From positions 1 through 64,000 of the forward strand of contig JAHJQZ010000090.1 in NCBI GenBank assembly GCA_018818925.1: 64,000 nt of DNA. Reading direction: 5' to 3'. This document shows positions 1 to 64,000 of the stretch, piece by piece. The position numbers and the translations under genes were made by a program. The notes beneath the pieces were generated by a model. That model was given only the letters and a program-made list of their open reading frames with translations. It searched no databases and had not been told where the DNA came from. Numbering within the stretch: position 1 is the first letter of the stretch; each line of letters starts with the position of its first letter. The DNA is from Alphaproteobacteria bacterium. Lineage in GTDB: Bacteria; Pseudomonadota; Alphaproteobacteria; Rhizobiales; Devosiaceae.

Positions 1-1127
1 TGGGCTACGACATGGTGCGGCAGATGGAAGTCTTGCCCGATGCCAATCCCGACGACATGGGCCAGCCCGACGCGCTCTTGATGCGGCCGGGCCTGCTCGC
101 CGTTTTCGACATCCTCAAGGACGAGCTCTATCTCACCGCCCCGGCCTATCCGCGCCCCGGCGTGACGGCGCGGCAGGCACATGAGGCCGCCCTCGCCCGC
201 ATCGACGACGCCATGGCGCGGCTCGAACGCCCCATCGCCCGCCTGCCCGATCTGCACGACACCAAGACCATCGCCATCACCTCGAACACCACGCCCGAAA
301 CCTACAAGGGCATGGTCGAGGCGGCCAAGGACTACATAGGAGCCGGCGACATCTTCCAGGTGGTGCTGTCGCAGCGCTTTTCGGCCGATTTCGACCTGCC
401 GCCGATGGCGCTCTACCGCGCCCTTCGTCGCACCAATCCCTCGCCCTACATGTATTTCCTCGACTTTGGCGGCTTCGCCGTCGTCGGATCGAGCCCGGAA
501 ATCCTCGTGCGCGTCGACAGGGACCGCACCGTCACCATCCGCCCGATCGCCGGTACCCGCCGTCGCGGCGCGACGCCCGAGACCGACAGGGCCATGGCCG
601 AGGAGCTGATCAACGATCCCAAGGAGCTTGCCGAGCACCTGATGCTGCTCGATCTCGGGCGCAACGATGTCGGCCGCGTCGCCGAGATCGGCTCGGTCAA
701 GGTCACCGACAAGTTCTTCCTCGAATATTATTCGCACGTCATGCACATCGTCTCCAACGTCGTCGGCAGGCTCGATCCGAAAAAGGACGTCATCGACGCC
801 CTTTCGGCGGGTTTCCCGGCCGGCACCGTCTCCGGCGCCCCCAAGGTCAGGGCCATGGAGATCATCGACGAGCTGGAAAAATCGCGGCGCGGCATCTATG
901 GCGGCTGCGTCGGCTATTTCGGCGCCGACGGGGCGATGGACACCTGCATCGTCCTGAGGACCGCCATCCTTGCCAATGGCAAACTCCATGTGCAGGCCGG
1001 GGCCGGCATCGTCGCCGACAGCCAGCCGCGCCTCGAACTGCTCGAATGCGAAAACAAGGCCCGCGCCCTTTTCAGCGCCGCCGAGGAGGCGCTACGCTAT
1101 GCCGGCGAAGCACGCATCGGCCAATAG
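1..1127 (+). CDS. trpE: Anthranilate synthase component I (5'-truncated by window edge)
   Basis: Component I converts chorismate and ammonia to anthranilate, the first step of tryptophan synthesis, and works with the amidotransferase encoded just downstream. The reading frame is open from base 3, so the N-terminal tryptophan-binding region is mostly outside the window and about 374 codons remain. The chorismate-binding core is clear: PIAGTRRRG, LLDLGRNDVGRV, then FPAGTVSGAPKVRAMEIID and GIYGGCVGYFG near the C terminus. It is a separate gene here rather than the TrpE(G) fusion known from Rhizobiaceae and Brucella. The stop is at 1125-1127, about 30 bp before trpG, consistent with one operon. 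The true start and any leader attenuator lie upstream and cannot be seen. Confidence 0.95.
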   Translation, partial: GYDMVRQMEVLPDANPDDMGQPDALLMRPGLLAVFDILKDELYLTAPAYPRPGVTARQAHEAALARIDDAMARLERPIARLPDLHDTKTIAITSNTTPETYKGMVEAAKDYIGAGDIFQVVLSQRFSADFDLPPMALYRALRRTNPSPYMYFLDFGGFAVVGSSPEILVRVDRDRTVTIRPIAGTRRRGATPETDRAMAEELINDPKELAEHLMLLDLGRNDVGRVAEIGSVKVTDKFFLEYYSHVMHIVSNVVGRLDPKKDVIDALSAGFPAGTVSGAPKVRAMEIIDELEKSRRGIYGGCVGYFGADGAMDTCIVLRTAILANGKLHVQAGAGIVADSQPRLELLECENKARALFSAAEEALRYAGEARIGQ

Positions 1128-1156
1128 TGCCCAAATCCGCGCCAGGACCTTTTGAG

Positions 1157-1753
1157 ATGAACGTTCTCGTCATCGATAATTACGACAGCTTCACCTACAA
1201 TCTCGTCCACTATCTCGGCGAACTCGGGGCGAACCTCGACGTTGTTCGGAACGACAAGATCGCTACCGAAGAGGTCGCGGCCCGCCGCCCCGATGCCGTG
1301 GTCCTGTCGCCCGGCCCATGCACGCCCAACGAGGCCGGCATCTGCCTGCCGCTGATCGCCGCGCTCGGTGCCACCACGCCCATTTTCGGCGTCTGCCTCG
1401 GCATGCAGGCGATGGGCCAGGCCTATGGCGGCGACGTGGTGCGCGCCCCGACCCTGATGCATGGCAAGACCTCGATTATCAATCACAGCGGCAAAGGCGT
1501 GTTCCGCGGCCTCAATTCCGGTTTCACGGCGACGCGCTACCATTCGCTCGCCGTCGCGCCCGAGACCATGCCGCAAGTGCTCGAGATCACCGCGACGACC
1601 GAGGACGGCATCGTCATGGGTTTGCAGCACAGATCGTTTCCGGTACATGGCGTGCAGTTCCACCCCGAGAGCATTGCCTCGGAGAACGGGCACGCCATTT
1701 TGCAGAATTTTCTCAACATCGCGCGCGACTTCAATCTCGGCCGCGCCGCCTGA
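1157..1753 (+). CDS. trpG: Anthranilate synthase component II, glutamine amidotransferase
   Basis: This 198-aa class I glutamine amidotransferase releases ammonia from glutamine for TrpE. The N terminus MNVLVIDNYDSFTYNL is the family signature. The nucleophile cysteine sits in GVCLGMQ and the catalytic His-Glu pair in VQFHPESI. I start it at the ATG at 1157, because an upstream in-frame extension to 1046 overlaps trpE and has no family homology. In some bacteria the same subunit also serves p-aminobenzoate synthase (PabA); the position between trpE and trpD favours TrpG, though a dual role is possible. A 27-bp gap separates it from trpD. Confidence 0.95.
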   Translation: MNVLVIDNYDSFTYNLVHYLGELGANLDVVRNDKIATEEVAARRPDAVVLSPGPCTPNEAGICLPLIAALGATTPIFGVCLGMQAMGQAYGGDVVRAPTLMHGKTSIINHSGKGVFRGLNSGFTATRYHSLAVAPETMPQVLEITATTEDGIVMGLQHRSFPVHGVQFHPESIASENGHAILQNFLNIARDFNLGRAA

Positions 1754-1780
1754 CCGACAGATTGCCGCAAGGGGACCGAC

Positions 1781-2797
1781 ATGGACATCAAGGGGGCATT
1801 GGGCCGTATCGCCGATGGCCACGACCTCGCCGGCGAGGAAATGCGCGCCGTCATGCGCCAGATCATGGGCGGCGAGGCGACGCCGGCCCAGATCGGCGCC
1901 TTCCTGATGGGCATGCGCATCAAGGGTGAGACGGTCGGCGAGATCGCCGCCGCCGTCTCGATCATGCGTGAGAAGATGGTGCCGGTCGAGGCGCCCGAAG
2001 GGGCGATGGACATTGTCGGCACCGGCGGCGACGGCGCCGGCACGCTCAACATCTCGACCGCCACCGCGCTCGTCGTCGCCGCGTCCGGCATTCCGGTCGC
2101 CAAGCACGGCAACCGCGCCCTTTCGTCGAAATCCGGCGCCAGCCAGGTGCTCGAGGCCCTCGGCGTCCGGCTCGACCTCACCCCTTCCGCCATTGCCGCC
2201 TGCATTCGCGCGGCCGGCATCGGCTTCATGTTCGCCCCGGCCCACCATCCGGCCATGAAGCATGTCGGCCCGGTCCGCGCCGAAATGGGCGTCAGGACGC
2301 TGTTCAACCTGCTCGGGCCGCAGTCGAACCCGGCCAATGTCCGCAGCTACCTGCTCGGCGTCTATGACCGCGACTGGGTCGAGCCGGTGGCGGCGGCGCT
2401 TCTGGCCAATCAGGCCCGGGCGGCCTGGGTGGTCAACGGCAGCGACGGGCTCGACGAGATCACCACGACCGGCCCGACTTTCGTCGCCTCGATCATCAAT
2501 GGCGACCTGCGCTCCTTCGAGATCGCGCCCGAGGATGCCGGCCTCACCCGTGCCGCGCCCGACGATCTCAAGGGCGGCGATCCCGACCACAATGCCGAGG
2601 CCCTTCGTGCGGTTCTCGATGGCGCCCGAGGCCCCTATCGCGATATCGTCCTTCTCAATGCCGCCGCCGCCTTCATCGTCGCCGGCAAGGACAAGGACCT
2701 CCGCTCCGGCGCCGGCCGCGCCGCCGACCTCATCGATACTGGTGCCGCAAGCGAAACGCTCACGCGCCTCATCGCCATTTCCAACGGACAGACCTGA
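1781..2797 (+). CDS. trpD: Anthranilate phosphoribosyltransferase
   Basis: The enzyme transfers the phosphoribosyl group of PRPP to anthranilate, the second tryptophan-specific step. The 338-aa length is typical. The PRPP-binding glycine loop GTGGDG is at residues 80-85, and the anthranilate-site motif KHGNR is at 108-112. A proper AGGGGACC-type ribosome site precedes the ATG at 1781. Its TGA stop overlaps the ATG of trpC by one base (2797), so the two are translationally coupled. Confidence 0.96.
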
Positions 2798-3597
2798 TGA
2801 ACGACATCCTCAAACGGATCGCCGACTACAAGCGCGAGGAAATCGCCGCGGCCAAGCACAAGAAGCCGTGGAACGAAGTGGTTGCCGAAGCGCATGAAGC
2901 CACCCCGACCCGCGGCTTTCGCGACGCACTCAAGACGAAGCGGGAAGAAGGCGGCTACGCGCTCATCGCCGAAGTCAAGAAGGCCAGCCCCTCCAAGGGC
3001 CTGATCCGCCCCGACTTCAATCCGGCCCAGATCGCCCGCGATTACCAGGCCGGCGGCGCCACCTGTCTTTCCGTTTTGACCGATACCCCGTCCTTCCAGG
3101 GCTCGGGGCGCTTTCTCGTCGAGGCGCGCGCCGCAACCTCGCTGCCGGTCCTTCGCAAGGACTTCATGCTCGAGACCTACCAGGTCGTCGAGGCCCGCGC
3201 CTGGGGCGCCGACTGCATCCTCATCATCCTCGCCCTGGTCAACGACGAGGCAGCCCGCTACCTGATGGACGCTGCTACCGAGTGGGGCATGGATGCGCTG
3301 GTCGAGATCCACGACCTCATCGAGCTCGACCGCGCCCTGGCGCTCGACGCCAGGTTCATTGGCATCAACAACCGCAATTTGCGGACCTTCGAGACGCGCC
3401 TCGAAACCTCGATCAACCTCGCCGCCGGCGTGCCGGACGACGTGCTGCTGCTTTCGGAAAGCGGCATTGTCAGCCACGAGGATTTGAAGCGCCTCGAAAG
3501 GGAGGCCGGCATCGGCACTTTCCTTGTCGGCGAAAGCCTGATGCGCAACGACAACGTCCTTGCCGCCACCCGGCATCTGCTGACCGGCAAGGTGTGA
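2797..3597 (+). CDS. trpC: Indole-3-glycerol phosphate synthase
   Basis: This 266-aa TIM-barrel enzyme closes the ring of carboxyphenylamino-deoxyribulose phosphate to give indole-3-glycerol phosphate. Recognisable strands include [16 protein letters not shown] (catalytic lysine and substrate phosphate region), [22 protein letters not shown] and LLSESGI. It is monofunctional, with no fused TrpF domain. The start overlaps the trpD stop by one base, and its own TGA (3595-3597) overlaps the ATG of moaC. That links tryptophan and molybdenum cofactor genes in one message, an order known from many Hyphomicrobiales. No trpF, trpB or trpA lies in the window. Confidence 0.96.
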
Positions 3598-4085
3598 TGG
3601 CGGAACCGGCAAAAAGCGGGCTGACCCATCTCAACGACAAGGGCGAAGCCCATATGGTCGATGTCGGCGACAAGCCGGCGACCCGGCGCCGCGCCGTGGC
3701 CGGCGCGAGCCTCACCGCCACGCCGGAAGCGGTGGCTGCCCTGATGGGCGGCACGCTCAACAAGGGCGACGCCCTCGCCACCGCCCGCATCGCCGGCATC
3801 ATGGCGGCCAAAAAAACCGCCGACCTTATCCCGCTCTGCCACCCGCTGGCCCTGAGCACAGTCGAGATCGGCATTGTGCGCGAGACCGATACGCGCATCG
3901 CCCTGACCGCCAGTGTCGAGACCACCGGCCCGACCGGCGTCGAGATGGAGGCCCTGACCGCCGTCAGCATCGCCGCCCTGACGCTTTACGACATGATGAA
4001 GGCCCTCGATAAGGGCATGGTGATCGGCGACATTCGCCTCGTCGAAAAGACCGGCGGCAGGTCGGGCAGCTACAGGCGTGGCTGA
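3597..4085 (+). CDS. moaC: Cyclic pyranopterin monophosphate synthase
   Basis: MoaC converts 3',8-cyclo-7,8-dihydro-GTP, made by MoaA, to cyclic pyranopterin monophosphate, the first stable intermediate of molybdenum cofactor synthesis. The protein is 162 aa. Conserved stretches are HMVDVGDK near residue 20, [14 protein letters not shown], the active-site DLIPLCHPL at 76-84, and [20 protein letters not shown]. The ATG at 3597 overlaps the trpC stop, so the larger upstream reading frame is only read-through in trpC. The stop overlaps the GTG start of moeA by 8 bp. Confidence 0.95.
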
Positions 4086-5298
4086 CCTCCTCGATTTCGA
4101 CACCGCCCTTACGCGCATTCTCGCCGCCGCAACGCCCCTCGGCACGGTCGAGCATCAACTCGCCGACGCCGCCGGCCACTGCCTCGCCGAACCGATCTTC
4201 GCCCGCCTGACCCAGCCACCCTTCGACGCCAGCGCCATGGACGGCTATGCGGTCGTCGCCGACGCCGTCGTCCCGAACCTGCCCATGCCCGTCGCCGGCC
4301 GTTCGGAAGCCGGCAACGGCTTTGCCGGCACCTGCCCGCGCGGCGCCGCCATCCGCATCTTCACCGGGGCGCCGCTGCCCGCCGGCACCGACACCGTCGT
4401 CATGCAGGAAGACGTCGTCGCGGACGGCGACAGAGTCACGCTTTCCGTCCGGCCCAATCCCGGCCAGCATATCCGCAGGCGCGGCAGTGATTTCGCCGAA
4501 GGCGCCCCGCTGCTTGCCAAGGGCACCCGCCTGACGCCCGGCGCCCTCAGCCTCGCCGCCGCGTCGGGTCACGGCACCCTCGCCGTCACCCGCCGCCCAC
4601 GCCTCGCCCTGTTGATGACCGGCGATGAACTGGTGCCGCCCGGCACAAAGCCCGGGCCGGACCGGATCGTCGCCTCGAACGGCGCCGGTCTTTTCGGCCT
4701 ATTGGCGCCCTTGTGCCGGCGCATCGACGATCTCGGCATTGCCGGCGACGACGAAGCCGTTCTCGGCGCCCACCTCGCCGCCGCCCTCGCCGGCGATGCC
4801 GATGTCATCGTCACCACCGGTGGCGCCAGCGTCGGCGACAGGGATTTCGTCAAGAAGGTCCTCGGCGATCTCGGCGCGCCGCCCGATCTCTGGCGCATCG
4901 CCATGCGACCCGGCAAGCCGCTGATGTTCGCCCGCCACGGCGACAAGCTCGTCTTCGGCCTGCCCGGCAATCCGGTCTCGGCCCTGACCACCGCCGTGAC
5001 CCTGCTCGTGCCGGCCCTGCGCGCCCTTGCCGGCGATGCGGATCCCGGCCCGCACCTGGTCACCCTGCCGCTCGCCGAAGCTCTCGGCCCCAACGGGCCG
5101 CGCCGCCACTTCCACCGCGCCCGTCTCGTCGACACCGAGAGCGGCCTCCTGGTCGCCCCGCTGCCCGAGACCGACAGCGCCCACCTGTCTTCCTTTGCCC
5201 GGGCCGACGCATTGATCGTCCATCATGAACTGAGCCCCGCCCTGGCCGCCGGCACCCCGGTCAAGGTACTATTTCTGGGGGCGGTAACCCCGCGTTAA
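4078..5298 (+). CDS. moeA: Molybdopterin molybdenumtransferase
   Basis: MoeA inserts molybdate into adenylylated molybdopterin in the last step of molybdenum cofactor assembly. At 406 aa it has the family's domain order. The N-terminal part carries [12 protein letters not shown], domain III contains LLMTGDEL and [16 protein letters not shown], and [18 protein letters not shown] follows before the C-terminal beta domain. The start is a GTG at 4078 that overlaps the end of moaC. Its TAA (5296-5298) lies 74 bp before the lexA start, and the spacer is filled by two LexA operators, so lexA has its own promoter. Confidence 0.94.
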
Positions 5299-5312
5299 CG
5301 CCAGGGGTTGCA

Positions 5313-5327
5313 GAACAATACCGGAAC
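5313..5327. promoter_or_regulatory. LexA (SOS) box 1 upstream of lexA
   Basis: GAACAATACCGGAAC is a perfect GAAC-N7-GAAC, the reverse complement of the alphaproteobacterial SOS box GTTC-N7-GTTC. It lies 46 bp before the lexA start codon and 11 bp before a second box in the opposite orientation. Both fit autoregulation of lexA. Confidence 0.85.
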
Positions 5328-5337
5328 ATGTACACAC

Positions 5338-5352
5338 GTTCTGTCTCTGTTC
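5338..5352. promoter_or_regulatory. LexA (SOS) box 2 upstream of lexA
   Basis: GTTCTGTCTCTGTTC is a perfect GTTC-N7-GTTC. It ends 20 bp before the lexA ATG at 5373. Because the operator lies inside the apparent upstream extension of the lexA reading frame (from 5328), it also argues that translation starts at 5373 and not earlier. Confidence 0.88.
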
Positions 5353-5372
5353 GATTCTGCCGGGGGGCAGCC

Positions 5373-6086
5373 ATGCTGACGCGCAAGCAACACGAACTCC
5401 TGATGTTCATCCACGAACGCATGAAGGAAAGCGGCGTGCCTCCATCCTTCGACGAAATGAAGGACGCACTCGACCTCAAGTCGAAATCGGGCATCCACCG
5501 CCTCGTCACCGCGCTCGAGGAACGCGGCTTCATCCGCCGCCTGCCCAATCGCGCCCGTGCCCTCGAGGTCATCAAATTGCCCGATGCGCACAATCCTTCG
5601 CTCGGCGGGCGCCGCGCCCGTTTCGAGCCGGAGGTTATCGAGGGCCATCTCGGCAAGGTTTCAACGCCGCCGCCACGCGGCGATGGCGGCGACGACTATC
5701 AGCGTCCGGTCTCGGTACCCGTCATGGGCCGCATCGCCGCCGGCACGCCCATCGAGGCCATCCAGACCCATTCGCATACCGTCATGGTGCCGCCCGAAAT
5801 GCTCGGCGGCGGCGAGCATTTCGCCCTCGAGGTCAGGGGCGACTCGATGATCGAAGCCGGCATTTTCGATGGCGATACGGTCGTCATCCACAAGCAGGAC
5901 ACCGCCAGCAATGGCGAGATCGTCGTTGCCCTGGTCGACGACGAGGAAGCAACCCTCAAACGTTTGAGGCGCAAGGGCAATTCCGTCGCGCTCGAAGCCG
6001 CCAACCCGGCTTACGAGACGCGCATCTTCGGGCCCGACCGCGTCAAGGTGCAGGGTCGGCTGGTGGGGCTTTTGAGGAAGTACTGA
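5373..6086 (+). CDS. lexA: LexA repressor, SOS regulator with self-cleavage
   Basis: LexA represses DNA-damage genes and cleaves itself when RecA filaments form. The start at 5373 gives 237 aa beginning [17 protein letters not shown], the standard alphaproteobacterial N terminus, after a G-rich ribosome site. The winged helix-turn-helix covers residues 1-65. The scissile Ala-Gly is A123-G124 in GRIAAGTP, the catalytic serine is S158 in RGDSMI and the lysine is K196 in EATLKR. Two SOS boxes directly upstream indicate autoregulation. It is the last gene of the trp-moa-moe-lexA string; a palindromic repeat follows before the convergent dehydratase gene. Confidence 0.97.
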
Positions 6087-6162
6087 AGCGTCGGGCGATG
6101 GATCGGCCTCGGTCGGACCATGCCGGAGCCGCCGTCCGTCAGGTTATAACTCGACCTGCCGG

Positions 6163-6268
6163 CCGTCATTGCGAGTGCCGCAGGCGCGCGGCAATCCAGA
6201 CGGCAACAAGCGCGGGCGCTTGCCGCTTTCTGGATTGCTTCGTCGCTTTCGCTCCTCGCAATGACGAG
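6163..6268. repeat. Palindromic interspersed repeat, about 105 bp
   Basis: The left arm begins CCGTCATTGCGAG and ends GCAATCCAGA (6163-6200). The right arm, from TCTGGATTGC to CGCAATGACGAG (about 6229-6268), is its imperfect reverse complement: the outer and inner ends match well and the middle differs. A short stem in the centre contains AAGCGC/GCGCTT. Such CGTCATTGCGAG...GCAATCCAG palindromes recur as intergenic elements in many alphaproteobacterial genomes. Here it sits between the convergent ends of lexA and the dehydratase gene and may also end both transcripts. Only one copy is in the window. Confidence 0.7.
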
Positions 6269-6296
6269 CGTTGGATTAGCCGGAAAATGACAGCCG

Positions 6297-8105
6297 TCAA
6301 TGGCTGTCGCGCGGCAGACCCTTGGTCTGGGCGACGCGCTGATACTTCACCGCCGGCTTGAGCACGCCGCCATCGGCGAGCTGGTCGACCATGCCGCGCT
6401 GGATTTCCTGCCAGGGCGTCTGGCTGGCCGGATAGGCATAGCCGCCCGCCGCCGCCAGCGCCTTGCGCCGTTCGGCGAGCTCGGCCTCGGGCACCAGCAT
6501 GTCGGCCGTGCCTTTTCTCAAATCGATCCTGACCCGGTCGCCGGTCCTGAGGATGGCGAGCCCGCCGCCCGCCGCCGCTTCCGGCGAGGCGTTGAGGATC
6601 GAGGGTGAACCCGAAGTGCCCGACTGGCGGCCATCGCCGACACAGGGCAGAGCGTTGATGCCCTCGCGGATCAGATAGGCCGGCGGCCGCATGTTGACCA
6701 CTTCCGCCGCGCCCGGATAGCCGATCGGCCCGGTGCCGCGGATGAACAGGACCGTTTGCTCGGTGATGCCGACCGACGGATCGTCGATGCGGCTGTGGTA
6801 GTCCTCCGGCCCGTCGAACACGACCGCCGGCCCTTCGAAGGCTTCCGGGTCGTTCGGATTGGACAAATAGCGCTGGCGGAAATCCGCGGAGATGACCGAG
6901 GTCTTCATCACGGCGCTGTCGAACAGGTTGCCGGAAAGGACGATGAAGCCCGCCTTGTCCATCAGCGGCGTCTCGATCGGACGAATGACGTCGGCCTGCT
7001 TGGTCCGCCTGCCGCCGCAATTCTCGCCGATGGTCCTGCCATTGACCGTCGGGGCGTTTTCGCGGATCAGGCCCTTTTTCATCATCTCGCCAATGACCGC
7101 CGGGACGCCGCCGGCCCGGTAGAAATCCTCGCCGAGATAGGCGCCGGCCGGTTGCAGATTGACCAGCATCGGCACGTCGTGTCCCTCGGTCTGCCATTCC
7201 CTGATGTCGAGTTCGACCCCGACATGACGGGCGATGGCGCCGATATGGATCGGCGCGTTGGACGAGCCGCCGATGGCCGAGTTGACGCGAATGGCGTTGA
7301 CGAAATTGTCCTTGGTCAGGATGTCCGAGGGCTTCAAGTCCTCGTGCACCATCTCGACGATGCGCTTGCCGGTCAGATACGCCATTTCCTGGCGGTCGCG
7401 ATAGGGCGCCGGGATCGCCGCCGAGCCGGGCAATTGCATGCCGAGCGCCTCGGCCAGCGAATTCATCGTCGTCGCCGTGCCCATGGTGTTGCAATAGCCG
7501 GTCGAGGGGGCCGAGGAGGCGACCAGTTCGACGAACTGGCGGTTGTCGATCTCGCCCTTGGCCAGCATCTGCCGCGCTTTCCAAACGATGGTGCCCGAGC
7601 CGGTGCGCTCGCCGTCGTGCCAGCCGTTGAGCATCGGTCCGACGCTGAGGGCGATGGCCGGGATGTTGACGGTCGCCGCCGCCATCAACAGCGCCGGGGT
7701 GGTCTTGTCGCAGCCTATGGTCAGCACCACTCCGTCGAGCGGATAGCCGTAGAGTACCTCGACCAGGCCGAGATAGGCGAGGTTCCGGTCGAGCGAGGCG
7801 GTCGGGCGCTTGCCGGTTTCCTGCAGCGGATGCACCGGGAACTCGAAGACCACGCCGCCGGCCTCGCGCACGCCGTCGCGGATGCGGTCCGCCAGCACCA
7901 GGTGGTGGCGGTTGCACGGCACGAGGTCCGAGCCGGTCTGGGCGATGCCGATGATCGGCCGGCCCGAGGCCAGTTCGTCCTGGGTCAGGCCGTAATTGAG
8001 GTAGCGCTCGATATAGAGCGCCGTCATGTCGATGTTGTCGGGATTGTCGAACCACGCCTGGGACCGAAGCCTGCCCGCCTGCTTGTCTTTCTTGTCCGAA
8101 GCCAT
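6297..8105 (-). CDS. IlvD/Edd-family sugar-acid dehydratase, xylonate dehydratase-like
   Basis: Members dehydrate dihydroxy acids or aldonic acids to 2-keto-3-deoxy acids using an Fe-S cluster. The start at 8105 (MASDKKDKQ) has a GGGAGAA ribosome site and gives 602 aa, the length of pentonate dehydratases. A longer upstream frame to 8309 lacks homology. Cluster cysteines lie in [18 protein letters not shown] and GENCGG. Several segments, such as [36 protein letters not shown] and the C-terminal AVKYQ, resemble what I remember of Caulobacter xylonate dehydratase XylD more than IlvD. The divergent SMP-30 lactonase gene 357 bp away supports a lactone-to-keto-deoxy-acid route. The exact sugar (xylonate, arabinonate or other) cannot be told. 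Confidence 0.85.
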
Positions 8106-8461
8106 GAGTTTCTCCCGATAGGCTGAAACATGGCGCCAGTATGGGGCGCCGGCCCCAGCATTATGCTGGTTTGCGTCGATTGAAAACGGGCGCCGGCGCG
8201 AATTGCCGGCGGCACCTTGGCGCAAGGCTGCGAATGCCTGTACGATCCGATGCCGATGCGGCGACGCGCGCCAGGCTCGATCTGGCGCGACGCTGGCTTT
8301 TTCCGCCATGAGGACGAAAGTGCCTTGACCGCGACCGGCTCGCCACGGCTTGCTGCGGCTTCGGCAATGCCGGTCCTCGTTACAGGCCGGGCATGCAGCC
8401 GGACGAGGCGCGTGATCCCGCCGAAACGCCCGTGACGGCGCGCCAACAGGAGACCTGATTC
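8106..8461. promoter_or_regulatory. Divergent intergenic region, dehydratase / lactonase
   Basis: This 356-bp spacer separates the divergent starts at 8105 and 8462 and must hold both promoters. I see no convincing gene or clear -35/-10 pair in it. The only striking element is the short perfect palindrome at 8155-8169. A GGCGCC repeat pair at 8132-8137 and 8145-8150 lies close to it. Confidence 0.5.
8155..8169. promoter_or_regulatory. Candidate operator palindrome CCAGCATTATGCTGG
   Basis: A perfect 7-1-7 inverted repeat (CCAGCAT-T-ATGCTGG) lies 50 bp upstream of the dehydratase start. Its size and place suit a dimeric regulator controlling the dehydratase, the lactonase or both. No regulator gene is adjacent, so the binding protein is unknown. 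Confidence 0.35.
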
Positions 8462-9337
8462 ATGGCCGAACGCGCCGAACTGCTCATCGATTGCCGCAAC
8501 AGCCTCGGCGAGGGTCCGCTCTGGCATCCCGACCGCGGCGAGCTGTTCTGGTTCGACATCAACGCCAACACCCTGTTCCGGGCCGGTCCGGACGGAAAAA
8601 TCGACGCCACGTTCGACTTCGGCGAACCGGTCGCGGCGGCGGCGGTCGTCGACGACAAGCGCCTGCTGGTCGCCTCGGCCACTGCCATTCTCGACTTCGA
8701 CATCGAGACCGGGCGTTTTTCGCCGCGCCTCGCCCTTGAAGCCGACAATCCGGCCACGCGCAGCAATGACAGCCGGGTCAGCCCGCAGGGCGCCTGGTGG
8801 ATCGGCACCATGAGCCGGGACGAATCCGGCACGGCCGGCAGCCTCTATCATTATTTCGGCGGCAAGCTGACCACGCTGCGCAAAGGCGTCGGCATCCCCA
8901 ATTCCACCTGCTTTTCGCCCGACGGCCGCATTGCCTATTTCGCCGATAGCCCGACGCGCCGCATCGAAAAGATCGCCATCGACCCCGGGACCGGCGTGCC
9001 CATCGGCGACTGGGAAGTGTTTGTCGATCTCACCGGCCAGTCGGCCGTGCCCGACGGCGCCGTCGTCGATGCCGAAGGCTGCCTGTGGAGCGCCGAATAC
9101 GGCTCCGGTCTCGTGGTGCGCTACACCCCGGACGGACGGCGCGACCGCGCCGTCGAACTGCCCTGCCCCAACGTCACTTGTCCCTGCTTCGGCGGCGCCG
9201 ATCTCAAGACGCTCTATCTGACGACGGCCAGCCAGCACATGTCGGCGGAAGAGCTGGCGCGCCATCCCCATGCCGGCAGCGTCTTTGCCTATCCGCTCGA
9301 CGTGCCGGGACAGGCCGAGACGCCGGTCAGGCTTTAG
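8462..9337 (+). CDS. SMP-30/gluconolactonase/LRE family sugar lactonase
   Basis: This 291-aa protein is a six-bladed beta-propeller lactonase of the SMP-30 family, expected to open sugar 1,4- or 1,5-lactones to aldonic acids with a divalent metal. The N terminus NSLGEGPLWHP carries the metal-binding glutamate, with later landmarks WWIGTMSRDESG, GVGIPNSTCFSPDGR and VPDGAVVDAEGCLWSAEYGSG, which hold further metal-site Asn and Asp residues. The ATG at 8462 follows CAGGAGACC. No signal peptide is evident, so it is cytoplasmic. Together with the divergent dehydratase it could form two steps of an oxidative pentose or hexose pathway; the dehydrogenase and aldolase or next dehydratase are not in the window. 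Confidence 0.9.
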   Translation: MAERAELLIDCRNSLGEGPLWHPDRGELFWFDINANTLFRAGPDGKIDATFDFGEPVAAAAVVDDKRLLVASATAILDFDIETGRFSPRLALEADNPATRSNDSRVSPQGAWWIGTMSRDESGTAGSLYHYFGGKLTTLRKGVGIPNSTCFSPDGRIAYFADSPTRRIEKIAIDPGTGVPIGDWEVFVDLTGQSAVPDGAVVDAEGCLWSAEYGSGLVVRYTPDGRRDRAVELPCPNVTCPCFGGADLKTLYLTTASQHMSAEELARHPHAGSVFAYPLDVPGQAETPVRL

Positions 9338-9355
9338 GCCGTATGTCGATTGAGC

Positions 9356-11467
9356 CTAGTCCTTGCGCCTGATGCGCCATGGCCGGTCGGGATCCAGGAT
9401 CGAGGGCTCGACGGCGAAGCTGCCGCTGGTGGGTTGCCAATAGGCCGCCGTCACGCCGCCGCGTGCCAGGTCGTCGCGGTCGATAACCGTCGTCGCCTGC
9501 CGGCACAGCATCGGCGCGGCGAGGCGCGTCACCACGAGCCCGGCCAGATCGCAGTCCTCGAAAAAGCCGGCCATGTCCTTGACGAGCGCCACCACGCCGC
9601 CGCCCGGCAGCGTGGCGATGCAGCCGATGCCGTCGCAGGCAATTGCGTCGCCGCCCTCGCCCACCTCGAGCCCGTAGGTTTCCGACCAGACATCGGTGAC
9701 AAAGCTGCCGGCGCGGCCGCTCATCAGCGCCAGTCCTGTGCCGTCGCGCACCCCCACCGCCTGCGTCGTGTCGGCGATCAGCACATCGGGCACAGGCGCC
9801 TGTCCGAAGGCCAAGATCAGCACTGTCGCCAAGGCCGGGCCGACAAGACGCAGCCTGCCGACAAAGAACACGAACCACGCCGCCGCGCCGAGCGCATGGA
9901 GCAGCACCCATGGCGACAGCAGCGGCCTGACCTCGATGCCGGCGCTGGCGCGGGCGATCACCGATGCCGCATCGAGGATTTGTGTGATGCCGAAGCCGCC
10001 CAGCATGAGCAGCGGCGCTTCGAGCCCGAGCGACATCGCGACGACGCCGAGCGCCAGGCTCGGCAGCACCAGGAACCCGAGGACCGGCAGCGCCACGAGA
10101 TTGCCGGCGAGCCCGAGCGGTGCCGTCTGCTGAAAATGATAGGCGGCAAAGACCGCCGTCGCCAGCCCCGCGACCAGGCTCGTCACCGCGATCCCGACGA
10201 AAAAGCGCCACACGCGACCGCCCCAGCCGCCGGGGTCGCGCTCGCCCCTTCTGACATGCTCATAGGTGCCGATCAGCGCCGCGACGGCGGCGAAACTGAG
10301 CTGGAATCCGGGCCGGAACAGGCCGGTCGGCTCGGCGGCGAGCACGAACAGCGCCGCGAAGGCGACGTTGCGCATGGTCAGCGCCCGCCGTCCGAACAGC
10401 ATGGCTCCGAAAACCAGGATCAGCATGACGCTGGCCCGCGTCGCCGAAACGCTGGCGCCCGACAGGGCGAGATAGACGAGCACGACGACCATGCCCGCCG
10501 CCGCCGCCAGTTTCTTGATGGCGACGCGCTGCGCCAGCCGGTGCGAGGCGCCCAGCCCGAAACGCAGGGCGGCGAAGGCAACACCGGCGACCAGCGTCAG
10601 GTGCAGGCCGGATATGGCCAGAACGTGGGCGATGCCGGCCGTTGCCATATCGTTGCGCGTCGCTTCGGGAATGCGGCTCTGGTCGCCGATGACCAGCGCC
10701 CGCGCCACCGCGGCCTGCCTTCCGTCCAGCACCGCGTCGATGCGCGCGCCGATGCCTTGTCGTGCCGCGGCGATCAGGCCCGCGAGCCCGGTTTCCGTCC
10801 GCCCGGTCACCGCGACCGCGCCCATCGCCGTGCCATAGGCGCCGATGCCGTCGAAAAAGCAGCGGAATTGCGCATCGTAGCCGCCGGGCAGTGCCGGTCC
10901 GGGCACTTCGTAAAAGCGCAGGCGCGCCGAAACGATGTCGCCCGGCATCAGCACAGCACCATCCCGCACGAACAGCCGCGCCCGGCGGATCGACACCTCG
11001 CGCCCGTCCTGCGAGACAATATCCGAAATGATCACTCTTTGCCCGGAACTGCTGGCGTCGAGCAGCGCCTCGACCCGTGCCGAGAAACCGCCATAGGCGC
11101 TGCCGGCCAGCATGGGCGTGAAGTTGAGCAGGCCATGCAGCGGCAGAAGCGCAAATCCGCAGCAAAGGCCAAGGCAGAGGAACGGCAGCAATTCGTTGCC
11201 GCCGCGCCACGCGATCCAGGCGAGCCAAGCCGCGGCGACGAGGACGAGGGCGGCGGTGATCCAAAAATCCGGCTCGGCCCCGGCGGCGCGATAGAGCAAC
11301 AGCCCCGACATGACGGCAAAGGGAAACAGCAGGAACCCGCGCCGTTGCTCCAGCGCCTGCCGCGCGGCATCGGCGAGAGCTGGCGCCCAGGCGCGCGGAT
11401 CCAGCCCGAGCGCCAGCGCCATGATGCCCCGGACCTTTCCGCCCTTTGCGTCCGCGCCTGCCCCCAC
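9356..11467 (-). CDS. comEC: ComEC/Rec2 family DNA-uptake channel protein
   Basis: ComEC proteins form the inner-membrane channel for single-stranded DNA in natural transformation. The product is about 703 aa. It has hydrophobic helices near the N terminus, a soluble DUF4131-like region (about residues 60-230), and the Competence core with [22 protein letters not shown]-type sequence and [17 protein letters not shown], followed by many membrane segments. The C-terminal about 200 residues lack an HxHxDH metallo-hydrolase motif, so the nuclease-like domain of Bacillus ComEC is degenerate here. The start is uncertain: 11467 or an internal Met at 11422. It runs divergently from gltX and converges with the lactonase gene. 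Whether the organism is competent cannot be inferred. Confidence 0.85.
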
Positions 11468-11547
11468 GACCTGCCGCCTTGCACTCGCCCGCGCCTATGC
11501 TACACAACGGGCCGTTAAAACTCCAAGTCCGGGACACCTTCCTCGCG

Positions 11548-12960
11548 ATGCGCAAACCCGTCATCACCCGCTTTGCCCCCTCGCCGACCGGCTACCTGCA
11601 TATCGGGGGTGCCCGCACGGCCCTGTTCAGCTGGGCCTATGCCCGCCATGCCGGCGGCAAGATGCTGCTCAGGATCGAGGACACCGACCGCGAACGCTCG
11701 ACCGAGGCGGCGACCGCCGCCCTGATCGACGGCCTCAGCTGGCTCGGCCTTGTCTGGGACGGCGAGCCGATCTCGCAATTCGCCCGCGCCGCCCGCCACG
11801 CCGAAATCGCCCATCAGCTCGTCGCGGCCGGACAGGCCTACAAATGCTATTGCACCCCGGAAGAGCTGACCGCCATGCGCGAGGCCGCCCGCGCCGAGGG
11901 CCGCGCCTGGCGCTATGACGGGCGCTGGCGCGACCGCGATCCTGGCGAGGCGCCCGCAGGCGTCGCCCCGGTCATCCGCATCAAGGCGCCGCTTTCCGGC
12001 GAGATCCGCGTCTTGGACCACGTCCAGGGCGAAGTCGTCTTCCAATCCGAGAACCTCGACGATTTCATCATTTTGAGGTCGGACGGCACGCCGACCTACA
12101 TGCTGGCCGTCGTCGTCGACGACCACGACATGGGCGTCACCCACATCATTCGCGGCGACGATCACCTGACCAATGCCGCCCGCCAGATCGTCATCTATAA
12201 CGGCCTCGGCTGGGACGTGCCGGAAATGGCCCATATCCCGCTCATTCACGGACCGGACGGTGCCAAGCTGTCCAAGCGCCATGGCGCCCTCGGCGTCGAC
12301 GCCTATCGCAAGCTCGGCTATCTGCCCGAGGCCATGGGCAATTACCTGGCCCGGCTCGGCTGGGCCCATGGCGACGACGAGGTCTTTTCCATGGACCAGC
12401 TCGTCGACTGGTTCTCGCTCGAGGCGATCAGCAAGGGCCCGGCCCGCTTCGATCTGGTCAAGCTCGGCAATCTCAACGGCATCTATATCCGCAATGCCGA
12501 TCCGGCCCGGCTCTACGACATCATGGTGGCGACCGCCGCCGAGACGGATCGCCAGGCCGACCTGGCCGGCCTGACCACGCACAAGCAAACCGTGCTCGCC
12601 GCCCTGCCCGAACTCATGCCCCGCGCCAAGACCATCCTCGAACTGATCGATCTGGCGCAATTCATTTATGCCACGCGGCCTCTGGAGATTGCCGAGGACG
12701 CCGCGAGGCACCTCAGCGCGGAAAATCGCGCTGCCATCGGCGAGGTCGCCGAGCGCCTCGCCGCCGCCGAGGACTGGTCCGCCGAGGCACTCGACGCCGT
12801 CGTCCGTGCCTTCGCCGAACAGAAGGATTTCAAGCTCGGCAGGATCGCTCAGCCGCTCAGGGCGGCGCTGACCGGGCGCACGGTTTCGCCGGGCGTGTTC
12901 GAGGTCATGGCCCTGCTCGGCCGCAGTGAATCCCTGGCCCGCCTCGCCGACCAGAAATGA
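11548..12960 (+). CDS. gltX: Glutamyl-tRNA synthetase
   Basis: GltX charges tRNA-Glu; in alphaproteobacteria one of two such enzymes often also charges tRNA-Gln, which GatCAB then corrects. The 470-aa product starts [21 protein letters not shown], with the class I HIGH-type signature at residues 18-21, and has the KMSKS equivalent KLSKR at about residue 240. The C-terminal anticodon-binding part is full length. A longer frame starting at 11446 overlaps the divergent comEC start and adds nothing conserved, so the ATG at 11548 is preferred. A GC-rich hairpin follows the stop directly. Confidence 0.95.
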
Positions 12961-12981
12961 GCCGGGCCGAACGGGCCCGGC
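12961..12981 (+). terminator. Hairpin after gltX
   Basis: GCCGGGCC, a five-base loop and GGCCCGGC form a perfect 8-bp stem starting at the first base after the gltX stop codon. No T-run follows, so it is terminator-like rather than a classical intrinsic terminator. Confidence 0.5.
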
Positions 12982-13124
12982 ACATGCATGCGCATGCCAA
13001 TGATGTTGCCAGCGCTGCGGTTTTTGGATACCTCAAAGTTAAGGATCCCTCTCGCCGCCGCGCGTTCCGTGCGGCCTGCTTTTGAAAGTACAATGCGCCC
13101 CGGCGCCTCAGGAGACCATGCTTC

Positions 13125-14414
13125 ATGTCTGAAAAGGTAGCCAAGCTGACCATAGGCGACGAGACCTACGAATTTCCCGTTCTCGACGGTTCGGTCGGCC
13201 CATCCGTCATCGATATCCGCAGCCTTTACGCCAAGACGGGATTGTTCACCTACGACCCGGGCTATACCTCGACGGCCGCCTGCGACTCGACCATCACCTA
13301 TATCGATGGCGACAAGGGCGAACTGCTCTACCGCGGCTATCCGATCGACCAGCTCGCCGAACACAGCCATTATCTCGAAGTGTGCTATCTGCTGCTCTAT
13401 GGCGAACTGCCGGCGCCCAAGGAACTCGACCTGTTCGAGAACCGGGTGACGCGCCACACCATGGTGCACGAGCAGGTGCACAATTTCTTCCGCGGCTTCC
13501 GGCGCGACGCCCACCCCATGGCGGTCATGACCGGCGTGGTCGGCGCCCTCGCCGCCTTTTATCACGACTCGATCGACATCACCGATCCGGTCCAGCGCGA
13601 GACGGCCTCGGTGCGCCTTGTGGCGAAAATGCCGACCATTGCCGCCATGGCCTACAAGTACTCGATCGGCCAGCCCTTCGTTTACCCGCGCAACGAACTG
13701 ACCTACGCCGCCAACTTCCTTTACATGTGCTTTTCGGTGCCGGCCGAGCCCTACACCGTCGACCCGATCCTGGCGCGCGCCATGGACCGCATCTTCACCC
13801 TGCACGCCGATCACGAGCAGAACGCCTCGACCTCGACGGTCCGGCTTGCCGGCTCGTCCGACGCCAACCCGTTCGCCTGCATCGCCGCCGGCGTTGCCTG
13901 CCTCTGGGGTCCGGCGCATGGCGGCGCCAATGAAGCGGCGCTCAGCATGCTGCGCCAGATCGGCACGGTCGATCGCATCCCCGAGTTCGTCGCCCGCGCC
14001 AAGGACAAGAACGACCCGTTCCGCCTAATGGGCTTCGGCCACCGCGTCTACAAGAATTACGACCCGCGCGCCAAGGTGATGCAGGAAACCGCCCGCGAAG
14101 TGCTCGGCCTGCTCGGCGTCGAGAACAACCCGACGCTGCAGGTCGCCCAGGAACTCGAACGGATCGCCCTGAGCGATCCCTATTTCGTCGAGCGCAAGCT
14201 CTACCCGAATGTCGATTTCTATTCGGGCATCATTCTTGATGCCATGGGCTTCCCGACCTCGATGTTCACGGCCATCTTCGCGTTGTCGCGCACCGTCGGC
14301 TGGATTGCCCAGTGGAAGGAAATGATCGCCGACCCGCAGAAAAAGATCGGCCGCCCGCGCCAGCTCTATGCCGGCGCCATCGCCCGCGATTATCAGGACA
14401 TGGGCAGCCGCTAG
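13125..14414 (+). CDS. gltA: Citrate synthase (type II)
   Basis: Citrate synthase condenses acetyl-CoA with oxaloacetate at the entry to the TCA cycle. The 429-aa protein shows the catalytic residues of the family: [27 protein letters not shown] with the active-site histidine, and [15 protein letters not shown]; the catalytic aspartate lies in the later VDFYSGI stretch. The ATG at 13125 follows an AGGAGA ribosome site. The N-terminal beta domain (residues 1-70) is typical of the hexameric NADH-sensitive type II enzymes. It has its own 164-bp upstream region and converges on lpxB. Confidence 0.96.
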
Positions 14415-14439
14415 CACGGTTCCTCGCGTTCACACGCAG

Positions 14440-15603
14440 TCAGGCCGGCTCCTGGGGGCCGGCCATTTCTATCCGGCGCCCGGTCCGTGCCAGGATGCGA
14501 CCGGCAGCGCTTTGGCGACCGGTTCCCGGCAGGCCGTTGACGATCTGGTCGCGCACGCGGGCGAAACCGTCGCGCTGGGCCTGGCACGCAGCCGCATCCC
14601 CGATCAGCCGGGTCACTGCCTCCGCCACCCGCGCGGCATGGCCCTCGCCCGGTGCGATCTCGGGCACAAGGGGCGTCGACAGGACGATGTTGGGCAGGGC
14701 CACCAGCGGCCTGCCCCAGCGCCTGTAGGCGCGCATCTGCAGCCAGTCGGGAACGTAGGTGCCAACCATCGGCACGTCCATCATCGCCAGTTCCAGCGTG
14801 ATCGTGCCGACCCCGGCCAGCGCCGCGATCGCGTGCGCGAATGCCGCGCGGCGCGCCTCTGACGCGGTGACAATATCGACCGGCGCCGCCCAACCCGTCG
14901 TTTGCGCCGCAAGCCGCGCTCCAAGATGCGGCAGCGTCGGCATGACGAAGCCGGTGATGGCCGGGTGGCCGGCGAGCCGGGCGACGGCATCGCGGAAAAC
15001 CGGGAGGTGGCGGCGCAGTTCGCCCCCCCGGCTGCCCGGCAGAAGTGCCACAAGGCCCGTGTCCTTGCGGGCGCCGCCGGCGCCGATCAGCCGTTCGGCC
15101 GGGTGGCCGACATAGGTGGTCGGCGGTCCACCGAGTTCGGCCATGACCCCCGGTTCGAACGGCAGCACCGCCAGCACCTCGTCGAACAGCGGCGCGATGC
15201 TTCTGGCGCGCTCCGGCTTCCAGGCCCAGACCGACGGGGCGACGAAAAGGAAAACGGCGCCGCGATAGCCCGACCGCCTGAGACGGGCCGCCGCCATCTG
15301 CGAAAACACCTGATTGTCGATGAAAACGACCGCATCGGGCTGGAAAGCGAGCGCGGCGCGCACCACCTGCCCCAGCCGCCACAGCAGCCGCGGCAGCGCC
15401 GCGAACACGTCCATGAAGCCCATGACCGACAGATCCGCCATGTCGAACAGCGGTTCGAGGCCCTCGGCGAGCATATCCGCGCCGCCGACCCCGCGCGCCG
15501 CCACCGATACCGATCGCTTCAGCTCAGCCAAAAGCGCGCCGCCGAGCCGGTCGCCCGATGGCTCGCCCGCAATGAGGAAAACCCTGAGATCCGGTTCGAT
15601 CAT
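14440..15603 (-). CDS. lpxB: Lipid-A-disaccharide synthase
   Basis: LpxB joins UDP-2,3-diacylglucosamine and 2,3-diacylglucosamine 1-phosphate to make the lipid A disaccharide at the inner-membrane surface. The 387-aa glycosyltransferase (GT19) begins with FLIAGEPSGDRLGG, a family signature. It also has VFIDNQVFSQ, FVAPSVWAWKP and LPGSRGGELRRHLPVF, and the donor-site region ALAGVGTITLELAMMDVPMV. It is the last gene of the bamA-lpxD-fabZ-lpxA-lpxB string. Only 30 bp separate it from lpxA, so the lpxI gene normally found between them in this order is absent. Confidence 0.94.
   Translation of the reverse strand: MIEPDLRVFLIAGEPSGDRLGGALLAELKRSVSVAARGVGGADMLAEGLEPLFDMADLSVMGFMDVFAALPRLLWRLGQVVRAALAFQPDAVVFIDNQVFSQMAAARLRRSGYRGAVFLFVAPSVWAWKPERARSIAPLFDEVLAVLPFEPGVMAELGGPPTTYVGHPAERLIGAGGARKDTGLVALLPGSRGGELRRHLPVFRDAVARLAGHPAITGFVMPTLPHLGARLAAQTTGWAAPVDIVTASEARRAAFAHAIAALAGVGTITLELAMMDVPMVGTYVPDWLQMRAYRRWGRPLVALPNIVLSTPLVPEIAPGEGHAARVAEAVTRLIGDAAACQAQRDGFARVRDQIVNGLPGTGRQSAAGRILARTGRRIEMAGPQEPA
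14443..14464. terminator. Shared hairpin between gltA and lpxB ends
   Basis: GGCCGGC and GCCGGCC form a 7-bp stem around an 8-base loop, just past the gltA stop and overlapping the last codons of lpxB. It could end transcription from both convergent genes. No strong T-run is present on either side. Confidence 0.4.
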
Positions 15604-15633
15604 GGCCCTGTCGTCTCCGCGGGCCGGCCGCGA

Positions 15634-16461
15634 CTACTCGCTGGGCTCGCCATTGCGCGGCATGCAGAGCGGCCGATCGGCGCGGTTACTGAGGAAATTG
15701 ACGACGTCCTGCACCAGCACGTCGTCGCTGAACAGGGCCGATGCGTCCTCGACGCGCTCGCGCAGCGTGCCTTCGCTGGAAAAAATCATGCGATAGGCGG
15801 CGCGCAGGCTGTGAATGGCCTCGCGGTCGAACTTGCGCCGCTTCAGCCCGACGAGATTGAGCCCGGCCAGCTTGGCGCGATTGCCCACGGCCATGCCATA
15901 GGGGATGACGTCGGCATCGACCATCGACTGCGCGCCGATGAAGGCATGGGCGCCGATGCGCACGAACTGGTGCAATACGGCGCTGCCGCCGAGAATGACG
16001 AAATCGTCGACCTGGCAATGGCCGGCGACGCCGCCGTAATTGGCAATGATGACATTGTTGCCGAGCTGGCAGTCATGCGCGACATGGCTCGATGCCATCA
16101 ACAGGCAATTGTCGCCGATGACGGTTTTCATGCCGCCGCCGCGCGTGCCCGGATTGATGGTGGCGTTCTCACGGATGGTGCAGTTCTTGCCGATGGTCAG
16201 GGTGGACGGTTCGCCGGCGAACTTGAGATCCTGCGGGCGGTGTCCGACCGAGGCGAACGGGTAGATCGTCGTGCCAGCCCCGATACTTGTCCGGCCCTCG
16301 ACCACGACATGGGAGATGAGCGTCACCCCTTCGGCAAGCTCGACATGCTCGCCGACCAGGCAATAGGGACCGACGGTCGCGCCGTCGCCAATCTTTGCGC
16401 CGTCCGCGACGATAGCGCTGGGATGAACCAAGAATTGGGACAAGACGGATTCACTCTTCAC
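15634..16461 (-). CDS. lpxA: UDP-N-acetylglucosamine acyltransferase
   Basis: LpxA transfers a 3-hydroxyacyl chain from ACP to UDP-GlcNAc, the first step of lipid A synthesis. The 275-aa left-handed beta-helix shows repeated hexapeptides from [21 protein letters not shown] onward. The catalytic-histidine stretch is in [17 protein letters not shown], and [10 protein letters not shown] opens the C-terminal helical domain. The start is a GTG at 16461 ([10 protein letters not shown]), overlapping the end of fabZ by 11 bp, because the hexapeptide region begins too soon after it for a downstream start. It is coupled to fabZ upstream and lpxB downstream. Confidence 0.93.
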
Positions 16462-16933
16462 TGATCATGGCGCCGATCTCCGCCTCGGCCACGACGATGC
16501 CGTCGACGATCGCCTTGGCTTCGTAGCGGCCGATATTGCGGCGCAGCTGCAACTTGCGGATATGGTACTCGAGCACGTCGCCCGGCCCGGCGGGACGGCG
16601 GAATTTGGCCTTGTCGACCGTCAGCATATAGACAAGGAACCGGCCGCTCTTGCTCTTGTTGTGCGCGATCACGATGGCGCCGGCGGTCTGTGCCATGCCC
16701 TCGATGATCAACACGCCGGGAAAGACCGGTTTGCCCGGGAAATGCCCCTGAAACATCGGCTCGTTGTAGCTGATATTCTTGATGCCCACGGCAGACTCGT
16801 CGCCGTTGATCTTGACGATCTTGTCCACCATCAGGAACGGATAGCGGTGGGGCAGACACTCAAGAATATCGTCGATCGACAGTTCGGTGGTCTCGGCGGG
16901 CGGGTCGTTCGCGGCGTCAAGGTCCAGACTCAA
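16451..16933 (-). CDS. fabZ: 3-hydroxyacyl-[ACP] dehydratase FabZ
   Basis: FabZ dehydrates 3-hydroxyacyl-ACP in fatty-acid elongation and competes with LpxA and LpxD for the same substrates, which explains its place in the lipid A cluster. The 160-aa hot-dog protein has the family pattern [13 protein letters not shown], the catalytic histidine in [21 protein letters not shown] (the acidic residue lies in IIEGMAQ) and [13 protein letters not shown]. It starts at 16933, overlapping the lpxD stop by four bases (ATGA), and overlaps lpxA at its own end. Confidence 0.95.
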
Positions 16934-17952
16934 GTTTTATCCCCTTTTGCAAGACGGCGGAGGGCCGCGATTTCACGCGTCCAGTCCTTTATATCCCGGG
17001 CCGGCGCACCGGCAAGCTTGGATCGCGCCGGCCAGTCCTTCGAAACGGCGGCGCGGGCGTAAAGCACGCTGCCCTCTCCGACGCGGAGATGACCGGAACT
17101 CCCCGCGTTTCCGCCCATCAGGACGCTGTCGCCCAGTTCGGTCGAACCGGCGATGCCGCTCATGGCGGCAATCAGGCAGTTGCGTCCGATTTTGCAGTTG
17201 TGACCGATCTGCACCAGGTTGTCGATCTTGGTGCCCTCGCCGATCACCGTGTCGCCCAGGGCGCCGCGGTCGATCGTGGTGTTGGCGCCGATCTCGACGC
17301 GGTCCTGGATGAGCACGCGCCCGAGCTGCGGAATCTTGGTGTTGGTCACCCCGTGATCGAGCCACCCGAAGCCGTCGCAGCCGATTCTGGCACCGGCAAA
17401 GATCACCACGCCGTCGCCAAGATGGGCGCATTGGACGCTCGAACTGGCACCGACGATGCAATTGCGCCCGATGGTGACGCCCCGTCCGACGACGGCGCCG
17501 GGGCCGATGACCGTGCCGGCACCGATCTCGACGTCCGGGCCGAACACGGCACCAGCCCCGATGACGACATCGTCCTCCAGGCGCGGCGCACGGGCGTACC
17601 TGGTGACGTCGAGCGCCAACGCCCGGTCGACCTCGGGAAAAAGCGCTTCGAGCATGCGCACGAAGACCATATGCGGGTTGTCGGTTTCGAGGCGGGCGCT
17701 GCCGGCTGGCAGCTCGAGTTCGAGCCCCTTGCCGGTGACATAGACGCTGGCTTGGCCGCCGGCGACCTCGCCGGCATATTTGCGGCTGGCAACAAGGGCG
17801 ATGTCGCCATGCCGGGCGGTGGCCGGTTCGCTCGCCCCAAGAATCACGATCGCCGACCTGTCGTCCCCGTCAACAAGGGCGATGCCCGCCGCGCGGCACA
17901 GGGCGCCGAACGCCATCGGTCCGGCACAAGGAAAAAAGCGCGTGTCGACCAT
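16930..17952 (-). CDS. lpxD: UDP-3-O-acylglucosamine N-acyltransferase
   Basis: LpxD adds the second 3-hydroxyacyl chain to UDP-3-O-acylglucosamine in lipid A synthesis. The 340-aa product has an N-terminal uridine-binding domain (to about residue 110) and then a hexapeptide beta-helix, for example [20 protein letters not shown]. The catalytic-histidine region is [20 protein letters not shown], and a short C-terminal helix follows. It overlaps fabZ by four bases. A 208-bp gap with a strong hairpin separates it from bamA upstream, so it may have its own promoter or be attenuated relative to bamA. Confidence 0.95.
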
Positions 17953-18108
17953 GATGCTCCCAAGCCCGCTGCGTCGGGCATATCGACGCCGATCAAATCT
18001 TCACGGCGCCCGTAGACGAAAGGCCCGCTACCTTATCGGCAGGTTTGGCGCGCCGGCAACCGGACAGACGCGCCTCGTCAACACTCCGATGCGCCGGCCC
18101 ACAACGCA

Positions 18109-18132
18109 ATCGGCGGCCCTTTGGCCGCCGAT
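18109..18132 (-). terminator. 10-bp stem hairpin between bamA and lpxD
   Basis: ATCGGCGGCC and GGCCGCCGAT form a perfect 10-bp stem with a 4-base loop, 30 bp after the bamA stop in the direction of transcription. No T-run follows. It may partly end transcription or protect the bamA message 3' end. Confidence 0.5.
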
Positions 18133-18161
18133 CGAAATCGCCTGCTTTCGCCAGGTATCGG

Positions 18162-20468
18162 CTAGAACACCGACTGCAGCGACAGGCCGAACCACTGGGT
18201 GCGGTCGCCCGGATCGCTCTGCAGGACATAGGCGAAATCGCCGCGCAGCGGGCCGAAGGGCGAATCCCAGATGAGGGAGGCACCGATCGAGGACCTGAGC
18301 TGTTGCGCCATGCCGGTGACCGCGGCCGGTCCGGCCGCCGACGGGCCGCCGACATAGCCGGCATCCGCCCAGAGCGCCGAGCTGAGGCCATAGGTTTCCG
18401 GCACGCCCGGCAGCGGGAATACGACCTCCCCGGACAGGCCGGCATACCAGGTCGCGCCGAGCGCCTCGCCGCTGGCCAGACGTCCGCCCATACCGGCATA
18501 TTCGAAGCCGCGCACCAAGCCGGCGCCGAGGCGGTAGGTCTCGGTCGGATGAACGCCGGCACCGCTCAGGTTGGCAAGGATGCCCGCCTGGCCCTTGATG
18601 CTGGCGATGATACGGGAATCCTCGAAGAGCGGCATGTAGTAGCGGAATTTGGCGTCTGTGCTGATATGATTGCTGTCAAGACCGACATAGCTCTGCGCCA
18701 GGTTCACGGCCAGACCGGTGGTCGGCTGCTTTGCGCTATCGAGCGTCGAATAGGCGATTCTGTAGCCGACAGTCGCCGTCGTGCGCGTCAGGCCGTCGGT
18801 CACCAGGCCCGAACTGGCATCGGCATCGGCAAAGACCTTGTACTCGCCGCCGGCAAACACGGTCATCGACAGTTCGCTGGTGAGCGGCGCGGTAAATCGG
18901 ATGCTGCCGCTCGTGCTGTCGATACCGTAGAAATTGGCGTCGGTCTCGTCCGTGATCGACTTGGCCACATCGAAACCCGTCGCGATCTTCAACCCGGCAA
19001 ACCGCGGCTCGGTGAACGCCAGGCTGAAGGTGCGGCCGGACTGGGTGGCGCCCAGAGCCACCTTGAGATACTGGCCGCGGCCAAGGAAATTGGACTCGGT
19101 CAGCGACACCTCGCCGAGCAGACCGTCGGTCGAGGAGAAACCTGCGGTGAAGCCGTAGTCGCCGGTCGACTGCTCGACCACGGAGATGTCGATCACCACC
19201 TTGTCGGAAGCGCTGCCGGGACCGGCCTTGACTTCCACGGATTCGAAATATCCGAGCTTTTCGATATTGGACTTGCCGCGCGTCACCAGGTTGCGGTTGA
19301 AGGGGTCGCCTTCGGCGAAGTCGAGTTCGCGCCGGATGACGAAGTCGCGCGTCTTGTCGTTGCCGATGATGTTGATGCGTTCGACATAGACGCGGGCGCC
19401 CTCGTCGATCAGATAGGTGACGTTGAACGTCTTGTTGGCAATGTCGCGATCGATGCGCGGCCGCACGTCGGCGAACGAGAAGCCCTGCTCGGTCGCTGCG
19501 ATGGCCAGATCCTCGGTCGAGTTCTTGAGCTTGTCCTGCGAATAGACCGCGCCGCGCTCAGTGCGTACCTTGCCCCTCAGGGCGTCGGCATTGAGGCCGC
19601 CGATGCTGGTTTCGATGCCGATCTCGCCGAACTTGTAGCGCTCGCCCTCGGAGATCGAGAAGCTGAGGAAATAGGCCTTTCGCGACGCGTCGTATTCGCC
19701 GATGGCCGACTGCACCTGTGCGTCCGGGTAGCCGTGATTGACATACCACAGCCGGATCAGCTCGCGGTCGACCGCCAGCTTGTCCTCGTCATAGACGTCG
19801 TCCTTAAACAGCCAGCTCAGGAAGTGCGTTTCCTTGGAGTTGAGCACGCTCTTGAGCGTTCCGCCGTCAAAGGTCGAATTGCCGGTGAACGAGATGGCGG
19901 CGATGCCGACGCGGTCGCCCTCATTGATGGAGAAAATCACCCTCAGGCGGCCGTTGTCGCCGGTTTCGGAACGCGCCGTGACGGTCACGCCCTTGTAGCC
20001 GGCGCGGTCATAGGCGAGCCGGATCGTCTCCGTGTCGGACTGCATGCGGGCGTCGGTATAGGTGCCGCGGGAACTCAGCGAGACCATGTCGGAGAGGTTG
20101 GCGTCCGAAAAGCGCGAATTTCCCTCGAACAAAACGGTGCTGACCACGGCGTTTTCGGCGACGCTGACGGTCAGGGTGTAGCCGGACATGGCGAGGCGCG
20201 CGGTCGAGAACAGGCCGGTCTCGAGCAGTGCGCCGGTCGAGGCGGAGAGCTTTGCCTGGGTCGCGGTGTCGCCAACGCGAACGGTCAGGTAGGAGATCAC
20301 GGTCGCCGCATCGACGCGTTCGTTTCCGGTGACGTTGATGCGGTTGATGGTCTGCGCGTGCGCCGCCTCTATGCCGAAAACCGCCCCTGCCGGTCCAGCA
20401 AGGGGCGAAAGCATGAGAATGCCGAGAGCGAGCAGGATGCTGTAGCGCAGCTTCTTGAGATCGACCAT
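18162..20468 (-). CDS. bamA: Outer membrane protein assembly factor BamA
   Basis: BamA is the core of the machine that folds beta-barrels into the outer membrane. The 768-aa precursor starts at 20468 (MVDLKKLRYSILLALGILML), with a signal peptide ending near AAHA-QTI at about residue 38. Five POTRA domains span roughly residues 40-420: INRINVTGNERVDAATV starts the first, and VERINIIGNDKTRDFVIRREL lies in the last. The C-terminal barrel ends in phenylalanine (SLQSVF), as outer-membrane proteins do. The open frame runs upstream into rseP out of frame, which is not coding. It lies in the usual place after rseP, with a 188-bp spacer that may hold its own promoter. Confidence 0.95.
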   Translation of the reverse strand: MVDLKKLRYSILLALGILMLSPLAGPAGAVFGIEAAHAQTINRINVTGNERVDAATVISYLTVRVGDTATQAKLSASTGALLETGLFSTARLAMSGYTLTVSVAENAVVSTVLFEGNSRFSDANLSDMVSLSSRGTYTDARMQSDTETIRLAYDRAGYKGVTVTARSETGDNGRLRVIFSINEGDRVGIAAISFTGNSTFDGGTLKSVLNSKETHFLSWLFKDDVYDEDKLAVDRELIRLWYVNHGYPDAQVQSAIGEYDASRKAYFLSFSISEGERYKFGEIGIETSIGGLNADALRGKVRTERGAVYSQDKLKNSTEDLAIAATEQGFSFADVRPRIDRDIANKTFNVTYLIDEGARVYVERINIIGNDKTRDFVIRRELDFAEGDPFNRNLVTRGKSNIEKLGYFESVEVKAGPGSASDKVVIDISVVEQSTGDYGFTAGFSSTDGLLGEVSLTESNFLGRGQYLKVALGATQSGRTFSLAFTEPRFAGLKIATGFDVAKSITDETDANFYGIDSTSGSIRFTAPLTSELSMTVFAGGEYKVFADADASSGLVTDGLTRTTATVGYRIAYSTLDSAKQPTTGLAVNLAQSYVGLDSNHISTDAKFRYYMPLFEDSRIIASIKGQAGILANLSGAGVHPTETYRLGAGLVRGFEYAGMGGRLASGEALGATWYAGLSGEVVFPLPGVPETYGLSSALWADAGYVGGPSAAGPAAVTGMAQQLRSSIGASLIWDSPFGPLRGDFAYVLQSDPGDRTQWFGLSLQSVF

Positions 20469-20656
20469 AACCGTCTTTCGTACGTTTCGGATGGCACGGC
20501 GCGCAGAATCGGCCACGGCCTCCCCCACGCTAAATCCATTGAACTGTTTTACTGTTTTTTTAACCAAGGGCAAGGCCCCGCGCGCTCTTGGGTTACCAAA
20601 TGATTGTGGGCGGTGCAATCGCGCAACAAGCCGGGGAATACCCACACCCGCCGGGC

Positions 20657-21769
20657 TCACACGATGTCGTTGATCACGGTGAAAAGCATCAGCCCCGTCA
20701 CCAGGATCAGCCCGATCCGGAAACCGATCTCCTGCACCCGCGGGCTCAGCGGCCGCCGCAGCGCCACCTCGAAGGCGTAGTAGAGCAGATGTCCGCCGTC
20801 GAGCAGCGGAATCGGCAACAGGTTGACCAGTCCGATATTGAGCGACAGGAGCGCCATCAGGTTGATCAGCGCCATGATGCCGAGCGTGGCCACCTCGCCC
20901 GAGACCTGCGCCACCTTGACCGGTCCGCCCAGCTGCTCGAAATCGCCGCGCCCGACGAAGAAGTCGCCGACAAAGGCCGCTGTCCGGTCGATGATGAAGC
21001 GGATTTCCTCGAAGGTCATGCCCACCGCTTCGGCCGGGCCGGGCCGGTAGAGCTCGACATCGGCGCTGCTGGTCTGGCGCGACACCCCGATCCTGCCGAT
21101 CCTGAGCGGATTGCCGAAGGCGTCGCGCACCTGCACCGGTTCCGGCACAATGACGAATTCGCGGCTCTCGCCGGCCCGCAGCACCTCGATGGTCACCGTC
21201 CGTTCGGGGCTGGTCGACACGAGACGCTGAAAATCGTTGAACCCGTGCACCGCATAGCCGTCGACCGAAACGATCCGGTCGCCCGGCTCCATCCCGGCTG
21301 ATTCGGCGACGCTGTCCGCGACCACGGTGTCGATCACCGGCGGAATGGTGTAGCGCCCGAAGCCGAGCAGCATGGCGTAAATGACGAGAAAGGCGAACAA
21401 AACGTTGGCGGCCGGACCGGCACCGACCACGGCGATGCGGCGCCAAACCGACTTGTTGACGAACAGGGCCGGCTGCAGCGCCGGATCGATGCGGGCGACC
21501 GCGTCCGCGTCGGGCTGGCTGGCCGCGTTGAGGTCGCCGAGGAAGCGCACATAGCCGCCGAGCGGGATGGCCGAAAGGCGCCAGCGCGTGCCGTGACGGT
21601 CGGTACGGCCGATCAGCTCCGGTCCGAAACCGATCGAAAAGGTGTGCACGGCAATGCCGTTCCAGCGCGCCACGAGGTAATGGCCCATCTCGTGGACGAA
21701 CACGATAACCGTCAGAACCGCCACAAAGGGCACGATATAGGTCAGCAGCCAGATGGCGAAATCGAGCAT
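20657..21769 (-). CDS. rseP: Site-2 protease RseP/RasP-type zinc metalloprotease
   Basis: This inner-membrane protease cuts transmembrane segments of anti-sigma factors and signal-peptide remnants. The 370-aa product carries the zinc motif HEMGH at residues 26-30 in the first helix, a single PDZ domain (around 125-205, with SAGMEPGDRIVSVDG) and the second active-site motif LLPIPLLDGGH before the last helices. One PDZ domain rather than the two of E. coli RseP is usual in alphaproteobacteria. The gene normally between cdsA and rseP, dxr, is missing: only a 130-bp spacer lies upstream. Confidence 0.94.
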   Translation of the reverse strand: MLDFAIWLLTYIVPFVAVLTVIVFVHEMGHYLVARWNGIAVHTFSIGFGPELIGRTDRHGTRWRLSAIPLGGYVRFLGDLNAASQPDADAVARIDPALQPALFVNKSVWRRIAVVGAGPAANVLFAFLVIYAMLLGFGRYTIPPVIDTVVADSVAESAGMEPGDRIVSVDGYAVHGFNDFQRLVSTSPERTVTIEVLRAGESREFVIVPEPVQVRDAFGNPLRIGRIGVSRQTSSADVELYRPGPAEAVGMTFEEIRFIIDRTAAFVGDFFVGRGDFEQLGGPVKVAQVSGEVATLGIMALINLMALLSLNIGLVNLLPIPLLDGGHLLYYAFEVALRRPLSPRVQEIGFRIGLILVTGLMLFTVINDIV

Positions 21770-21899
21770 TGCCCGCCCTTTTCAGTTGTCGGGGGAAACT
21801 TGTTTACCTGCACAACGCCGGATCGCAAGCCTGCCGGCGCGACGGCATGAAGAAACTGCCAATGGAGCGTCCCGGAATGAACGGCCTGCCTGACCCCGG

Positions 21900-22754
21900 T
21901 CAGGGCCATACGAGAAAACCCGCGGCGATGGCCGGCCAGCCGCCGTGCCACAGTCCGATAGCAAACAGCACCAGCGCGGCGAAACTGAGGCTGTCGAGCC
22001 GATCCATGAGCCCGCCATGGCCAGGAATGGCCTCGCCCGAATCCTTGATGCGGAAGCGGCGCTTGAGGCCGCTCTCGGCGAGATCGCCGAGCTGGCCGAC
22101 AATGGACAGGCCGATGCCGAACGCTGCCCCGATCCACCATTGCGACGGCGTCGCCAGCACCCAGACGAGCAATGCCAGGGCGCTGCCGGTGACGAGCCCG
22201 CCGATGGCGCCGGACCAGGTCTTGGACGGCGAGATGTCGGGCGACAGCTTGGCGCCGCCAAGGATCCGGCCGGTGAAATAGGCGCCGGTATCGGTCAGCC
22301 ACACCGTGGCGCCGAGAAACAGTCCGGCATGAAAGCCCCACATGTCCTCGCCCCTTATGGCGATGAGGGCGAAGACGACCGCCCCGAAAAACACGAGGCC
22401 CGCCACATCCCACCAGCGCCGGCCGCCGCCGGCCAGAAGCGCAAAACCAATGCCGAAGGAAATGACGGCCACGCCCATGACGGCGCCGAGCAGCACCTGG
22501 ATCAGGGCGCTCACCGGGATGAGCGCGGTCAGGAAGATGTCGTAGACCCGGGCGGGCCGGCCGCCGGTCATGGTCTGGAACTCGTGATGGCCGCCGGCAA
22601 AGACCGCCCCGACCAGGAGCGCGAACCAGATGCCGCCGAGAAAGAGCCCGAACAGGCTAACCGGGATCAGGATGACGGCTGAAACGATGCGCGGCCCGAG
22701 ATCGGCGCCGAACGGCCAGACCCATGCGCGCCGGCCGCCGCCCTGGCCTTTCAT
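21900..22754 (-). CDS. cdsA: Phosphatidate cytidylyltransferase
   Basis: CdsA makes CDP-diacylglycerol from phosphatidic acid and CTP, the branch point for all phospholipids. With the start at 22754 the protein has 284 aa and about eight membrane helices. The family signature is near the C terminus, in SGLKRRFRIKDSGEAIPGHG followed by GLMDRLDSL. The ATG overlaps the uppS stop (ATGA), which fixes this start over a 45-codon upstream extension that runs into uppS. The 130 bp downstream, before rseP, contain no gene. Confidence 0.93.
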   Translation of the reverse strand: MKGQGGGRRAWVWPFGADLGPRIVSAVILIPVSLFGLFLGGIWFALLVGAVFAGGHHEFQTMTGGRPARVYDIFLTALIPVSALIQVLLGAVMGVAVISFGIGFALLAGGGRRWWDVAGLVFFGAVVFALIAIRGEDMWGFHAGLFLGATVWLTDTGAYFTGRILGGAKLSPDISPSKTWSGAIGGLVTGSALALLVWVLATPSQWWIGAAFGIGLSIVGQLGDLAESGLKRRFRIKDSGEAIPGHGGLMDRLDSLSFAALVLFAIGLWHGGWPAIAAGFLVWP

Positions 22755-23512
22755 GGCGTGTCCTGCCCGAGCCCGCCGAACCGCCGGTCGCGCCGTGTGT
22801 ATTCGATGAGCATGTCGCGAAAGGCGCTCTCGTCGAAGTCGGGCCATAGCGTGTCGATGAAAATGAGCTCGGAATAGGCCGACTGCCACAAAAGGAAATT
22901 GCTGAGGCGCTGCTCGCCGCTGGTGCGCAGCACCACGTCGGGGTCCGGTACTGTACCGGTCGCCAGCGCCGCGGCAAACACTTCTGCGGTGATCGCTTCG
23001 GGATCGAGGCCCTGGTCCCGCACCTGTCGCGCCAGTGCCCGCGCCGCGTCGGCGATGTCCTGGCGGCCACCATAGTTGAAAGCGACCAAAAGCTCGAGCA
23101 CCTCGCCCCTGGCGGTCTTCCCCGTCACTTCGTCCATCAGCGCCAGCACGCCGGCATCGAGCCGGTCGCGCGACCCGAGGAACCGCACCCGGACACCGTT
23201 CTTGATCAGGCGCTTGAGATCGCTGTCAACGAACCGCCGCATCAGCGAGAACAGGAAGCTCACCTCCTGGGCCGGCCGCGTCCAGTTTTCCGAACTGAAG
23301 CTGAAGATGGTCAGATGGCCGACGCCATAGGCAATCGCGTATTCGACCAGACGCCTCAGAGCCTTGATGCCCTCGGCGTGCCCGTCGGTGCGGGGCCGGC
23401 CGCGCGCCGCCGCCCAGCGGCCGTTGCCGTCCATGGTCACGGCGAGATGGCCCGGAATGCGCAACCCGTCAGTCCGCACTGACATCTTTTCCGCCGCCAG
23501 ATCGCCTGCCAT
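22751..23512 (-). CDS. uppS: Undecaprenyl diphosphate synthase
   Basis: UppS adds eight isoprene units to farnesyl diphosphate to make the C55 lipid carrier for peptidoglycan and LPS. The 253-aa cis-prenyltransferase has the catalytic aspartate at residue 28 in AVTMDGNGRWAAARG, FSFSSENWTRP, and the C-terminal region RTSGEQRLSNFLLWQSAYSE. I start it at 23512, behind GGAGG; an ATG at 23485 is also possible, while the frame to 23560 adds nothing conserved. It couples to cdsA through an ATGA overlap. Confidence 0.94.
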   Translation of the reverse strand: MAGDLAAEKMSVRTDGLRIPGHLAVTMDGNGRWAAARGRPRTDGHAEGIKALRRLVEYAIAYGVGHLTIFSFSSENWTRPAQEVSFLFSLMRRFVDSDLKRLIKNGVRVRFLGSRDRLDAGVLALMDEVTGKTARGEVLELLVAFNYGGRQDIADAARALARQVRDQGLDPEAITAEVFAAALATGTVPDPDVVLRTSGEQRLSNFLLWQSAYSELIFIDTLWPDFDESAFRDMLIEYTRRDRRFGGLGQDTP

Positions 23513-23619
23513 CGCGCCTCCACCAACCGGTCCGGGGCTTGCCCGCCTGCATGTTCGCAAAAGTGACGACCACTTCCCTAACGCGAACGCGCCCGGCGCA
23601 ATGCCCTTGGCTCACATGC

Positions 23620-23634
23620 TTCGATTTGATCGAA
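23620..23634. repeat. Short inverted repeat after frr
   Basis: TTCGAT-TTG-ATCGAA lies 9 bp past the frr stop, within the frr-uppS spacer. It resembles a sequence in the birA-nuoN spacer (about 37843-37865). Function is unknown; it could be a weak transcript end or part of a scattered intergenic element. Confidence 0.35.
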
Positions 23635-23642
23635 ACACTGGC

Positions 23643-24203
23643 CTAGACCTGCATGATTTCCTCTTCCTTGGTGGCCAGAACGGCATCGATCTCGGCCACG
23701 CTCTCATCGGTCGCCTTCTGCACCTGTTCATGATGCTGGCGCGCTTCGTCCTGACCCATGCCGTGGTCCTTTTCGAGCTTTTTAAGCAGCTCCATGCCGT
23801 CGCGGCGGATGTGGCGCACCGCCACCCGCGCCTGTTCGGCGTAATTGTGAGCCACCTTGGTCAGGTCGCGCCGCCGCTCCTCGTTGAGCTCGGGGATCGG
23901 CACACGGATCACCGTGCCTTCGGCCGACGGATTGAGGCCGAGGCCGCTGTCGCGGATGGCCTTTTCGACCGCTTTGGTCAGGTGTTGGTCCCAGACCTGG
24001 ACGCTGAGCAGGCGCGGTTCGGGGACCGAGACCGTGGCGAGCTGGCCGACGGGCATTTTCGAGCCGTAGGCATCGACGCTCACATGCTCGAGAAGGCTCG
24101 GGCTGGCCCGCCCGGTTCTGAGCCCCGCCAACTCGTCCCTCAGCGACTGGACCGATTTTTCCATGCGTTCCGTGATGTGCTTGAGCGAGAATTCTTCTGC
24201 CAT
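23643..24203 (-). CDS. frr: Ribosome recycling factor
   Basis: RRF, with EF-G, splits ribosomes after termination. The 186-aa length is standard. Typical stretches are KHITERMEKSVQSLRDELAGLRTGRASPSLLEHV at the N terminus (helical domain), the hinge and small domain around YGSKMPVGQLATVSVPEPRLL, and LTKVAHNYAEQARVAVRHIRRDG in the last helix. The ATG at 24203 follows a GGAAAGGAAAG site. It lies 45 bp after pyrH and 130 bp before uppS. Confidence 0.96.
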   Translation of the reverse strand: MAEEFSLKHITERMEKSVQSLRDELAGLRTGRASPSLLEHVSVDAYGSKMPVGQLATVSVPEPRLLSVQVWDQHLTKAVEKAIRDSGLGLNPSAEGTVIRVPIPELNEERRRDLTKVAHNYAEQARVAVRHIRRDGMELLKKLEKDHGMGQDEARQHHEQVQKATDESVAEIDAVLATKEEEIMQV

Positions 24204-24248
24204 GGTGCTTTCCTTTCCCCTGTTTCGCGCCTGCCGGTCCGGCCGGTA

Positions 24249-24962
24249 TCAGCCGACCCTTGTGCAGGGCGTCGTCCCCCCAAGGACGCCGCTAAGGCCC
24301 TGTTCGTTGTCGAGGGCATAAACGATTATTGGCAAGCGGTTGTCGCGCGCAAGCGCAAAGGCGGCCGTATCCATCACCCTGAGATTGCGCCGGATCACCT
24401 CGTCATAGCCGATGGCGTCGAAACGCCTGGCATGCGGATTGGTCGCCGGATCGGCGTCATAGACGCCGTCGACCTTGGTGCCTTTCAACAGCACGTCGCA
24501 TTTGAGTTCGACCGCCTTGAGCGCCGCCGCCGTGTCGGTGGTGAAGAATGGGCTGCCGGTGCCGCCGGCGCACAAAAGAACGGCGCCGTTTTCAAGCGCG
24601 GCGATGCCGGCCCGCTGGGTGAACGTCTCCGCGATGGTCGGCATGGAGACATTGGAAAAGACATGCGACTTGCCACCGAGTCGGCGGATGGCGTCGCCCA
24701 GCGCCAGCGAGTTGATCACCGTCGCCAGCATGCCCATCTGGTCGCCGGTCACGCGGTCGCCACCCGAGGCGGCTACGGCCATGCCGCGAAAGATGTTGCC
24801 GCCGCCGATGACGATGGCGATCTCGATGCCGGTCCGGGCCAGTTCGACGATCTGCCCGGCCACCTTGTTAAGGAAATCCGATTCGATGCCGCTGGATTGA
24901 TCGCCGGCCAGCGCTTCGCCGGAAACCTTGAGTAGCACCCGCTTGTAGTCCGAAACCGCCAT
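24249..24962 (-). CDS. pyrH: Uridylate kinase
   Basis: PyrH phosphorylates UMP to UDP as a hexamer, usually activated by GTP and inhibited by UTP. The 237-aa amino-acid-kinase fold protein has KRVLLKVSGEALAG at the N terminus, IAIVIGGGNIFRG, the GDQMGMLATVINSLAL stretch, and LCAGGTGSPFFTTDTAAALKAVEL. The start at 24962 gives MAVSDYKR. It is in the conserved order rpsB-tsf-pyrH-frr; a 192-bp spacer without a visible gene separates it from tsf. Confidence 0.96.
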   Translation of the reverse strand: MAVSDYKRVLLKVSGEALAGDQSSGIESDFLNKVAGQIVELARTGIEIAIVIGGGNIFRGMAVAASGGDRVTGDQMGMLATVINSLALGDAIRRLGGKSHVFSNVSMPTIAETFTQRAGIAALENGAVLLCAGGTGSPFFTTDTAAALKAVELKCDVLLKGTKVDGVYDADPATNPHARRFDAIGYDEVIRRNLRVMDTAAFALARDNRLPIIVYALDNEQGLSGVLGGTTPCTRVG

Positions 24963-25154
24963 TGCCGCACCTGTTCTTCGGCGCGACGCGGATCCGCTGA
25001 ATCGCCTGCGCGCACTTTGTTTGCCGCCCGACCTGATCCGGGGCCAGCCCGGGCGGAGCCGGCGCCCCGGCCAAGCAAATGGGCCGGCGCGACGGAGCCG
25101 ACCCGAAGATCGCCGTCCGGAGCGGCCGCCGTGAAGACCGCCGCGCGCCGAACG

Positions 25155-26087
25155 CTAATTCTTGTTAGCCGCTTCCGCAACCTCGGCGGCAAAGTCCGAT
25201 TGCCGTTTCTCGACGCCTTCGCCGAGCACGAAGCGAACGAAGCCGGTGACCCTGATCGGCGCGCCGGCGTCCTTTTCCGCCGCCTTGACGGCGTCGGCGA
25301 CCTTGGTTTCGCCGTCGATCACGAAAGTCTGTGCGAGAAGGCAGACCTCTTCGTAGTACTTGCGTATGCGGCCCTCGACCATCTTTTCGGCGATCTCGGC
25401 CGGCTTGCCCGACATCATCGCCTGCTCCTTGAAGATGGCGCGCTCGTGGGCGACGATTTCGGCCGACAACTCGTCCGGATTGACCGCGAGCGGGCTCGGG
25501 CTGGCAGCCGCCACATGCATGGCGAGCTGGCGGCCGAAGGCTTCGAGCACCGCCTTGTCGCCAGTCGATTCGAGACCGACCAGGATGCCGATCTTGCCAA
25601 GATTGGGCGCCACCGCGGCATGGACATAGGTGCCGACCACGCCGACCGGCACGCTGAGCGCCGCGGCGCGGCGCAGCGTCATGTTTTCGCCGATCCTGGA
25701 TATGGCCTCGGTGACCTCGCCCTCGACCGTGCGGCCGGTACCCGGGAAATCACCCGCCTTGACCGCCTCGACCGAACCGTTTGTCGTGAGCGCCACTTCG
25801 GCGATGGCGCGCACCAGCGCCTGGAATGCCTCGTTGCGGGCGACGAAGTCGGTTTCGGAATTGAGCTCGATGACGACGGCCTTGGCGCCGGCGCTGGCTA
25901 CGCCGATCAGGCCTTCGGCCGCGACGCGGTCGGCCTTCTTGGCCGCCTTGGCGAGGCCGCGGCTTCTGAGCCAGTCGACCGCCGCTTCCATGTCGCCGTC
26001 GGTTTCAACCAGGGCTTTCTTGCAATCCATCATGCCGACGCCCGTCATCTCGCGCAGTTCCTTGACCTGCTGGGACGTGATAGCCAT
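25155..26087 (-). CDS. tsf: Elongation factor Ts
   Basis: EF-Ts exchanges GDP for GTP on EF-Tu. The 310-aa product begins [26 protein letters not shown], the family signature, followed by the core domain with TDFVARNE and the coiled-coil subdomain. The start at 26087 is preferred over an upstream frame to 26126 because it gives the canonical N terminus. Its gene lies 57 bp after rpsB and is expected to be co-transcribed with it. Confidence 0.96.
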
Positions 26088-26144
26088 GTCAAAAATCCTT
26101 GTTGTTTCGGCCGGTTTCAGCCGCACCCGTTTGCCGGGCTGACG

Positions 26145-26984
26145 TTACGATTCCGTGACGGTGGTGCCCGCCACCGCCGGTTCGACCGAAGCCGCGTCGG
26201 CCATCGTGGCGTCATCGGCCGGGGCATCCTCGGCGGAAAGAGCCGGCTCCTCGATCACCTCCTCGGCGGCGCCGAGATCCATGCCGGCCGCGCTCGAGGA
26301 GCGCGAGATGCCGTCGATGGCGGCGCGCGAGATCAGCGCGCAGTAAAGCTCGATGGCGCGCGAGGCGTCGTCATTGCCCGGAATGGCGAAATCGACAATG
26401 TCCGGGTCGCAGTTGGAATCAACGATGGCCACGACCGGAATGCCGAGGCGCCGCGCTTCCTTGATGGCGATCGCTTCCTTGTTGGTGTCGATGACGAACA
26501 ACAGGCTCGGCAGATTGCCCATGTCCTTGATGCCGCCGAGGTCGCGCTCCAGCCGCTCCATTTCGCGGGAAAGGTTGAGGCGTTCCTTCTTGGTCAGCCC
26601 CTGCATGCCCTCGGCTTCCAGGGCCTCGAGCTCGCGCAGGCGGGCGATCGACTTGGAGATGGTCTGCCAATTGGTCAGCATGCCGCCGAGCCAGCGCGAA
26701 TTGACGAAATACTGGGCGCAGCTCCTGGCCGCTTCGGCCACCACCGGCGCCGCCTGGCGCTTGGTGCCGACGAACAGCACGCGGCCGCCATCGGCGACCG
26801 TATCGGAGACGATCTGCAGCGCCCGGTGCAGCATCGGCACGGTCTGGGACAGATCGAGGATGTGGATGTCGTTGCGGACACCAAAGATGAATGGCTCCAT
26901 CTTCGGGTTCCAGCGGTGCTTCTGATGGCCGAAGTGAATGCCGGCCTCGAGCAGTTGACGCATGGAAAATTCGGGCAATGCCAT
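26145..26984 (-). CDS. rpsB: 30S ribosomal protein S2
   Basis: S2 binds the 30S subunit late in assembly, next to S1. The 279-aa protein starts [21 protein letters not shown] after a strong AAAGGAG site, and contains [20 protein letters not shown] and ALYC-type C-terminal sequence. A long frame extending upstream to 27227 is not coding. The last about 40 residues are an acidic Ala/Glu/Asp-rich tail absent from E. coli S2, as I recall for many Hyphomicrobiales S2 proteins. A good sigma-70-like promoter at 27118-27146 would give a leader of roughly 125 nt, long enough for feedback control. Confidence 0.95.
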
Positions 26985-27117
26985 TGTTGCAGGCTCCTTT
27001 ACCGGTTGTGCCGCCGCAAGCGTTGTGTCCGGGTCGTCCCGGCACCGGTAGGACGGATCGGCATTGACCCGGCCGCGCCTGCGTGTGAATTGGTCCGCGC
27101 CGAATGCGGACGCGCGC

Positions 27118-27146
27118 CCTATAGACGATTGGCCCGACGCTGGCAA
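27118..27146 (-). promoter_or_regulatory. Sigma-70-type promoter for rpsB-tsf
   Basis: On the minus strand TTGCCA (27146-27141) and TATAGG (27123-27118) are spaced by exactly 17 bp. Transcription would start near 27110 and leave an untranslated leader of about 125 nt before rpsB. The rest of the 306-bp dnaE-rpsB spacer (26985-27290) shows no gene. Confidence 0.6.
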
Positions 27147-27290
27147 GCTGTCCGCAGCGGATACCGCGGCGCGCGAGGGGGCGCCAGGGCCGACGGGAAG
27201 TCTGGCGAGCGACACAGCCGTCCGCAACGCGCCCGTCCGTCGCGGACAGGCGAAATGATCGGCGCGACCGCGCGCGCATGACGATACGCC

Positions 27291-30200
27291 CTATTGCAGC
27301 CTGGCGTCGATCACCCCGTCGCTGGCGCGAATGGCGCCGGCCAGTTCACTCGTCACCCGGTAGTGGCCGGGCAGTTCGATTTCGAATTCGCGGGCGCCGC
27401 GGTCGCGAATGACGACCAGGCTCACCGTGCCCTCGCCGCCCGGCCTGAGCTGCGCCTTGATCGGCGCGAGGCAGTCCGGTTCTCCGACGAACACCGTCAG
27501 CCGCCGACCGAGCCGTTCCGCCGCGTCGGCCAGTTCGCGCGCCCCAATGAGCCTCAGGCCTATCCCGTCCGGGCGCTGGTCGGCCTCGACCTCGAGGACG
27601 ACCGACTTGCCCAGCTCCAGATGTTCGCCGAACTGGGCGATCTGTTCGGAAAACACCAGGCACTCGTAGCTGCCGGTCGGGTCCGACAGCGTGACGATGG
27701 CCATCGGCGCCCCGCGCCGCGTCCGCCGGTCCATGCGCGCCGCCACCGTGCCGGCGAGGCGCCCTGCCGCCACGCCGCCCTCCTTGACCGCGCGCTCGAA
27801 ATCGGCCCAGCGCTGCACCCGCATGCGCTCGAACAACTCGGCATACTCGTCGAGCGGATGGCCGGACAGGTGAAAGCCGATGGCGGAAAACTCGCGCTCG
27901 AGCCGTTCGGCCAGCGGCCAGGCTGTGACGCGATCCGGCAGCGGGATGGCCTGCGGCGTCCCGGTCGCGAACATGTCGACAATGCCGTCGGTAAGGTTGG
28001 ACTGGGTGCGCTGCGCCGTCCCGAGGATGGCGTCGATCACGGCGAACACCTTTTCACGCCGCGCCTCGAGACAGTCGAAGGCGCCGGCGTTGACGAGGGT
28101 TTCGAGCGTGCGCCGGTTGACCACCTTGGGATCGATGCGCGTGGCGAAATCGGCAAAATCGCGGAACGGCGCCGCCCCGCGCGCCGCGACCATGTGTTCG
28201 GCGACGTGCCGGCCGACGCCCTTGACCGCGCACAGCGAGTAAAACACCTTCTCGTCCTTGACCGAAAAACTGATCTCGGACTCGTTGACCGAGGGCGGCA
28301 TCAGCTCGATGTGCAGCCGGTCGGCCTCGCGCTTGAACTCGGCGAGCTTGTCGGTATTGCCCATGTCGAGCGTCATGGTCGCGGCGAGGAACTCGTGCGG
28401 GTAATGCGCCTTGAGATAGGCCGTCTGGTAGCTGACCAGGGCATAGGCCGCCGCGTGCGACTTGTTGAAACCGTAATTGGCGAATTTCGCCAAAAGCTCG
28501 AACACCTCGTTGGCCAGGCGCTTGCCGATGCCCTTTTCGACGGCGCCGGAGACGAAGCGCGATTTCTGCGCGTCCATCTCGGCCTTGATCTTCTTGCCCA
28601 TGGCACGCCGCAGCATGTCAGCCTCGCCGAGCGAATAGCCGGACAGCTCCTGGGCGATCTGCATCACCTGTTCCTGGTAGACGATGATGCCGTAAGTCTC
28701 CCTGAGGATCGGCTCCATCAGCGTGTGGGCGACCGAAGTGTCCTCCTTGCCGTGCTTGCGGTTGCAGAAGGTCGGGATGTTGTCCATCGGGCCGGGACGG
28801 TAAAGGGCGACGATGGCGATGATGTCCTCGAACACGTCGGGCTTCAGATCGAGCAGCACCCGCCGCATGCCCATGGATTCCACCTGGAACACCCCGGCGG
28901 TGTCGGCCCGCTGGTAAAGCTCGTAGGTCTTCTTGTCGTCGAGCGGGATGGTTTCGATGGAAAACGCCTTGTCGTGCGTCGCCCGTATCATGCCGACGGC
29001 CTTGTCGATGACCGTCAGCGTCTTCAGCCCGAGGAAGTCGAACTTGACCAGGCCCGCCGGCTCAACCCATTTGAGCGAATATTGGGTGACCGGCATGTCG
29101 GAGCGCGGATCCTTGTAGAGCGGCACCAGTTCCTCGAGCGGGCGGTCGCCGATGACGATGCCGGCCGCGTGAGTCGAGGCGTGACGATAAAGGCCCTCGA
29201 GGCTCTTGCCGATCTCCAGGAGCTCGGCGACGGTCTCGTCCTCGTCGCGCATCGCCTGCAGCCGCGGCTCGTTGTTGACCGCCTCGGCGATGGTCACCGG
29301 ATTGGCCGGATTGGCCGGCACCAGCTTGCAGATGCGGTCGACCTGGCCATAGGGCATCTGCAGGACGCGCCCGACATCCCTCAGCGCCGCCCGCGCCTGC
29401 AGCGTTCCAAAGGTGATGATCTGGGCGACCTGGTCGCGTCCGTATTTTTCCTGGACGTAGCGGATGACCTCCTCGCGGCGGTCCTGGCAGAAATCGATAT
29501 CGAAGTCCGGCATCGACACGCGCTCGGGATTGAGAAAGCGTTCGAACAGGAGGTTGTAGCGCAAGGGATCGAGATCGGTGATGGTCAGCGACCAGGCAAC
29601 GACCGAGCCGGCGCCCGAGCCGCGCCCCGGCCCGACGGGAATGCCCTGCGCCTTGGCCCATTTGATGAAGTCCGCAACGATGAGGAAATAGCCGGGAAAC
29701 TTCATGTCCCGGATCACCTTGATCTCGAATTCGAGTCGTTCCTCGTAGTCCGCGACGGTGCGTCCCGGCGCCAGCGCCGTATTGGCGAGCCGGACCTTCA
29801 GGCCCTCGCGCGCCTGCCGGGCCAGTTCCTCGCCTTCGGCCTGTTCGGCTTCCTCGTGCGTCAGGCCCGGCGCCGCCGCGAAGGTCGGCAGGATGGGATC
29901 GCGCGTCAACGGCCGGAAATGCACGCGCCGTGCGATCTCGACCGAATTGTCGAGCGCCTCGGGCAGATCGCCGAACAGGTCGACCATCTCGGCGCGCGTT
30001 TTGAAAAAATGCTCGGCCGAGAGCTTGCGCCGTTCCGACTGGGCGATCACCGTGCCGCCGGCAATGGCCAATAGCGCGTCATGCGCCTCGAAATCCTCCC
30101 GTTTCGGAAAGAACGGTTCGTTGGTCGCAACGATCGGCACGCCGCGGCGATAGGCGAAATCGATGAGCTCGGCCTCGACCGCCGCTTCGCCCGGCTTTCC

Positions 30201-30740
30201 GTGGCGCTGCAATTCGACATAGAAGCGGTCGCCGAAAACCTGCGCCAGTTTTTCCAGCCGCTTGAGGGCCTGGCCTTCCTGGCCGTTGACGAAATAGGGG
30301 TCGATCGCCCCTTCCGGCCCGCCGCTGAGGCAGATCAGCCCGTCCGTGTCGCCGTTTTCGAGCCAGGCAAGCGGCGCGATGGCACGCCCGCCCTCGCCCT
30401 CGAGATAGGCGTGGCTGACCAGCCGCGACAGGTTGGAAAAGCCGGCCCCGCTCATCGCCATCAGGACGATACCCGACTTGCCGAAGCCGCGTTCGCGTCC
30501 ACGCTCGTCCTCGGTGCCGAAATCCACCGGCAATTCGCATCCGATCAGCGGCTGGATGCCCTTGCCGGCCGCCTTTTCCGAGAATTCGAGCGCCCCGAAC
30601 AGATTGGCCGTGTCGGCAATGCCGAGCGCCGGCTGATCGTTTTCGGCGGCAAGGCCCAAAAGCCGGCCGAGCGGCAGCGCCCCTTCGAGCAGCGAATAGG
30701 CCGAGTGAACATGCAGATGGACGAAACCGGGTCCGGTCAT
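27291..30740 (-). CDS. dnaE: DNA polymerase III subunit alpha
   Basis: DnaE is the replicative polymerase. The 1149-aa protein begins MTGPGFVHLHVHSAYSLLEG, the start of the PHP domain. It carries the polymerase catalytic aspartates in MPDFDIDFC, a GPGRGSGAGSVVAW loop, helix-hairpin-helix and OB-fold regions (YECLVFSEQI) in the C-terminal third. The start at 30740 follows AAGGAAT. Length and position between rpsB and lolD match the housekeeping DnaE, not the damage-inducible DnaE2. It lies 84 bp downstream of a 32-codon ORF with three LexA boxes, so part of its transcription could be SOS-influenced unless the hairpin at 30782-30798 stops it. Confidence 0.96.
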   Translation of the reverse strand: MTGPGFVHLHVHSAYSLLEGALPLGRLLGLAAENDQPALGIADTANLFGALEFSEKAAGKGIQPLIGCELPVDFGTEDERGRERGFGKSGIVLMAMSGAGFSNLSRLVSHAYLEGEGGRAIAPLAWLENGDTDGLICLSGGPEGAIDPYFVNGQEGQALKRLEKLAQVFGDRFYVELQRHGKPGEAAVEAELIDFAYRRGVPIVATNEPFFPKREDFEAHDALLAIAGGTVIAQSERRKLSAEHFFKTRAEMVDLFGDLPEALDNSVEIARRVHFRPLTRDPILPTFAAAPGLTHEEAEQAEGEELARQAREGLKVRLANTALAPGRTVADYEERLEFEIKVIRDMKFPGYFLIVADFIKWAKAQGIPVGPGRGSGAGSVVAWSLTITDLDPLRYNLLFERFLNPERVSMPDFDIDFCQDRREEVIRYVQEKYGRDQVAQIITFGTLQARAALRDVGRVLQMPYGQVDRICKLVPANPANPVTIAEAVNNEPRLQAMRDEDETVAELLEIGKSLEGLYRHASTHAAGIVIGDRPLEELVPLYKDPRSDMPVTQYSLKWVEPAGLVKFDFLGLKTLTVIDKAVGMIRATHDKAFSIETIPLDDKKTYELYQRADTAGVFQVESMGMRRVLLDLKPDVFEDIIAIVALYRPGPMDNIPTFCNRKHGKEDTSVAHTLMEPILRETYGIIVYQEQVMQIAQELSGYSLGEADMLRRAMGKKIKAEMDAQKSRFVSGAVEKGIGKRLANEVFELLAKFANYGFNKSHAAAYALVSYQTAYLKAHYPHEFLAATMTLDMGNTDKLAEFKREADRLHIELMPPSVNESEISFSVKDEKVFYSLCAVKGVGRHVAEHMVAARGAAPFRDFADFATRIDPKVVNRRTLETLVNAGAFDCLEARREKVFAVIDAILGTAQRTQSNLTDGIVDMFATGTPQAIPLPDRVTAWPLAERLEREFSAIGFHLSGHPLDEYAELFERMRVQRWADFERAVKEGGVAAGRLAGTVAARMDRRTRRGAPMAIVTLSDPTGSYECLVFSEQIAQFGEHLELGKSVVLEVEADQRPDGIGLRLIGARELADAAERLGRRLTVFVGEPDCLAPIKAQLRPGGEGTVSLVVIRDRGAREFEIELPGHYRVTSELAGAIRASDGVIDARLQ

Positions 30741-30781
30741 GACGATTCCTTGTCCCACCCTTCTTGCCATCCGCATCCGCG

Positions 30782-30798
30782 CCGGCCAAGCCGGCCGG
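30782..30798 (-). terminator. Small GC hairpin between the 32-aa ORF and dnaE
   Basis: CCGGCC, a 5-base loop and GGCCGG lie between the small ORF stop and the dnaE start. The stem is short and has no T-run, so it is at best a weak terminator. It matters because it decides whether SOS transcription reaches dnaE. Confidence 0.25.
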
Positions 30799-30824
30799 TC
30801 CGCTCATTCACGCTTTCCACCGTC

Positions 30825-30923
30825 TCAGCCGAGCTTTGCCAGAACGTCGAGCCACAGGAACGCCGATCCGGCAAAGGCCACGATGCAGGCAAAGGCCAGT
30901 CCTTCCCTCACAAATGCGATCAT
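30825..30923 (-). CDS. Candidate 32-aa single-span membrane peptide under SOS control
   Basis: I do not recognise this peptide by sequence. The ORF starts with ATG at 30923, five bases after a perfect GGAGG (30933-30929), and ends with TGA at 30827-30825. It reads MIAFVREGLAFACIV... with one hydrophobic helix (about residues 8-25) and a short AKLG tail. Three perfect LexA boxes lie within the 93 bp upstream, the nearest ending 11 bp before the start codon. The design (about 30 aa, one membrane span, LexA boxes) is that of SidA, the SOS-induced division inhibitor of Caulobacter, but I claim no sequence homology. dnaE follows 84 bp downstream in the same direction. The alternative is that the boxes act on dnaE and the ORF is incidental; the good ribosome site argues against that. 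Confidence 0.6.
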   Translation of the reverse strand: MIAFVREGLAFACIVAFAGSAFLWLDVLAKLG

Positions 30924-30933
30924 CTTCACCTCC

Positions 30934-30948
30934 GTTCCTCTTTCGTTC
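30934..30948. promoter_or_regulatory. LexA (SOS) box A
   Basis: GTTCCTCTTTCGTTC is a perfect GTTC-N7-GTTC. It ends next to the ribosome site of the 32-aa ORF, so bound LexA would block the start region of that gene. Confidence 0.8.
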
Positions 30949-30961
30949 CTAAAACCTCTAC

Positions 30962-30976
30962 GTTCTTTTTTTGTTC
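30962..30976. promoter_or_regulatory. LexA (SOS) box B
   Basis: GTTCTTTTTTTGTTC is a perfect GTTC-N7-GTTC, 13 bp from box A and in the same orientation. Confidence 0.8.
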
Positions 30977-31000
30977 CCGTCCATCGGCAAGCAAGAAAAA

Positions 31001-31015
31001 GAACGGTTAGGGAAC
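31001..31015. promoter_or_regulatory. LexA (SOS) box C
   Basis: GAACGGTTAGGGAAC is a perfect GAAC-N7-GAAC, i.e. the same motif in the other orientation, 24 bp from box B. The flanking gene on this side (lolD) ends at 31124 pointing toward the boxes, so they can only serve the minus-strand 32-aa ORF and possibly dnaE. A TTGACC at about 31026-31021 on the minus strand could be part of a promoter, but I see no good -10. Confidence 0.8.
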
Positions 31016-31123
31016 AAATTTGGTCAACGGCAGGTTAAGGTTTGCGCCGCGACGGCGGGCAATCGGGCCGAATTCCGGCCTTCGCCGGAGTCCGGCCATC
31101 GGGCCGGAGCAGAACGTGAAACC

Positions 31124-31810
31124 CTATAGCACCAGCGGCACGACCTTCTTGTCGGCGATGGTGACGACCCGATGCGCCTTGCGCGCCAGGGCATGGTTGT
31201 GCGTCGCGATGAGCGCCGCGGCGCCCTCGTTGTCGATCAGGTCCATCAGCGCCGCGAACACCTTCTCGCTCGTTGCCGGATCGAGATTGCCGGTCGGTTC
31301 GTCGGCGAGGACGAGCTGCGGCCGGTTCGCCGCGGCGCGGGCGATAGCCACGCGCTGCGCCTCGCCTCCGGACAGCTCCGACGGCCGGTGCGCGGCGCGG
31401 TCGGCAAGCCCCATCGCCTCGAGAAGTTCGGCCGCGCGCCGTTCCGCCGCGCTCCGGCCGGCGCCGGCGATAAGCTGCGGCAGCATGACGTTTTCGAGGG
31501 CGCTGAATTCGGGCAGCAGGTGATGGAACTGGTAGACATAGCCGATGCGGTCGCGCCGCAATTGCGTGCGTGCCCGGTCCGTGAGGGCCGAACTCGCACG
31601 CCCGCAAATGTCGACCTCGCCTTGCTGCACCCGTTCGAGCAGGCCGCAGATGTGCAGAAGCGTCGACTTGCCGGCCCCGGACGGCGCCACCAGCGCCACC
31701 ATCTCGCCGGCCATGACGCTCAATGCCGCGTCCTCGAGAATGGTCAATGTCTCCGCCCCCTCGCCATAGCGGTGCGCCACGCCTTCGAGCTTCAAAAAGC
31801 ACTCACTCAT
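31124..31810 (-). CDS. lolD: Lipoprotein-releasing system ATP-binding protein
   Basis: LolD powers the extraction of outer-membrane lipoproteins from the inner membrane. The 228-aa ABC ATPase has Walker [10 protein letters not shown] at residues 42-50, the Q-loop in [10 protein letters not shown], the signature [14 protein letters not shown] and Walker [13 protein letters not shown]. It overlaps the permease gene by 8 bp (31803-31810), as partners of one transporter. The 383-bp spacer to dnaE holds the SOS boxes and the small peptide ORF. Confidence 0.94.
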
Positions 31811-33170
31811 AGCGCAGCGCCTCGACCGGGTCCTGCTGCGCCGCCCGCCAGGCCGGATAGAGCGTCGCCAGGATCGAGAGCGTGAGCGAGGTCAGGGTGA
31901 TGAACAGGACATCGCCCATGACCACCCGCGAGGGCAGCGACGACAGGAAGAACACTTCCGGCGGGAAGATGCGAATGCCGATCAGGTCCGACAGGAAGGC
32001 GCGGATCGATTCGGCATTGGCGGCGACGAGCAGGCCGAGGATCAGCCCGAGCAGGGTGCCGGCCACCCCGATGGCCGTGCCGGTCATGCAGAAGATGCGC
32101 ATGACGGCGCCGCGCGTCGCCCCGATGGTCCTGAGGACGGCGATGTCCTTGGCCTTGTCCTTGACCAGCATGACAAGGCTCGAGATGATATTGAACGCCG
32201 CGACGACGACGATCATCGACAGGATGGTGAACATCACCACCCGCTCGACCTGAAGCGCCGAAAAGAACGTCTCGTTGCGCTGGCGCCAGTCGGTCAGGAT
32301 CACCGGCTGGTCGATGGCCATCTGCAGCGGCAGCCGCACATCGTCGACCGCGTCGGGATCCTTGATGAAGATTTCCGCCGCCGTGGCATAATAGATGCGG
32401 TCATAGGACGCCGCGATCTGCTCGTCGGTCGCATCGAGCGGCAATTCGTCGATTCCCGGCTTCAGGACGTCCTGGTACTTTTTGAAATAGACCTGCCCCG
32501 CCTTGATCGGCAGATAGACGTAAAAGCTGTCGAATTCGACCATGCCGAGATCGAAGATGACATTGACCGGATAGGCGCGGATCTGCGGCGTCGTGCCGAA
32601 CGGGGTCACGGTGCCGTTGGGATTGACGATGGTGATGGCGTCGCCGACGGCGATGCCAAGCTTTTGCGCCAGCCGGTAGCCGATGGCGGCCCCCTGCCCG
32701 TCATCCCAGTCGTCCCAGCCGCCCTGCGCGACGTTCTGGAAAAGCAGCGTCAGCTTCCTGATGTCGGCAAGGCTCATGCCGCGCACGCTGACACCGGTGC
32801 TGCCGCCGAAGCCCGAGGCCAGCGCTTCGCCCTCGACGAAGGCGACCGCGTGCGTCACCCCGGCGACCCTTTCCCAGGCCGCTACCGCGTCTTCGTAGTC
32901 GGCGAACTTGGATTCGATCGGATAGACGGTGAAATGGCCGTTGAGGCCGAGAATCTTGCTCAATAGCTCCTCGCGGAACCCGTTCATCACCGAGGTGACG
33001 ACGATCAGCGTCGCGACGCCAATCGCCACGCCCACGAGCGTCAGCGAGGCGATCACCGAAATGAAGGTGTCCTTGCGCCGGGCGCGCAGATAGCGCCCGG
33101 CGATCATCCACTCGACCGGAGCGAAGGGCCTGGTCGGCGAAGCGGCCTTGTGCGGAATGCTGCCGCTCAA
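31803..33170 (-). CDS. lolC: Lipoprotein-releasing ABC transporter permease (LolC/LolE/LolF family)
   Basis: This FtsX-family permease moves lipoproteins to the LolA chaperone with LolD. It has four membrane segments: one near residues 40-65 ([23 protein letters not shown]) before a large periplasmic domain, and three after about 300. I start it at a TTG at 33170 (455 aa) that overlaps the proS stop, because the conserved segment [23 protein letters not shown] runs upstream of the first internal ATG (33107, 434 aa). A single permease gene suggests the LolF-type homodimer instead of LolC plus LolE. Confidence 0.88.
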
Positions 33171-34516
33171 ATCGTTTCCAGACGCGCCGGCACAACGAGT
33201 TCCATCAGGCGCCTGAGCGCTTCCGCAATCGGCACGTTCTCGCGCGTGCCGTCCTTCCTGTGCTTGATCTCGACCTCGCCGGCCTTGAGGCCGCGCGGTC
33301 CGACGATCAGCTGGTAGGGAATGCCGATCAGGTCGGCCGTGGCGAACTTGGCGCCGGCGCCCTGCTCGCGATCGTCGTAGATCACGTCGATCCCGGCCGT
33401 TCTGAGGCCGTCGTAAAGCTTCTCGCAGGCGGCGTCGCAATCGCCGTCGCCGACCTTGAGGCTGATCAGCACCACCTCGAACGGCGCCACCGAGACCGGC
33501 CAGATGATGCCGTTGTCGTCATGGCCCGCCTCGACGATTGCCGGCACGACACGCGTCAGCCCGATGCCGTAGGAGCCCATATGCGGGGCGATCTCCTGCC
33601 CGTCGGCGTTGGTGACCGTCGCCTGCATCGGCGCCGAATACTTGTCGCCGAAATAGAAAGTCTGGCCGACCTCGATGCCGCGCGCCGCGAGCCGCTTGTC
33701 GGCCGGCACGCTCTGCTCGAATTCTTCCATGTCGACCATGTCCTCGGTCGCGGCGTAAAGCGAGGTCCAGTCCGAAACGATCGGGGTCAGGTCGCCGCGG
33801 AAATCGACCTCCGGGCCTGGAATGGGCTTGTTCATCAGATCGGCATGACAGAACACGGCGCTTTCGCCGGTCTCGGCCAGGACGATGAATTCGTGGCTCA
33901 GGTCGCCGCCGATCGGCCCGGTTTCGGCCCGCATCGGGATGGCGGTCAGCCCCATGCGCCGGAAGGTCCTGAGATAGGAAACAAACATGCGGTTATAGGC
34001 CTCGACCGCCCGCTCGCGGTCGAGATCGAACGAATAGGCGTCCTTCATCAGGAATTCGCGGCTGCGCATGGTGCCGAAGCGCGGCCGGATCTCATCGCGG
34101 AACTTCCACTGGATATGGTAGAGGTTGAGCGGCAGGTCCTTGTAGGAGCGCACATAGGACCTGAAGATCGCCGTGATCATCTCCTCGTTGGTCGGCCCGT
34201 ACAAGAGGTCGCGCTTGTGCCGGTCGACGATCCTGAGCATCTCCTTGCCATAGTCGTCGTAGCGCCCGCTCTCGCGCCACAGGTCGGCCGATTGCAGCGT
34301 CGGCATCAGCATCTCGACGGCGCCGGCGCGGTTCTGTTCCTGCTCGATGATGGCCTGGACCTTGCGCAACACCTTGTAGCCGAGCGGCAACCAGGCATAA
34401 AGGCCCGTCGCCTGCTGGCTGATCAGCCCGGCCCTCAGCATGAGCCGGTGCGAGACGATCTCGGCTTCCTTGGGGTCTTCGCGCAGAACCGGAAGGAAAA
34501 AACGGGAAAAACGCAT
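33167..34516 (-). CDS. proS: Prolyl-tRNA synthetase (short alphaproteobacterial type)
   Basis: ProS charges tRNA-Pro. The 449-aa class II synthetase starts [30 protein letters not shown], with motif 2 in [21 protein letters not shown] and motif 3 in [13 protein letters not shown], followed by the anticodon-binding domain. It lacks the roughly 180-residue editing insertion of E. coli ProS, which is normal for this group; a free-standing editing protein would be encoded elsewhere. The ATG at 34516 gives the conserved N terminus, and the upstream frame to 34684 is not conserved. The stop overlaps the TTG start of the lol permease. Confidence 0.95.
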
Positions 34517-34730
34517 TGCCTGTCCTCTCGAGCGGCGCTGCCGTTGCGGCGGCGCCCGTACATAGCCGGTCTTGCACTTAGCGCAAACCGCGATTCTTTC
34601 GTACCCGAAACAGGCGAAAATGCGCCTTTCGGCCGGCGATCGGCGCCGTGGTCCATGACTTGGCCACCTGTTGCAATCGTGCACCTATTTCCGAAAAAAA
34701 ACGTGACTCATCCGCACAATGCTGTTAAGT

Positions 34731-34874
34731 TTCGCGCCAAGAAAACAGGCGGTCATGAAACCGCCGCGACGCCGACAACGTCAAGGGAGGAGCGCTGGCT
34801 GCCCGACAAGGTGCCTAAGACCAGCGGGATTGTCGCTAACTCTTTATGCAGGGCTTCGGCCCTGCTTTTCTTTT
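34731..34874 (+). ncRNA. Candidate small RNA opposite to proS/DUF1467 spacing
   Basis: The 522-bp spacer 34517-35038 has no convincing protein gene, yet contains a textbook plus-strand intrinsic terminator at 34848-34874. Upstream of it two more hairpins can be drawn: GGCGGT/ACCGCC (34748-34753 with 34760-34765) and CGCTGG/CCAGCG (34793-34798 with 34821-34826). Flanking genes are both on the minus strand, so the terminated transcript must start inside the spacer. A weak promoter GTGACT-N16-TTAAGT (about 34703-34730) would give an RNA of about 140 nt. I could not match it to 6S, SRP, tmRNA or a known rhizobial sRNA family. The 5' end is a guess. Confidence 0.45.
34848..34874 (+). terminator. 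Intrinsic terminator with TTCG tetraloop
   Basis: GCAGGGC-TTCG-GCCCTGC is a perfect 7-bp stem with a stable TTCG loop followed by TTTTCTTTT on the plus strand. The minus strand would have an A-run instead, so direction is clear. No plus-strand protein gene precedes it. Confidence 0.85.
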
Positions 34875-35038
34875 GCTTCCGTTCGCAATCGTTTCCGGCG
34901 CCAATTCCGCCCGGATGGCCCGTTTTCGCGGGGGTCCGCGCTTGCTGAAGCTCGCGATTGCAGCCAGGCGGTCGGAATTCAGTCAGCGGACATCGGACAT
35001 GGACCGATCCGTCGCGCGCGCCGCGCGTGACTGGAGAC

Positions 35039-35284
35039 TCAGCGCCAGTATTCTTGCAGCACCGGGTTCGACAGGCCCCAGGCGACCAGTGCCAGCAGCA
35101 CCCCCGCCAATACCGTCGTTGCCAGCAGTTTCGGCCAAATCCTGAGAATTGCCGGCGCGCCCGGTTCGGTGCCTTTTGTCACCTCGCCGGTGTCCGACTG
35201 GTTGCGTGCGCCAAAAGGTAGCACCGCGAACAGACACAGCCACCACAGGATGAAGTAGACCGCCGCCCAGCTGATCCAGTTCAA
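35039..35284 (-). CDS. DUF1467-type small membrane protein
   Basis: The 81-aa protein has two predicted membrane helices, at about residues 5-25 (WAAVYFILWWLCLFAVLPFG) and 52-72 (LLATTVLAGVLLALVAWGL), with a polar loop between them. The N-terminal WWLCLFAVLPFGARNQ pattern is what I know of the DUF1467 family, found beside proS and rnj in many alphaproteobacteria; its function is unknown. It lies 33 bp after rnj and likely shares its message. Confidence 0.8.
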   Translation of the reverse strand: MNWISWAAVYFILWWLCLFAVLPFGARNQSDTGEVTKGTEPGAPAILRIWPKLLATTVLAGVLLALVAWGLSNPVLQEYWR

Positions 35285-35317
35285 TTCGTCCTCCCTACCG
35301 CTCCGACCGGCCTGTCG

Positions 35318-36991
35318 CTAAACCTGATGCACGAATACCCGCACATTGGGCTTCTTGCCCCAATAGGCGGCGAGTTCGCCCCTGACGGCCCGGCGGATCG
35401 CCTCCGATACCAGATCCGGGTCGGAGCGGCGCTTGGCCGGCAGGGTTTTTAGCGTGGTGCGCACCGCCTTGTCGGCGATGGCGTCGGGCGCGTCCTCGTC
35501 CTCGAGTTCGGGCAGGCCTTCGACCTCGATATCCGGGCCCGACACCAGTTCGCCCCGGCGGTTGATGACGAGGCTAACCACCGCCATGCCGCCAAAACCC
35601 AGCCGGCGCCGGTCGCGTACGCCGCTTTCCTCGGGCGTGCACAGGATCTGGCCGTCGAGATAGAGCTGGTCGGTCCTGACCTCGCCGGGAAAACGCATCG
35701 GCTCGGGAAACAGCCGCACCATGTCGCCATTGCGGATTTCCATCACCGTGTCGATGCCGTTTTCGCGCCCGAAGGCGGCGTGCGCGTGAAGATGCGCCGC
35801 CTCGCCATGCACCGGCACGAGGATCGCAGGCCTGACCCAGTCGTAGAGCTGTTTGAGCTCGTCGCGCCGCGGATGGCCGCTGGCATGGATCGGCCGGTCG
35901 GCATTGGTGATGACCGCAACGCCCTTGTCGATCAGGGCGTTCTGGATGTCGATCACCGCCCGCTCATTGCCCGGAATGGCCCAGGACGAGAACAGCATGG
36001 TGTCGCCGGCATCGAGCCCGATACTGGGATGATCGCCGGACGCGACCCGCGCCAGCGCCGCCCGCGCCTCGCCCTGGCTGCCGGTCAAAAGAACCAGCAC
36101 CTTGTTGCGCGGCAGCTGGCTGAACACGTCCTGGTCGTGAAAGGGCGGAACGCCGTCCAAAAGACCGAGTTCGCGGCCGATGGCGACGACCCGGTGCAGC
36201 GCCCGGCCAGCCAGCACCACCTCGCGCCCGGCCGCCCGCGCCGCCCGCGCCACGGCGACGACGCGGCCGAGATTGGAGGCGAATGTCGTCACCGCCACCC
36301 GATGCGGCGCCGCCTTGATCACCTCGAGCAGGTTGGCCTCGATCACCGCCTCGGAGACGCTTTCGCCCGGCTTCATGGCATTGGTGCTGTCGCAGATGAG
36401 CGCCAGTTTTGCCGGCATGGCGCCGATTTCCCTGAGGCGCTTGCCATCGCTCGGCGGACCGAGCACCGGGCTCATGTCGAGCCGCCAGTCGCCGGTATGG
36501 AGCACCCGGCCGGCCGCTGTCTCGATATGGAGCGCCGAGCTTTCCGGAATGGAATGGGCCATGGGCAGCGCCTCGATGCGGAACGGGCCGATCTCGAACG
36601 GGGCGCCGTAGCGCATGAGGCGAATCTCGACTTCGGCGACGATCTCGTTGGCCGCCCGCTTGGCGCGGATCATCGCTTCGGTGAAGGCCGTGCAATAGAC
36701 CGGCAGCTCGAAATCGGCCCACAGGTCGAGAATGGCGCCGTAATGGTCTTCGTGGCTATGTGTGACCACGAGCGCCAGGACGTTGTCGCCCTGGTCCTCG
36801 AGAAAGCTCGGATCGGCCATGATCAATTCGATCCCGGGCAGATCCGGCCCGCCGAAGCCGACGCCGCAATCGACGACGATCCACTTGCGCTTGCCAGCCG
36901 GGCCGAAGCCATAGGCCGCCATGTTCATGCCGATCTCGCCCACTCCACCAAGGGGTACGAAGACCAGCTCGTCGCTTCTGTCCGGCGCCAT
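35318..36991 (-). CDS. rnj: Ribonuclease J
   Basis: RNase J is a metallo-beta-lactamase and beta-CASP enzyme with 5'-to-3' exonuclease and endonuclease activity in RNA decay and rRNA maturation. The 557-aa protein has the metal motif HSHEDH at residues 78-83, further metal-site histidines in the LPMAHSIPES and HTGDWR stretches, and the beta-CASP region with ICDSTNAMKPGES, LLTGSQGE and HASGHPRRDEL. The start at 36991 (MAPDRSDELVFVPLGGVGEIG) is preferred; eight further upstream codons are not conserved. It follows birA with a 40-bp gap. Confidence 0.94.
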   Translation of the reverse strand: MAPDRSDELVFVPLGGVGEIGMNMAAYGFGPAGKRKWIVVDCGVGFGGPDLPGIELIMADPSFLEDQGDNVLALVVTHSHEDHYGAILDLWADFELPVYCTAFTEAMIRAKRAANEIVAEVEIRLMRYGAPFEIGPFRIEALPMAHSIPESSALHIETAAGRVLHTGDWRLDMSPVLGPPSDGKRLREIGAMPAKLALICDSTNAMKPGESVSEAVIEANLLEVIKAAPHRVAVTTFASNLGRVVAVARAARAAGREVVLAGRALHRVVAIGRELGLLDGVPPFHDQDVFSQLPRNKVLVLLTGSQGEARAALARVASGDHPSIGLDAGDTMLFSSWAIPGNERAVIDIQNALIDKGVAVITNADRPIHASGHPRRDELKQLYDWVRPAILVPVHGEAAHLHAHAAFGRENGIDTVMEIRNGDMVRLFPEPMRFPGEVRTDQLYLDGQILCTPEESGVRDRRRLGFGGMAVVSLVINRRGELVSGPDIEVEGLPELEDEDAPDAIADKAVRTTLKTLPAKRRSDPDLVSEAIRRAVRGELAAYWGKKPNVRVFVHQV

Positions 36992-37031
36992 TGTTGTTTC
37001 CTTTTTGCGCCGCACCTCGCGGCAGTCGTCA

Positions 37032-37811
37032 TTATCGCCCTGTGGCGCTCGCGGCCGATCCGAAATGGACGTCGCCCGCCGACACGATGTTCAGCCCGCC
37101 CGACTTGTCGCGCAGGACCAGCCTGCCGCGGTCGTCGAGCGCTTCGAAAATGCCGTCGAGCCGGCCCGAGGACAGGCTGACCGCGATCGGCTCGCCAATG
37201 CCCCGGGCGTGGCGGCGCCAGATCGCCAGCACGTCCGCAAGGCCGGCGCCGCCGCCCCAGAGGTCGAACGTGTCGGCAAAGCTGTCGCTGAGCGCACAAA
37301 AAACCGCTTCCGCCGACAGCGCCGCGCCCAGTTCGGCGAGCGATGTCGCCGGATAGGGCAAATCGGCCGGCGCCGCAACCACATTGACGCCGATGCCGAT
37401 GGCGAGCGCCTGCCTGCCGCCAGCCAGGCCCTGCGCTTCCAAAAGGATGCCCGAGGCCTTGCCGCCACCGATCAGCAGGTCGTTCGGCCATTTGAGCGCG
37501 GCGTCGAGGCCGGGCGCGAGCGACTTGATCGCATGCGCCAGCGCCACGCCGGCAACGAAGCCGAGCCCGGAAAAATCGCCGGCCCGGTCGAAGACCAGCA
37601 ACAGGCTCGCCGCCAGATTGCCCTTTTGCGACACCCATCTGCGCCCCTGGCGGCCGCGTCCTTCGGTCTGTTCCAGCGCCGCGAACCAATGCTGTCCGTC
37701 ATCGCCGTTCCGTGCCGCGTCGAGGGCGAGGGCGTTGGTCGAGCCGACGGTTTCGAAGCCGCTGACGCGAAAACCCGCCAGCTCCGCCCTGCCGCCGACC
37801 GCAAATGTCAC
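37032..37811 (-). CDS. birA: Biotin-[acetyl-CoA-carboxylase] ligase
   Basis: The enzyme activates biotin with ATP and attaches it to carboxylase carrier proteins. The 259-aa product has the ligase signature GRGRQGRRWVSQKGNLAASLLL near residue 50 and LKWPNDLLIGGGKASGILLE with the catalytic lysine, followed by the C-terminal SH3-like cap. No N-terminal helix-turn-helix is present, so it is a pure ligase and not a repressor. It starts with GTG at 37811. A 124-bp spacer with inverted repeats separates it from nuoN upstream. Confidence 0.92.
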   Translation of the reverse strand: MTFAVGGRAELAGFRVSGFETVGSTNALALDAARNGDDGQHWFAALEQTEGRGRQGRRWVSQKGNLAASLLLVFDRAGDFSGLGFVAGVALAHAIKSLAPGLDAALKWPNDLLIGGGKASGILLEAQGLAGGRQALAIGIGVNVVAAPADLPYPATSLAELGAALSAEAVFCALSDSFADTFDLWGGGAGLADVLAIWRRHARGIGEPIAVSLSSGRLDGIFEALDDRGRLVLRDKSGGLNIVSAGDVHFGSAASATGR

Positions 37812-37833
37812 GCTCTGTCCTTTGCCAAACTCC

Positions 37834-37931
37834 GGGTCATGTCACGCTTTGATTGAATGAAAACGTATGACCCAGGTCTTCGAGTGGTCGCATGTTCGAA
37901 CCGCAAAACCGGTATCCGCTTGTGCCGAACA
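37834..37931. repeat. Inverted-repeat-rich spacer between nuoN and birA
   Basis: Two inverted repeats sit here: GGGTCAT (37834-37840) with ATGACCC (37867-37873), and TGTTCG (37893-37898) with CGAACA (37926-37931). The stretch around CGCAAAACCGGTATCCGCTT looks like scattered intergenic repeats I recall from rhizobial genomes. It may also end or process the nuo transcript. Confidence 0.4.
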
Positions 37932-37935
37932 CGCT

Positions 37936-39381
37936 CTAGAAGAGACTGCCCGCCGCGTTATGCGCCCAGGCGCCGAGCGGCGCCCCGACGGTGAAGAAAT
38001 AGGTGACGAGCAGGAAGGCGCCCGCGCCCATGACGACGCGCAGTTCCGCCGGCGCCGCGGCGAACTGCAGCACCGGCTCATCGAAATACATCACCTTGAC
38101 GATTCTCAGATAGTAGAAGGCGCTCACCGCGCTCGCCAGTACCCCGATCACGGCGAGAACGAACAATTCGGCTTCGACGGCGGCGAGGAAAACGTACCAC
38201 TTGGCGAAAAACCCGGCGAGCGGCGGCACGCCGATCAGCGAGAACATCAGGATCGCCATGGTCGCGGCGATGAAGGGTTTGGTTTGCGCCAGGCCGGAAA
38301 GGTCGGAAATCTGCTCGGCGAACCCGTCCTCGGTCCTGAGGGCCAGCAGACAGGCGAACAGCGCCAGCGTCATGGTCAGGTAGATCGCCATGTATATGGC
38401 AACGCCGTCGACGCCACCTTGCGAACCGGCGGACAGCCCGACCAGCGCGAAACCGACATGGCCAATCGAGGAATAGGCGATCAGGCGCTTGAGGTTCTTT
38501 TGACCGATGGCGGCGAAAGCGGCGAGGACCATGGAGGCGACCGAGAGGAAGATGACGATCTGCTGCCATTGCAGTGCGATCGGCTCGAAACTGTCCATGA
38601 CGACGCGAATGAGCAGCGCCATCGCCGCAACCTTCGGAGCCGAGGCGAAAAAGGCGGTGACCGGCGTCGGCGCGCCCTCATAGACGTCCGGCGTCCACAT
38701 GTGGAACGGCACGGCGGAAATCTTGAAGGCAAGGCCGGCGAGCAGGAACACGAGCCCCACCGTCAACCCGAGCGACCGGTCGCCAAGGCTCAGAACCTTG
38801 GCGATCTCGTCGATCTGGGTCTGCCCGGTGAAGCCGTAGATCAGCGAGGCGCCGTAGAGCAGCATGCCCGAACTCAGCGCGCCGAGAACGAAATACTTCA
38901 GGCCCGCCTCGGACGCGCGCGTGCTTTCCCGCTTGATCGCCGCGACGACATAAAGGGCGAGTGATTGCAGTTCGAGCCCGATATAAAGCGACATCAGGTC
39001 GTTGGCCGAGACCATGATCATCATGCCGAGCGTCGCCAGCACCACGAGTACCGAGTATTCGAATTTGGCGAGCCCGTTCTCGCCGGCCGAACTCAGCGAC
39101 AAGACCAGCGCCAGCGCCGAGCCGATAAGGATCAGCGTCTTCATGTAGCGCCCGAACCCGTCGGCGACGAAGACGCCGTTGAACAGAACGCCGTCGATGG
39201 GATAGAGCAGCGCCAATACGCCGACCGCGACCAGAAGTCCGATGGCGATGCCCGAGACGGATGCATGCGTCTCGCCCTTGAGAAAAACGCCGGCCATCAG
39301 CAATGCCAGCGCGCCGAGCGCCAGGGCGATTTCCGGCAGCACCGGCAGCAGGGCGTCGAGGCTCATAAGATCTGAAGTCAT
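37936..39381 (-). CDS. nuoN: NADH-quinone oxidoreductase subunit N
   Basis: NuoN is one of three antiporter-like proton-pumping subunits of complex I. The 481-aa protein is hydrophobic throughout, with about 14 helices, and has the conserved [25 protein letters not shown] stretch, with pump-site lysine, and [19 protein letters not shown]. It is the last gene of the nuo operon and starts 9 bp after nuoM. Confidence 0.95.
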
Positions 39382-39390
39382 CGCCTACTC

Positions 39391-40917
39391 CTAGTGGACC
39401 GCCGTTGCGGCCGAATCGACGGCCATCTCTGCGGCCAGGCCGATCGTGCCGGCATAATCGTGGACGAGCGCATCGACGGCGGGGCCGATGGCATCAAGGA
39501 TCGGCGCCGGATAGAAGCCGAAGAAAATGATCAGAACGATCAGCGGCACCAGCACCGCCATTTCGCGCCGGCTCAGATCGAGGATCGACTTCAAATTGTC
39601 CTTGTCGAGCGCGCCGAAGACCAGCCGCCAGACCAGCCAGAGCGCGTAGGCGGCCGAAAGGATGACGCCGAGCGCCGCGCCCGCCGCCACCCAGGTGTTG
39701 ACCGAAAAGGCCGCGATCAGGGTCAGGAACTCGCCGATGAATCCGGACGTGCCGGGCAGGCCGATATTGGCCAGCGAGAAAATGACAAAGGCGGTGGCAT
39801 AGCGCGGCATGCGGTCGGCGAGCCCGCCATAGGCGGAAATCTCGCGGGTATGCATGCGATCGTAGATCACCCCGACGCTCAGGAATAGCGCCCCGGAAAC
39901 AAGGCCATGGCTCAGCATCTGGAACAGGGCGCCGTCGACGCCCTGCTTGGTGCCCGAGAAGATGCCCATGGTGACAAAACCCATATGCGCCACCGAGGAA
40001 TAGGCGATGAGCTTTTTCATGTCTTCCTGCACCAGCGCCACCAGCGAGGTCGCGATAATGGCGACAACGGAGAGCGCGAAGACGAAATTGGTAAAGAGCG
40101 CCGAGGCGTCCGGGAACATCGGCAGCGAGAACCTCAGGAACCCGTAGCCGCCGAACTTCAAAAGCACCGCCGCAAGGATCACCGAACCGGCAGTCGGCGC
40201 CTCGACATGCGCCTCGGGCAGCCAGCGGTGGAACGGCCACATCGGCAACTTGACCGCGAAGCTGGCGAAGAAGGCCAGCCACAGCCAGAATTGCGCCTCG
40301 GGCGTAAATTCGAATGTCAGCAGCTTGGCGATGTCGAGCGTGCCGGCCTGCCAGTAGATCGCCATGATGGCGATGAGCATGAAGACCGAGCCGGTAAAGG
40401 TATAAAAGAAGAACTTGTAGCTTGCCTGCACCCGCCGCTTGCCGCCCCAGATGCCGATGATCAGGAACATCGGGATGAGGCTGCCCTCGAAGAACACGAA
40501 GAACAGCGCCAGATCGAGCGTCGCGAAAGCGCCGATCATCAGCGTTTCAAGGATCAGGAAGGCGATCATGTATTCGCGCACGCGAACCGTGATGCTCTGC
40601 CAGCTCGCGACGACGCAGATCGGCAGCAGCAAGGCGGTCAAGACGACGAGCAGGATCGAAATGCCATCCACGCCCATGCGATAGCCGATGCCGCCGGGCA
40701 GCCATTCGAAATTGACCACGAACTGGAAGTCCGGATCGGCCGGATCGAACATCGCCCAAAGGACCAGCGTGGCGGCGAACACGGTCAGCGTTGTCACCAG
40801 CGCGATCCAGCGCATGGTGGCATCGAACCGGGCGCTGTCGCCCGGCACCGTGACGATCGCCAGCGCCCCGATCAGCGGCAGGAAGGTGATGGCGGTGAGA
40901 ATCGATGTCTCGATCAT
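39391..40917 (-). CDS. nuoM: NADH-quinone oxidoreductase subunit M
   Basis: NuoM is the middle antiporter-like subunit of complex I. The 508-aa protein has about 14 helices and the motifs [18 protein letters not shown], with the essential glutamate, [23 protein letters not shown] and [19 protein letters not shown]. One base separates its start at 40917 from the nuoL stop, so the two are tightly coupled. Confidence 0.96.
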
Positions 40918-40918
40918 G

Positions 40919-42919
40919 CTAGTTCAGCCCCCCGGCTGCGATGGCCCAGGTCACCAGCGCCGCCACGCCGATCAGCATGGCGAAGGCATAGTGGTACAAA
41001 TAACCCGATTGCAGCCTGACCACGCGCTGGGTCACGTCCCTGACGCGATCCCCGAGCCCCTCGACGATGGTCTTGTCGACGAACCAGTCGTCGAAACCGC
41101 GCCACAGGGCCCGGCCGATCCACAGGGTCGGCCGGATGAACAGAAAGTCGTAGAGCTCGTCGAAATACCACTTGTTTAGGAGGAACTGATAAAGGCCGCG
41201 ATTGGCGTTGGCCAGCCGCGCCGGCAGCTCCCTGTCGCGGACATACATCTGGAAGGCTACGACAAAACCGATCAGCATGGCCATAGTCGGCGCCCATTTG
41301 ACCCAGAGCGGCGCCGCGTGCGCCGCATCGAGCGCCGCTTCGTCGACCACCACCGAACCGGCGAAGAAATGCATGATGTGCTCGGCATGGCCGAAGAAAA
41401 AGTCGTTGAACACGACCCCGGCGAGAACCGCGCCAGCCGCCAGCACATAGAGCGGCCAGAGCATGACGTTCGGGCTTTCATGCGCATGCTCGAAAATCTG
41501 CGCGTCGGCCCTGGTCGGGCCGTGGAAGGTCATGTGCAAAAGGCGCCATGAGTAAAAGCTCGTGAACAAGGCCGCGATGACCAGCGACCAGAAGGCGAAG
41601 GCACCGTTGGTGCCGCCGACGCCATAGGCCGCCTCGACGATGGCGTCCTTGGAAAAGAACCCGGCAAAGCCGAACGGCGTGCCTGGAATGCCGACACCGG
41701 TCAGCGCCAGCGTGCCGATGATCATCAGTCCGTAGGTGACAGGGATCTTTTTCCTCAAACCGCCCATGCGGCGCATGTCCTGCTCATGATGCATGGCATG
41801 GATCACCGCGCCGGCGCCGAGGAACAGCAGCGCCTTGAAAAAGGCGTGGGTGAACAGGTGGAAGATGCCGGCCGAATAGACCCCGGCCCCGAGGGCCACG
41901 AACATGTAGCCGAGCTGGGAACAGGTCGAATAGGCGATGACCCGCTTGATGTCGTTCTGCACGAGGCCGACCGTCGCCGCGAAGAAGGCGGTGATGGCGC
42001 CGATATAGAGCACCACGGTCATGGCGACCGGCGAAGCTTCGAACAGCGGCGACATTCGCGCCACCATGAACACGCCGGCCGTGACCATGGTCGCGGCGTG
42101 AATGAGCGCCGAGACCGGCGTCGGACCTTCCATGGCGTCGGGGAGCCAGGTGTGCAGCAGGAACTGCGCCGACTTGCCCATGGCGCCGACGAACAAGAGG
42201 AGCGCGATCAGCGTCAGCGCGTCCCAGTCGCCCCAAAGGAAATGCAGCACCGTGCCCTCCATGCCGGGCACGGCGTGGAAGATCGTGTCGAAGTCGAGCG
42301 CGCCGAACAGGAAGAAGGTTCCGAATATGCCGAGCGAGAAGCCGAAATCGCCGATGCGGTTGACGACAAAGGCCTTCATCGCCGCCGCGTTGGCGCTCGG
42401 CTTGTGGTACCAGAAGCCGATCAACAGGTAGGAGGCGAGACCGACGCCTTCCCAGCCGAAGAACATCTGCACGAGGTTGTCCGCCGTCACCAGCATCAGC
42501 ATGGCGAAGGTGAAAAAGCTGAGAAAGGCGAAAAAGCGCCACCGGCCCGGATCGTCGTGCATGTAGCCGATCGAGTAGACGTGAACGACCGCCGATATGG
42601 TCGTGACCACGACCAGCATCACCGCGGTCAGCGTGTCGACGCGGATGACCCAGCCAATATCGATTTCGCCCGAGGAAATCCAGCGGAACAGCTCGACCTT
42701 GACCGCCTCGGCATGCAAAGCCGCCTCGCCGGCCGCGCCTTCGGCCGGAGCGGCGAACAGCATGGGCAGGAACACGAGCCACGCCAGCATCGCCGAGATG
42801 ATCAGCAAGCCGGAGGTGATGATCTCGGCATTGCGATGACCGATCCGATGGCCGGCAAGGCCGGCGATGACAAAGCCGATCAGGGGCAGGAAGACAATTG
42901 CCTGGTAGGTGAGCGTCAT
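40919..42919 (-). CDS. nuoL: NADH-quinone oxidoreductase subunit L
   Basis: NuoL is the distal proton-pumping subunit of complex I and carries the long lateral helix. The 666-aa protein has the motifs [42 protein letters not shown] and [19 protein letters not shown]. The amphipathic lateral helix and a last membrane helix lie in the C-terminal 130 residues. It lies between nuoK (7 bp away) and nuoM (1 bp). Confidence 0.96.
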
Positions 42920-42926
42920 GACCGCC

Positions 42927-43241
42927 TCAGCCCTTCATCATGTTGACGTCGTCGACGGCGATGGAGCCGCGGTTCCTAAAGAAGATCACGAGGATGGCAA
43001 GGCCGATGGCCGCCTCGGCGGCGGCGACGGTCAGGATCAGAAGGGCGAAGACCTGCCCGGCCAGATCGTTGAGATGGGCCGAGAAGGCGACGAAGTTGAT
43101 ATTCACGCCCAAAAGGATGAGTTCGACCGACATCAGGATGATGATGACGTTCTTCCTGTTGAGGAAGATGCCGAACACCCCGATGGTGAACAGGATGGCC
43201 GCGACGGTCAGGAAGTGCCCGAGCCCGATTTCCGGTGTCAT
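42927..43241 (-). CDS. nuoK: NADH-quinone oxidoreductase subunit K
   Basis: NuoK, an MrpC-like three-helix subunit, couples the proximal part of the complex I membrane arm. The 104-aa protein has membrane-embedded glutamates in [15 protein letters not shown] (helix 2) and [14 protein letters not shown] (helix 3), which are known to be needed for proton pumping. Spacing to nuoJ is 8 bp and to nuoL 7 bp. Confidence 0.95.
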
Positions 43242-43249
43242 GTTTACCC

Positions 43250-43858
43250 CTACAGCCCCTGGCCAGACTTCACTTTGACGTTTTCGACCGACATGGCCGG
43301 CGTCCGCGCCACCTGCGCGCCGACGTCCTGCCGCCTGATACCCGGCTTGTGCCGCAAGGTCAGGACGATGGCGCCGATCATCGCCACCAAAAGCACCAGT
43401 CCCGCCCCCTCGAACAAAAAGACGTAGCGCGTATAAAGCACCCGCCCCAGCGCCTCGGTATTGGAGAGGGTCGGATCGATGGCGACGGCGCTGGCGCTGG
43501 CGACCTCCGGCGTCACCACAAAGCCCACGGCGACCATGATCAGTTCGAGCGCCAGGATGATCCCGACCACAAGTCCGATCGGCGCATATTGCAAAAAGCC
43601 CTGGCGCAGCTCGGCGAAATCCACGTCGAGCATCATGACGACGAACAGGAACAGCACCGCCACCGCGCCGACATAGACAATGATCAGCATCAGGGCGAGG
43701 AACTCGGCCCCGGCCAGCATGAACAGGCCGGCGGCGTTGAAAAAGGCGAGGATCAGGAACAGCACCGAATGCACCGGCGAGCGCGACGACACCACCATCA
43801 CCGCCGCGCCGACTAGGACGATGGCGAAGAGGTAAAAGAAGAAAAGCGAAAGGGTCAT
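43250..43858 (-). CDS. nuoJ: NADH-quinone oxidoreductase subunit J
   Basis: NuoJ is a five-helix subunit of the complex I membrane arm whose third helix changes shape during turnover. The 202-aa protein has [30 protein letters not shown] and the conserved [20 protein letters not shown]. The C-terminal about 30 residues are polar and variable. It starts 12 bp after nuoI. Confidence 0.95.
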
Positions 43859-43870
43859 GATGCCGCGCTC

Positions 43871-44359
43871 CTATCGATACGGCGCGTCGAGCGCGAGATT
43901 GCGGGCGATTTCCCGCTCCCAGCGGTCGCCGTTTTCAAGAAGCTTCTCCTTGGAGAAATAGAGCTCCTCGCGCGTTTCGGTGGCGAATTCGAAGTTCGGC
44001 CCCTCGACGATGGCATCGACCGGACAGGCCTCCTGGCAGAAGCCGCAATATATGCACTTGACCATGTCGATGTCGTAGCGGACCGTGCGCCGCGTGCCGT
44101 CGTTCTGGCGCGGCCCGGCCTCGATGGTGATCGCCTGGGCCGGGCAGATCGCTTCGCACAGCTTGCAGGCGATGCAGCGTTCCTCGCCGTTCGGATAGCG
44201 GCGCAAGGCGTGTTCGCCACGGAAGCGCGGGCTCAACGGCCCTTTCTCGTGCGGATAGGCAATCGTCGACTTGGGCGAAAAGAAATAGCGCATCGACAAC
44301 AAGAAGGCCGCGACGAATTCCCGAAGCAGCAGCGCGTTGAAGAATTGGGCTATGCGCAT
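43871..44359 (-). CDS. nuoI: NADH-quinone oxidoreductase subunit I
   Basis: NuoI carries clusters N6a and N6b, which pass electrons to NuoB. The 162-aa ferredoxin-like protein has two 4Fe-4S motifs, [12 protein letters not shown] and [12 protein letters not shown], and the conserved [21 protein letters not shown] region. The start is one of two adjacent ATGs at 44362 and 44359; I take the second because it stands seven bases from AGGAG. The frame continues upstream through nuoH but is not coding there. An N-terminal amphipathic helix holds it at the membrane. Confidence 0.95.
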
Positions 44360-44370
44360 CATCCGTCTCC

Positions 44371-45468
44371 TCAGGCCACGCCCGGGGTCCAGCCCCAGCC
44401 GGTCAGTTGCAGGACGAGCGCCACGACGACGACGGCGGCGAGCGAGATCGGCAGGAAGACCTTCCACCCCAGCCGCATCAACTGGTCGTAGCGGTAGCGC
44501 GGCACGAAGGCCTTGACGATCGAGAACATGAAGAACGCGGCGCAGACCTTGAAGATGAACCAGATCGAGCCCGGCACCCAGGTGAAGGGCGCGAAATCGA
44601 GCGGCGACGCCCAGCCGCCCAGGAACAGGATCGTCATCATCGCCGACATGGTGATGATGGCCACGTATTCGCCGAGCATGAACATCATGTAAGGGGTCGA
44701 ACCGTATTCGACCATGAAGCCGGCGACGAGTTCGGATTCGGCCTCGACCAGGTCGAAGGGCGGACGGTTGGTCTCGGCCAGCGCCGAGATGAAGAAGATG
44801 ACGAACATCGGCAATAGCGGCAGCCAGTACCAGTTCAAAAAGGTCAGGGCCGGCATGCCCAGCATGGTGGCCAGTCCGCCCCCGTTCTGCGCCAGAACGA
44901 TGTCGGAAAGGTTGAGCGAACCGACGCAGAGCAGCACCGTGATGATGACAAAGCCGATCGAGACCTCGTAGCTCACCATCTGCGCCGCCGAACGGAGCGC
45001 GGAAAGGAACGGGTATTTCGAGTTCGAGGCCCAGCCGCCCATGATGATGCCGTAAACGCCGAGCGAGGAGATGGCGAGGATGTAGAGTATGCCGACATTG
45101 ATGTCGGCCAGCGCCCAGCCGAAATCGAGCGGGATGATCGCCCAGGCGGCGAGCGACAGCGTCACCGTCAGGAGCGGCGCCAGAAGGAAAACGACCTTGT
45201 CGGCGCCCGCCGGCACCACCGGCTCCTTGAAGACGAATTTCAAAAGATCGGCAAAGCTTTGTAAGAGGCCGAAAGCACCGACGACATTGGGTCCGCGCCG
45301 CATCTGCACCGCCGCCCAGATCTTGCGGTCGGCCAGAAGCACGAAGGCGATGAAGATCAACAGGGCCACGAGCAGCAGCAGCGCCTTCCACACGAAGCCG
45401 ATCTCGGTGCCCCAGCCGAAAAAGCTCAATCCGAGCAGATAGTCGAGCGCGTGCAAAAATTCGTTCAT
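44371..45468 (-). CDS. nuoH: NADH-quinone oxidoreductase subunit H
   Basis: NuoH joins the membrane arm to the hydrophilic arm and forms part of the quinone chamber and E-channel. The 365-aa protein has about eight helices, with [33 protein letters not shown] near the N terminus and [29 protein letters not shown] in the quinone-site loop. It starts at 45468, seven bases after nuoG, and ends next to nuoI. Confidence 0.96.
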
Positions 45469-45475
45469 GACGCCC

Positions 45476-47581
45476 CTATTCCGCCGCCTGCTTCAGTCCG
45501 GCCTGCAATTGCGCGCATTCGCCCATCACCTTCGAGGCCCGCGCGATCGGATTGGTGAGATAAAAATCCCTGACCGGCGATCCGAGCGGGGCATTGGCGA
45601 ATTCGCCCGGTCGCCCGGCCCGTTCCATGAGCTCTGCCGCCTGGCCCGGTTCGAGCGTGTCGAGCCGCGCCAGATGCGGATGCACCGCATAGAGCCGCGC
45701 CCGGAGCGCCCGGAGCGAATCGTAGGGCAAAGGCGCGCCGAGTACTCCGGACAGCGCCCTTATGATGGCCCAGTCTTCCTTGGCCTCGCCCGGCGGAAAC
45801 ACCGCCCGCGCCGTCTGCTGCACCCGGCCCTCGGTATTGACATAGGTCGCCGATTTTTCGGTATAGGCGGCGCCGGGCAGGATGACGTCGGCCCGGTGGG
45901 CGCCGGCATCGCCGTGGCTGCCAATATAGACGACGAAAGCCTTGCCCATGGCGCTCATGTCGTAGTCGTCGGCGCCGAGCAGGAACAGGATGTCGAGCTT
46001 GCCTTCCTCGGCGAGCTTGATCTGGTCGGCCGAGCACACGCCGCCATTGTGCGGCGTAAAGCCGATATCAAGGCCCCCGACCCGCGCCGCCGCGTTGTGC
46101 AGCATGCCGAAGCCGAGCCAGTCGTCCCTTAATGCATCGGCGTTCCTTGCGACCTGCAAGGCCAGCGCCAGCACGTCGCGCCCGGCCTGCTTGCCGAGGC
46201 CAGCATGCGTCACCGCGCCCTCGCCGACGATGATCAGCGGGTTTTTGGCTTTGGCCAGAACCTTGGCGAATTTGTGCTTGCCGTCGGCGACGGAGGCGAG
46301 CGCCGCACTGTCCGCGCCGATATGGGTATAGGGATAGGTCAGCTCACCCGCCTCGCCGATCATGCCGATCTCGACTTCGCTTTTACGCCAGGCCTTGCGG
46401 ATGCGGGCATTGACCAGCGCCGCTTCCCTGCGCGGATTGGTGCCGACCAGAAGGATCGCGTCGGCGCGCTCGATGCCGGCAATGCCGGTATTGAGGGTGT
46501 AGGCGCCGCGCGGCGTCATCGGATCAAGGCCCGACATTGGCGGACGGCAATCGGTCATGCCCGAGCCGACGGAGGCGAGCAGGTCCTTGAGGGCAAACAT
46601 TTCCTCGACGCCGGCGAGGTCGCCGGCAATGGCGCCGACCTTCTTGCCGGCCGTCTTCATCGCCTGGGCCACCGTTGACAGCGCCTCGTCCCAGCTCGCC
46701 GCGACGAGCTTGCCGTTCTTTTTCACGTATGGGCGGTCGAGCCGCTGCGCCTTGAGCCCGTCCCAGACGAAGCGCGTCTTATCGGAAATCCATTCCTCGT
46801 TGATGTCTTCATGAAGGCGCGGCAAAATCCGCATGACCTCGCGCCCGCGCGCGTCGACCCTTATGTTCGAGCCGACCGCGTCCATCACATCGATGCTCTC
46901 GGTCTTGTTGAGCTCCCAGGGCCGGGCATGAAAGGCATAGGGCTTGGAGGTCAGCGCCCCGACCGGACACAGATCGATGATGTTGCCCTGCAGTTCCGAG
47001 GTCAGCGCCTGTTCGAGATAGGGCGTGATCTCGGCGTCCTCGCCGCGATTGATCAGGCCCAGTTCGGAAACGCCCGCCACCTCGGTGATGAATCTCACGC
47101 AACGCGTGCACTGGATGCAGCGGGTCATCACTGTCTTGACCAGCGGGCCCATGTATTTGTCTTCGACGGCGCGCTTGTTCTCGTGGAACCGCGACTTGTC
47201 GACCCCATAGGCCATGGCCTGGTCCTGCAGGTCGCATTCGCCGCCCTGGTCGCAGATCGGGCAGTCGAGCGGATGGTTGATCAAAAGGAATTCCATCACC
47301 CCCTCGCGGGCCTTCTTGACCATCGGGGTGTTGGTGAACATTTCGGGCGGTTCCCCGTTCGGGCCGGGACGAAGGTCGCGTACCGACATGGCGCAGCTCG
47401 CCTGCGGTTTCGGCGGTCCGCCCTTGACCTCGACCAGGCACATGCGGCAATTGCCGGCGACCGACAGGCGCTCATGGAAACAGAAACGCGGGATTTCCGC
47501 CCCCGCCGCTTCCGCCGCCTGCAAAAGCGTGAAGTGGTCCGGAACCTCGACCAGCTTGCCGTCGACTTTGAGATTGGCCAT
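45476..47581 (-). CDS. nuoG: NADH-quinone oxidoreductase subunit G
   Basis: NuoG is the large peripheral-arm subunit that holds a chain of Fe-S clusters. The 701-aa product starts [20 protein letters not shown]. The 2Fe-2S site follows in [18 protein letters not shown], then a His-Cys3 cluster in [18 protein letters not shown] and a 4Fe-4S site in [10 protein letters not shown] and later cysteines. The C-terminal molybdopterin-oxidoreductase-like domain has no cofactor role. The start at 47581 is chosen over an upstream frame that runs into nuoF. Confidence 0.95.
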
Positions 47582-47585
47582 GAGA

Positions 47586-48893
47586 CTACTCCGCCGCGAT
47601 CGACGGCACGGCGCCGTCATTGTTGGCCCGGTGCGTATAGGCGTCGATGCGGGCTTCAATCGTCGGCCTGAAATTACGGATCAGTCCCTGGATCGGCCAG
47701 GCCGCCGCGTCGCCGAGGGCGCAGATCGTGTGGCCCTCGATCTGCTTGGTCACTTCGAACAGCATATCGATCTCGCGCTTTTGCGCCCGCCCCTCGACCA
47801 TGCGCGCCATGACCCGCATCATCCAGCCGGTGCCTTCGCGGCAGGGCGTGCACTGGCCGCAGCTTTCGTGCTTGAAGAAGGCGGCGATGCGCCAGATCGC
47901 CTTGATGATGTCGGTCGACTTGTCCATGACGATCAATCCGCCGGTGCCGAAGCTCGTGCCGATCTCGCGCATGCCGTCAAAATCCATGACGGCGTCGATG
48001 ATCTGGTCGGCCCGCACCGCCGGACAGGACGCCCCGCCCGGAATGACCGCCAGAAGATTGTCCCAGCCGCCACGGATGCCGCCGGCATGCTTTTCAATCA
48101 GTTCGCGGAAGGGGACGCCGAGCGCCTCTTCCACCGTCACCGGGGTATTGACGTGGCCCGAGACCATGAAGAGCTTGGTCCCCTGGTTCTTGTCGCGGCC
48201 GATGCCGGCGAACCAGGACGCGCCGCGCTTGAGGATTTCCGGCACCACGGCGATCGATTCGACATTGTTGACGGTCGTTGGATTGCCATAGACGCCCATG
48301 CCGGCCGGGAACGGCGGCTTCAGACGCGGCTGGCCCTTCTTGCCCTCAAGGCTCTCCATCAGCGCCGTTTCCTCGCCGCAGATATAGGCGCCGGCGCCGT
48401 GATGGACGATGATGTCGAGATCCCAGCCGTGGATATTGTCCTTGCCAATGAGCCTTGCCTCATAGGCCTCCTCGACCGCCGCCTCGAGCCGCTGGCGCTC
48501 GCGCATGAACTCGCCGCGCACATAGATGAAGCAGAGGTGCGCATCCATGGCCCGTGCCGCCAGAAGGCAGCCTTCGACCAGGTGATGCGGGTCATGGCGG
48601 AGGATTTCGCGGTCCTTGCAGGTGCCCGGCTCGGATTCGTCGGCGTTGACCAAAAGATAATGCGGCCGCCCGTCGCTCTTTTGCGGCATGAACGACCATT
48701 TGAGCCCGGTCGGGAAGCCGGCGCCGCCGCGTCCCCGGAGACCGGAGGCCTTGACCTCGTTGGTCAGCCAGTCGCGGCCCTTGTCGACCAGCGCCTTGGT
48801 GCCAGACCACGAACCGCGCGACCGGGCGCCTTCGAGGCGCCAGTCGTGGAGGCCGTAAAGGTTGGTGAAGATGCGGTCCTTGTCCTGGAGCAT
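47586..48893 (-). CDS. nuoF: NADH-quinone oxidoreductase subunit F
   Basis: NuoF binds NADH and FMN and holds cluster N3, the entry of electrons to complex I. The 435-aa protein has the FMN/NADH glycine-rich loop [35 protein letters not shown], and the 4Fe-4S motif [13 protein letters not shown]. The start ATG at 48893 overlaps by one base the TAA of the small upstream gene (TAATG), which fixes it over the longer frame to 49364. Confidence 0.96.
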
Positions 48894-49108
48894 TACTTTC
48901 TCCTCAGCCAGGACAGGGCAAAGGCCGTCGCGACGCCAGCCGTCGCGCCGAGCGCGGTGATCAGCCAGTCGGCGAGGTTCCAGCCCATGGCGCCGTTGAG
49001 CCCGGACGCGATGAGGACGAAACCGACGACGAGCACCACGCCGTAGATATAGTCCCTGGTGGTCAGCTTCGGCATGGCCGGCCTGTTTTCGCTCTTGTCG
49101 TCCGACAT
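48893..49108 (-). CDS. Small membrane protein gene between nuoE and nuoF
   Basis: The 71-aa product has two predicted helices, about residues 21-38 ([18 protein letters not shown]) and 46-66 ([21 protein letters not shown]), and a positively charged end. It is locked into the operon: its ATG overlaps the nuoE stop (ATGA) and its TAA overlaps the nuoF ATG. I recall a similar small transmembrane gene at the same place in Sinorhizobium meliloti. It is not a standard complex I subunit. It might help assembly of the NuoEF module at the membrane, but this is inference. Confidence 0.8.
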
Positions 49109-50037
49109 CAGCGCGGATCCTTTCCGAACACCTTGCGGTATTCCGCGGCGCCGCCCTTGGCGAGCGCCTTGGCCTGCTTGACCCAGTCGTCGCGGGTGAT
49201 GCGGCCCCTGAAGTTGAGGCCCTCGTCAAGCTTTTCGATATCCGCCTTTTTGAACGCGGCGATCTGGGCGAACCGGGTGACCCCGAATGCGTTGAGTTTT
49301 TGCTCAAGCACCGGCCCGACGCCCGAAATGAGCTTGAGATCGTCCGGCGCGCCTTCCGGAGCAACGAAGAGCGCCCCGGGCGCGGGTTCGGCCATCTTGG
49401 TCGCCGGCTTTTTCGGCTTGGTCGCGCCGATATCCCTGAGCGTCGTCGGCCCGGTGATCGGCGCCGAGAACTGCCTTCCGTTCTGCGGTCCGACCGGCAC
49501 CGAACCGCCCTCGCCGCGCGCGAAGGCGTCGATGATCTCTTCGAGCCGTTCCGGCGTCAGGTCCTCATAGGTGTCCATGCCGATCATCACCATCGGGGCG
49601 TTGACGCAGGCACCGAGGCATTCGACCTCTTCCCAGCTCAGCGTGCCGTCCGCGTTGGTGTGATGGGCGTGCTCATGGATCCTGTTCTGGCACACATGCT
49701 TCAGGTCCTCGGCGCCGCGCAGCATGCACGGCGTCGTGCCGCAGACCTGGACATGCGCCCTGGTCCCGACCGGCTTGAGCTGGAACTGGGTGTAGAAGGT
49801 CGCGATTTCGAGCACGCGGATCACCGGCATGGCGAGCATTTCGGCCACGGCCTCGATGGCGGCGCGGGAAACCCAGCCCTCCTGCTCCTGCGCCCGCATC
49901 AGCAGCGGAATGACCGCCGATTGCTGGCGGCCTTCCGGATAGAGCGCCATGCGCTTTTTGGCCCAGGCGGCATTGTCCCTCGAAAAAACGAAGGCATCAG
50001 GCTGGATGCTGTCTTCAGCCAAACGACGAGCGGACAT
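49108..50037 (-). CDS. nuoE: NADH-quinone oxidoreductase subunit E with C-terminal extension
   Basis: NuoE holds the 2Fe-2S cluster N1a next to NuoF. The 309-aa protein is nearly twice the E. coli length. The thioredoxin-like core (about residues 1-165) has the cluster ligands in [14 protein letters not shown] and [11 protein letters not shown]. After a proline- and lysine-rich linker the C-terminal about 85 residues contain [29 protein letters not shown], a helix-hairpin-helix-like motif seen in NuoE of this bacterial group. Start and stop overlap its neighbours by four bases each. Confidence 0.95.
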
Positions 50038-51227
50038 CAGCGGTCCACCTCCCCGAAAACGATGTCGAGCGAGCCGAGAATGGCCGAGATATCGGCGAGC
50101 ATGTGCCCCTTCGAGATGAAGTGCATGGCACTCAAATGGGCAAAGCCCGGCGCCTTGATCTTGCAGCGATAGGGCTTGTTGGAGCCGTCCGAGACCAGAT
50201 AGACGCCGAATTCGCCCTTGGGCGCCTCGACGGCGGCGAAGACCTCGCCTTTGGGGACGTGGTAACCCTCGGTATAGAGCTTGAAATGATGGATCAGTGC
50301 CTCCATCGAGCGCTTCATCTCGCCGCGCTTCGGGGGCACCAGCTTGTTGTCTGTGACCGAAACCGGCCCCTTGCCCTCGGCGCTGTTCAAAAGCGCGATG
50401 ACCTGCTTCATGATCGAAACCGACTGGCGCATCTCCTCCATGCGGATGAGATAGCGGGCATAGCAGTCGCCGGTCTTGCCGACCGGAATGTCGAACTCCA
50501 GCTGGTCGTAGCACTCATAGGGCTGGCTCTTGCGCAAATCCCAGGCAGCGCCAGAACCGCGCACCATGACGCCGGAAAAGCCCCATTTCCACGCGTCCTC
50601 GAGCGAAACGACGCCGATATCGACATTGCGCTGCTTGAAGATGCGGTTGCCGGTCAGGAGCGTCTCGAGATCGTCCACGACCTTGAGGAACGGGTCGCAC
50701 CAGGCTTGGATGTCGTCGATCAACTCCTGCGGCAGGTCCTGATGCACCCCGCCCGGCCGGAAATAGGCGGCGTGCAGGCGCGCGCCCGAGGCGCGCTCGT
50801 AGAACACCATCAGCTTTTCGCGTTCCTCGAAGCCCCAGAGCGGCGGCGTCAGCGCCCCGACATCGAGCGCCTGCGTGGTGATATTGAGCAGGTGATTGAG
50901 AATGCGGCCGATTTCCGAATAGAGCACGCGGATCAACTGGCCACGGAACGGCACCGTGATGCCGAGCAATTTCTCGACGGCGAGCGCGAAGGCATGTTCC
51001 TGGTTCATCGGCGCGACATAGTCGAGCCGGTCGAAATAGGGCACGGCCTGCAGATAGGTCTTGTGCTCGATCAGCTTCTCGGTGCCGCGATGCAACAGGC
51101 CGATATGCGGATCGACCCGCTCAACGATCTCGCCGTCGAGCTCAAGCACCATACGTAAAACCCCATGCGCGGCAGGATGTTGCGGCCCGAAGTTAATGGT
51201 GAAGTTGCGAAGTTCGGATTCGGACAC
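50037..51227 (-). CDS. nuoD: NADH-quinone oxidoreductase subunit D
   Basis: NuoD, related to the large subunit of NiFe hydrogenases, lines the quinone cavity with NuoB. The 396-aa protein starts [25 protein letters not shown], and has [25 protein letters not shown] (quinone-site histidine and tyrosine) and the C-terminal DIVFGEVDR. It starts next to the nuoC stop without a gap and overlaps nuoE by ATGA. Confidence 0.96.
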
Positions 51228-51830
51228 TTAAGCCCCCTTCGCTTTCTCGTCGCCCGGCAGCACGTAGTCGGTGCCTTCCCAGGGGCTCAGATAGTCGAAA
51301 TTGCGGAATTCCTGTGCCAGTTTTACCGGCTCGTAAATCACGCGCTTGCGCTCCTCGTCGTACCGGACCTCGACGAAGCCGGTCAGCGGGAAGTCCTTGC
51401 GCAACGGATGCCCGTCGAAACCGTAATCGGTGAGGATGCGCCTCAGGTCCGGATGGTCGGAGAACAGGATGCCGTACATGTCATAGGCTTCGCGCTCGAA
51501 CCATTCGGCGCCGGGGAAAATCTCGGTGACGCTCGGTACCGGGCTGTCCTCGTCGGTCGTAACCTTGATCCTGATCCTGACGTTCCGGGTCGGGCTCAAC
51601 AGGTGATAGACGACATCGAACCGTTCGGCGCGCTCGGGATAGTCGACCCCGCACAGGTCGGTAAAGCTGATGAAGCGACAGCGGTTGTCATCGTGCAGGA
51701 ACCGCAGCAGATCGAGCAGGTCGTCGCGCCTGGTCAACAGGGTCAGCTCGCCATAAGCGAAACCGATCTCGATCCTGTCATCGAGTTTGAGCGAAAGATA
51801 TTCGCTCAGTTCGGCAAGAACTTCGTCCAT
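51228..51830 (-). CDS. nuoC: NADH-quinone oxidoreductase subunit C
   Basis: NuoC is a peripheral-arm scaffold subunit beside NuoD; in E. coli the two are fused, here they are separate. The 200-aa protein carries the family signature [40 protein letters not shown]. The start at 51830 ([12 protein letters not shown]) is preferred over a frame that runs back into nuoB. It lies 10 bp after nuoB. Confidence 0.95.
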
Positions 51831-51840
51831 GCTGGCGGGC

Positions 51841-52419
51841 CTATCGCTCGATGGTGCCGGTACGGCGGATTTTCTTTTGCAGAAGCAGGATGCCGTAAAG
51901 CAGCGCTTCCGCCGTCGGCGGGCAGCCCGGCACGTAGATGTCGACCGGCACGACGCGGTCGCAGCCCCGGACCACCGAATAGGAATAATGGTAGTAGCCG
52001 CCACCGTTGGCGCAGGAGCCCATGGAGATGACGTAGCGCGGCTCGGGCATCTGGTCGTAGACCTTCCTGAGGGCCGGCGCCATCTTGTTGGTCAGGGTCC
52101 CGGCGACGATCATCACGTCCGACTGGCGCGGCGAGGCGCGCGGCGCGAAGCCGTAGCGCTCGGCGTCGTAGCGCGGCATCGAGGTGTGCATCATCTCGAC
52201 GGCGCAGCAGGCCAGCCCGAACGTCATCCACATCAGCGAACCGGTACGGGCCCAGTTGATCAGCTCGTCGGTCGTGGTGACGAGAAAACCCTTGTCCGCC
52301 AGTTCGTTGTCGATCTCGATGAAGCTCGGATCGTCGGCACCCACCGGTTTGCCGGTGCGTGGATCGACGATACCTTTCGGACGTGGCGCGACGAGCGTGT
52401 CTTCCGGGGTCAATCCCAT
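51841..52419 (-). CDS. nuoB: NADH-quinone oxidoreductase subunit B
   Basis: NuoB holds cluster N2, the last Fe-S centre before quinone. The 192-aa protein shows the tandem cysteines in [12 protein letters not shown] and further ligands in [10 protein letters not shown] and [15 protein letters not shown]. The start at 52419 gives [16 protein letters not shown], a short N-terminal extension common in this group. It overlaps the nuoA end by 10 bp. Confidence 0.96.
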
Positions 52420-52775
52420 TCGAGAGCTCCCTTGCGCCACTCGTAGACGAAACCGATGGTGAGAATGCCGAGAAAGACCATCATCGACCAAAAGCCGAAC
52501 CAGCCCACCTCGCGAAAGGAAGCGGCCCAGGGAAACAGGAAAGCGACTTCGAGGTCGAAAATGATGAACAGGATGGCGACCAGATAGAATCTGACGTCGA
52601 ATTTCATGCGGGCGTCGTCGAACGCCTCGAATCCGCATTCATAGGCCGAGACCTTTTCGGGGTCGGGGCGCTTGATCGCGATGAGAAAGGGCGCCACCAG
52701 CAGAGCCAGCCCGATCACGCCGGCAAGGGCGATGAAGATCACGACCGGCAGATAGGCGCTGAGCAGTTCAGACAT
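52410..52775 (-). CDS. nuoA: NADH-quinone oxidoreductase subunit A
   Basis: NuoA is the three-helix subunit at the junction of membrane and hydrophilic arms. The 121-aa protein has [43 protein letters not shown], the family signature, with the redox-state-sensitive cysteine in YECGF. It starts at 52775 and is the first gene of the 15-gene operon, so the promoter lies in the spacer upstream. Confidence 0.95.
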
Positions 52776-53171
52776 CGGCAAACCTATGCTTGCAACCCGG
52801 GCCGCGGGACCGGCGGCGGCCGGCGCGCCTGCGACATTTCGGCCCGAGGCGGGTTCGCGAAACGGCTTAGCCCAGCGCCAGCGGCGTTGCAAGGGCTGCC
52901 GGCGCCTGTCGGCAAATTCATTGGATTGCGCATGCAAACGGCCTGCCGGCCGATCCACGACGCGCCGAACGCGACAGAGCCCCACCGTAAATCGGACGAG
53001 CCGGAAAAAAGCTATGCCGTTGTGGACGTTAGAAAAAGGCCGCTAGGAAACCGGGGCCGACGGACATGCATGCGTATGCGGTATCGCCGCCCGCGACGCG
53101 GGCTACAGACTGGTCAGGCAAAACCGCGCCGAAGGCCTGCGGCGCGGCGCGCATGGACTTGCGTGCAGGCA
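52776..53171 (-). promoter_or_regulatory. Upstream region of the nuo operon
   Basis: This 396-bp stretch has no convincing gene. A possible promoter on the minus strand is TTGCAA (52892-52887), 17 bp and TAAGCC (52869-52864), which would start transcription near 52855; the -10 is poor, so the call is weak. Confidence 0.3.
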
Positions 53172-53195
53172 AAAGGCCCCGCCGCAGCGGGGCCA
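53172..53195 (-). terminator. Intrinsic terminator of the outer-membrane barrel gene
   Basis: On the minus strand GGCCCCGC-TGCG-GCGGGGCC is a perfect 8-bp stem followed by TTTT, about 30 bp after the stop of the barrel gene. It separates that gene from the nuo operon further downstream. Confidence 0.8.
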
Positions 53196-53227
53196 GTTTC
53201 TTTCAAAGGCGCGGCAGCCCGACCTAG

Positions 53228-53716
53228 CTATTGCATATGCCACACCAGACCGGCGGTCGCCTTGGTGCGATTGAGCCCGCTCCCCCAGGGGCCGGTGCCG
53301 ATCACTTCGCCGCGCACGCCGATCTGCGGGGCAACGATCGCCTCGCCACCGAGGCCCACACCCCAGGAGGTGACGCTGTTGACGGTGCCGACGCCGAGTT
53401 CGCCATAGACCATGGCATCCGGCGTAACGGCGCCGCCGCCGCGCGCCAGCATCAGGCCTTCCCAGGTGGTTGAACCCGATTTGAGCTCGGCACCGCCCTG
53501 GACCTCGAGACCGGCGATGATGCCGGGGCTGACCTCGAAATTGACGCCGGCCATGCCGCCCAGTGCCACGGCCGCGTTCGGGTCGAATGCACCGCCGGCA
53601 TAGCCGCCGACATAGGCGCCCTCGAAGGGCGAAGTGCCGTAGGTTTGCGCTGCGGCCGGCGCGGCGAAGAAGGCAAGGCAGCAAAGAAGGGCGAAAAGCC
53701 CGATTACGCGTGACAT
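53228..53716 (-). CDS. Small outer-membrane beta-barrel protein (porin-like)
   Basis: The 162-aa precursor starts at 53716 with a clear signal peptide (MSRVIGLFALLCCLAFFAAPAAA, cleavage about residue 24). The mature part of about 140 residues alternates short hydrophobic strands and Gly-rich turns, such as GAYVGGYAGGAF, GIIAGLEVQGGAEL, MVYGELGVG and WGVGLGGEAIVAPQIGVRGEVIG, as in small eight-stranded OMP_b-brl or Omp25-like barrels. The C terminus ends VWHMQ and not in phenylalanine. I cannot name the family more precisely. It is a single gene with its own terminator, divergent from the four-gene operon, and shares with it the region that holds two CtrA-type boxes. Confidence 0.75.
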   Translation of the reverse strand: MSRVIGLFALLCCLAFFAAPAAAQTYGTSPFEGAYVGGYAGGAFDPNAAVALGGMAGVNFEVSPGIIAGLEVQGGAELKSGSTTWEGLMLARGGGAVTPDAMVYGELGVGTVNSVTSWGVGLGGEAIVAPQIGVRGEVIGTGPWGSGLNRTKATAGLVWHMQ

Positions 53717-53793
53717 GGAGGGCCTCGTTTGTCGCTTTTGCGGCAAGTTTCGCGCCGGGCCCGGTTCGAATCAATCAAATGCGTGCAATGCGG

Positions 53794-53809
53794 CTAATGC
53801 TTCGTTAAC
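53794..53809. promoter_or_regulatory. CtrA-type box 1 (CTAA-N7-TTAAC)
   Basis: CTAATGCTTCGTTAAC matches the CtrA consensus TTAA-N7-TTAAC except for the first base. It lies in the divergent spacer between the barrel gene and the four-gene operon, 80 bp before the operon start codon, a position that suits activation. Confidence 0.5.
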
Positions 53810-53856
53810 GCACCGGCGCCGGTGGCCGCTTGACCGGTGCGCCGGCGCTCACTAGC

Positions 53857-53871
53857 TTAATCTTTCGTTAA
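53857..53871. promoter_or_regulatory. CtrA-type box 2 (TTAA-N7-TTAA)
   Basis: TTAATCTTTCGTTAA is a full TTAA-N7-TTAA in DNA that is otherwise very GC-rich. It ends 18 bp before the ATG at 53890, so it may act as a second or repressing site. With box 1 it forms a near-direct repeat of about 16 bp at a 63-bp distance. Confidence 0.55.
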
Positions 53872-53889
53872 GAGTATCAAGGCCGGACC

Positions 53890-55311
53890 ATGCCGATTTC
53901 GCTGGCAACCTTGAAGGGCATGCTTGACCGGCCGGCGCACGCCTACCGTCCCGTCGTCCAGACCTTCGTCGATCTCGATGTCGAGCGCCTCAGCGGCGAT
54001 CTCGGCCTGGAAAAGCGCGGCCGCGTGCGCGGCGGCGACGACCAGCCGCAAAGCACGGCCACGAACTTTGACCCGATCGAAGCCGAAATCGTCGAATTGA
54101 TTGGCGCCGCCCAGAAAACCGCGTTCGACGAATTGGAAAACCAGCTCGCCGGCTTCCGCCAGCGCCTGATCGATCTCGATTTCGAGGCGCGTTTCGCCGG
54201 AATCAAGGACGTCGCCGCCGGCGGCCTCGCCGATCTCAAGGCCGAATTGCAGATCGGCCTCGACGATCTGCACGGGGTCCGTCGCGACCTGACCGAGGCG
54301 GAAGCCTACCAGACAGAATTTCGCAAGGCGAACCGGCTCAGCCGGCCGAGCAACATCACTTCGCCGCTCGGCACAATGGTCAAGGTGCTGGTGCTCTTGC
54401 TGCTCATGGTCGGCGAGTTCGTCGCCAACGGCTATTTCCTGGCGCGCGGCAACGAGCTCGGGCTCATCGGCGGCGTGGTGCAGGCCGTGGTCTTCGCCGT
54501 GCTCAATGTCGGCGTCGCCGTCTACATTGCGCTCCACTGGCTGCCATTCCTCTCCCACCGCAATTTCTTTGCCAAGATATGGGGCCTGATCGGTCTTGGC
54601 AGTTTCGTCGTCTGGTCCGCCGCGCTCAATTTGAGCCTTGCCCATTACCGCGAGGTCGAGGGCCAATTGCTCGGCAATGCCGGCAACGAGGTCATGGCCC
54701 GGCTCGCGGAACGTCCGTTCATTCTCGACGATTTCCAGTCGTGGATCCTGTTCGGCCTCGGCGTCTTCTTTTCGCTCATCGCGCTCCTCGACGGCTATTC
54801 GCTCAGGGATTCGTATCCACGCTACCAGCGCATCGCCGACAACGTCCGTCAGGCCCGCGCCCGCTATGCCGACATGCGCCGCAATCGCATCGAGGACCTG
54901 ATGGAGGTGAGGAACGACTATCAGCAGACGATTACCGACTTGCGCGCCGACCTTTCCAAGCGCCGCACCGAGCACGAGGCCATCGTCGCCAATCGCGCCC
55001 GCCAGATGAGCCAGTTCACCGAACACCAGAACCAGCTCGAAAAGGCCGCCAACGTCTTGTTAAGCCGCTATCGCGACGCCAATACCGCCGCCCGCAAGAC
55101 ACCCGCGCCGCCCCATTTCGGCAAACCCTACGAGTTGCCGCGCATCGCCGTGCGCCTCGACCGCGAGACCGAATGGAATTCGGCCGAATTGCAGGAGGCG
55201 ATCAAGCAGGCCCAGGCCGATCTCGAAAAGGTCATGGCCGCGCTCGGCGCCCAGTTCGACCAAACGCTCGAACGCTATCGCGAGCTCGATCGGCTCGCGC
55301 CGGAGGCCTGA
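53890..55311 (+). CDS. Unrecognised four-span membrane protein with coiled coils (first gene of stator-like operon)
   Basis: I do not recognise a family. The 473-aa protein has a soluble, mostly helical N-terminal region (1-160, Leu/Glu/Asp-rich from about 60 to 140). Four predicted membrane helices follow at about 162-184, 192-215, 228-250 and 283-302, then long charged helices likely to form coiled coils (312-385 and 425-470). There is no signal peptide. It is the first of four genes joined by gaps of 2 bp or an overlap. The topology suggests an inner-membrane scaffold with cytoplasmic coiled coils. The ribosome site is weak (AAGG), and a Met at residue 11 is an alternative start. Confidence 0.75.
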   Translation: MPISLATLKGMLDRPAHAYRPVVQTFVDLDVERLSGDLGLEKRGRVRGGDDQPQSTATNFDPIEAEIVELIGAAQKTAFDELENQLAGFRQRLIDLDFEARFAGIKDVAAGGLADLKAELQIGLDDLHGVRRDLTEAEAYQTEFRKANRLSRPSNITSPLGTMVKVLVLLLLMVGEFVANGYFLARGNELGLIGGVVQAVVFAVLNVGVAVYIALHWLPFLSHRNFFAKIWGLIGLGSFVVWSAALNLSLAHYREVEGQLLGNAGNEVMARLAERPFILDDFQSWILFGLGVFFSLIALLDGYSLRDSYPRYQRIADNVRQARARYADMRRNRIEDLMEVRNDYQQTITDLRADLSKRRTEHEAIVANRARQMSQFTEHQNQLEKAANVLLSRYRDANTAARKTPAPPHFGKPYELPRIAVRLDRETEWNSAELQEAIKQAQADLEKVMAALGAQFDQTLERYRELDRLAPEA

Positions 55312-55313
55312 CC

Positions 55314-56123
55314 ATGTCCCGGCGTCGGCGGCGCAATTCCGGAACGGGCGGCCAGATCGCCGCCATCGCCATTCTGGCCGTCGTCCTGGTGACCGTGCTG
55401 GCCTGCATCTTCTGGTTCTGGATCAGGGCCAACGACGCCTTTGTCGCGATTGACGAGGAAACGCTCTGTCCGAAACAGGGCATAGCCGCCCAGACGATCG
55501 TCCTGCTCGACACCACCGACGCCCTGAGCCGCGTCACCCAGTCCGAGGTGCTCAACCGGCTCAACGACCTGACGGCCTCCCTGCCGCGCGGCGGCTATCT
55601 CGACATTCGCGTCCTCAACGAGAATCCCGACCTGACCGCCTCGATCCTCAGCCTGTGCAATCCCGGCGCCGGCGGCGACATCGACCCGCTGATCGGCAAT
55701 CCCGAACTTGCCGGAAAGCGCTGGGCAGAGCGTTTCGCCGGCCCGGTGGCCGAGGCTCTCGCCGCCTCCGTCTCGGGCGGCGCCCAGAACTTCTCGCCCA
55801 TCCTCGCCGCCCTGCAGCAGATCGCCGCCGAGCGCCTGTCGACCAAGGAACAGCAAGCGGTCGAGACGCGAATCGTCGTCGTTTCCGACATGCTCGAACA
55901 CACCGGCTATTATTCGCATTTCCGCGACGGCCGCTCCATCGCGACCTATCGCGACATCGCCGGCAGCCGGTATCTCACCGACCTGCATGGCGCCGAGATC
56001 GATTTCTGGATGGTCATGCGCGACCGGCCCGACATCGATGTGACCGAGCTTGCCGAATTCTGGCTACAATGGGCCGATATGTCCAAGGGACGCGGCCACG
56101 TCGTCCGGCTGATGGGAATGTAG
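55314..56123 (+). CDS. Membrane-anchored VWA-like protein (second gene of stator-like operon)
   Basis: The 269-aa product has one N-terminal membrane helix (about 14-37, after RRRRR), then a domain that reads like a von Willebrand factor A fold. It has a hydrophobic strand ending in an acidic-threonine loop, TIVLLDTTDALSR (D66 to D69), in place of the metal-binding DxSxS, and a later strand TRIVVVSDMLEH (S191, D192). Two cysteines (C52, C115) could form a disulfide if the domain is periplasmic. The start ATG is 2 bp after the previous stop. The VWA assignment is from pattern only; the metal site looks partly degenerate. Confidence 0.7.
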   Translation: MSRRRRRNSGTGGQIAAIAILAVVLVTVLACIFWFWIRANDAFVAIDEETLCPKQGIAAQTIVLLDTTDALSRVTQSEVLNRLNDLTASLPRGGYLDIRVLNENPDLTASILSLCNPGAGGDIDPLIGNPELAGKRWAERFAGPVAEALAASVSGGAQNFSPILAALQQIAAERLSTKEQQAVETRIVVVSDMLEHTGYYSHFRDGRSIATYRDIAGSRYLTDLHGAEIDFWMVMRDRPDIDVTELAEFWLQWADMSKGRGHVVRLMGM

Positions 56124-56125
56124 CG

Positions 56126-56995
56126 ATGAGAAGCCCCCGGGCATTCGAGCGCGGCGCCGACTATGCCGGACCGGCTGCCTTCTTCTTTTTTGCGGTGGCC
56201 GGCTCGCTCTACATCGTCGTCGCCAAGTTCCTTTATCTCGGCGCCATCTGGGTCACCTCGGTGCCCGTTCTGATGATGGCGGTCTACGCCATCGCCATCT
56301 TCCTGGTCCGCCGCTTCCGGCTGCGCGACGACCAGACCGGCGACAATTTCTACTATATGGGCTTCATCTTCACCCTGACGAGCCTGGCCATCTCGCTCGT
56401 CCAGTACGGCGCCGGGGTCGAGATCACCGAGATCGTCCAGAATTTCGGCGTCGCCGTCGCGACCACCATCGCCGGCATCATTTTCCGCATCCTGTTCAAC
56501 TTGACCCGCCGCGACCCGGTCGAGGTCGAGCACATATCACGGATCGAGCTGTCCGACGCCTCGCGCCGCGTCCGCCGCGAACTCGACACCATCTTGATGG
56601 AGATGGCGCATTTTCGCCGCACCAACCAGCAGATGCTAGCCGAGGGCTTCGAGGAGATTCGCGCCGAGGTGCTGAAATCGGCCGTGAGCGCCTCCGAGGC
56701 CATCGACAGGACGGCCAGCGCCGCCGAGCAAAAGATTTCCGGCCAGTCCCAGCTCGCCGTCACCCAGGCCATCGCCGAGGAATTGCAGGAAACCGCCAAC
56801 CTGCTCAATTCGCTCAATGCCTCGCTGGCGGCGATCGGCGAGACCACCGCGGAGATGGCCCGGGTCCTTCACGCCCGCCACCGCCCCTCCTTGTGGACGC
56901 GCCTCAAAGACCTTGTCGCGCCGCCGCGCCTTTTACGCCGTCAACCGCCCGATGCCGGCCCGGCGGCGCTCGACGTGCCGGACGCCGAGCCGTGA
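56126..56995 (+). CDS. MotA/TolQ/ExbB-like membrane protein (third gene of stator-like operon)
   Basis: The 289-aa protein has four predicted helices at about 15-35, 41-62, 76-94 and 105-126. It then has a long cytoplasmic helical tail of about 160 residues with regular Ala/Glu/Gln spacing. The fourth helix, FGVAVATTIAGIIFRILFN, resembles the TT-G-rich pore helix of ExbB, TolQ and MotA proton-channel subunits. The next gene encodes a one-span OmpA-type protein, the usual partner of such channels. Tail and partner together recall the ZorA/ZorB pair of Zorya systems and flagellar MotA/MotB, but sequence match is limited and no Zorya effector genes are present. Its stop overlaps the GTG of the next gene. 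Confidence 0.7.
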   Translation: MRSPRAFERGADYAGPAAFFFFAVAGSLYIVVAKFLYLGAIWVTSVPVLMMAVYAIAIFLVRRFRLRDDQTGDNFYYMGFIFTLTSLAISLVQYGAGVEITEIVQNFGVAVATTIAGIIFRILFNLTRRDPVEVEHISRIELSDASRRVRRELDTILMEMAHFRRTNQQMLAEGFEEIRAEVLKSAVSASEAIDRTASAAEQKISGQSQLAVTQAIAEELQETANLLNSLNASLAAIGETTAEMARVLHARHRPSLWTRLKDLVAPPRLLRRQPPDAGPAALDVPDAEP

Positions 56996-57951
56996 GCCTC
57001 GGCGACCGTCTGGGCGACGAGGCGGCCCGCGGCCACAGGCGCGGCGTCGTCCTCGGCTTCACCCTCGCCGAACTGATGCTCTTGCTGTTGTTCTGCCTGC
57101 TGCTCGCCTCGGCCGGCATCTTCCTGCGCAAGGACGAGGAGATCGCCGCGCTCAAAAAGGAACTGGCCGAGACGCGCGGCGTGCCGGTCGAGAGCATCGA
57201 TCCCGGTGCCGCCACGCGCCTCAACGCCCTGATGACCGCGCTTTTCCCCGCCGGCGTACCGGAGATGAGCGCGCCCGAAATCGACGCATTGTGGAACGAA
57301 CTGGTGCTCGCCAAGCACGCCGACCAGCAGCTTGCTTCCGCCGGCGTCGACACCAGCGAACAGGGCATCGAAAAGCTCGTCGAACAGATGAAGGCCCTGA
57401 GCGAGGCCGGCCTTGCCGAGGCCCTGCCCGAACGCCTGGCCAATCTCGCCACGGCGAGCGCCGCGCACGACTGGCCGCCGATCATCACCCTCGAGGACGA
57501 CGGCTATTCCTTCGCCCGCGGCAGCGCCGAGGTGACCGACGATTTCCGCACGCGCCTCGAATTGAACGTAGCGCGCGATGTCGCCGATCTTTTGGCCCGC
57601 TACGATGTCGACACCGTCGAGATCGTCGGCCACACCGACGAGACCGTCATCCACCCGACGCGCCCGTCCAATCTCGACACCGAGGCGATCGCCGCCTTCT
57701 GGGGCCGCACGGCGCCGAATCGGCTGATCCCGGTCGACAATGCCGGCCTCGGGCTCGCCCGCGCCATCGCCGTCGCCAATATCCTGAGGGGCACCGGCCT
57801 GCTCGATGAGGCCCGCATCATCCCGCTCTCGGCAGCACAACTCGTCCTGCCCGGCGACCTGCCCTCGCGCGGCATCGAGCCCGCCGACGACCAGGGCCGC
57901 CGCCGCATCGAAATCCGCATCCGGCGAAGCAATGACGCGGCCGGGGGCTGA
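56992..57951 (+). CDS. MotB/OmpA-like peptidoglycan-binding protein (fourth gene of stator-like operon)
   Basis: The 319-aa product starts with GTG at 56992, overlapping the previous stop. One N-terminal helix (about 19-44) contains FTLAELMLLLLFCLLL, with an acidic residue (E27) where MotB-type proteins carry the proton-accepting aspartate. A short coiled coil (46-60) and a helical linker lead to an OmpA/MotB-like domain (about 165-315). That domain has the strand-loop VEIVGHTDET at 209-218, with a family Asp, and the closing RRRIEIRIRR. An insertion of about 30 residues follows the HTDE loop, as in some MotB-like proteins. It should anchor the complex to peptidoglycan. Confidence 0.8.
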   Translation: MSLGDRLGDEAARGHRRGVVLGFTLAELMLLLLFCLLLASAGIFLRKDEEIAALKKELAETRGVPVESIDPGAATRLNALMTALFPAGVPEMSAPEIDALWNELVLAKHADQQLASAGVDTSEQGIEKLVEQMKALSEAGLAEALPERLANLATASAAHDWPPIITLEDDGYSFARGSAEVTDDFRTRLELNVARDVADLLARYDVDTVEIVGHTDETVIHPTRPSNLDTEAIAAFWGRTAPNRLIPVDNAGLGLARAIAVANILRGTGLLDEARIIPLSAAQLVLPGDLPSRGIEPADDQGRRRIEIRIRRSNDAAGG

Positions 57952-57963
57952 ACCGTTCTCGGC

Positions 57964-58824
57964 CTATTCCTTGGCCGCCAGCACCTTCTGGGTCTGCACC
58001 CCGAGCCCGTCTATGCCGAGGCGCATTGTCTCGCCGCCCCTGAGGAAGCGCTGCGGTTTCATGCCCATGCCGACGCCGGGCGGCGTGCCGGTCGAGATGA
58101 CGTCGCCGGGCTGAAGGCTCATGAAGCGGGAAAGATAGGCGACAAGGAACGGCGCCTTGTAGACCATGGTGCGCGTCGAGCCGTTCTGCATGCGCTCGCC
58201 ATCGACCTCGAGCCACATTTTGAGATCCTCGATGTCGCCGGCCTCGTCGGGCGTCACCAGCCAGGGACCGATCGGCCCGAACGTGTCACAGCCCTTGCCC
58301 TTGTCCCAGGTACCGGAGCGCTCGATCTGGAATTCGCGCTCGGACAGGTCGTTGACCACCGCGAAGCCCGCGACATGCTTGATGGCGTCGGCCTCCTCGA
58401 TATAGGCGCCGCCCGTGCCGATCACCACCGCCAGTTCGACCTCCCAATCGGTCTTTTTCGAGCCGCGCGGGATCTGCACGTCGTCGTCCGGCCCGATCAC
58501 CGCCGAGGTCCACTTGTTGAAGACCACCGGTTCGGGCGGCACCGTGGCACCCGTTTCGGCGGCATGGTCGGCATAGTTTAGCCCGATGCACACGAACTTG
58601 CCGATGGCGCCGACGCAGGGACCGAGGCGCAAATCTTTTTGCGGCGTGCCCGGCACGACCGGCAGCGTCGCCGGATCGATGGCCCTCAGCCGGGCCAACC
58701 CGTCCCGGCCGAGCGTAGCGCCGGCGATGTCCGGCACGATGGCAGAAAGGTCGCGGACCAAGCCGTCGGAATCGAGTAATCCCGGCTTTTCCCTGCCGGC
58801 CGGTCCATAGCGAAGCAGCTTCAT
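57964..58824 (-). CDS. Fumarylacetoacetate hydrolase-family protein, 2,4-diketo-3-deoxy-sugar-acid hydrolase-like
   Basis: FAH-family enzymes cut C-C bonds in diketo acids with a divalent metal. The 286-aa protein has the core FVCIGLNYADHAAETG, the metal-site stretch KKTDWEVELAVVIG, VNDLSEREFQ and the C-terminal GDVISTGTPPGVGMG. Its pairing with a 3-keto-forming SDR just upstream (54 bp) is what is seen in non-phosphorylating L-fucose or L-rhamnose pathways, where the hydrolase splits 2,4-diketo-3-deoxy-fuconate or -rhamnonate into pyruvate plus lactate or a similar acid. The substrate is inferred from context only. Confidence 0.88.
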   Translation of the reverse strand: MKLLRYGPAGREKPGLLDSDGLVRDLSAIVPDIAGATLGRDGLARLRAIDPATLPVVPGTPQKDLRLGPCVGAIGKFVCIGLNYADHAAETGATVPPEPVVFNKWTSAVIGPDDDVQIPRGSKKTDWEVELAVVIGTGGAYIEEADAIKHVAGFAVVNDLSEREFQIERSGTWDKGKGCDTFGPIGPWLVTPDEAGDIEDLKMWLEVDGERMQNGSTRTMVYKAPFLVAYLSRFMSLQPGDVISTGTPPGVGMGMKPQRFLRGGETMRLGIDGLGVQTQKVLAAKE

Positions 58825-58877
58825 CTTTTGATTTTCCCCTTGTCGTGTGCCGGCGCCGCCCCGGGACTTGGGGCGGC

Positions 58878-59627
58878 CTAGATGGTCACGCCGCCATCGA
58901 CCGACACCGCCTGTCCCGTGACGAAACGGGAGTCGTCGGACAACAGGTAGACCACCATCGGAGCGATGTCATCGGTTGTCGCCAGCCGACCAATCGGCTG
59001 GCGGGCGATGAAATCCTTTTCGGCCTGCTCCGGATCGGGCGCGGCGGCGATGCGGCCGCGCAGGGAGGGCGTGTCGACCGTACCTGGGCACAAGGCATTG
59101 CACCGCAGCCCCTTGCCGACGAAATCGATCGCGATGGATTTGGAGAGCCCGATCACCGCCGCCTTGGTCGTGCCATAGGCGGCGCGGTTGACGAAGCCTT
59201 TGATCGACGAGCACATCGACGACATGTTGACAATCGAGGCCGTCCCCGTCGCGGCGGCTCGCTCCAGCATGCCCGGCAGGAAGGCCCGGCACATCCTGAC
59301 CATAGAGGTGACGTTGACGTCGACGCAAAAGGCCCAGGCCGCGTCGTCGAGACCGAGAATGGTGCCGTTGTGGACATAGCCGACGCAGTTGAACAGCCCG
59401 TCGAGCGGCGGCAGATCGGCGGCGAGCGCCGCGATCTCCTCGGGCTTGGTGACATCGAGCCGCCGCGTTTCCACGCCCTTGGCCTGATTGCCAAGCCCGG
59501 CGAGCGTCTCCTGGTTGATATCGGTGGCGATCACCCGCGCCCCTTCGGCGGCGCATTTGAGCGCCGAAGCCCGGCCGATGCCCTGGCCCGCCGCCGTCAC
59601 CAATATGGTTTTCCCCTCGAGCCGCAT
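58878..59627 (-). CDS. SDR-family oxidoreductase, 2-keto-3-deoxy-L-fuconate dehydrogenase-like
   Basis: The 249-aa short-chain dehydrogenase has the NAD-binding TAAGQGIGRASA near residue 12, the NCVGYVHNGTILG region, active-site Ser in VNMSSMCSSIKGF and the Tyr-Lys pair in YGTTKAAVIGLSKSIA. The start MRLEGKTILVTAAGQGIGRA resembles 2-keto-3-deoxy-L-fuconate dehydrogenases, which oxidise C4 to give the diketo acid for the neighbouring FAH hydrolase. An upstream frame to 59663 is not conserved. It follows the LacI gene by 52 bp in the same direction. Confidence 0.88.
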   Translation of the reverse strand: MRLEGKTILVTAAGQGIGRASALKCAAEGARVIATDINQETLAGLGNQAKGVETRRLDVTKPEEIAALAADLPPLDGLFNCVGYVHNGTILGLDDAAWAFCVDVNVTSMVRMCRAFLPGMLERAAATGTASIVNMSSMCSSIKGFVNRAAYGTTKAAVIGLSKSIAIDFVGKGLRCNALCPGTVDTPSLRGRIAAAPDPEQAEKDFIARQPIGRLATTDDIAPMVVYLLSDDSRFVTGQAVSVDGGVTI

Positions 59628-59679
59628 GTCCACCCTCCCCTTGAACGGGAGTCCGGATAACACGTCCGCCGCAATTGGC

Positions 59680-60723
59680 CTAGCGGAGGGCGGGCGCCGT
59701 CGAATCGCGCACGATGAGCCGGACGGCCGTCTCGGTATAGGTCGCGAGCCCGTCCTTGAGCCGGATGCGCTCGACCAGCCGGTTGACGCTGCGCGCCCCG
59801 ATATCCTCGGATTCGACCCGCACCGTGGTCAGCGGCACCGAATTGAGCGCCGCCGTCGAGATGTCGTCGAAACCGATGACCGACACATCGCCCGGCACGT
59901 TCAGTCCGGTCTCGGCCAGGGCCGCGATGGCGCCGAAGGCACAGGCATCGTTGAAGCATTGCACGGCGGTGAAATCGGCCCCACCCCGTTCCTCGATGCG
60001 CCGCTTGACGGCGCGATAGGCGACATCGGTGCGCAGCACCTCGAGTTCGACGACCAGGTCGTCATCCGCCCTGATGCCGGATTCGCGCATGGCCCGGTGC
60101 GTGCCGCGCATGCGGTCGCGAATGGTCGGGCGTTCGGAATGAGCCAGCGTCAGGATGCGCGTATGCCCAAGCTCGATGAGATGATGAGCGCTCAGATAGC
60201 CACCGGTGCCGTTGGCGGGCGCCACCGCGTCGAGCCGCATCAGCGGTTCGCGGCCATTGACGATGACGGCCGGAATGCCGCGTTCATGCAAGGTCTGGAC
60301 GAAGTCCTCGCGCTGCATGGACAAGAGAAGGTAGCCCGAAGGCTCGCCAGCCGGTTCGATCTGCGCGAAGCCGGCGGGACCGATCAGCGTCACCGTCAGC
60401 GAAATGCCGAGCTCGCGCGCGCGCCGCTGGATGCCGCGATGCACCGCCTGGTTGAACTCGCCGGTATCGGCCTCGGCCAGATGCAGGTCGGTCAGAACCG
60501 ACAATTGCGTGATGCCCGGCAGGGCGCCGGCATAGTTGAGCCGCTCCGCCGTCGACTGGATGCGCGAGCGCACGTCGCCGGAAATGCCGGGCGCGCCGTT
60601 GAGCGCCCGCGACGCCGTGCTCACCGAAACGCCGACCGCCTCGGCGATGTCGCGCAAGGTCACCCGCCCCGAGCGTACCGAGACATCCTCCCTTGCGGCG
60701 GAAGGCGCATCAATGTCCGCCAT
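59680..60723 (-). CDS. LacI-family transcriptional regulator
   Basis: The 347-aa regulator has a typical LacI helix-turn-helix, VTLRDIAEAVGVSVSTASRALNG, after about 20 extra residues. The periplasmic-binding-protein-like effector domain then covers residues 80-340, with TAVQCFNDACAFGAIAALAE and DVSVIGFDDISTAALNSVPLTTVR near its end. It stands between the SDR/FAH genes, on its own strand, and the divergent lyase-transporter genes, so it probably controls both. A palindrome with the central CpG of LacI-type operators, TTGCGCAA, lies in the divergent spacer (60816-60823). The effector is unknown, likely the sugar acid or oligosaccharide degraded here. Confidence 0.92.
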   Translation of the reverse strand: MADIDAPSAAREDVSVRSGRVTLRDIAEAVGVSVSTASRALNGAPGISGDVRSRIQSTAERLNYAGALPGITQLSVLTDLHLAEADTGEFNQAVHRGIQRRARELGISLTVTLIGPAGFAQIEPAGEPSGYLLLSMQREDFVQTLHERGIPAVIVNGREPLMRLDAVAPANGTGGYLSAHHLIELGHTRILTLAHSERPTIRDRMRGTHRAMRESGIRADDDLVVELEVLRTDVAYRAVKRRIEERGGADFTAVQCFNDACAFGAIAALAETGLNVPGDVSVIGFDDISTAALNSVPLTTVRVESEDIGARSVNRLVERIRLKDGLATYTETAVRLIVRDSTAPALR

Positions 60724-60812
60724 CGGCACAATTCTCCTCGTCCGGCTCCGGCAGTTCCCAAGCATTCGCCTAATGGTTTTGCCAGTGTGGCACAAGTCAT
60801 GCCGCAATGCAA

Positions 60813-60826
60813 AATTTGCGCAATTT
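60813..60826. promoter_or_regulatory. Candidate LacI-family operator
   Basis: AATTTGCGCAATTT is a near-perfect palindrome around CG, the usual centre of LacI-family operators. It sits in the 204-bp divergent spacer. A wider ATGCAA (60806-60811) and TTGCAT (60835-60840) inverted pair frames it, and an 11-bp palindrome GCAAAATTTGC overlaps its left side. Confidence 0.45.
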
Positions 60827-60857
60827 CCGCAAAGTTGCATTCATAGGTAAATTTCTC

Positions 60858-60886
60858 TTGACTTTGCGGCGGCCGGCTGGCTGATT
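60858..60886 (+). promoter_or_regulatory. Possible promoter of the heparinase-transporter genes
   Basis: TTGACT (60858-60863) and CTGATT (60881-60886) are spaced by 17 bp on the plus strand, about 30 bp downstream of the candidate LacI operator. The -35 is good and the -10 weak. Confidence 0.35.
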
Positions 60887-60927
60887 TTGCTTCTAGGAAG
60901 TCGACGCAGTGCGACAAGGGGGGAAAC

Positions 60928-62766
60928 GTGCGCAGCGTGGCGGACCATCGCCAGGGCACGGGGGCATTTCGGCGGATCGCCGAGGGTCTTGGCGACCTTC
61001 CGGTCATGCTGCCCGACTTCGTTGCGGCTCCGCCCGCTTCCGACCGCGCCTTCTGGACCGGCCTGCCCAAGGACATGGCGCGCGCCATCCTTGTGGATGC
61101 GGAAACGGCCCTCGATCGACCCTGGCCCACCCTCACCGCCACCGCCTATCGCGCCTTCACCCTGACCGGCGACCGCGCTGGCTACGAGGCCGACTATTTC
61201 GAACGCCGCCGCCGCCTCAACGCGCTGGCCCTCGCCGAAGCCATCAAAGCCGAAGGCCGGTTCACCGATGCGATGATCGACGGGCTTGTGCTCGTTTGCG
61301 AGGAAAGCGGCTGGCAATTGCCGGCCCATAACTCCCAGGAACGCGACGGCCGGCACGACCCCCTGCCCGATCCCGACCGCCCGGTGATCGACCTGTTCGC
61401 GGCCGAGACCGCTGCCCAGCTCGCCATGGTCGCCGCGCTTCATGCCGAAACGCTGGCCAAGGCCTGCCCGATGGTTCTCGCCCGCATCGACCGCGAGATC
61501 GAAAGGCGCATCGCCCGACCCTATCTCGACCGGCATTTCTGGTGGATGGGCAATGGCGTCGACCGCATGATCAACTGGACGCCCTGGTGTACCCAGAACG
61601 TGCTTTTGAGCACCTTCTGCCGCCCGACCGATCAGGGCACCCGACGCGCCGCCGTCGCGAAAGCCGTGGCCAGCCTCGACGATTTTTTCGACTCCTATGG
61701 CGAGGACGGCGCCTGCGACGAAGGTCCGCAATACTACCGCCACGCCGCTTTGTGCCTGTTCGGCGCGCTCAGCGTCCTCGATGCCGTGGCGCCGGGCGCC
61801 TTCGCTCCGCTGTGGCGCCTGCCCAAACTCAGGAACATGGCCGCGTACATCCGCAACGTGCATGTGGACGGCCGCACCTATATCAACTTCGCCGACGCCT
61901 CGGCCGTGCTCGATCCATGCGGCGCCCGCGAATATCTGTTCGGCAGGAAAGTCGGTTCCGCCGATCTTTCTTCCTTCGCCGCCATGGACGCCCGCACCGA
62001 TCCGCGCCCCGACCTGCCGGACGAGATCAATCTCTGGTACCGGCTTCTGGCGCTTGCGACCTCGGACGAGATGGCGGCTGTGTCCGACCGTGCCGGCCCC
62101 GTTCCCGACCTGTGGTTCGAGAGCGTCGGCCTGTTCGTCGTCCGCGACGACCGCTTCGTCGTTGCCGCCAAGGCCGGCGCCAATGACGACGGGCACAACC
62201 ACAACGATGTCGGCTCGGTCACCGTCTATAAGAACGGCCGCCCGCTGCTGATCGATATCGGCGTCGAGACCTATACCAAAAAGACCTTCTCGCCCGAGCG
62301 CTACGACATCTGGACCATGCAGTCGGGTTTTCACAACCTGCCAAGCTTTGACGGCATCGGCCAAAGCGCCGGGGCCGAATTCGCCGCGCGCGACGTCGCG
62401 GTCGACCTCGCCGCCGAGGCGCCATGGATCGATATGGACATTGCCGGCGCCTATCCGCCCGCCGCCGGCGTTAGGCGCTACCGCCGAACCGTGCGGCTTT
62501 TGAAGAGCGCCCACGTCGAGATCGCCGACAGCCATGACGGCACCGGCGCCGCCGTTCTGTCGCTGATGGTCGCCGAGGCACCCGTGGTGTCGGATGGGCA
62601 CATCCGGCTCGGCGATCTCGCCGAAATCGCCGTGACCGGCGCCGGCGACATCGGCGTCGAGACCATTGGAATCAAAGACCCGCGCCTTCGCCAGGCGTGG
62701 CCCGACACCCTTTACCGCATTCTCGTGCCGATGGCCGGAAGCGAACTCAACCTGACCATCTCGTGA
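60928..62766 (+). CDS. Heparinase II/III-like polysaccharide lyase, cytoplasmic
   Basis: The 612-aa product starts with GTG at 60928 after GGGGGG. It has an N-terminal alpha-barrel part (about 1-350, with WWMGNGVDRMINWTPWCTQN and the DEGPQYYRHA stretch) and a C-terminal beta-sandwich. The family signature is GHNHNDVGSVTVYKNGRPLLIDIG, with FSPERYDIWTMQSGFHNLP after it. Such lyases cut uronic-acid-containing chains (heparinoids, alginate oligomers and others). No signal peptide is seen, so it should act on oligosaccharides brought in by the ABC transporter that follows 13 bp downstream. The substrate cannot be told from sequence alone. Confidence 0.87.
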   Translation: MRSVADHRQGTGAFRRIAEGLGDLPVMLPDFVAAPPASDRAFWTGLPKDMARAILVDAETALDRPWPTLTATAYRAFTLTGDRAGYEADYFERRRRLNALALAEAIKAEGRFTDAMIDGLVLVCEESGWQLPAHNSQERDGRHDPLPDPDRPVIDLFAAETAAQLAMVAALHAETLAKACPMVLARIDREIERRIARPYLDRHFWWMGNGVDRMINWTPWCTQNVLLSTFCRPTDQGTRRAAVAKAVASLDDFFDSYGEDGACDEGPQYYRHAALCLFGALSVLDAVAPGAFAPLWRLPKLRNMAAYIRNVHVDGRTYINFADASAVLDPCGAREYLFGRKVGSADLSSFAAMDARTDPRPDLPDEINLWYRLLALATSDEMAAVSDRAGPVPDLWFESVGLFVVRDDRFVVAAKAGANDDGHNHNDVGSVTVYKNGRPLLIDIGVETYTKKTFSPERYDIWTMQSGFHNLPSFDGIGQSAGAEFAARDVAVDLAAEAPWIDMDIAGAYPPAAGVRRYRRTVRLLKSAHVEIADSHDGTGAAVLSLMVAEAPVVSDGHIRLGDLAEIAVTGAGDIGVETIGIKDPRLRQAWPDTLYRILVPMAGSELNLTIS

Positions 62767-62779
62767 CGACGGTATTAAG

Positions 62780-63730
62780 ATGACCGAGACGACGACACAA
62801 CCGGCAACGGCCCAGCCGCCCACCCGCGTGGCGGTGTCGCGGCGCTGGCGCAAGATCGGCAACCTTCTGACCGCCTATTCGTTCATCGCGCCCAATTTCA
62901 TCGGTTTCGCCGTCTTCACGCTCGGCCCGATCGTTTTCGCCTTCCTGCTCGCCTTCATGCACTGGGACGGCAACAACCCGATCGAGTGGGCGGGTCTCGA
63001 CAATTTCTTCAAGCTGTTCCGCGACCGGGTGTTCATCGCCTCGTTCTGGAACACCATCATCTATACGGGCGCGACGGTGCCGCTGACCCTGGTTTGCGCC
63101 CTCGGGCTCGCCATCCTGCTCAACCAGCAGATCTTCGCGCGCAATTTCTTCCGCACCATCGCCTTTTTCCCCTATGTCGCCTCGCTTATTGCCGTCGCCG
63201 TGGTGTGGAACATGCTGTTCCATCCCGAATTCGGGCCGGTGAACATGGTGCTGTACACTCTCGGCGTCGATCCCAAGGATCTGCCGCGCTGGGCCGCCGG
63301 CAAGGACTGGGCCATGATCACCGTCATCATGTTCTCGGTGTGGAAGAACATGGGCTACTTCATGGTCATCTACCTGGCCGGCCTCCAGGGGATATCCGCC
63401 GAGCTCTACGAGGCCGCCGATATCGACGGCGCCACCGCCTGGCAGAAATTCTGGCGCATCACGCTACCGCAGCTCGGGCCGACCACCTTCTTCGTGTCGG
63501 TCATGCTGACCATCACCTCGTTCAAGGTATTCGACCAGGTCTTCATGATCACCCAGGGCGGGCCCGGCACGTCGACCATGGTGCTGGTCTACCACATCTA
63601 CAACGAGGCCTTCGTCTCCTGGGATCTCGGCTATTCGAGCATGGTGGCGCTGGTTCTGTTCTTCCTCGTGCTCGGCATCACCCTCATCCAGTTTCGCCTG
63701 ACGCGCGAGAACGAGGAGAACCTCGCATGA
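62780..63730 (+). CDS. Carbohydrate ABC transporter permease (MalF/UgpA type)
   Basis: This 316-aa permease has six predicted helices, the first at about residues 30-55 after a polar N terminus. The EAA loop ELYEAADIDGATAWQKFWRITLP, which touches the ATPase, lies around 225-245. It resembles UgpA/MalF-type permeases of CUT1 sugar importers. It follows the lyase gene by 13 bp and overlaps the next permease by ATGA, so lyase and transporter probably form one operon. Solute-binding protein and ATPase genes are not in the window and may lie downstream. Confidence 0.93.
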   Translation: MTETTTQPATAQPPTRVAVSRRWRKIGNLLTAYSFIAPNFIGFAVFTLGPIVFAFLLAFMHWDGNNPIEWAGLDNFFKLFRDRVFIASFWNTIIYTGATVPLTLVCALGLAILLNQQIFARNFFRTIAFFPYVASLIAVAVVWNMLFHPEFGPVNMVLYTLGVDPKDLPRWAAGKDWAMITVIMFSVWKNMGYFMVIYLAGLQGISAELYEAADIDGATAWQKFWRITLPQLGPTTFFVSVMLTITSFKVFDQVFMITQGGPGTSTMVLVYHIYNEAFVSWDLGYSSMVALVLFFLVLGITLIQFRLTRENEENLA

Positions 63731-64000
63731 GTATCGATGCGATGCCTGCCCCCGCCGCTCTCAAGCGCCCGCGCCGCCGCGTCAACTGGGGCCTGATCAC
63801 CACCTATGTGATCGTCATCCTCGTTACCCTGACCATGCTGGCGCCGTTCATATGGATGATTTCGGCCTCGCTGAAGCTCGATCGCGACGTCTTTGCCTTC
63901 CCGATCCAGTGGATTCCGGAAAACCCGCGCTGGGAGAACTTCGTCGAGATCTGGACCAAGATCCCGCTCGGCCTGTTCGTCATGAACACCTTTCAACTGA
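63727..64000 (+). CDS. Carbohydrate ABC transporter permease (MalG/UgpE type), truncated at window end
   Basis: The ATG at 63727 overlaps the stop of the preceding permease. The visible 91 codons read a Pro/Arg-rich N terminus, a first helix (LITTYVIVILVTLTMLAPF) and the typical WMISASLKLDRDVF...WIPENPRWENFVEIW segment of the second permease of CUT1 importers. The rest lies beyond the window, so it is cut by the edge, not a pseudogene. Confidence 0.9.
   Translation, partial: MSIDAMPAPAALKRPRRRVNWGLITTYVIVILVTLTMLAPFIWMISASLKLDRDVFAFPIQWIPENPRWENFVEIWTKIPLGLFVMNTFQL

What the first reader, a model, noticed from the sequence alone, without database searches (positions are those of the whole stretch)
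30825..31015. Three LexA boxes in front of an unannotated 32-aa membrane peptide: a SidA-like SOS division checkpoint?
Three perfect GTTC-N7-GTTC motifs (30934-30948, 30962-30976, 31001-31015) lie within 82 bp. By base count one such 8-base-defined motif is expected by chance about once per 65 kb per strand, so a cluster of three is not chance. The only open frame they can serve has GGAGG, an ATG five bases on, 32 codons and one hydrophobic helix. Caulobacter SidA is a 29-aa inner-membrane peptide that LexA controls and that blocks division. The architecture is the same; homology is not claimed. Three operators predict very tight repression, as expected for a toxic or growth-stopping product.
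Basis: partly seen in the sequence, partly recalled or inferred. Interest (0 to 1): 0.88.

Follow-up and report, generated by a model that had tools for sequence, protein, structure and literature searches.

The report
SOS division-stop peptide, a SidA relative
A tiny unannotated membrane-peptide gene, apparently switched on by DNA damage, sits in the same chromosomal slot as the Caulobacter division blocker SidA and recurs in many related bacteria, so it is probably their 'stop dividing while DNA is repaired' signal.

Summary
In detail: three exact GTTC-N7-GTTC boxes, an SD and a 32-codon one-helix ORF lie between lolD and dnaE. The boxes are this genome's LexA operators: lexA (in this window, two boxes), recA and imuA carry them too. 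The ORF is a real, conserved gene: it was found in 55 of 55 genomes examined from the host's own family (54 before dnaE, one after lolD), with pN/pS 0.26. ORF plus exact box recurs before dnaE in 125 of 269 sampled genomes of the class, against 1 of 2690 shuffles. The window peptide itself does not match the NCBIfam SidA model, so I call it a SidA-like variant and positional orthologue. A dnaE leader peptide is disfavoured: some relatives keep the ORF beside lolD, followed by folD or by a convergent gene. Most likely it blocks septation through FtsW after DNA damage; that step is inferred from Caulobacter, not shown here.

The parts
30825..30923 (-). 32-codon ORF, MIAFVREGLAFACIVAFAGSAFLWLDVLAKLG, one hydrophobic helix; SidA-like peptide
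   Evidence: conserved frame; helix model
30929..30933 (-). Shine-Dalgarno GGAGG, 5 bases before the ATG
30934..30948 (.). LexA box C (GTTCCTCTTTCGTTC on +), abuts the SD
30962..30976 (.). LexA box B (GTTCTTTTTTTGTTC on +), fills the spacer of the promoter-like site
   Evidence: same place in most host-family relatives
31001..31015 (.). LexA box A (GTTCCCTAACCGTTC on -), opposite orientation, upstream of the -35-like element
30978..30983 (-). -35-like TGGACG; many relatives read TGGACA or TAGACA here
   Evidence: inferred by comparison; the consensus scan finds no site
30955..30960 (-). -10-like TAGAGG, 17 nt from the -35-like element; many relatives read TATAAG here
   Evidence: inferred by comparison; not found by the consensus scan
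27291..30776 (-). dnaE, replicative DNA polymerase III alpha (start more likely at 30740), next gene downstream
31124..31810 (-). lolD, next gene upstream, same strand
   Evidence: (best family LolD, 250.7 bits, below its 307.75 cut-off)
5373..6086 (+). lexA of the same genome
   Evidence: TIGR00498, 188.8 bits, cut-off 110.95
5313..5327 (.). LexA box in front of lexA
5338..5352 (.). second LexA box in front of lexA

Best explanation
This is a free-standing, LexA-repressed gene for a 32-aa single-pass inner-membrane peptide, the positional orthologue of Caulobacter sidA. LexA on boxes B and C covers the promoter and ribosome-binding region, and box A adds a third site. After DNA damage RecA triggers LexA cleavage, the peptide is made, inserts in the inner membrane and holds back septal wall synthesis, most likely by contacting FtsW, until repair is done. 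Supported by sequence here: the gene, its conservation, its operators, the slot shared with sidA. Inferred: derepression after damage, membrane insertion, division block, FtsW as target.
For: Operators: lexA (2 boxes), recA (1) and imuA (1) of this genome carry the same box. Gene: frame and box in 55 of 55 host-family genomes examined, 54 before dnaE plus one after lolD; pN/pS 0.258 over 124 pairs, substitutions at codon positions 531/263/1160. Breadth: ORF + exact box before dnaE in 125 of 269 genomes; shuffles 1 of 2690, opposite strand of the same regions 5 of 269. SidA link: the three Caulobacter-type peptides from this slot that I scanned match NF033228 SidA at 72.4, 59.7 and 72.7 bits, cut-off 35; 70 of 71 parsed named Caulobacterales loci have dnaE within 400 nt. 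Window peptide against a SidA-only PSSM: p 0.0026 with hydropathy-preserving shuffles; ungapped from M1 it shares M1, R6, E7, L9, A10, F17, A29 with the C. vibrioides T5M6 peptide. Profile comparison: host family vs rest of order 88%, both together vs SidA 45%. An FtsW-type protein is present. SidA biology from PMC4211646 and PMC12700426, passages only.
Against: The window peptide does not match NCBIfam SidA, even at E 10. Identity to SidA is only 7 of 29, and HH probability of the host family alone against SidA is 18%. Single peptides mostly do not stand out against the SidA matrix: p < 0.05 with strict shuffles in 20 of 37 host-family, 12 of 42 other-order and 6 of 18 other-class peptides. 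Outside the order and f115 only 6 of 18 boxed peptides have the core motif, so some may be unrelated replacements. Of 85 genomes in the rest of the order, 39 lack ORF + exact box within 650 nt of dnaE; of 29 of these 39 that I followed up at lolD, 26 could be read and 5 carry the peptide there. No expression, filamentation or binding data exist for this organism.
Confidence: 0.77

Rival explanations
1. SOS-induced membrane-depolarising peptide of the TisB/DinQ type: it lowers the proton motive force and stops growth in general, not septation through FtsW.
For: Same gross design: short hydrophobic LexA-controlled peptide. DinQ is described as a toxic single-transmembrane inner-membrane peptide (PMC3567139, abstract start in the listing).
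Against: The same slot in Caulobacter holds SidA, whose known target is FtsW. No credible Rfam match in 30600-31200 (one chance hit, E 0.3). The N-terminal D/E-x2-A-x6-F core is kept beyond what shuffled peptides give (motif chosen after looking).
Confidence: 0.1
2. Translated leader (uORF) of dnaE: the boxes and ORF regulate the polymerase gene in cis and the peptide itself does nothing.
For: In the host family 54 of 55 loci have the ORF directly before dnaE and no terminator-like site is seen between them here.
Against: G589, same family: the ORF lies between lolD and folD (Pfam THF_DHG_CYH), dnaE 327 kb away. In G166 and G043 a copy with an exact box after lolD is followed by a convergent gene (BNR-repeat protein; alpha/beta hydrolase), and in G065 a convergent Imm50-like gene stands between ORF and dnaE. 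The amino-acid sequence is under purifying selection. SidA acts in trans.
Confidence: 0.03
3. A real SOS membrane peptide of the SidA family whose target has shifted, for example to FtsN, a protease or another envelope protein.
For: Only the N-terminal half is recognisably shared with SidA. The C-terminal W-x-D motif common in the host family is absent from the f115 peptides. PMC13396833 (passages) predicts SidA on FtsW TM7 only with low confidence.
Against: Positional orthology and the same regulation usually go with the same job (general expectation); an FtsW is present.
Confidence: 0.09
4. Chance ORF below a real LexA site that serves dnaE only.
For: None beyond the small size.
Against: Frame conservation, pN/pS, shuffle controls, copies without dnaE behind them.
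Confidence: 0.01

Closest known systems
SidA of Caulobacter (NCBIfam NF033228, cell division inhibitor SidA)
   Same: Slot directly before dnaE with lolD further upstream; GTTC-N7-GTTC-type boxes just upstream; single hydrophobic helix; same start register; R-E-x-L-A ... F17 shared
   Different: 32 aa, not 29; no match to the NCBIfam model; lacks the F-V-W-M block; has a C-terminal W-x-D-x-L instead; three exact boxes. In C. vibrioides T5M6 (L283) another gene lies between lolD and the peptide
YneA (Bacillus), SosA (Staphylococcus), ChiZ (Mycobacterium)
   Same: DNA-damage-induced small membrane proteins that block a late step of division (PMC13396833, passages)
   Different: Different proteins; YneA and ChiZ have a LysM domain (passages); that they are clearly longer and unrelated in sequence is recalled
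DidA of Caulobacter
   Same: Damage-induced small membrane inhibitor acting on the FtsW/I/N complex
   Different: 71 aa, SOS-independent (DriD), binds FtsN (PMC4211646, passages)
TisB and DinQ of E. coli
   Same: Short LexA-controlled hydrophobic peptides
   Different: Type I toxins with antisense RNA (recalled); no known RNA family found here

Membership tests
SidA (NCBIfam NF033228) | Score at or above the curated cut-off of 35 bits | tested here: not met
   Window peptide: no SidA hit even at E 10. Three Caulobacter-type peptides do meet it. A same-slot peptide from the same family as these (L191) scores only 20.5, so the model is narrow.
SidA | Location directly upstream of dnaE | tested here: met
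   Window; Caulobacterales 70 of 71 parsed named loci (80 fetched), the other contig ends; L283 shows lolD, a nucleosidase-like gene (named by reading), peptide, dnaE
SidA | LexA box(es) in the promoter | tested here: met
   Three exact boxes. Named Caulobacterales: 47 of 71 exact, 70 of 71 with at most one mismatch
SidA | About 29 aa, one transmembrane helix | tested here: met
   32 aa, mean hydropathy 2.33 over 15 residues, predicted helix 2-31 (a weak test for a hydrophobic peptide)
SidA | Sequence homology to SidA | tested here: inconclusive
   p 0.0026 against SidA-only PSSM, 7 of 29 identical, HH probability vs SidA 18% (host family), 30% (rest of order), 45% (both merged); with synteny, probably homologous
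SidA | Binds FtsW and blocks division when made | not testable with these tools
   FtsW-type protein present in the genome, 299.3 bits, below the curated cut-off of 337.5; no interaction data
Type I toxin (TisB/DinQ kind) | Antisense RNA antitoxin at the locus | tested here: inconclusive
   No credible Rfam match in 30600-31200; an undescribed RNA cannot be excluded
dnaE leader peptide | ORF always in cis with dnaE | tested here: not met
   Copies beside lolD without dnaE next to them: G589 (folD follows), G166 and G043 (convergent genes follow)

The most novel reading that the evidence does not exclude
sidA is not a Caulobacter speciality. An ancestral lolD-sidA-dnaE block with LexA boxes carried an SOS division checkpoint in the common ancestor of much of this class. 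It survives, unannotated and diverged past recognition by the current model, in dozens of families, and was lost, moved or replaced in others. The adjacency to dnaE may also let SOS raise the replicative polymerase together with the division stop.
Probability: 0.65. Interest if true: 0.7.

Novelty: new variant of a known kind. Interest (0 to 1): 0.62.

Why it matters
It gives a testable candidate for the SOS division inhibitor in many bacteria of this class outside Caulobacter; [quoted passage not shown] It shows why annotation can miss such genes: a few dozen codons and a narrow profile. Slot plus box plus motif is a simple rule to find them. The natural variation across families would also help map which residues touch FtsW.

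Tried and rejected
A six-sequence profile searched over 385 class genomes gave mostly noise (159 of 385 at E <= 1), although two of its hits (G201, G434) lie just before dnaE and proved real; I anchored on dnaE instead. The first locator script missed many loci; one search replaced it. Pfam gave nothing for the window peptide or six relatives, nor did tblastn of a host-family peptide against plasmids or of the Caulobacter peptide against phages. Literature: no held paper joins SidA, LexA, rhizobi- and 'cell division inhibitor' (0 papers). Searches gave no listed title or abstract start describing SidA outside Caulobacter; several listings were capped and most full texts were not opened. The founding SidA paper (Genes Dev 2011) is not held, so its statements on conservation were not seen.

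Rows and limits. Host-family search: 97 of 101 genomes had dnaE; I examined 55 genomes, window included. Order: 196 of 199 had dnaE; 85 genomes outside the host family counted. Class: 353 of 385; 97 genomes outside the order and outside f115 counted. Five loci with under 250 nt upstream were dropped (L137, L163, L167, L180, L188), and two repeats of a genome (L237, L419). Which loci were fetched was partly by DnaE similarity to the window and by my choice of about one or two per family, so the fractions are not unbiased estimates. f115: 75 of 80 genomes had dnaE; I used 32 (29 of the 30 best-scoring, L154 for the thirtieth, plus L132 and L191). The groups hold only distinct peptides with exact boxes; the motif was chosen after looking at them, so its counts are descriptive; one off-register pick stayed in group H and was dropped only from the merged profile; the automatic pick was also wrong for L144 and L145. 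One search failed to pick up the window (it demanded an Asp) and L117; its pN/pS used only 32-aa calls with at least 75% DNA identity. could not parse 9 of 80 loci. Searches covered 30 genomes (G589 and 29 of the order's 39 without exact hit): 28 had a lolD hit, 27 could be read, 6 carry the peptide; a seventh motif hit (L467, GTG start, no box) I took as chance. For L451 and L459 the gene behind the peptide has no Pfam match, so they are not used against the leader reading.

Full report
1. Observation. Genome-wide the pattern occurs 111 times against 55 for the reversed control; three within 82 bp are expected about 0.0003 times per genome at that density.

2. The boxes are LexA operators in this genome. 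lexA itself lies in this window at 5373-6086 (TIGR00498, 188.8 bits) with two exact boxes at 5313-5327 and 5338-5352. recA has one exact box upstream. One exact box stands just before imuA (weak NF033429 match, 35.7 bits, below its cut-off of 150), followed by a gene with a weak Y-family-polymerase match; the finger domain of a second dnaE-type gene lies about 2.4 kb further on. I read this as imuA-imuB-dnaE2. That these genes form the usual alphaproteobacterial SOS core is recalled knowledge.

3. The small ORF is a gene. Using the DnaE N-terminus as an anchor I read the DNA upstream of dnaE in 269 genomes. An ORF of 24-50 codons with a hydrophobic stretch and an exact box within 150 nt upstream is found in 43 of 55 host-family genomes, 46 of 85 others of the order (21 of 38 families), 19 of 97 in the rest of the class (10 of 62 families), and 17 of 32 in family f115; in all 125 of 269. 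With one mismatch allowed in the box the counts are 53, 52, 21 and 28, together 154 of 269. Controls: shuffles 1 of 2690 exact and 31 of 2690 with one mismatch; opposite strand of the same regions 5 and 19 of 269. In the host family one further locus (L070) has exact boxes and the ORF but falls just under the hydropathy cut. The last one (L117, genome G589) has no such ORF before dnaE but keeps it after lolD with one-mismatch boxes, so frame and box are kept in 55 of 55. Substitutions fall 531/263/1160 on codon positions 1/2/3 and pN/pS is 0.258 over 124 pairs. Most host-family promoters listed share one layout: a GACA-type -35, a box filling the spacer, a TATAAG-like -10, a second near-box, then the SD. 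The window's -10 is a weaker version of this, and the consensus scan does not report a promoter. Exact boxes per positive locus within 150 nt: one in 99, two in 25, three in the window only.

4. It is not simply a dnaE leader. Thirty genomes without an exact hit before dnaE (G589 and 29 of the order) were searched for lolD. Twenty-eight had it and 27 could be read; six of those carry a motif-bearing peptide after lolD (L445, L449, L451, L452, L459, L466), four with exact boxes (L449, L451, L459, L466). In L445 (G589) the next gene is folD and dnaE is 327 kb away. In L449 and L466 the next recognisable gene is on the opposite strand (BNR-repeat protein; alpha/beta hydrolase), and in L452 an Imm50-like gene on the opposite strand stands between the ORF and dnaE. 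For L451 and L459 the following gene has no Pfam match. The other 21 read genomes showed no such ORF within about 1.3 kb of lolD or less.

5. Link to SidA. Family f115 carries mostly 29-codon ORFs in this slot. A profile of eight of them found 133 related places, 80 kept, with titles mainly of Caulobacter, Phenylobacterium and other Caulobacterales, including C. vibrioides strains (L283, L307, L324). The peptide of G693 (L264) has 100% matches in two Caulobacter sp. genomes, from which I infer that f115 is the Caulobacter family. NCBIfam names three such peptides SidA at 59.7-72.7 bits. Of 71 parsed named loci, 67 have the 29-aa frame, 70 have dnaE within 400 nt (the other contig ends), 47 have an exact box and 70 one with at most one mismatch. 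So the known SOS division inhibitor sits in the slot of the window peptide.

6. Sequence relation. Ungapped from M1, the window peptide and the C. vibrioides T5M6 peptide share M1, R6, E7, L9, A10, F17 and A29. Against a matrix built only from f115 29-aa peptides the window peptide beats shuffles that keep its hydropathy pattern with p 0.0026 (20,000 shuffles). The mean scores of the host family, the rest of the order and the other class peptides lie above all 1000 shuffled means, but peptide by peptide only 20 of 37, 12 of 42 and 6 of 18 reach p < 0.05. The core D/E-x2-A/S-x6-F/M is present in 37 of 37 host-family, 38 of 42 other order, 16 of 17 f115 and 6 of 18 other class peptides, against 3-5% in shuffles (motif chosen post hoc). 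HH comparisons: host family vs rest of order 88%, both merged vs SidA 45%, rest of order vs SidA 30%, host family alone vs SidA 18%. The window peptide does not match the NCBIfam SidA model. I conclude probable orthology by slot and regulation with weak direct sequence support, and I do not file it as a member of NF033228.

7. Mechanism. In Caulobacter, lexA mutants filament because sidA is derepressed (PMC12700426, passages). [quoted passage not shown] A 2026 study predicts, with low confidence, contact with FtsW TM7 (PMC13396833, passages). The host has an FtsW-type protein. By inheritance of slot, control and core motif, the window peptide most likely does the same job. Three exact operators against two (lexA) and one (recA, imuA) suggest tight repression; that is inference.

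8. What is new. The window peptide is outside the current SidA and Pfam models, and ORF plus exact box recurs in 33 of 102 sampled families, not all of them with the SidA-like core. No held paper found by my searches describes SidA outside Caulobacter in its listed title or abstract start; the 2011 founding paper could not be read. G-handle families are unnamed. That the host belongs to the Devosiaceae is my guess from memory, not a result.

Noticed in passing
window 5313-6086: lexA with two LexA boxes lies in the same 64-kb window, about 25 kb from the peptide.
   Followed up: yes
L191 and L132 (family f115): 29-aa same-slot peptides with two exact boxes; the L191 peptide scores 20.5 bits against the SidA model, below its 35-bit cut-off, so current annotation would miss it.
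   Followed up: partly
L164, L177, L216 (family f93): Boxed peptides before dnaE of a different sequence type (ending ...VFWAEIVHSFTG), without the D/E-x2-A core; possible replacement by an unrelated SOS peptide.
   Followed up: no
G000:C24:83161-84198 (L473): The FtsW profile finds only one FtsW/RodA-type protein in this genome at E <= 0.001; a separate RodA may be absent.
   Followed up: no
L476:1051-1085 (G000:C81:114650-114684): Another close pair of exact boxes, in opposite orientations, on the same contig; neighbours not examined.
   Followed up: no
G000:C129:8925-9164 (L364): Second, partial match to the LexA profile (positions 112-190, 37 bits, below cut-off).
   Followed up: no
L144, L145 (family f172): Beside the SidA-like ORF another hydrophobic TTG frame overlaps in a different frame; the automatic pick chose it, so these two loci are counted with the wrong peptide.
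   Followed up: partly
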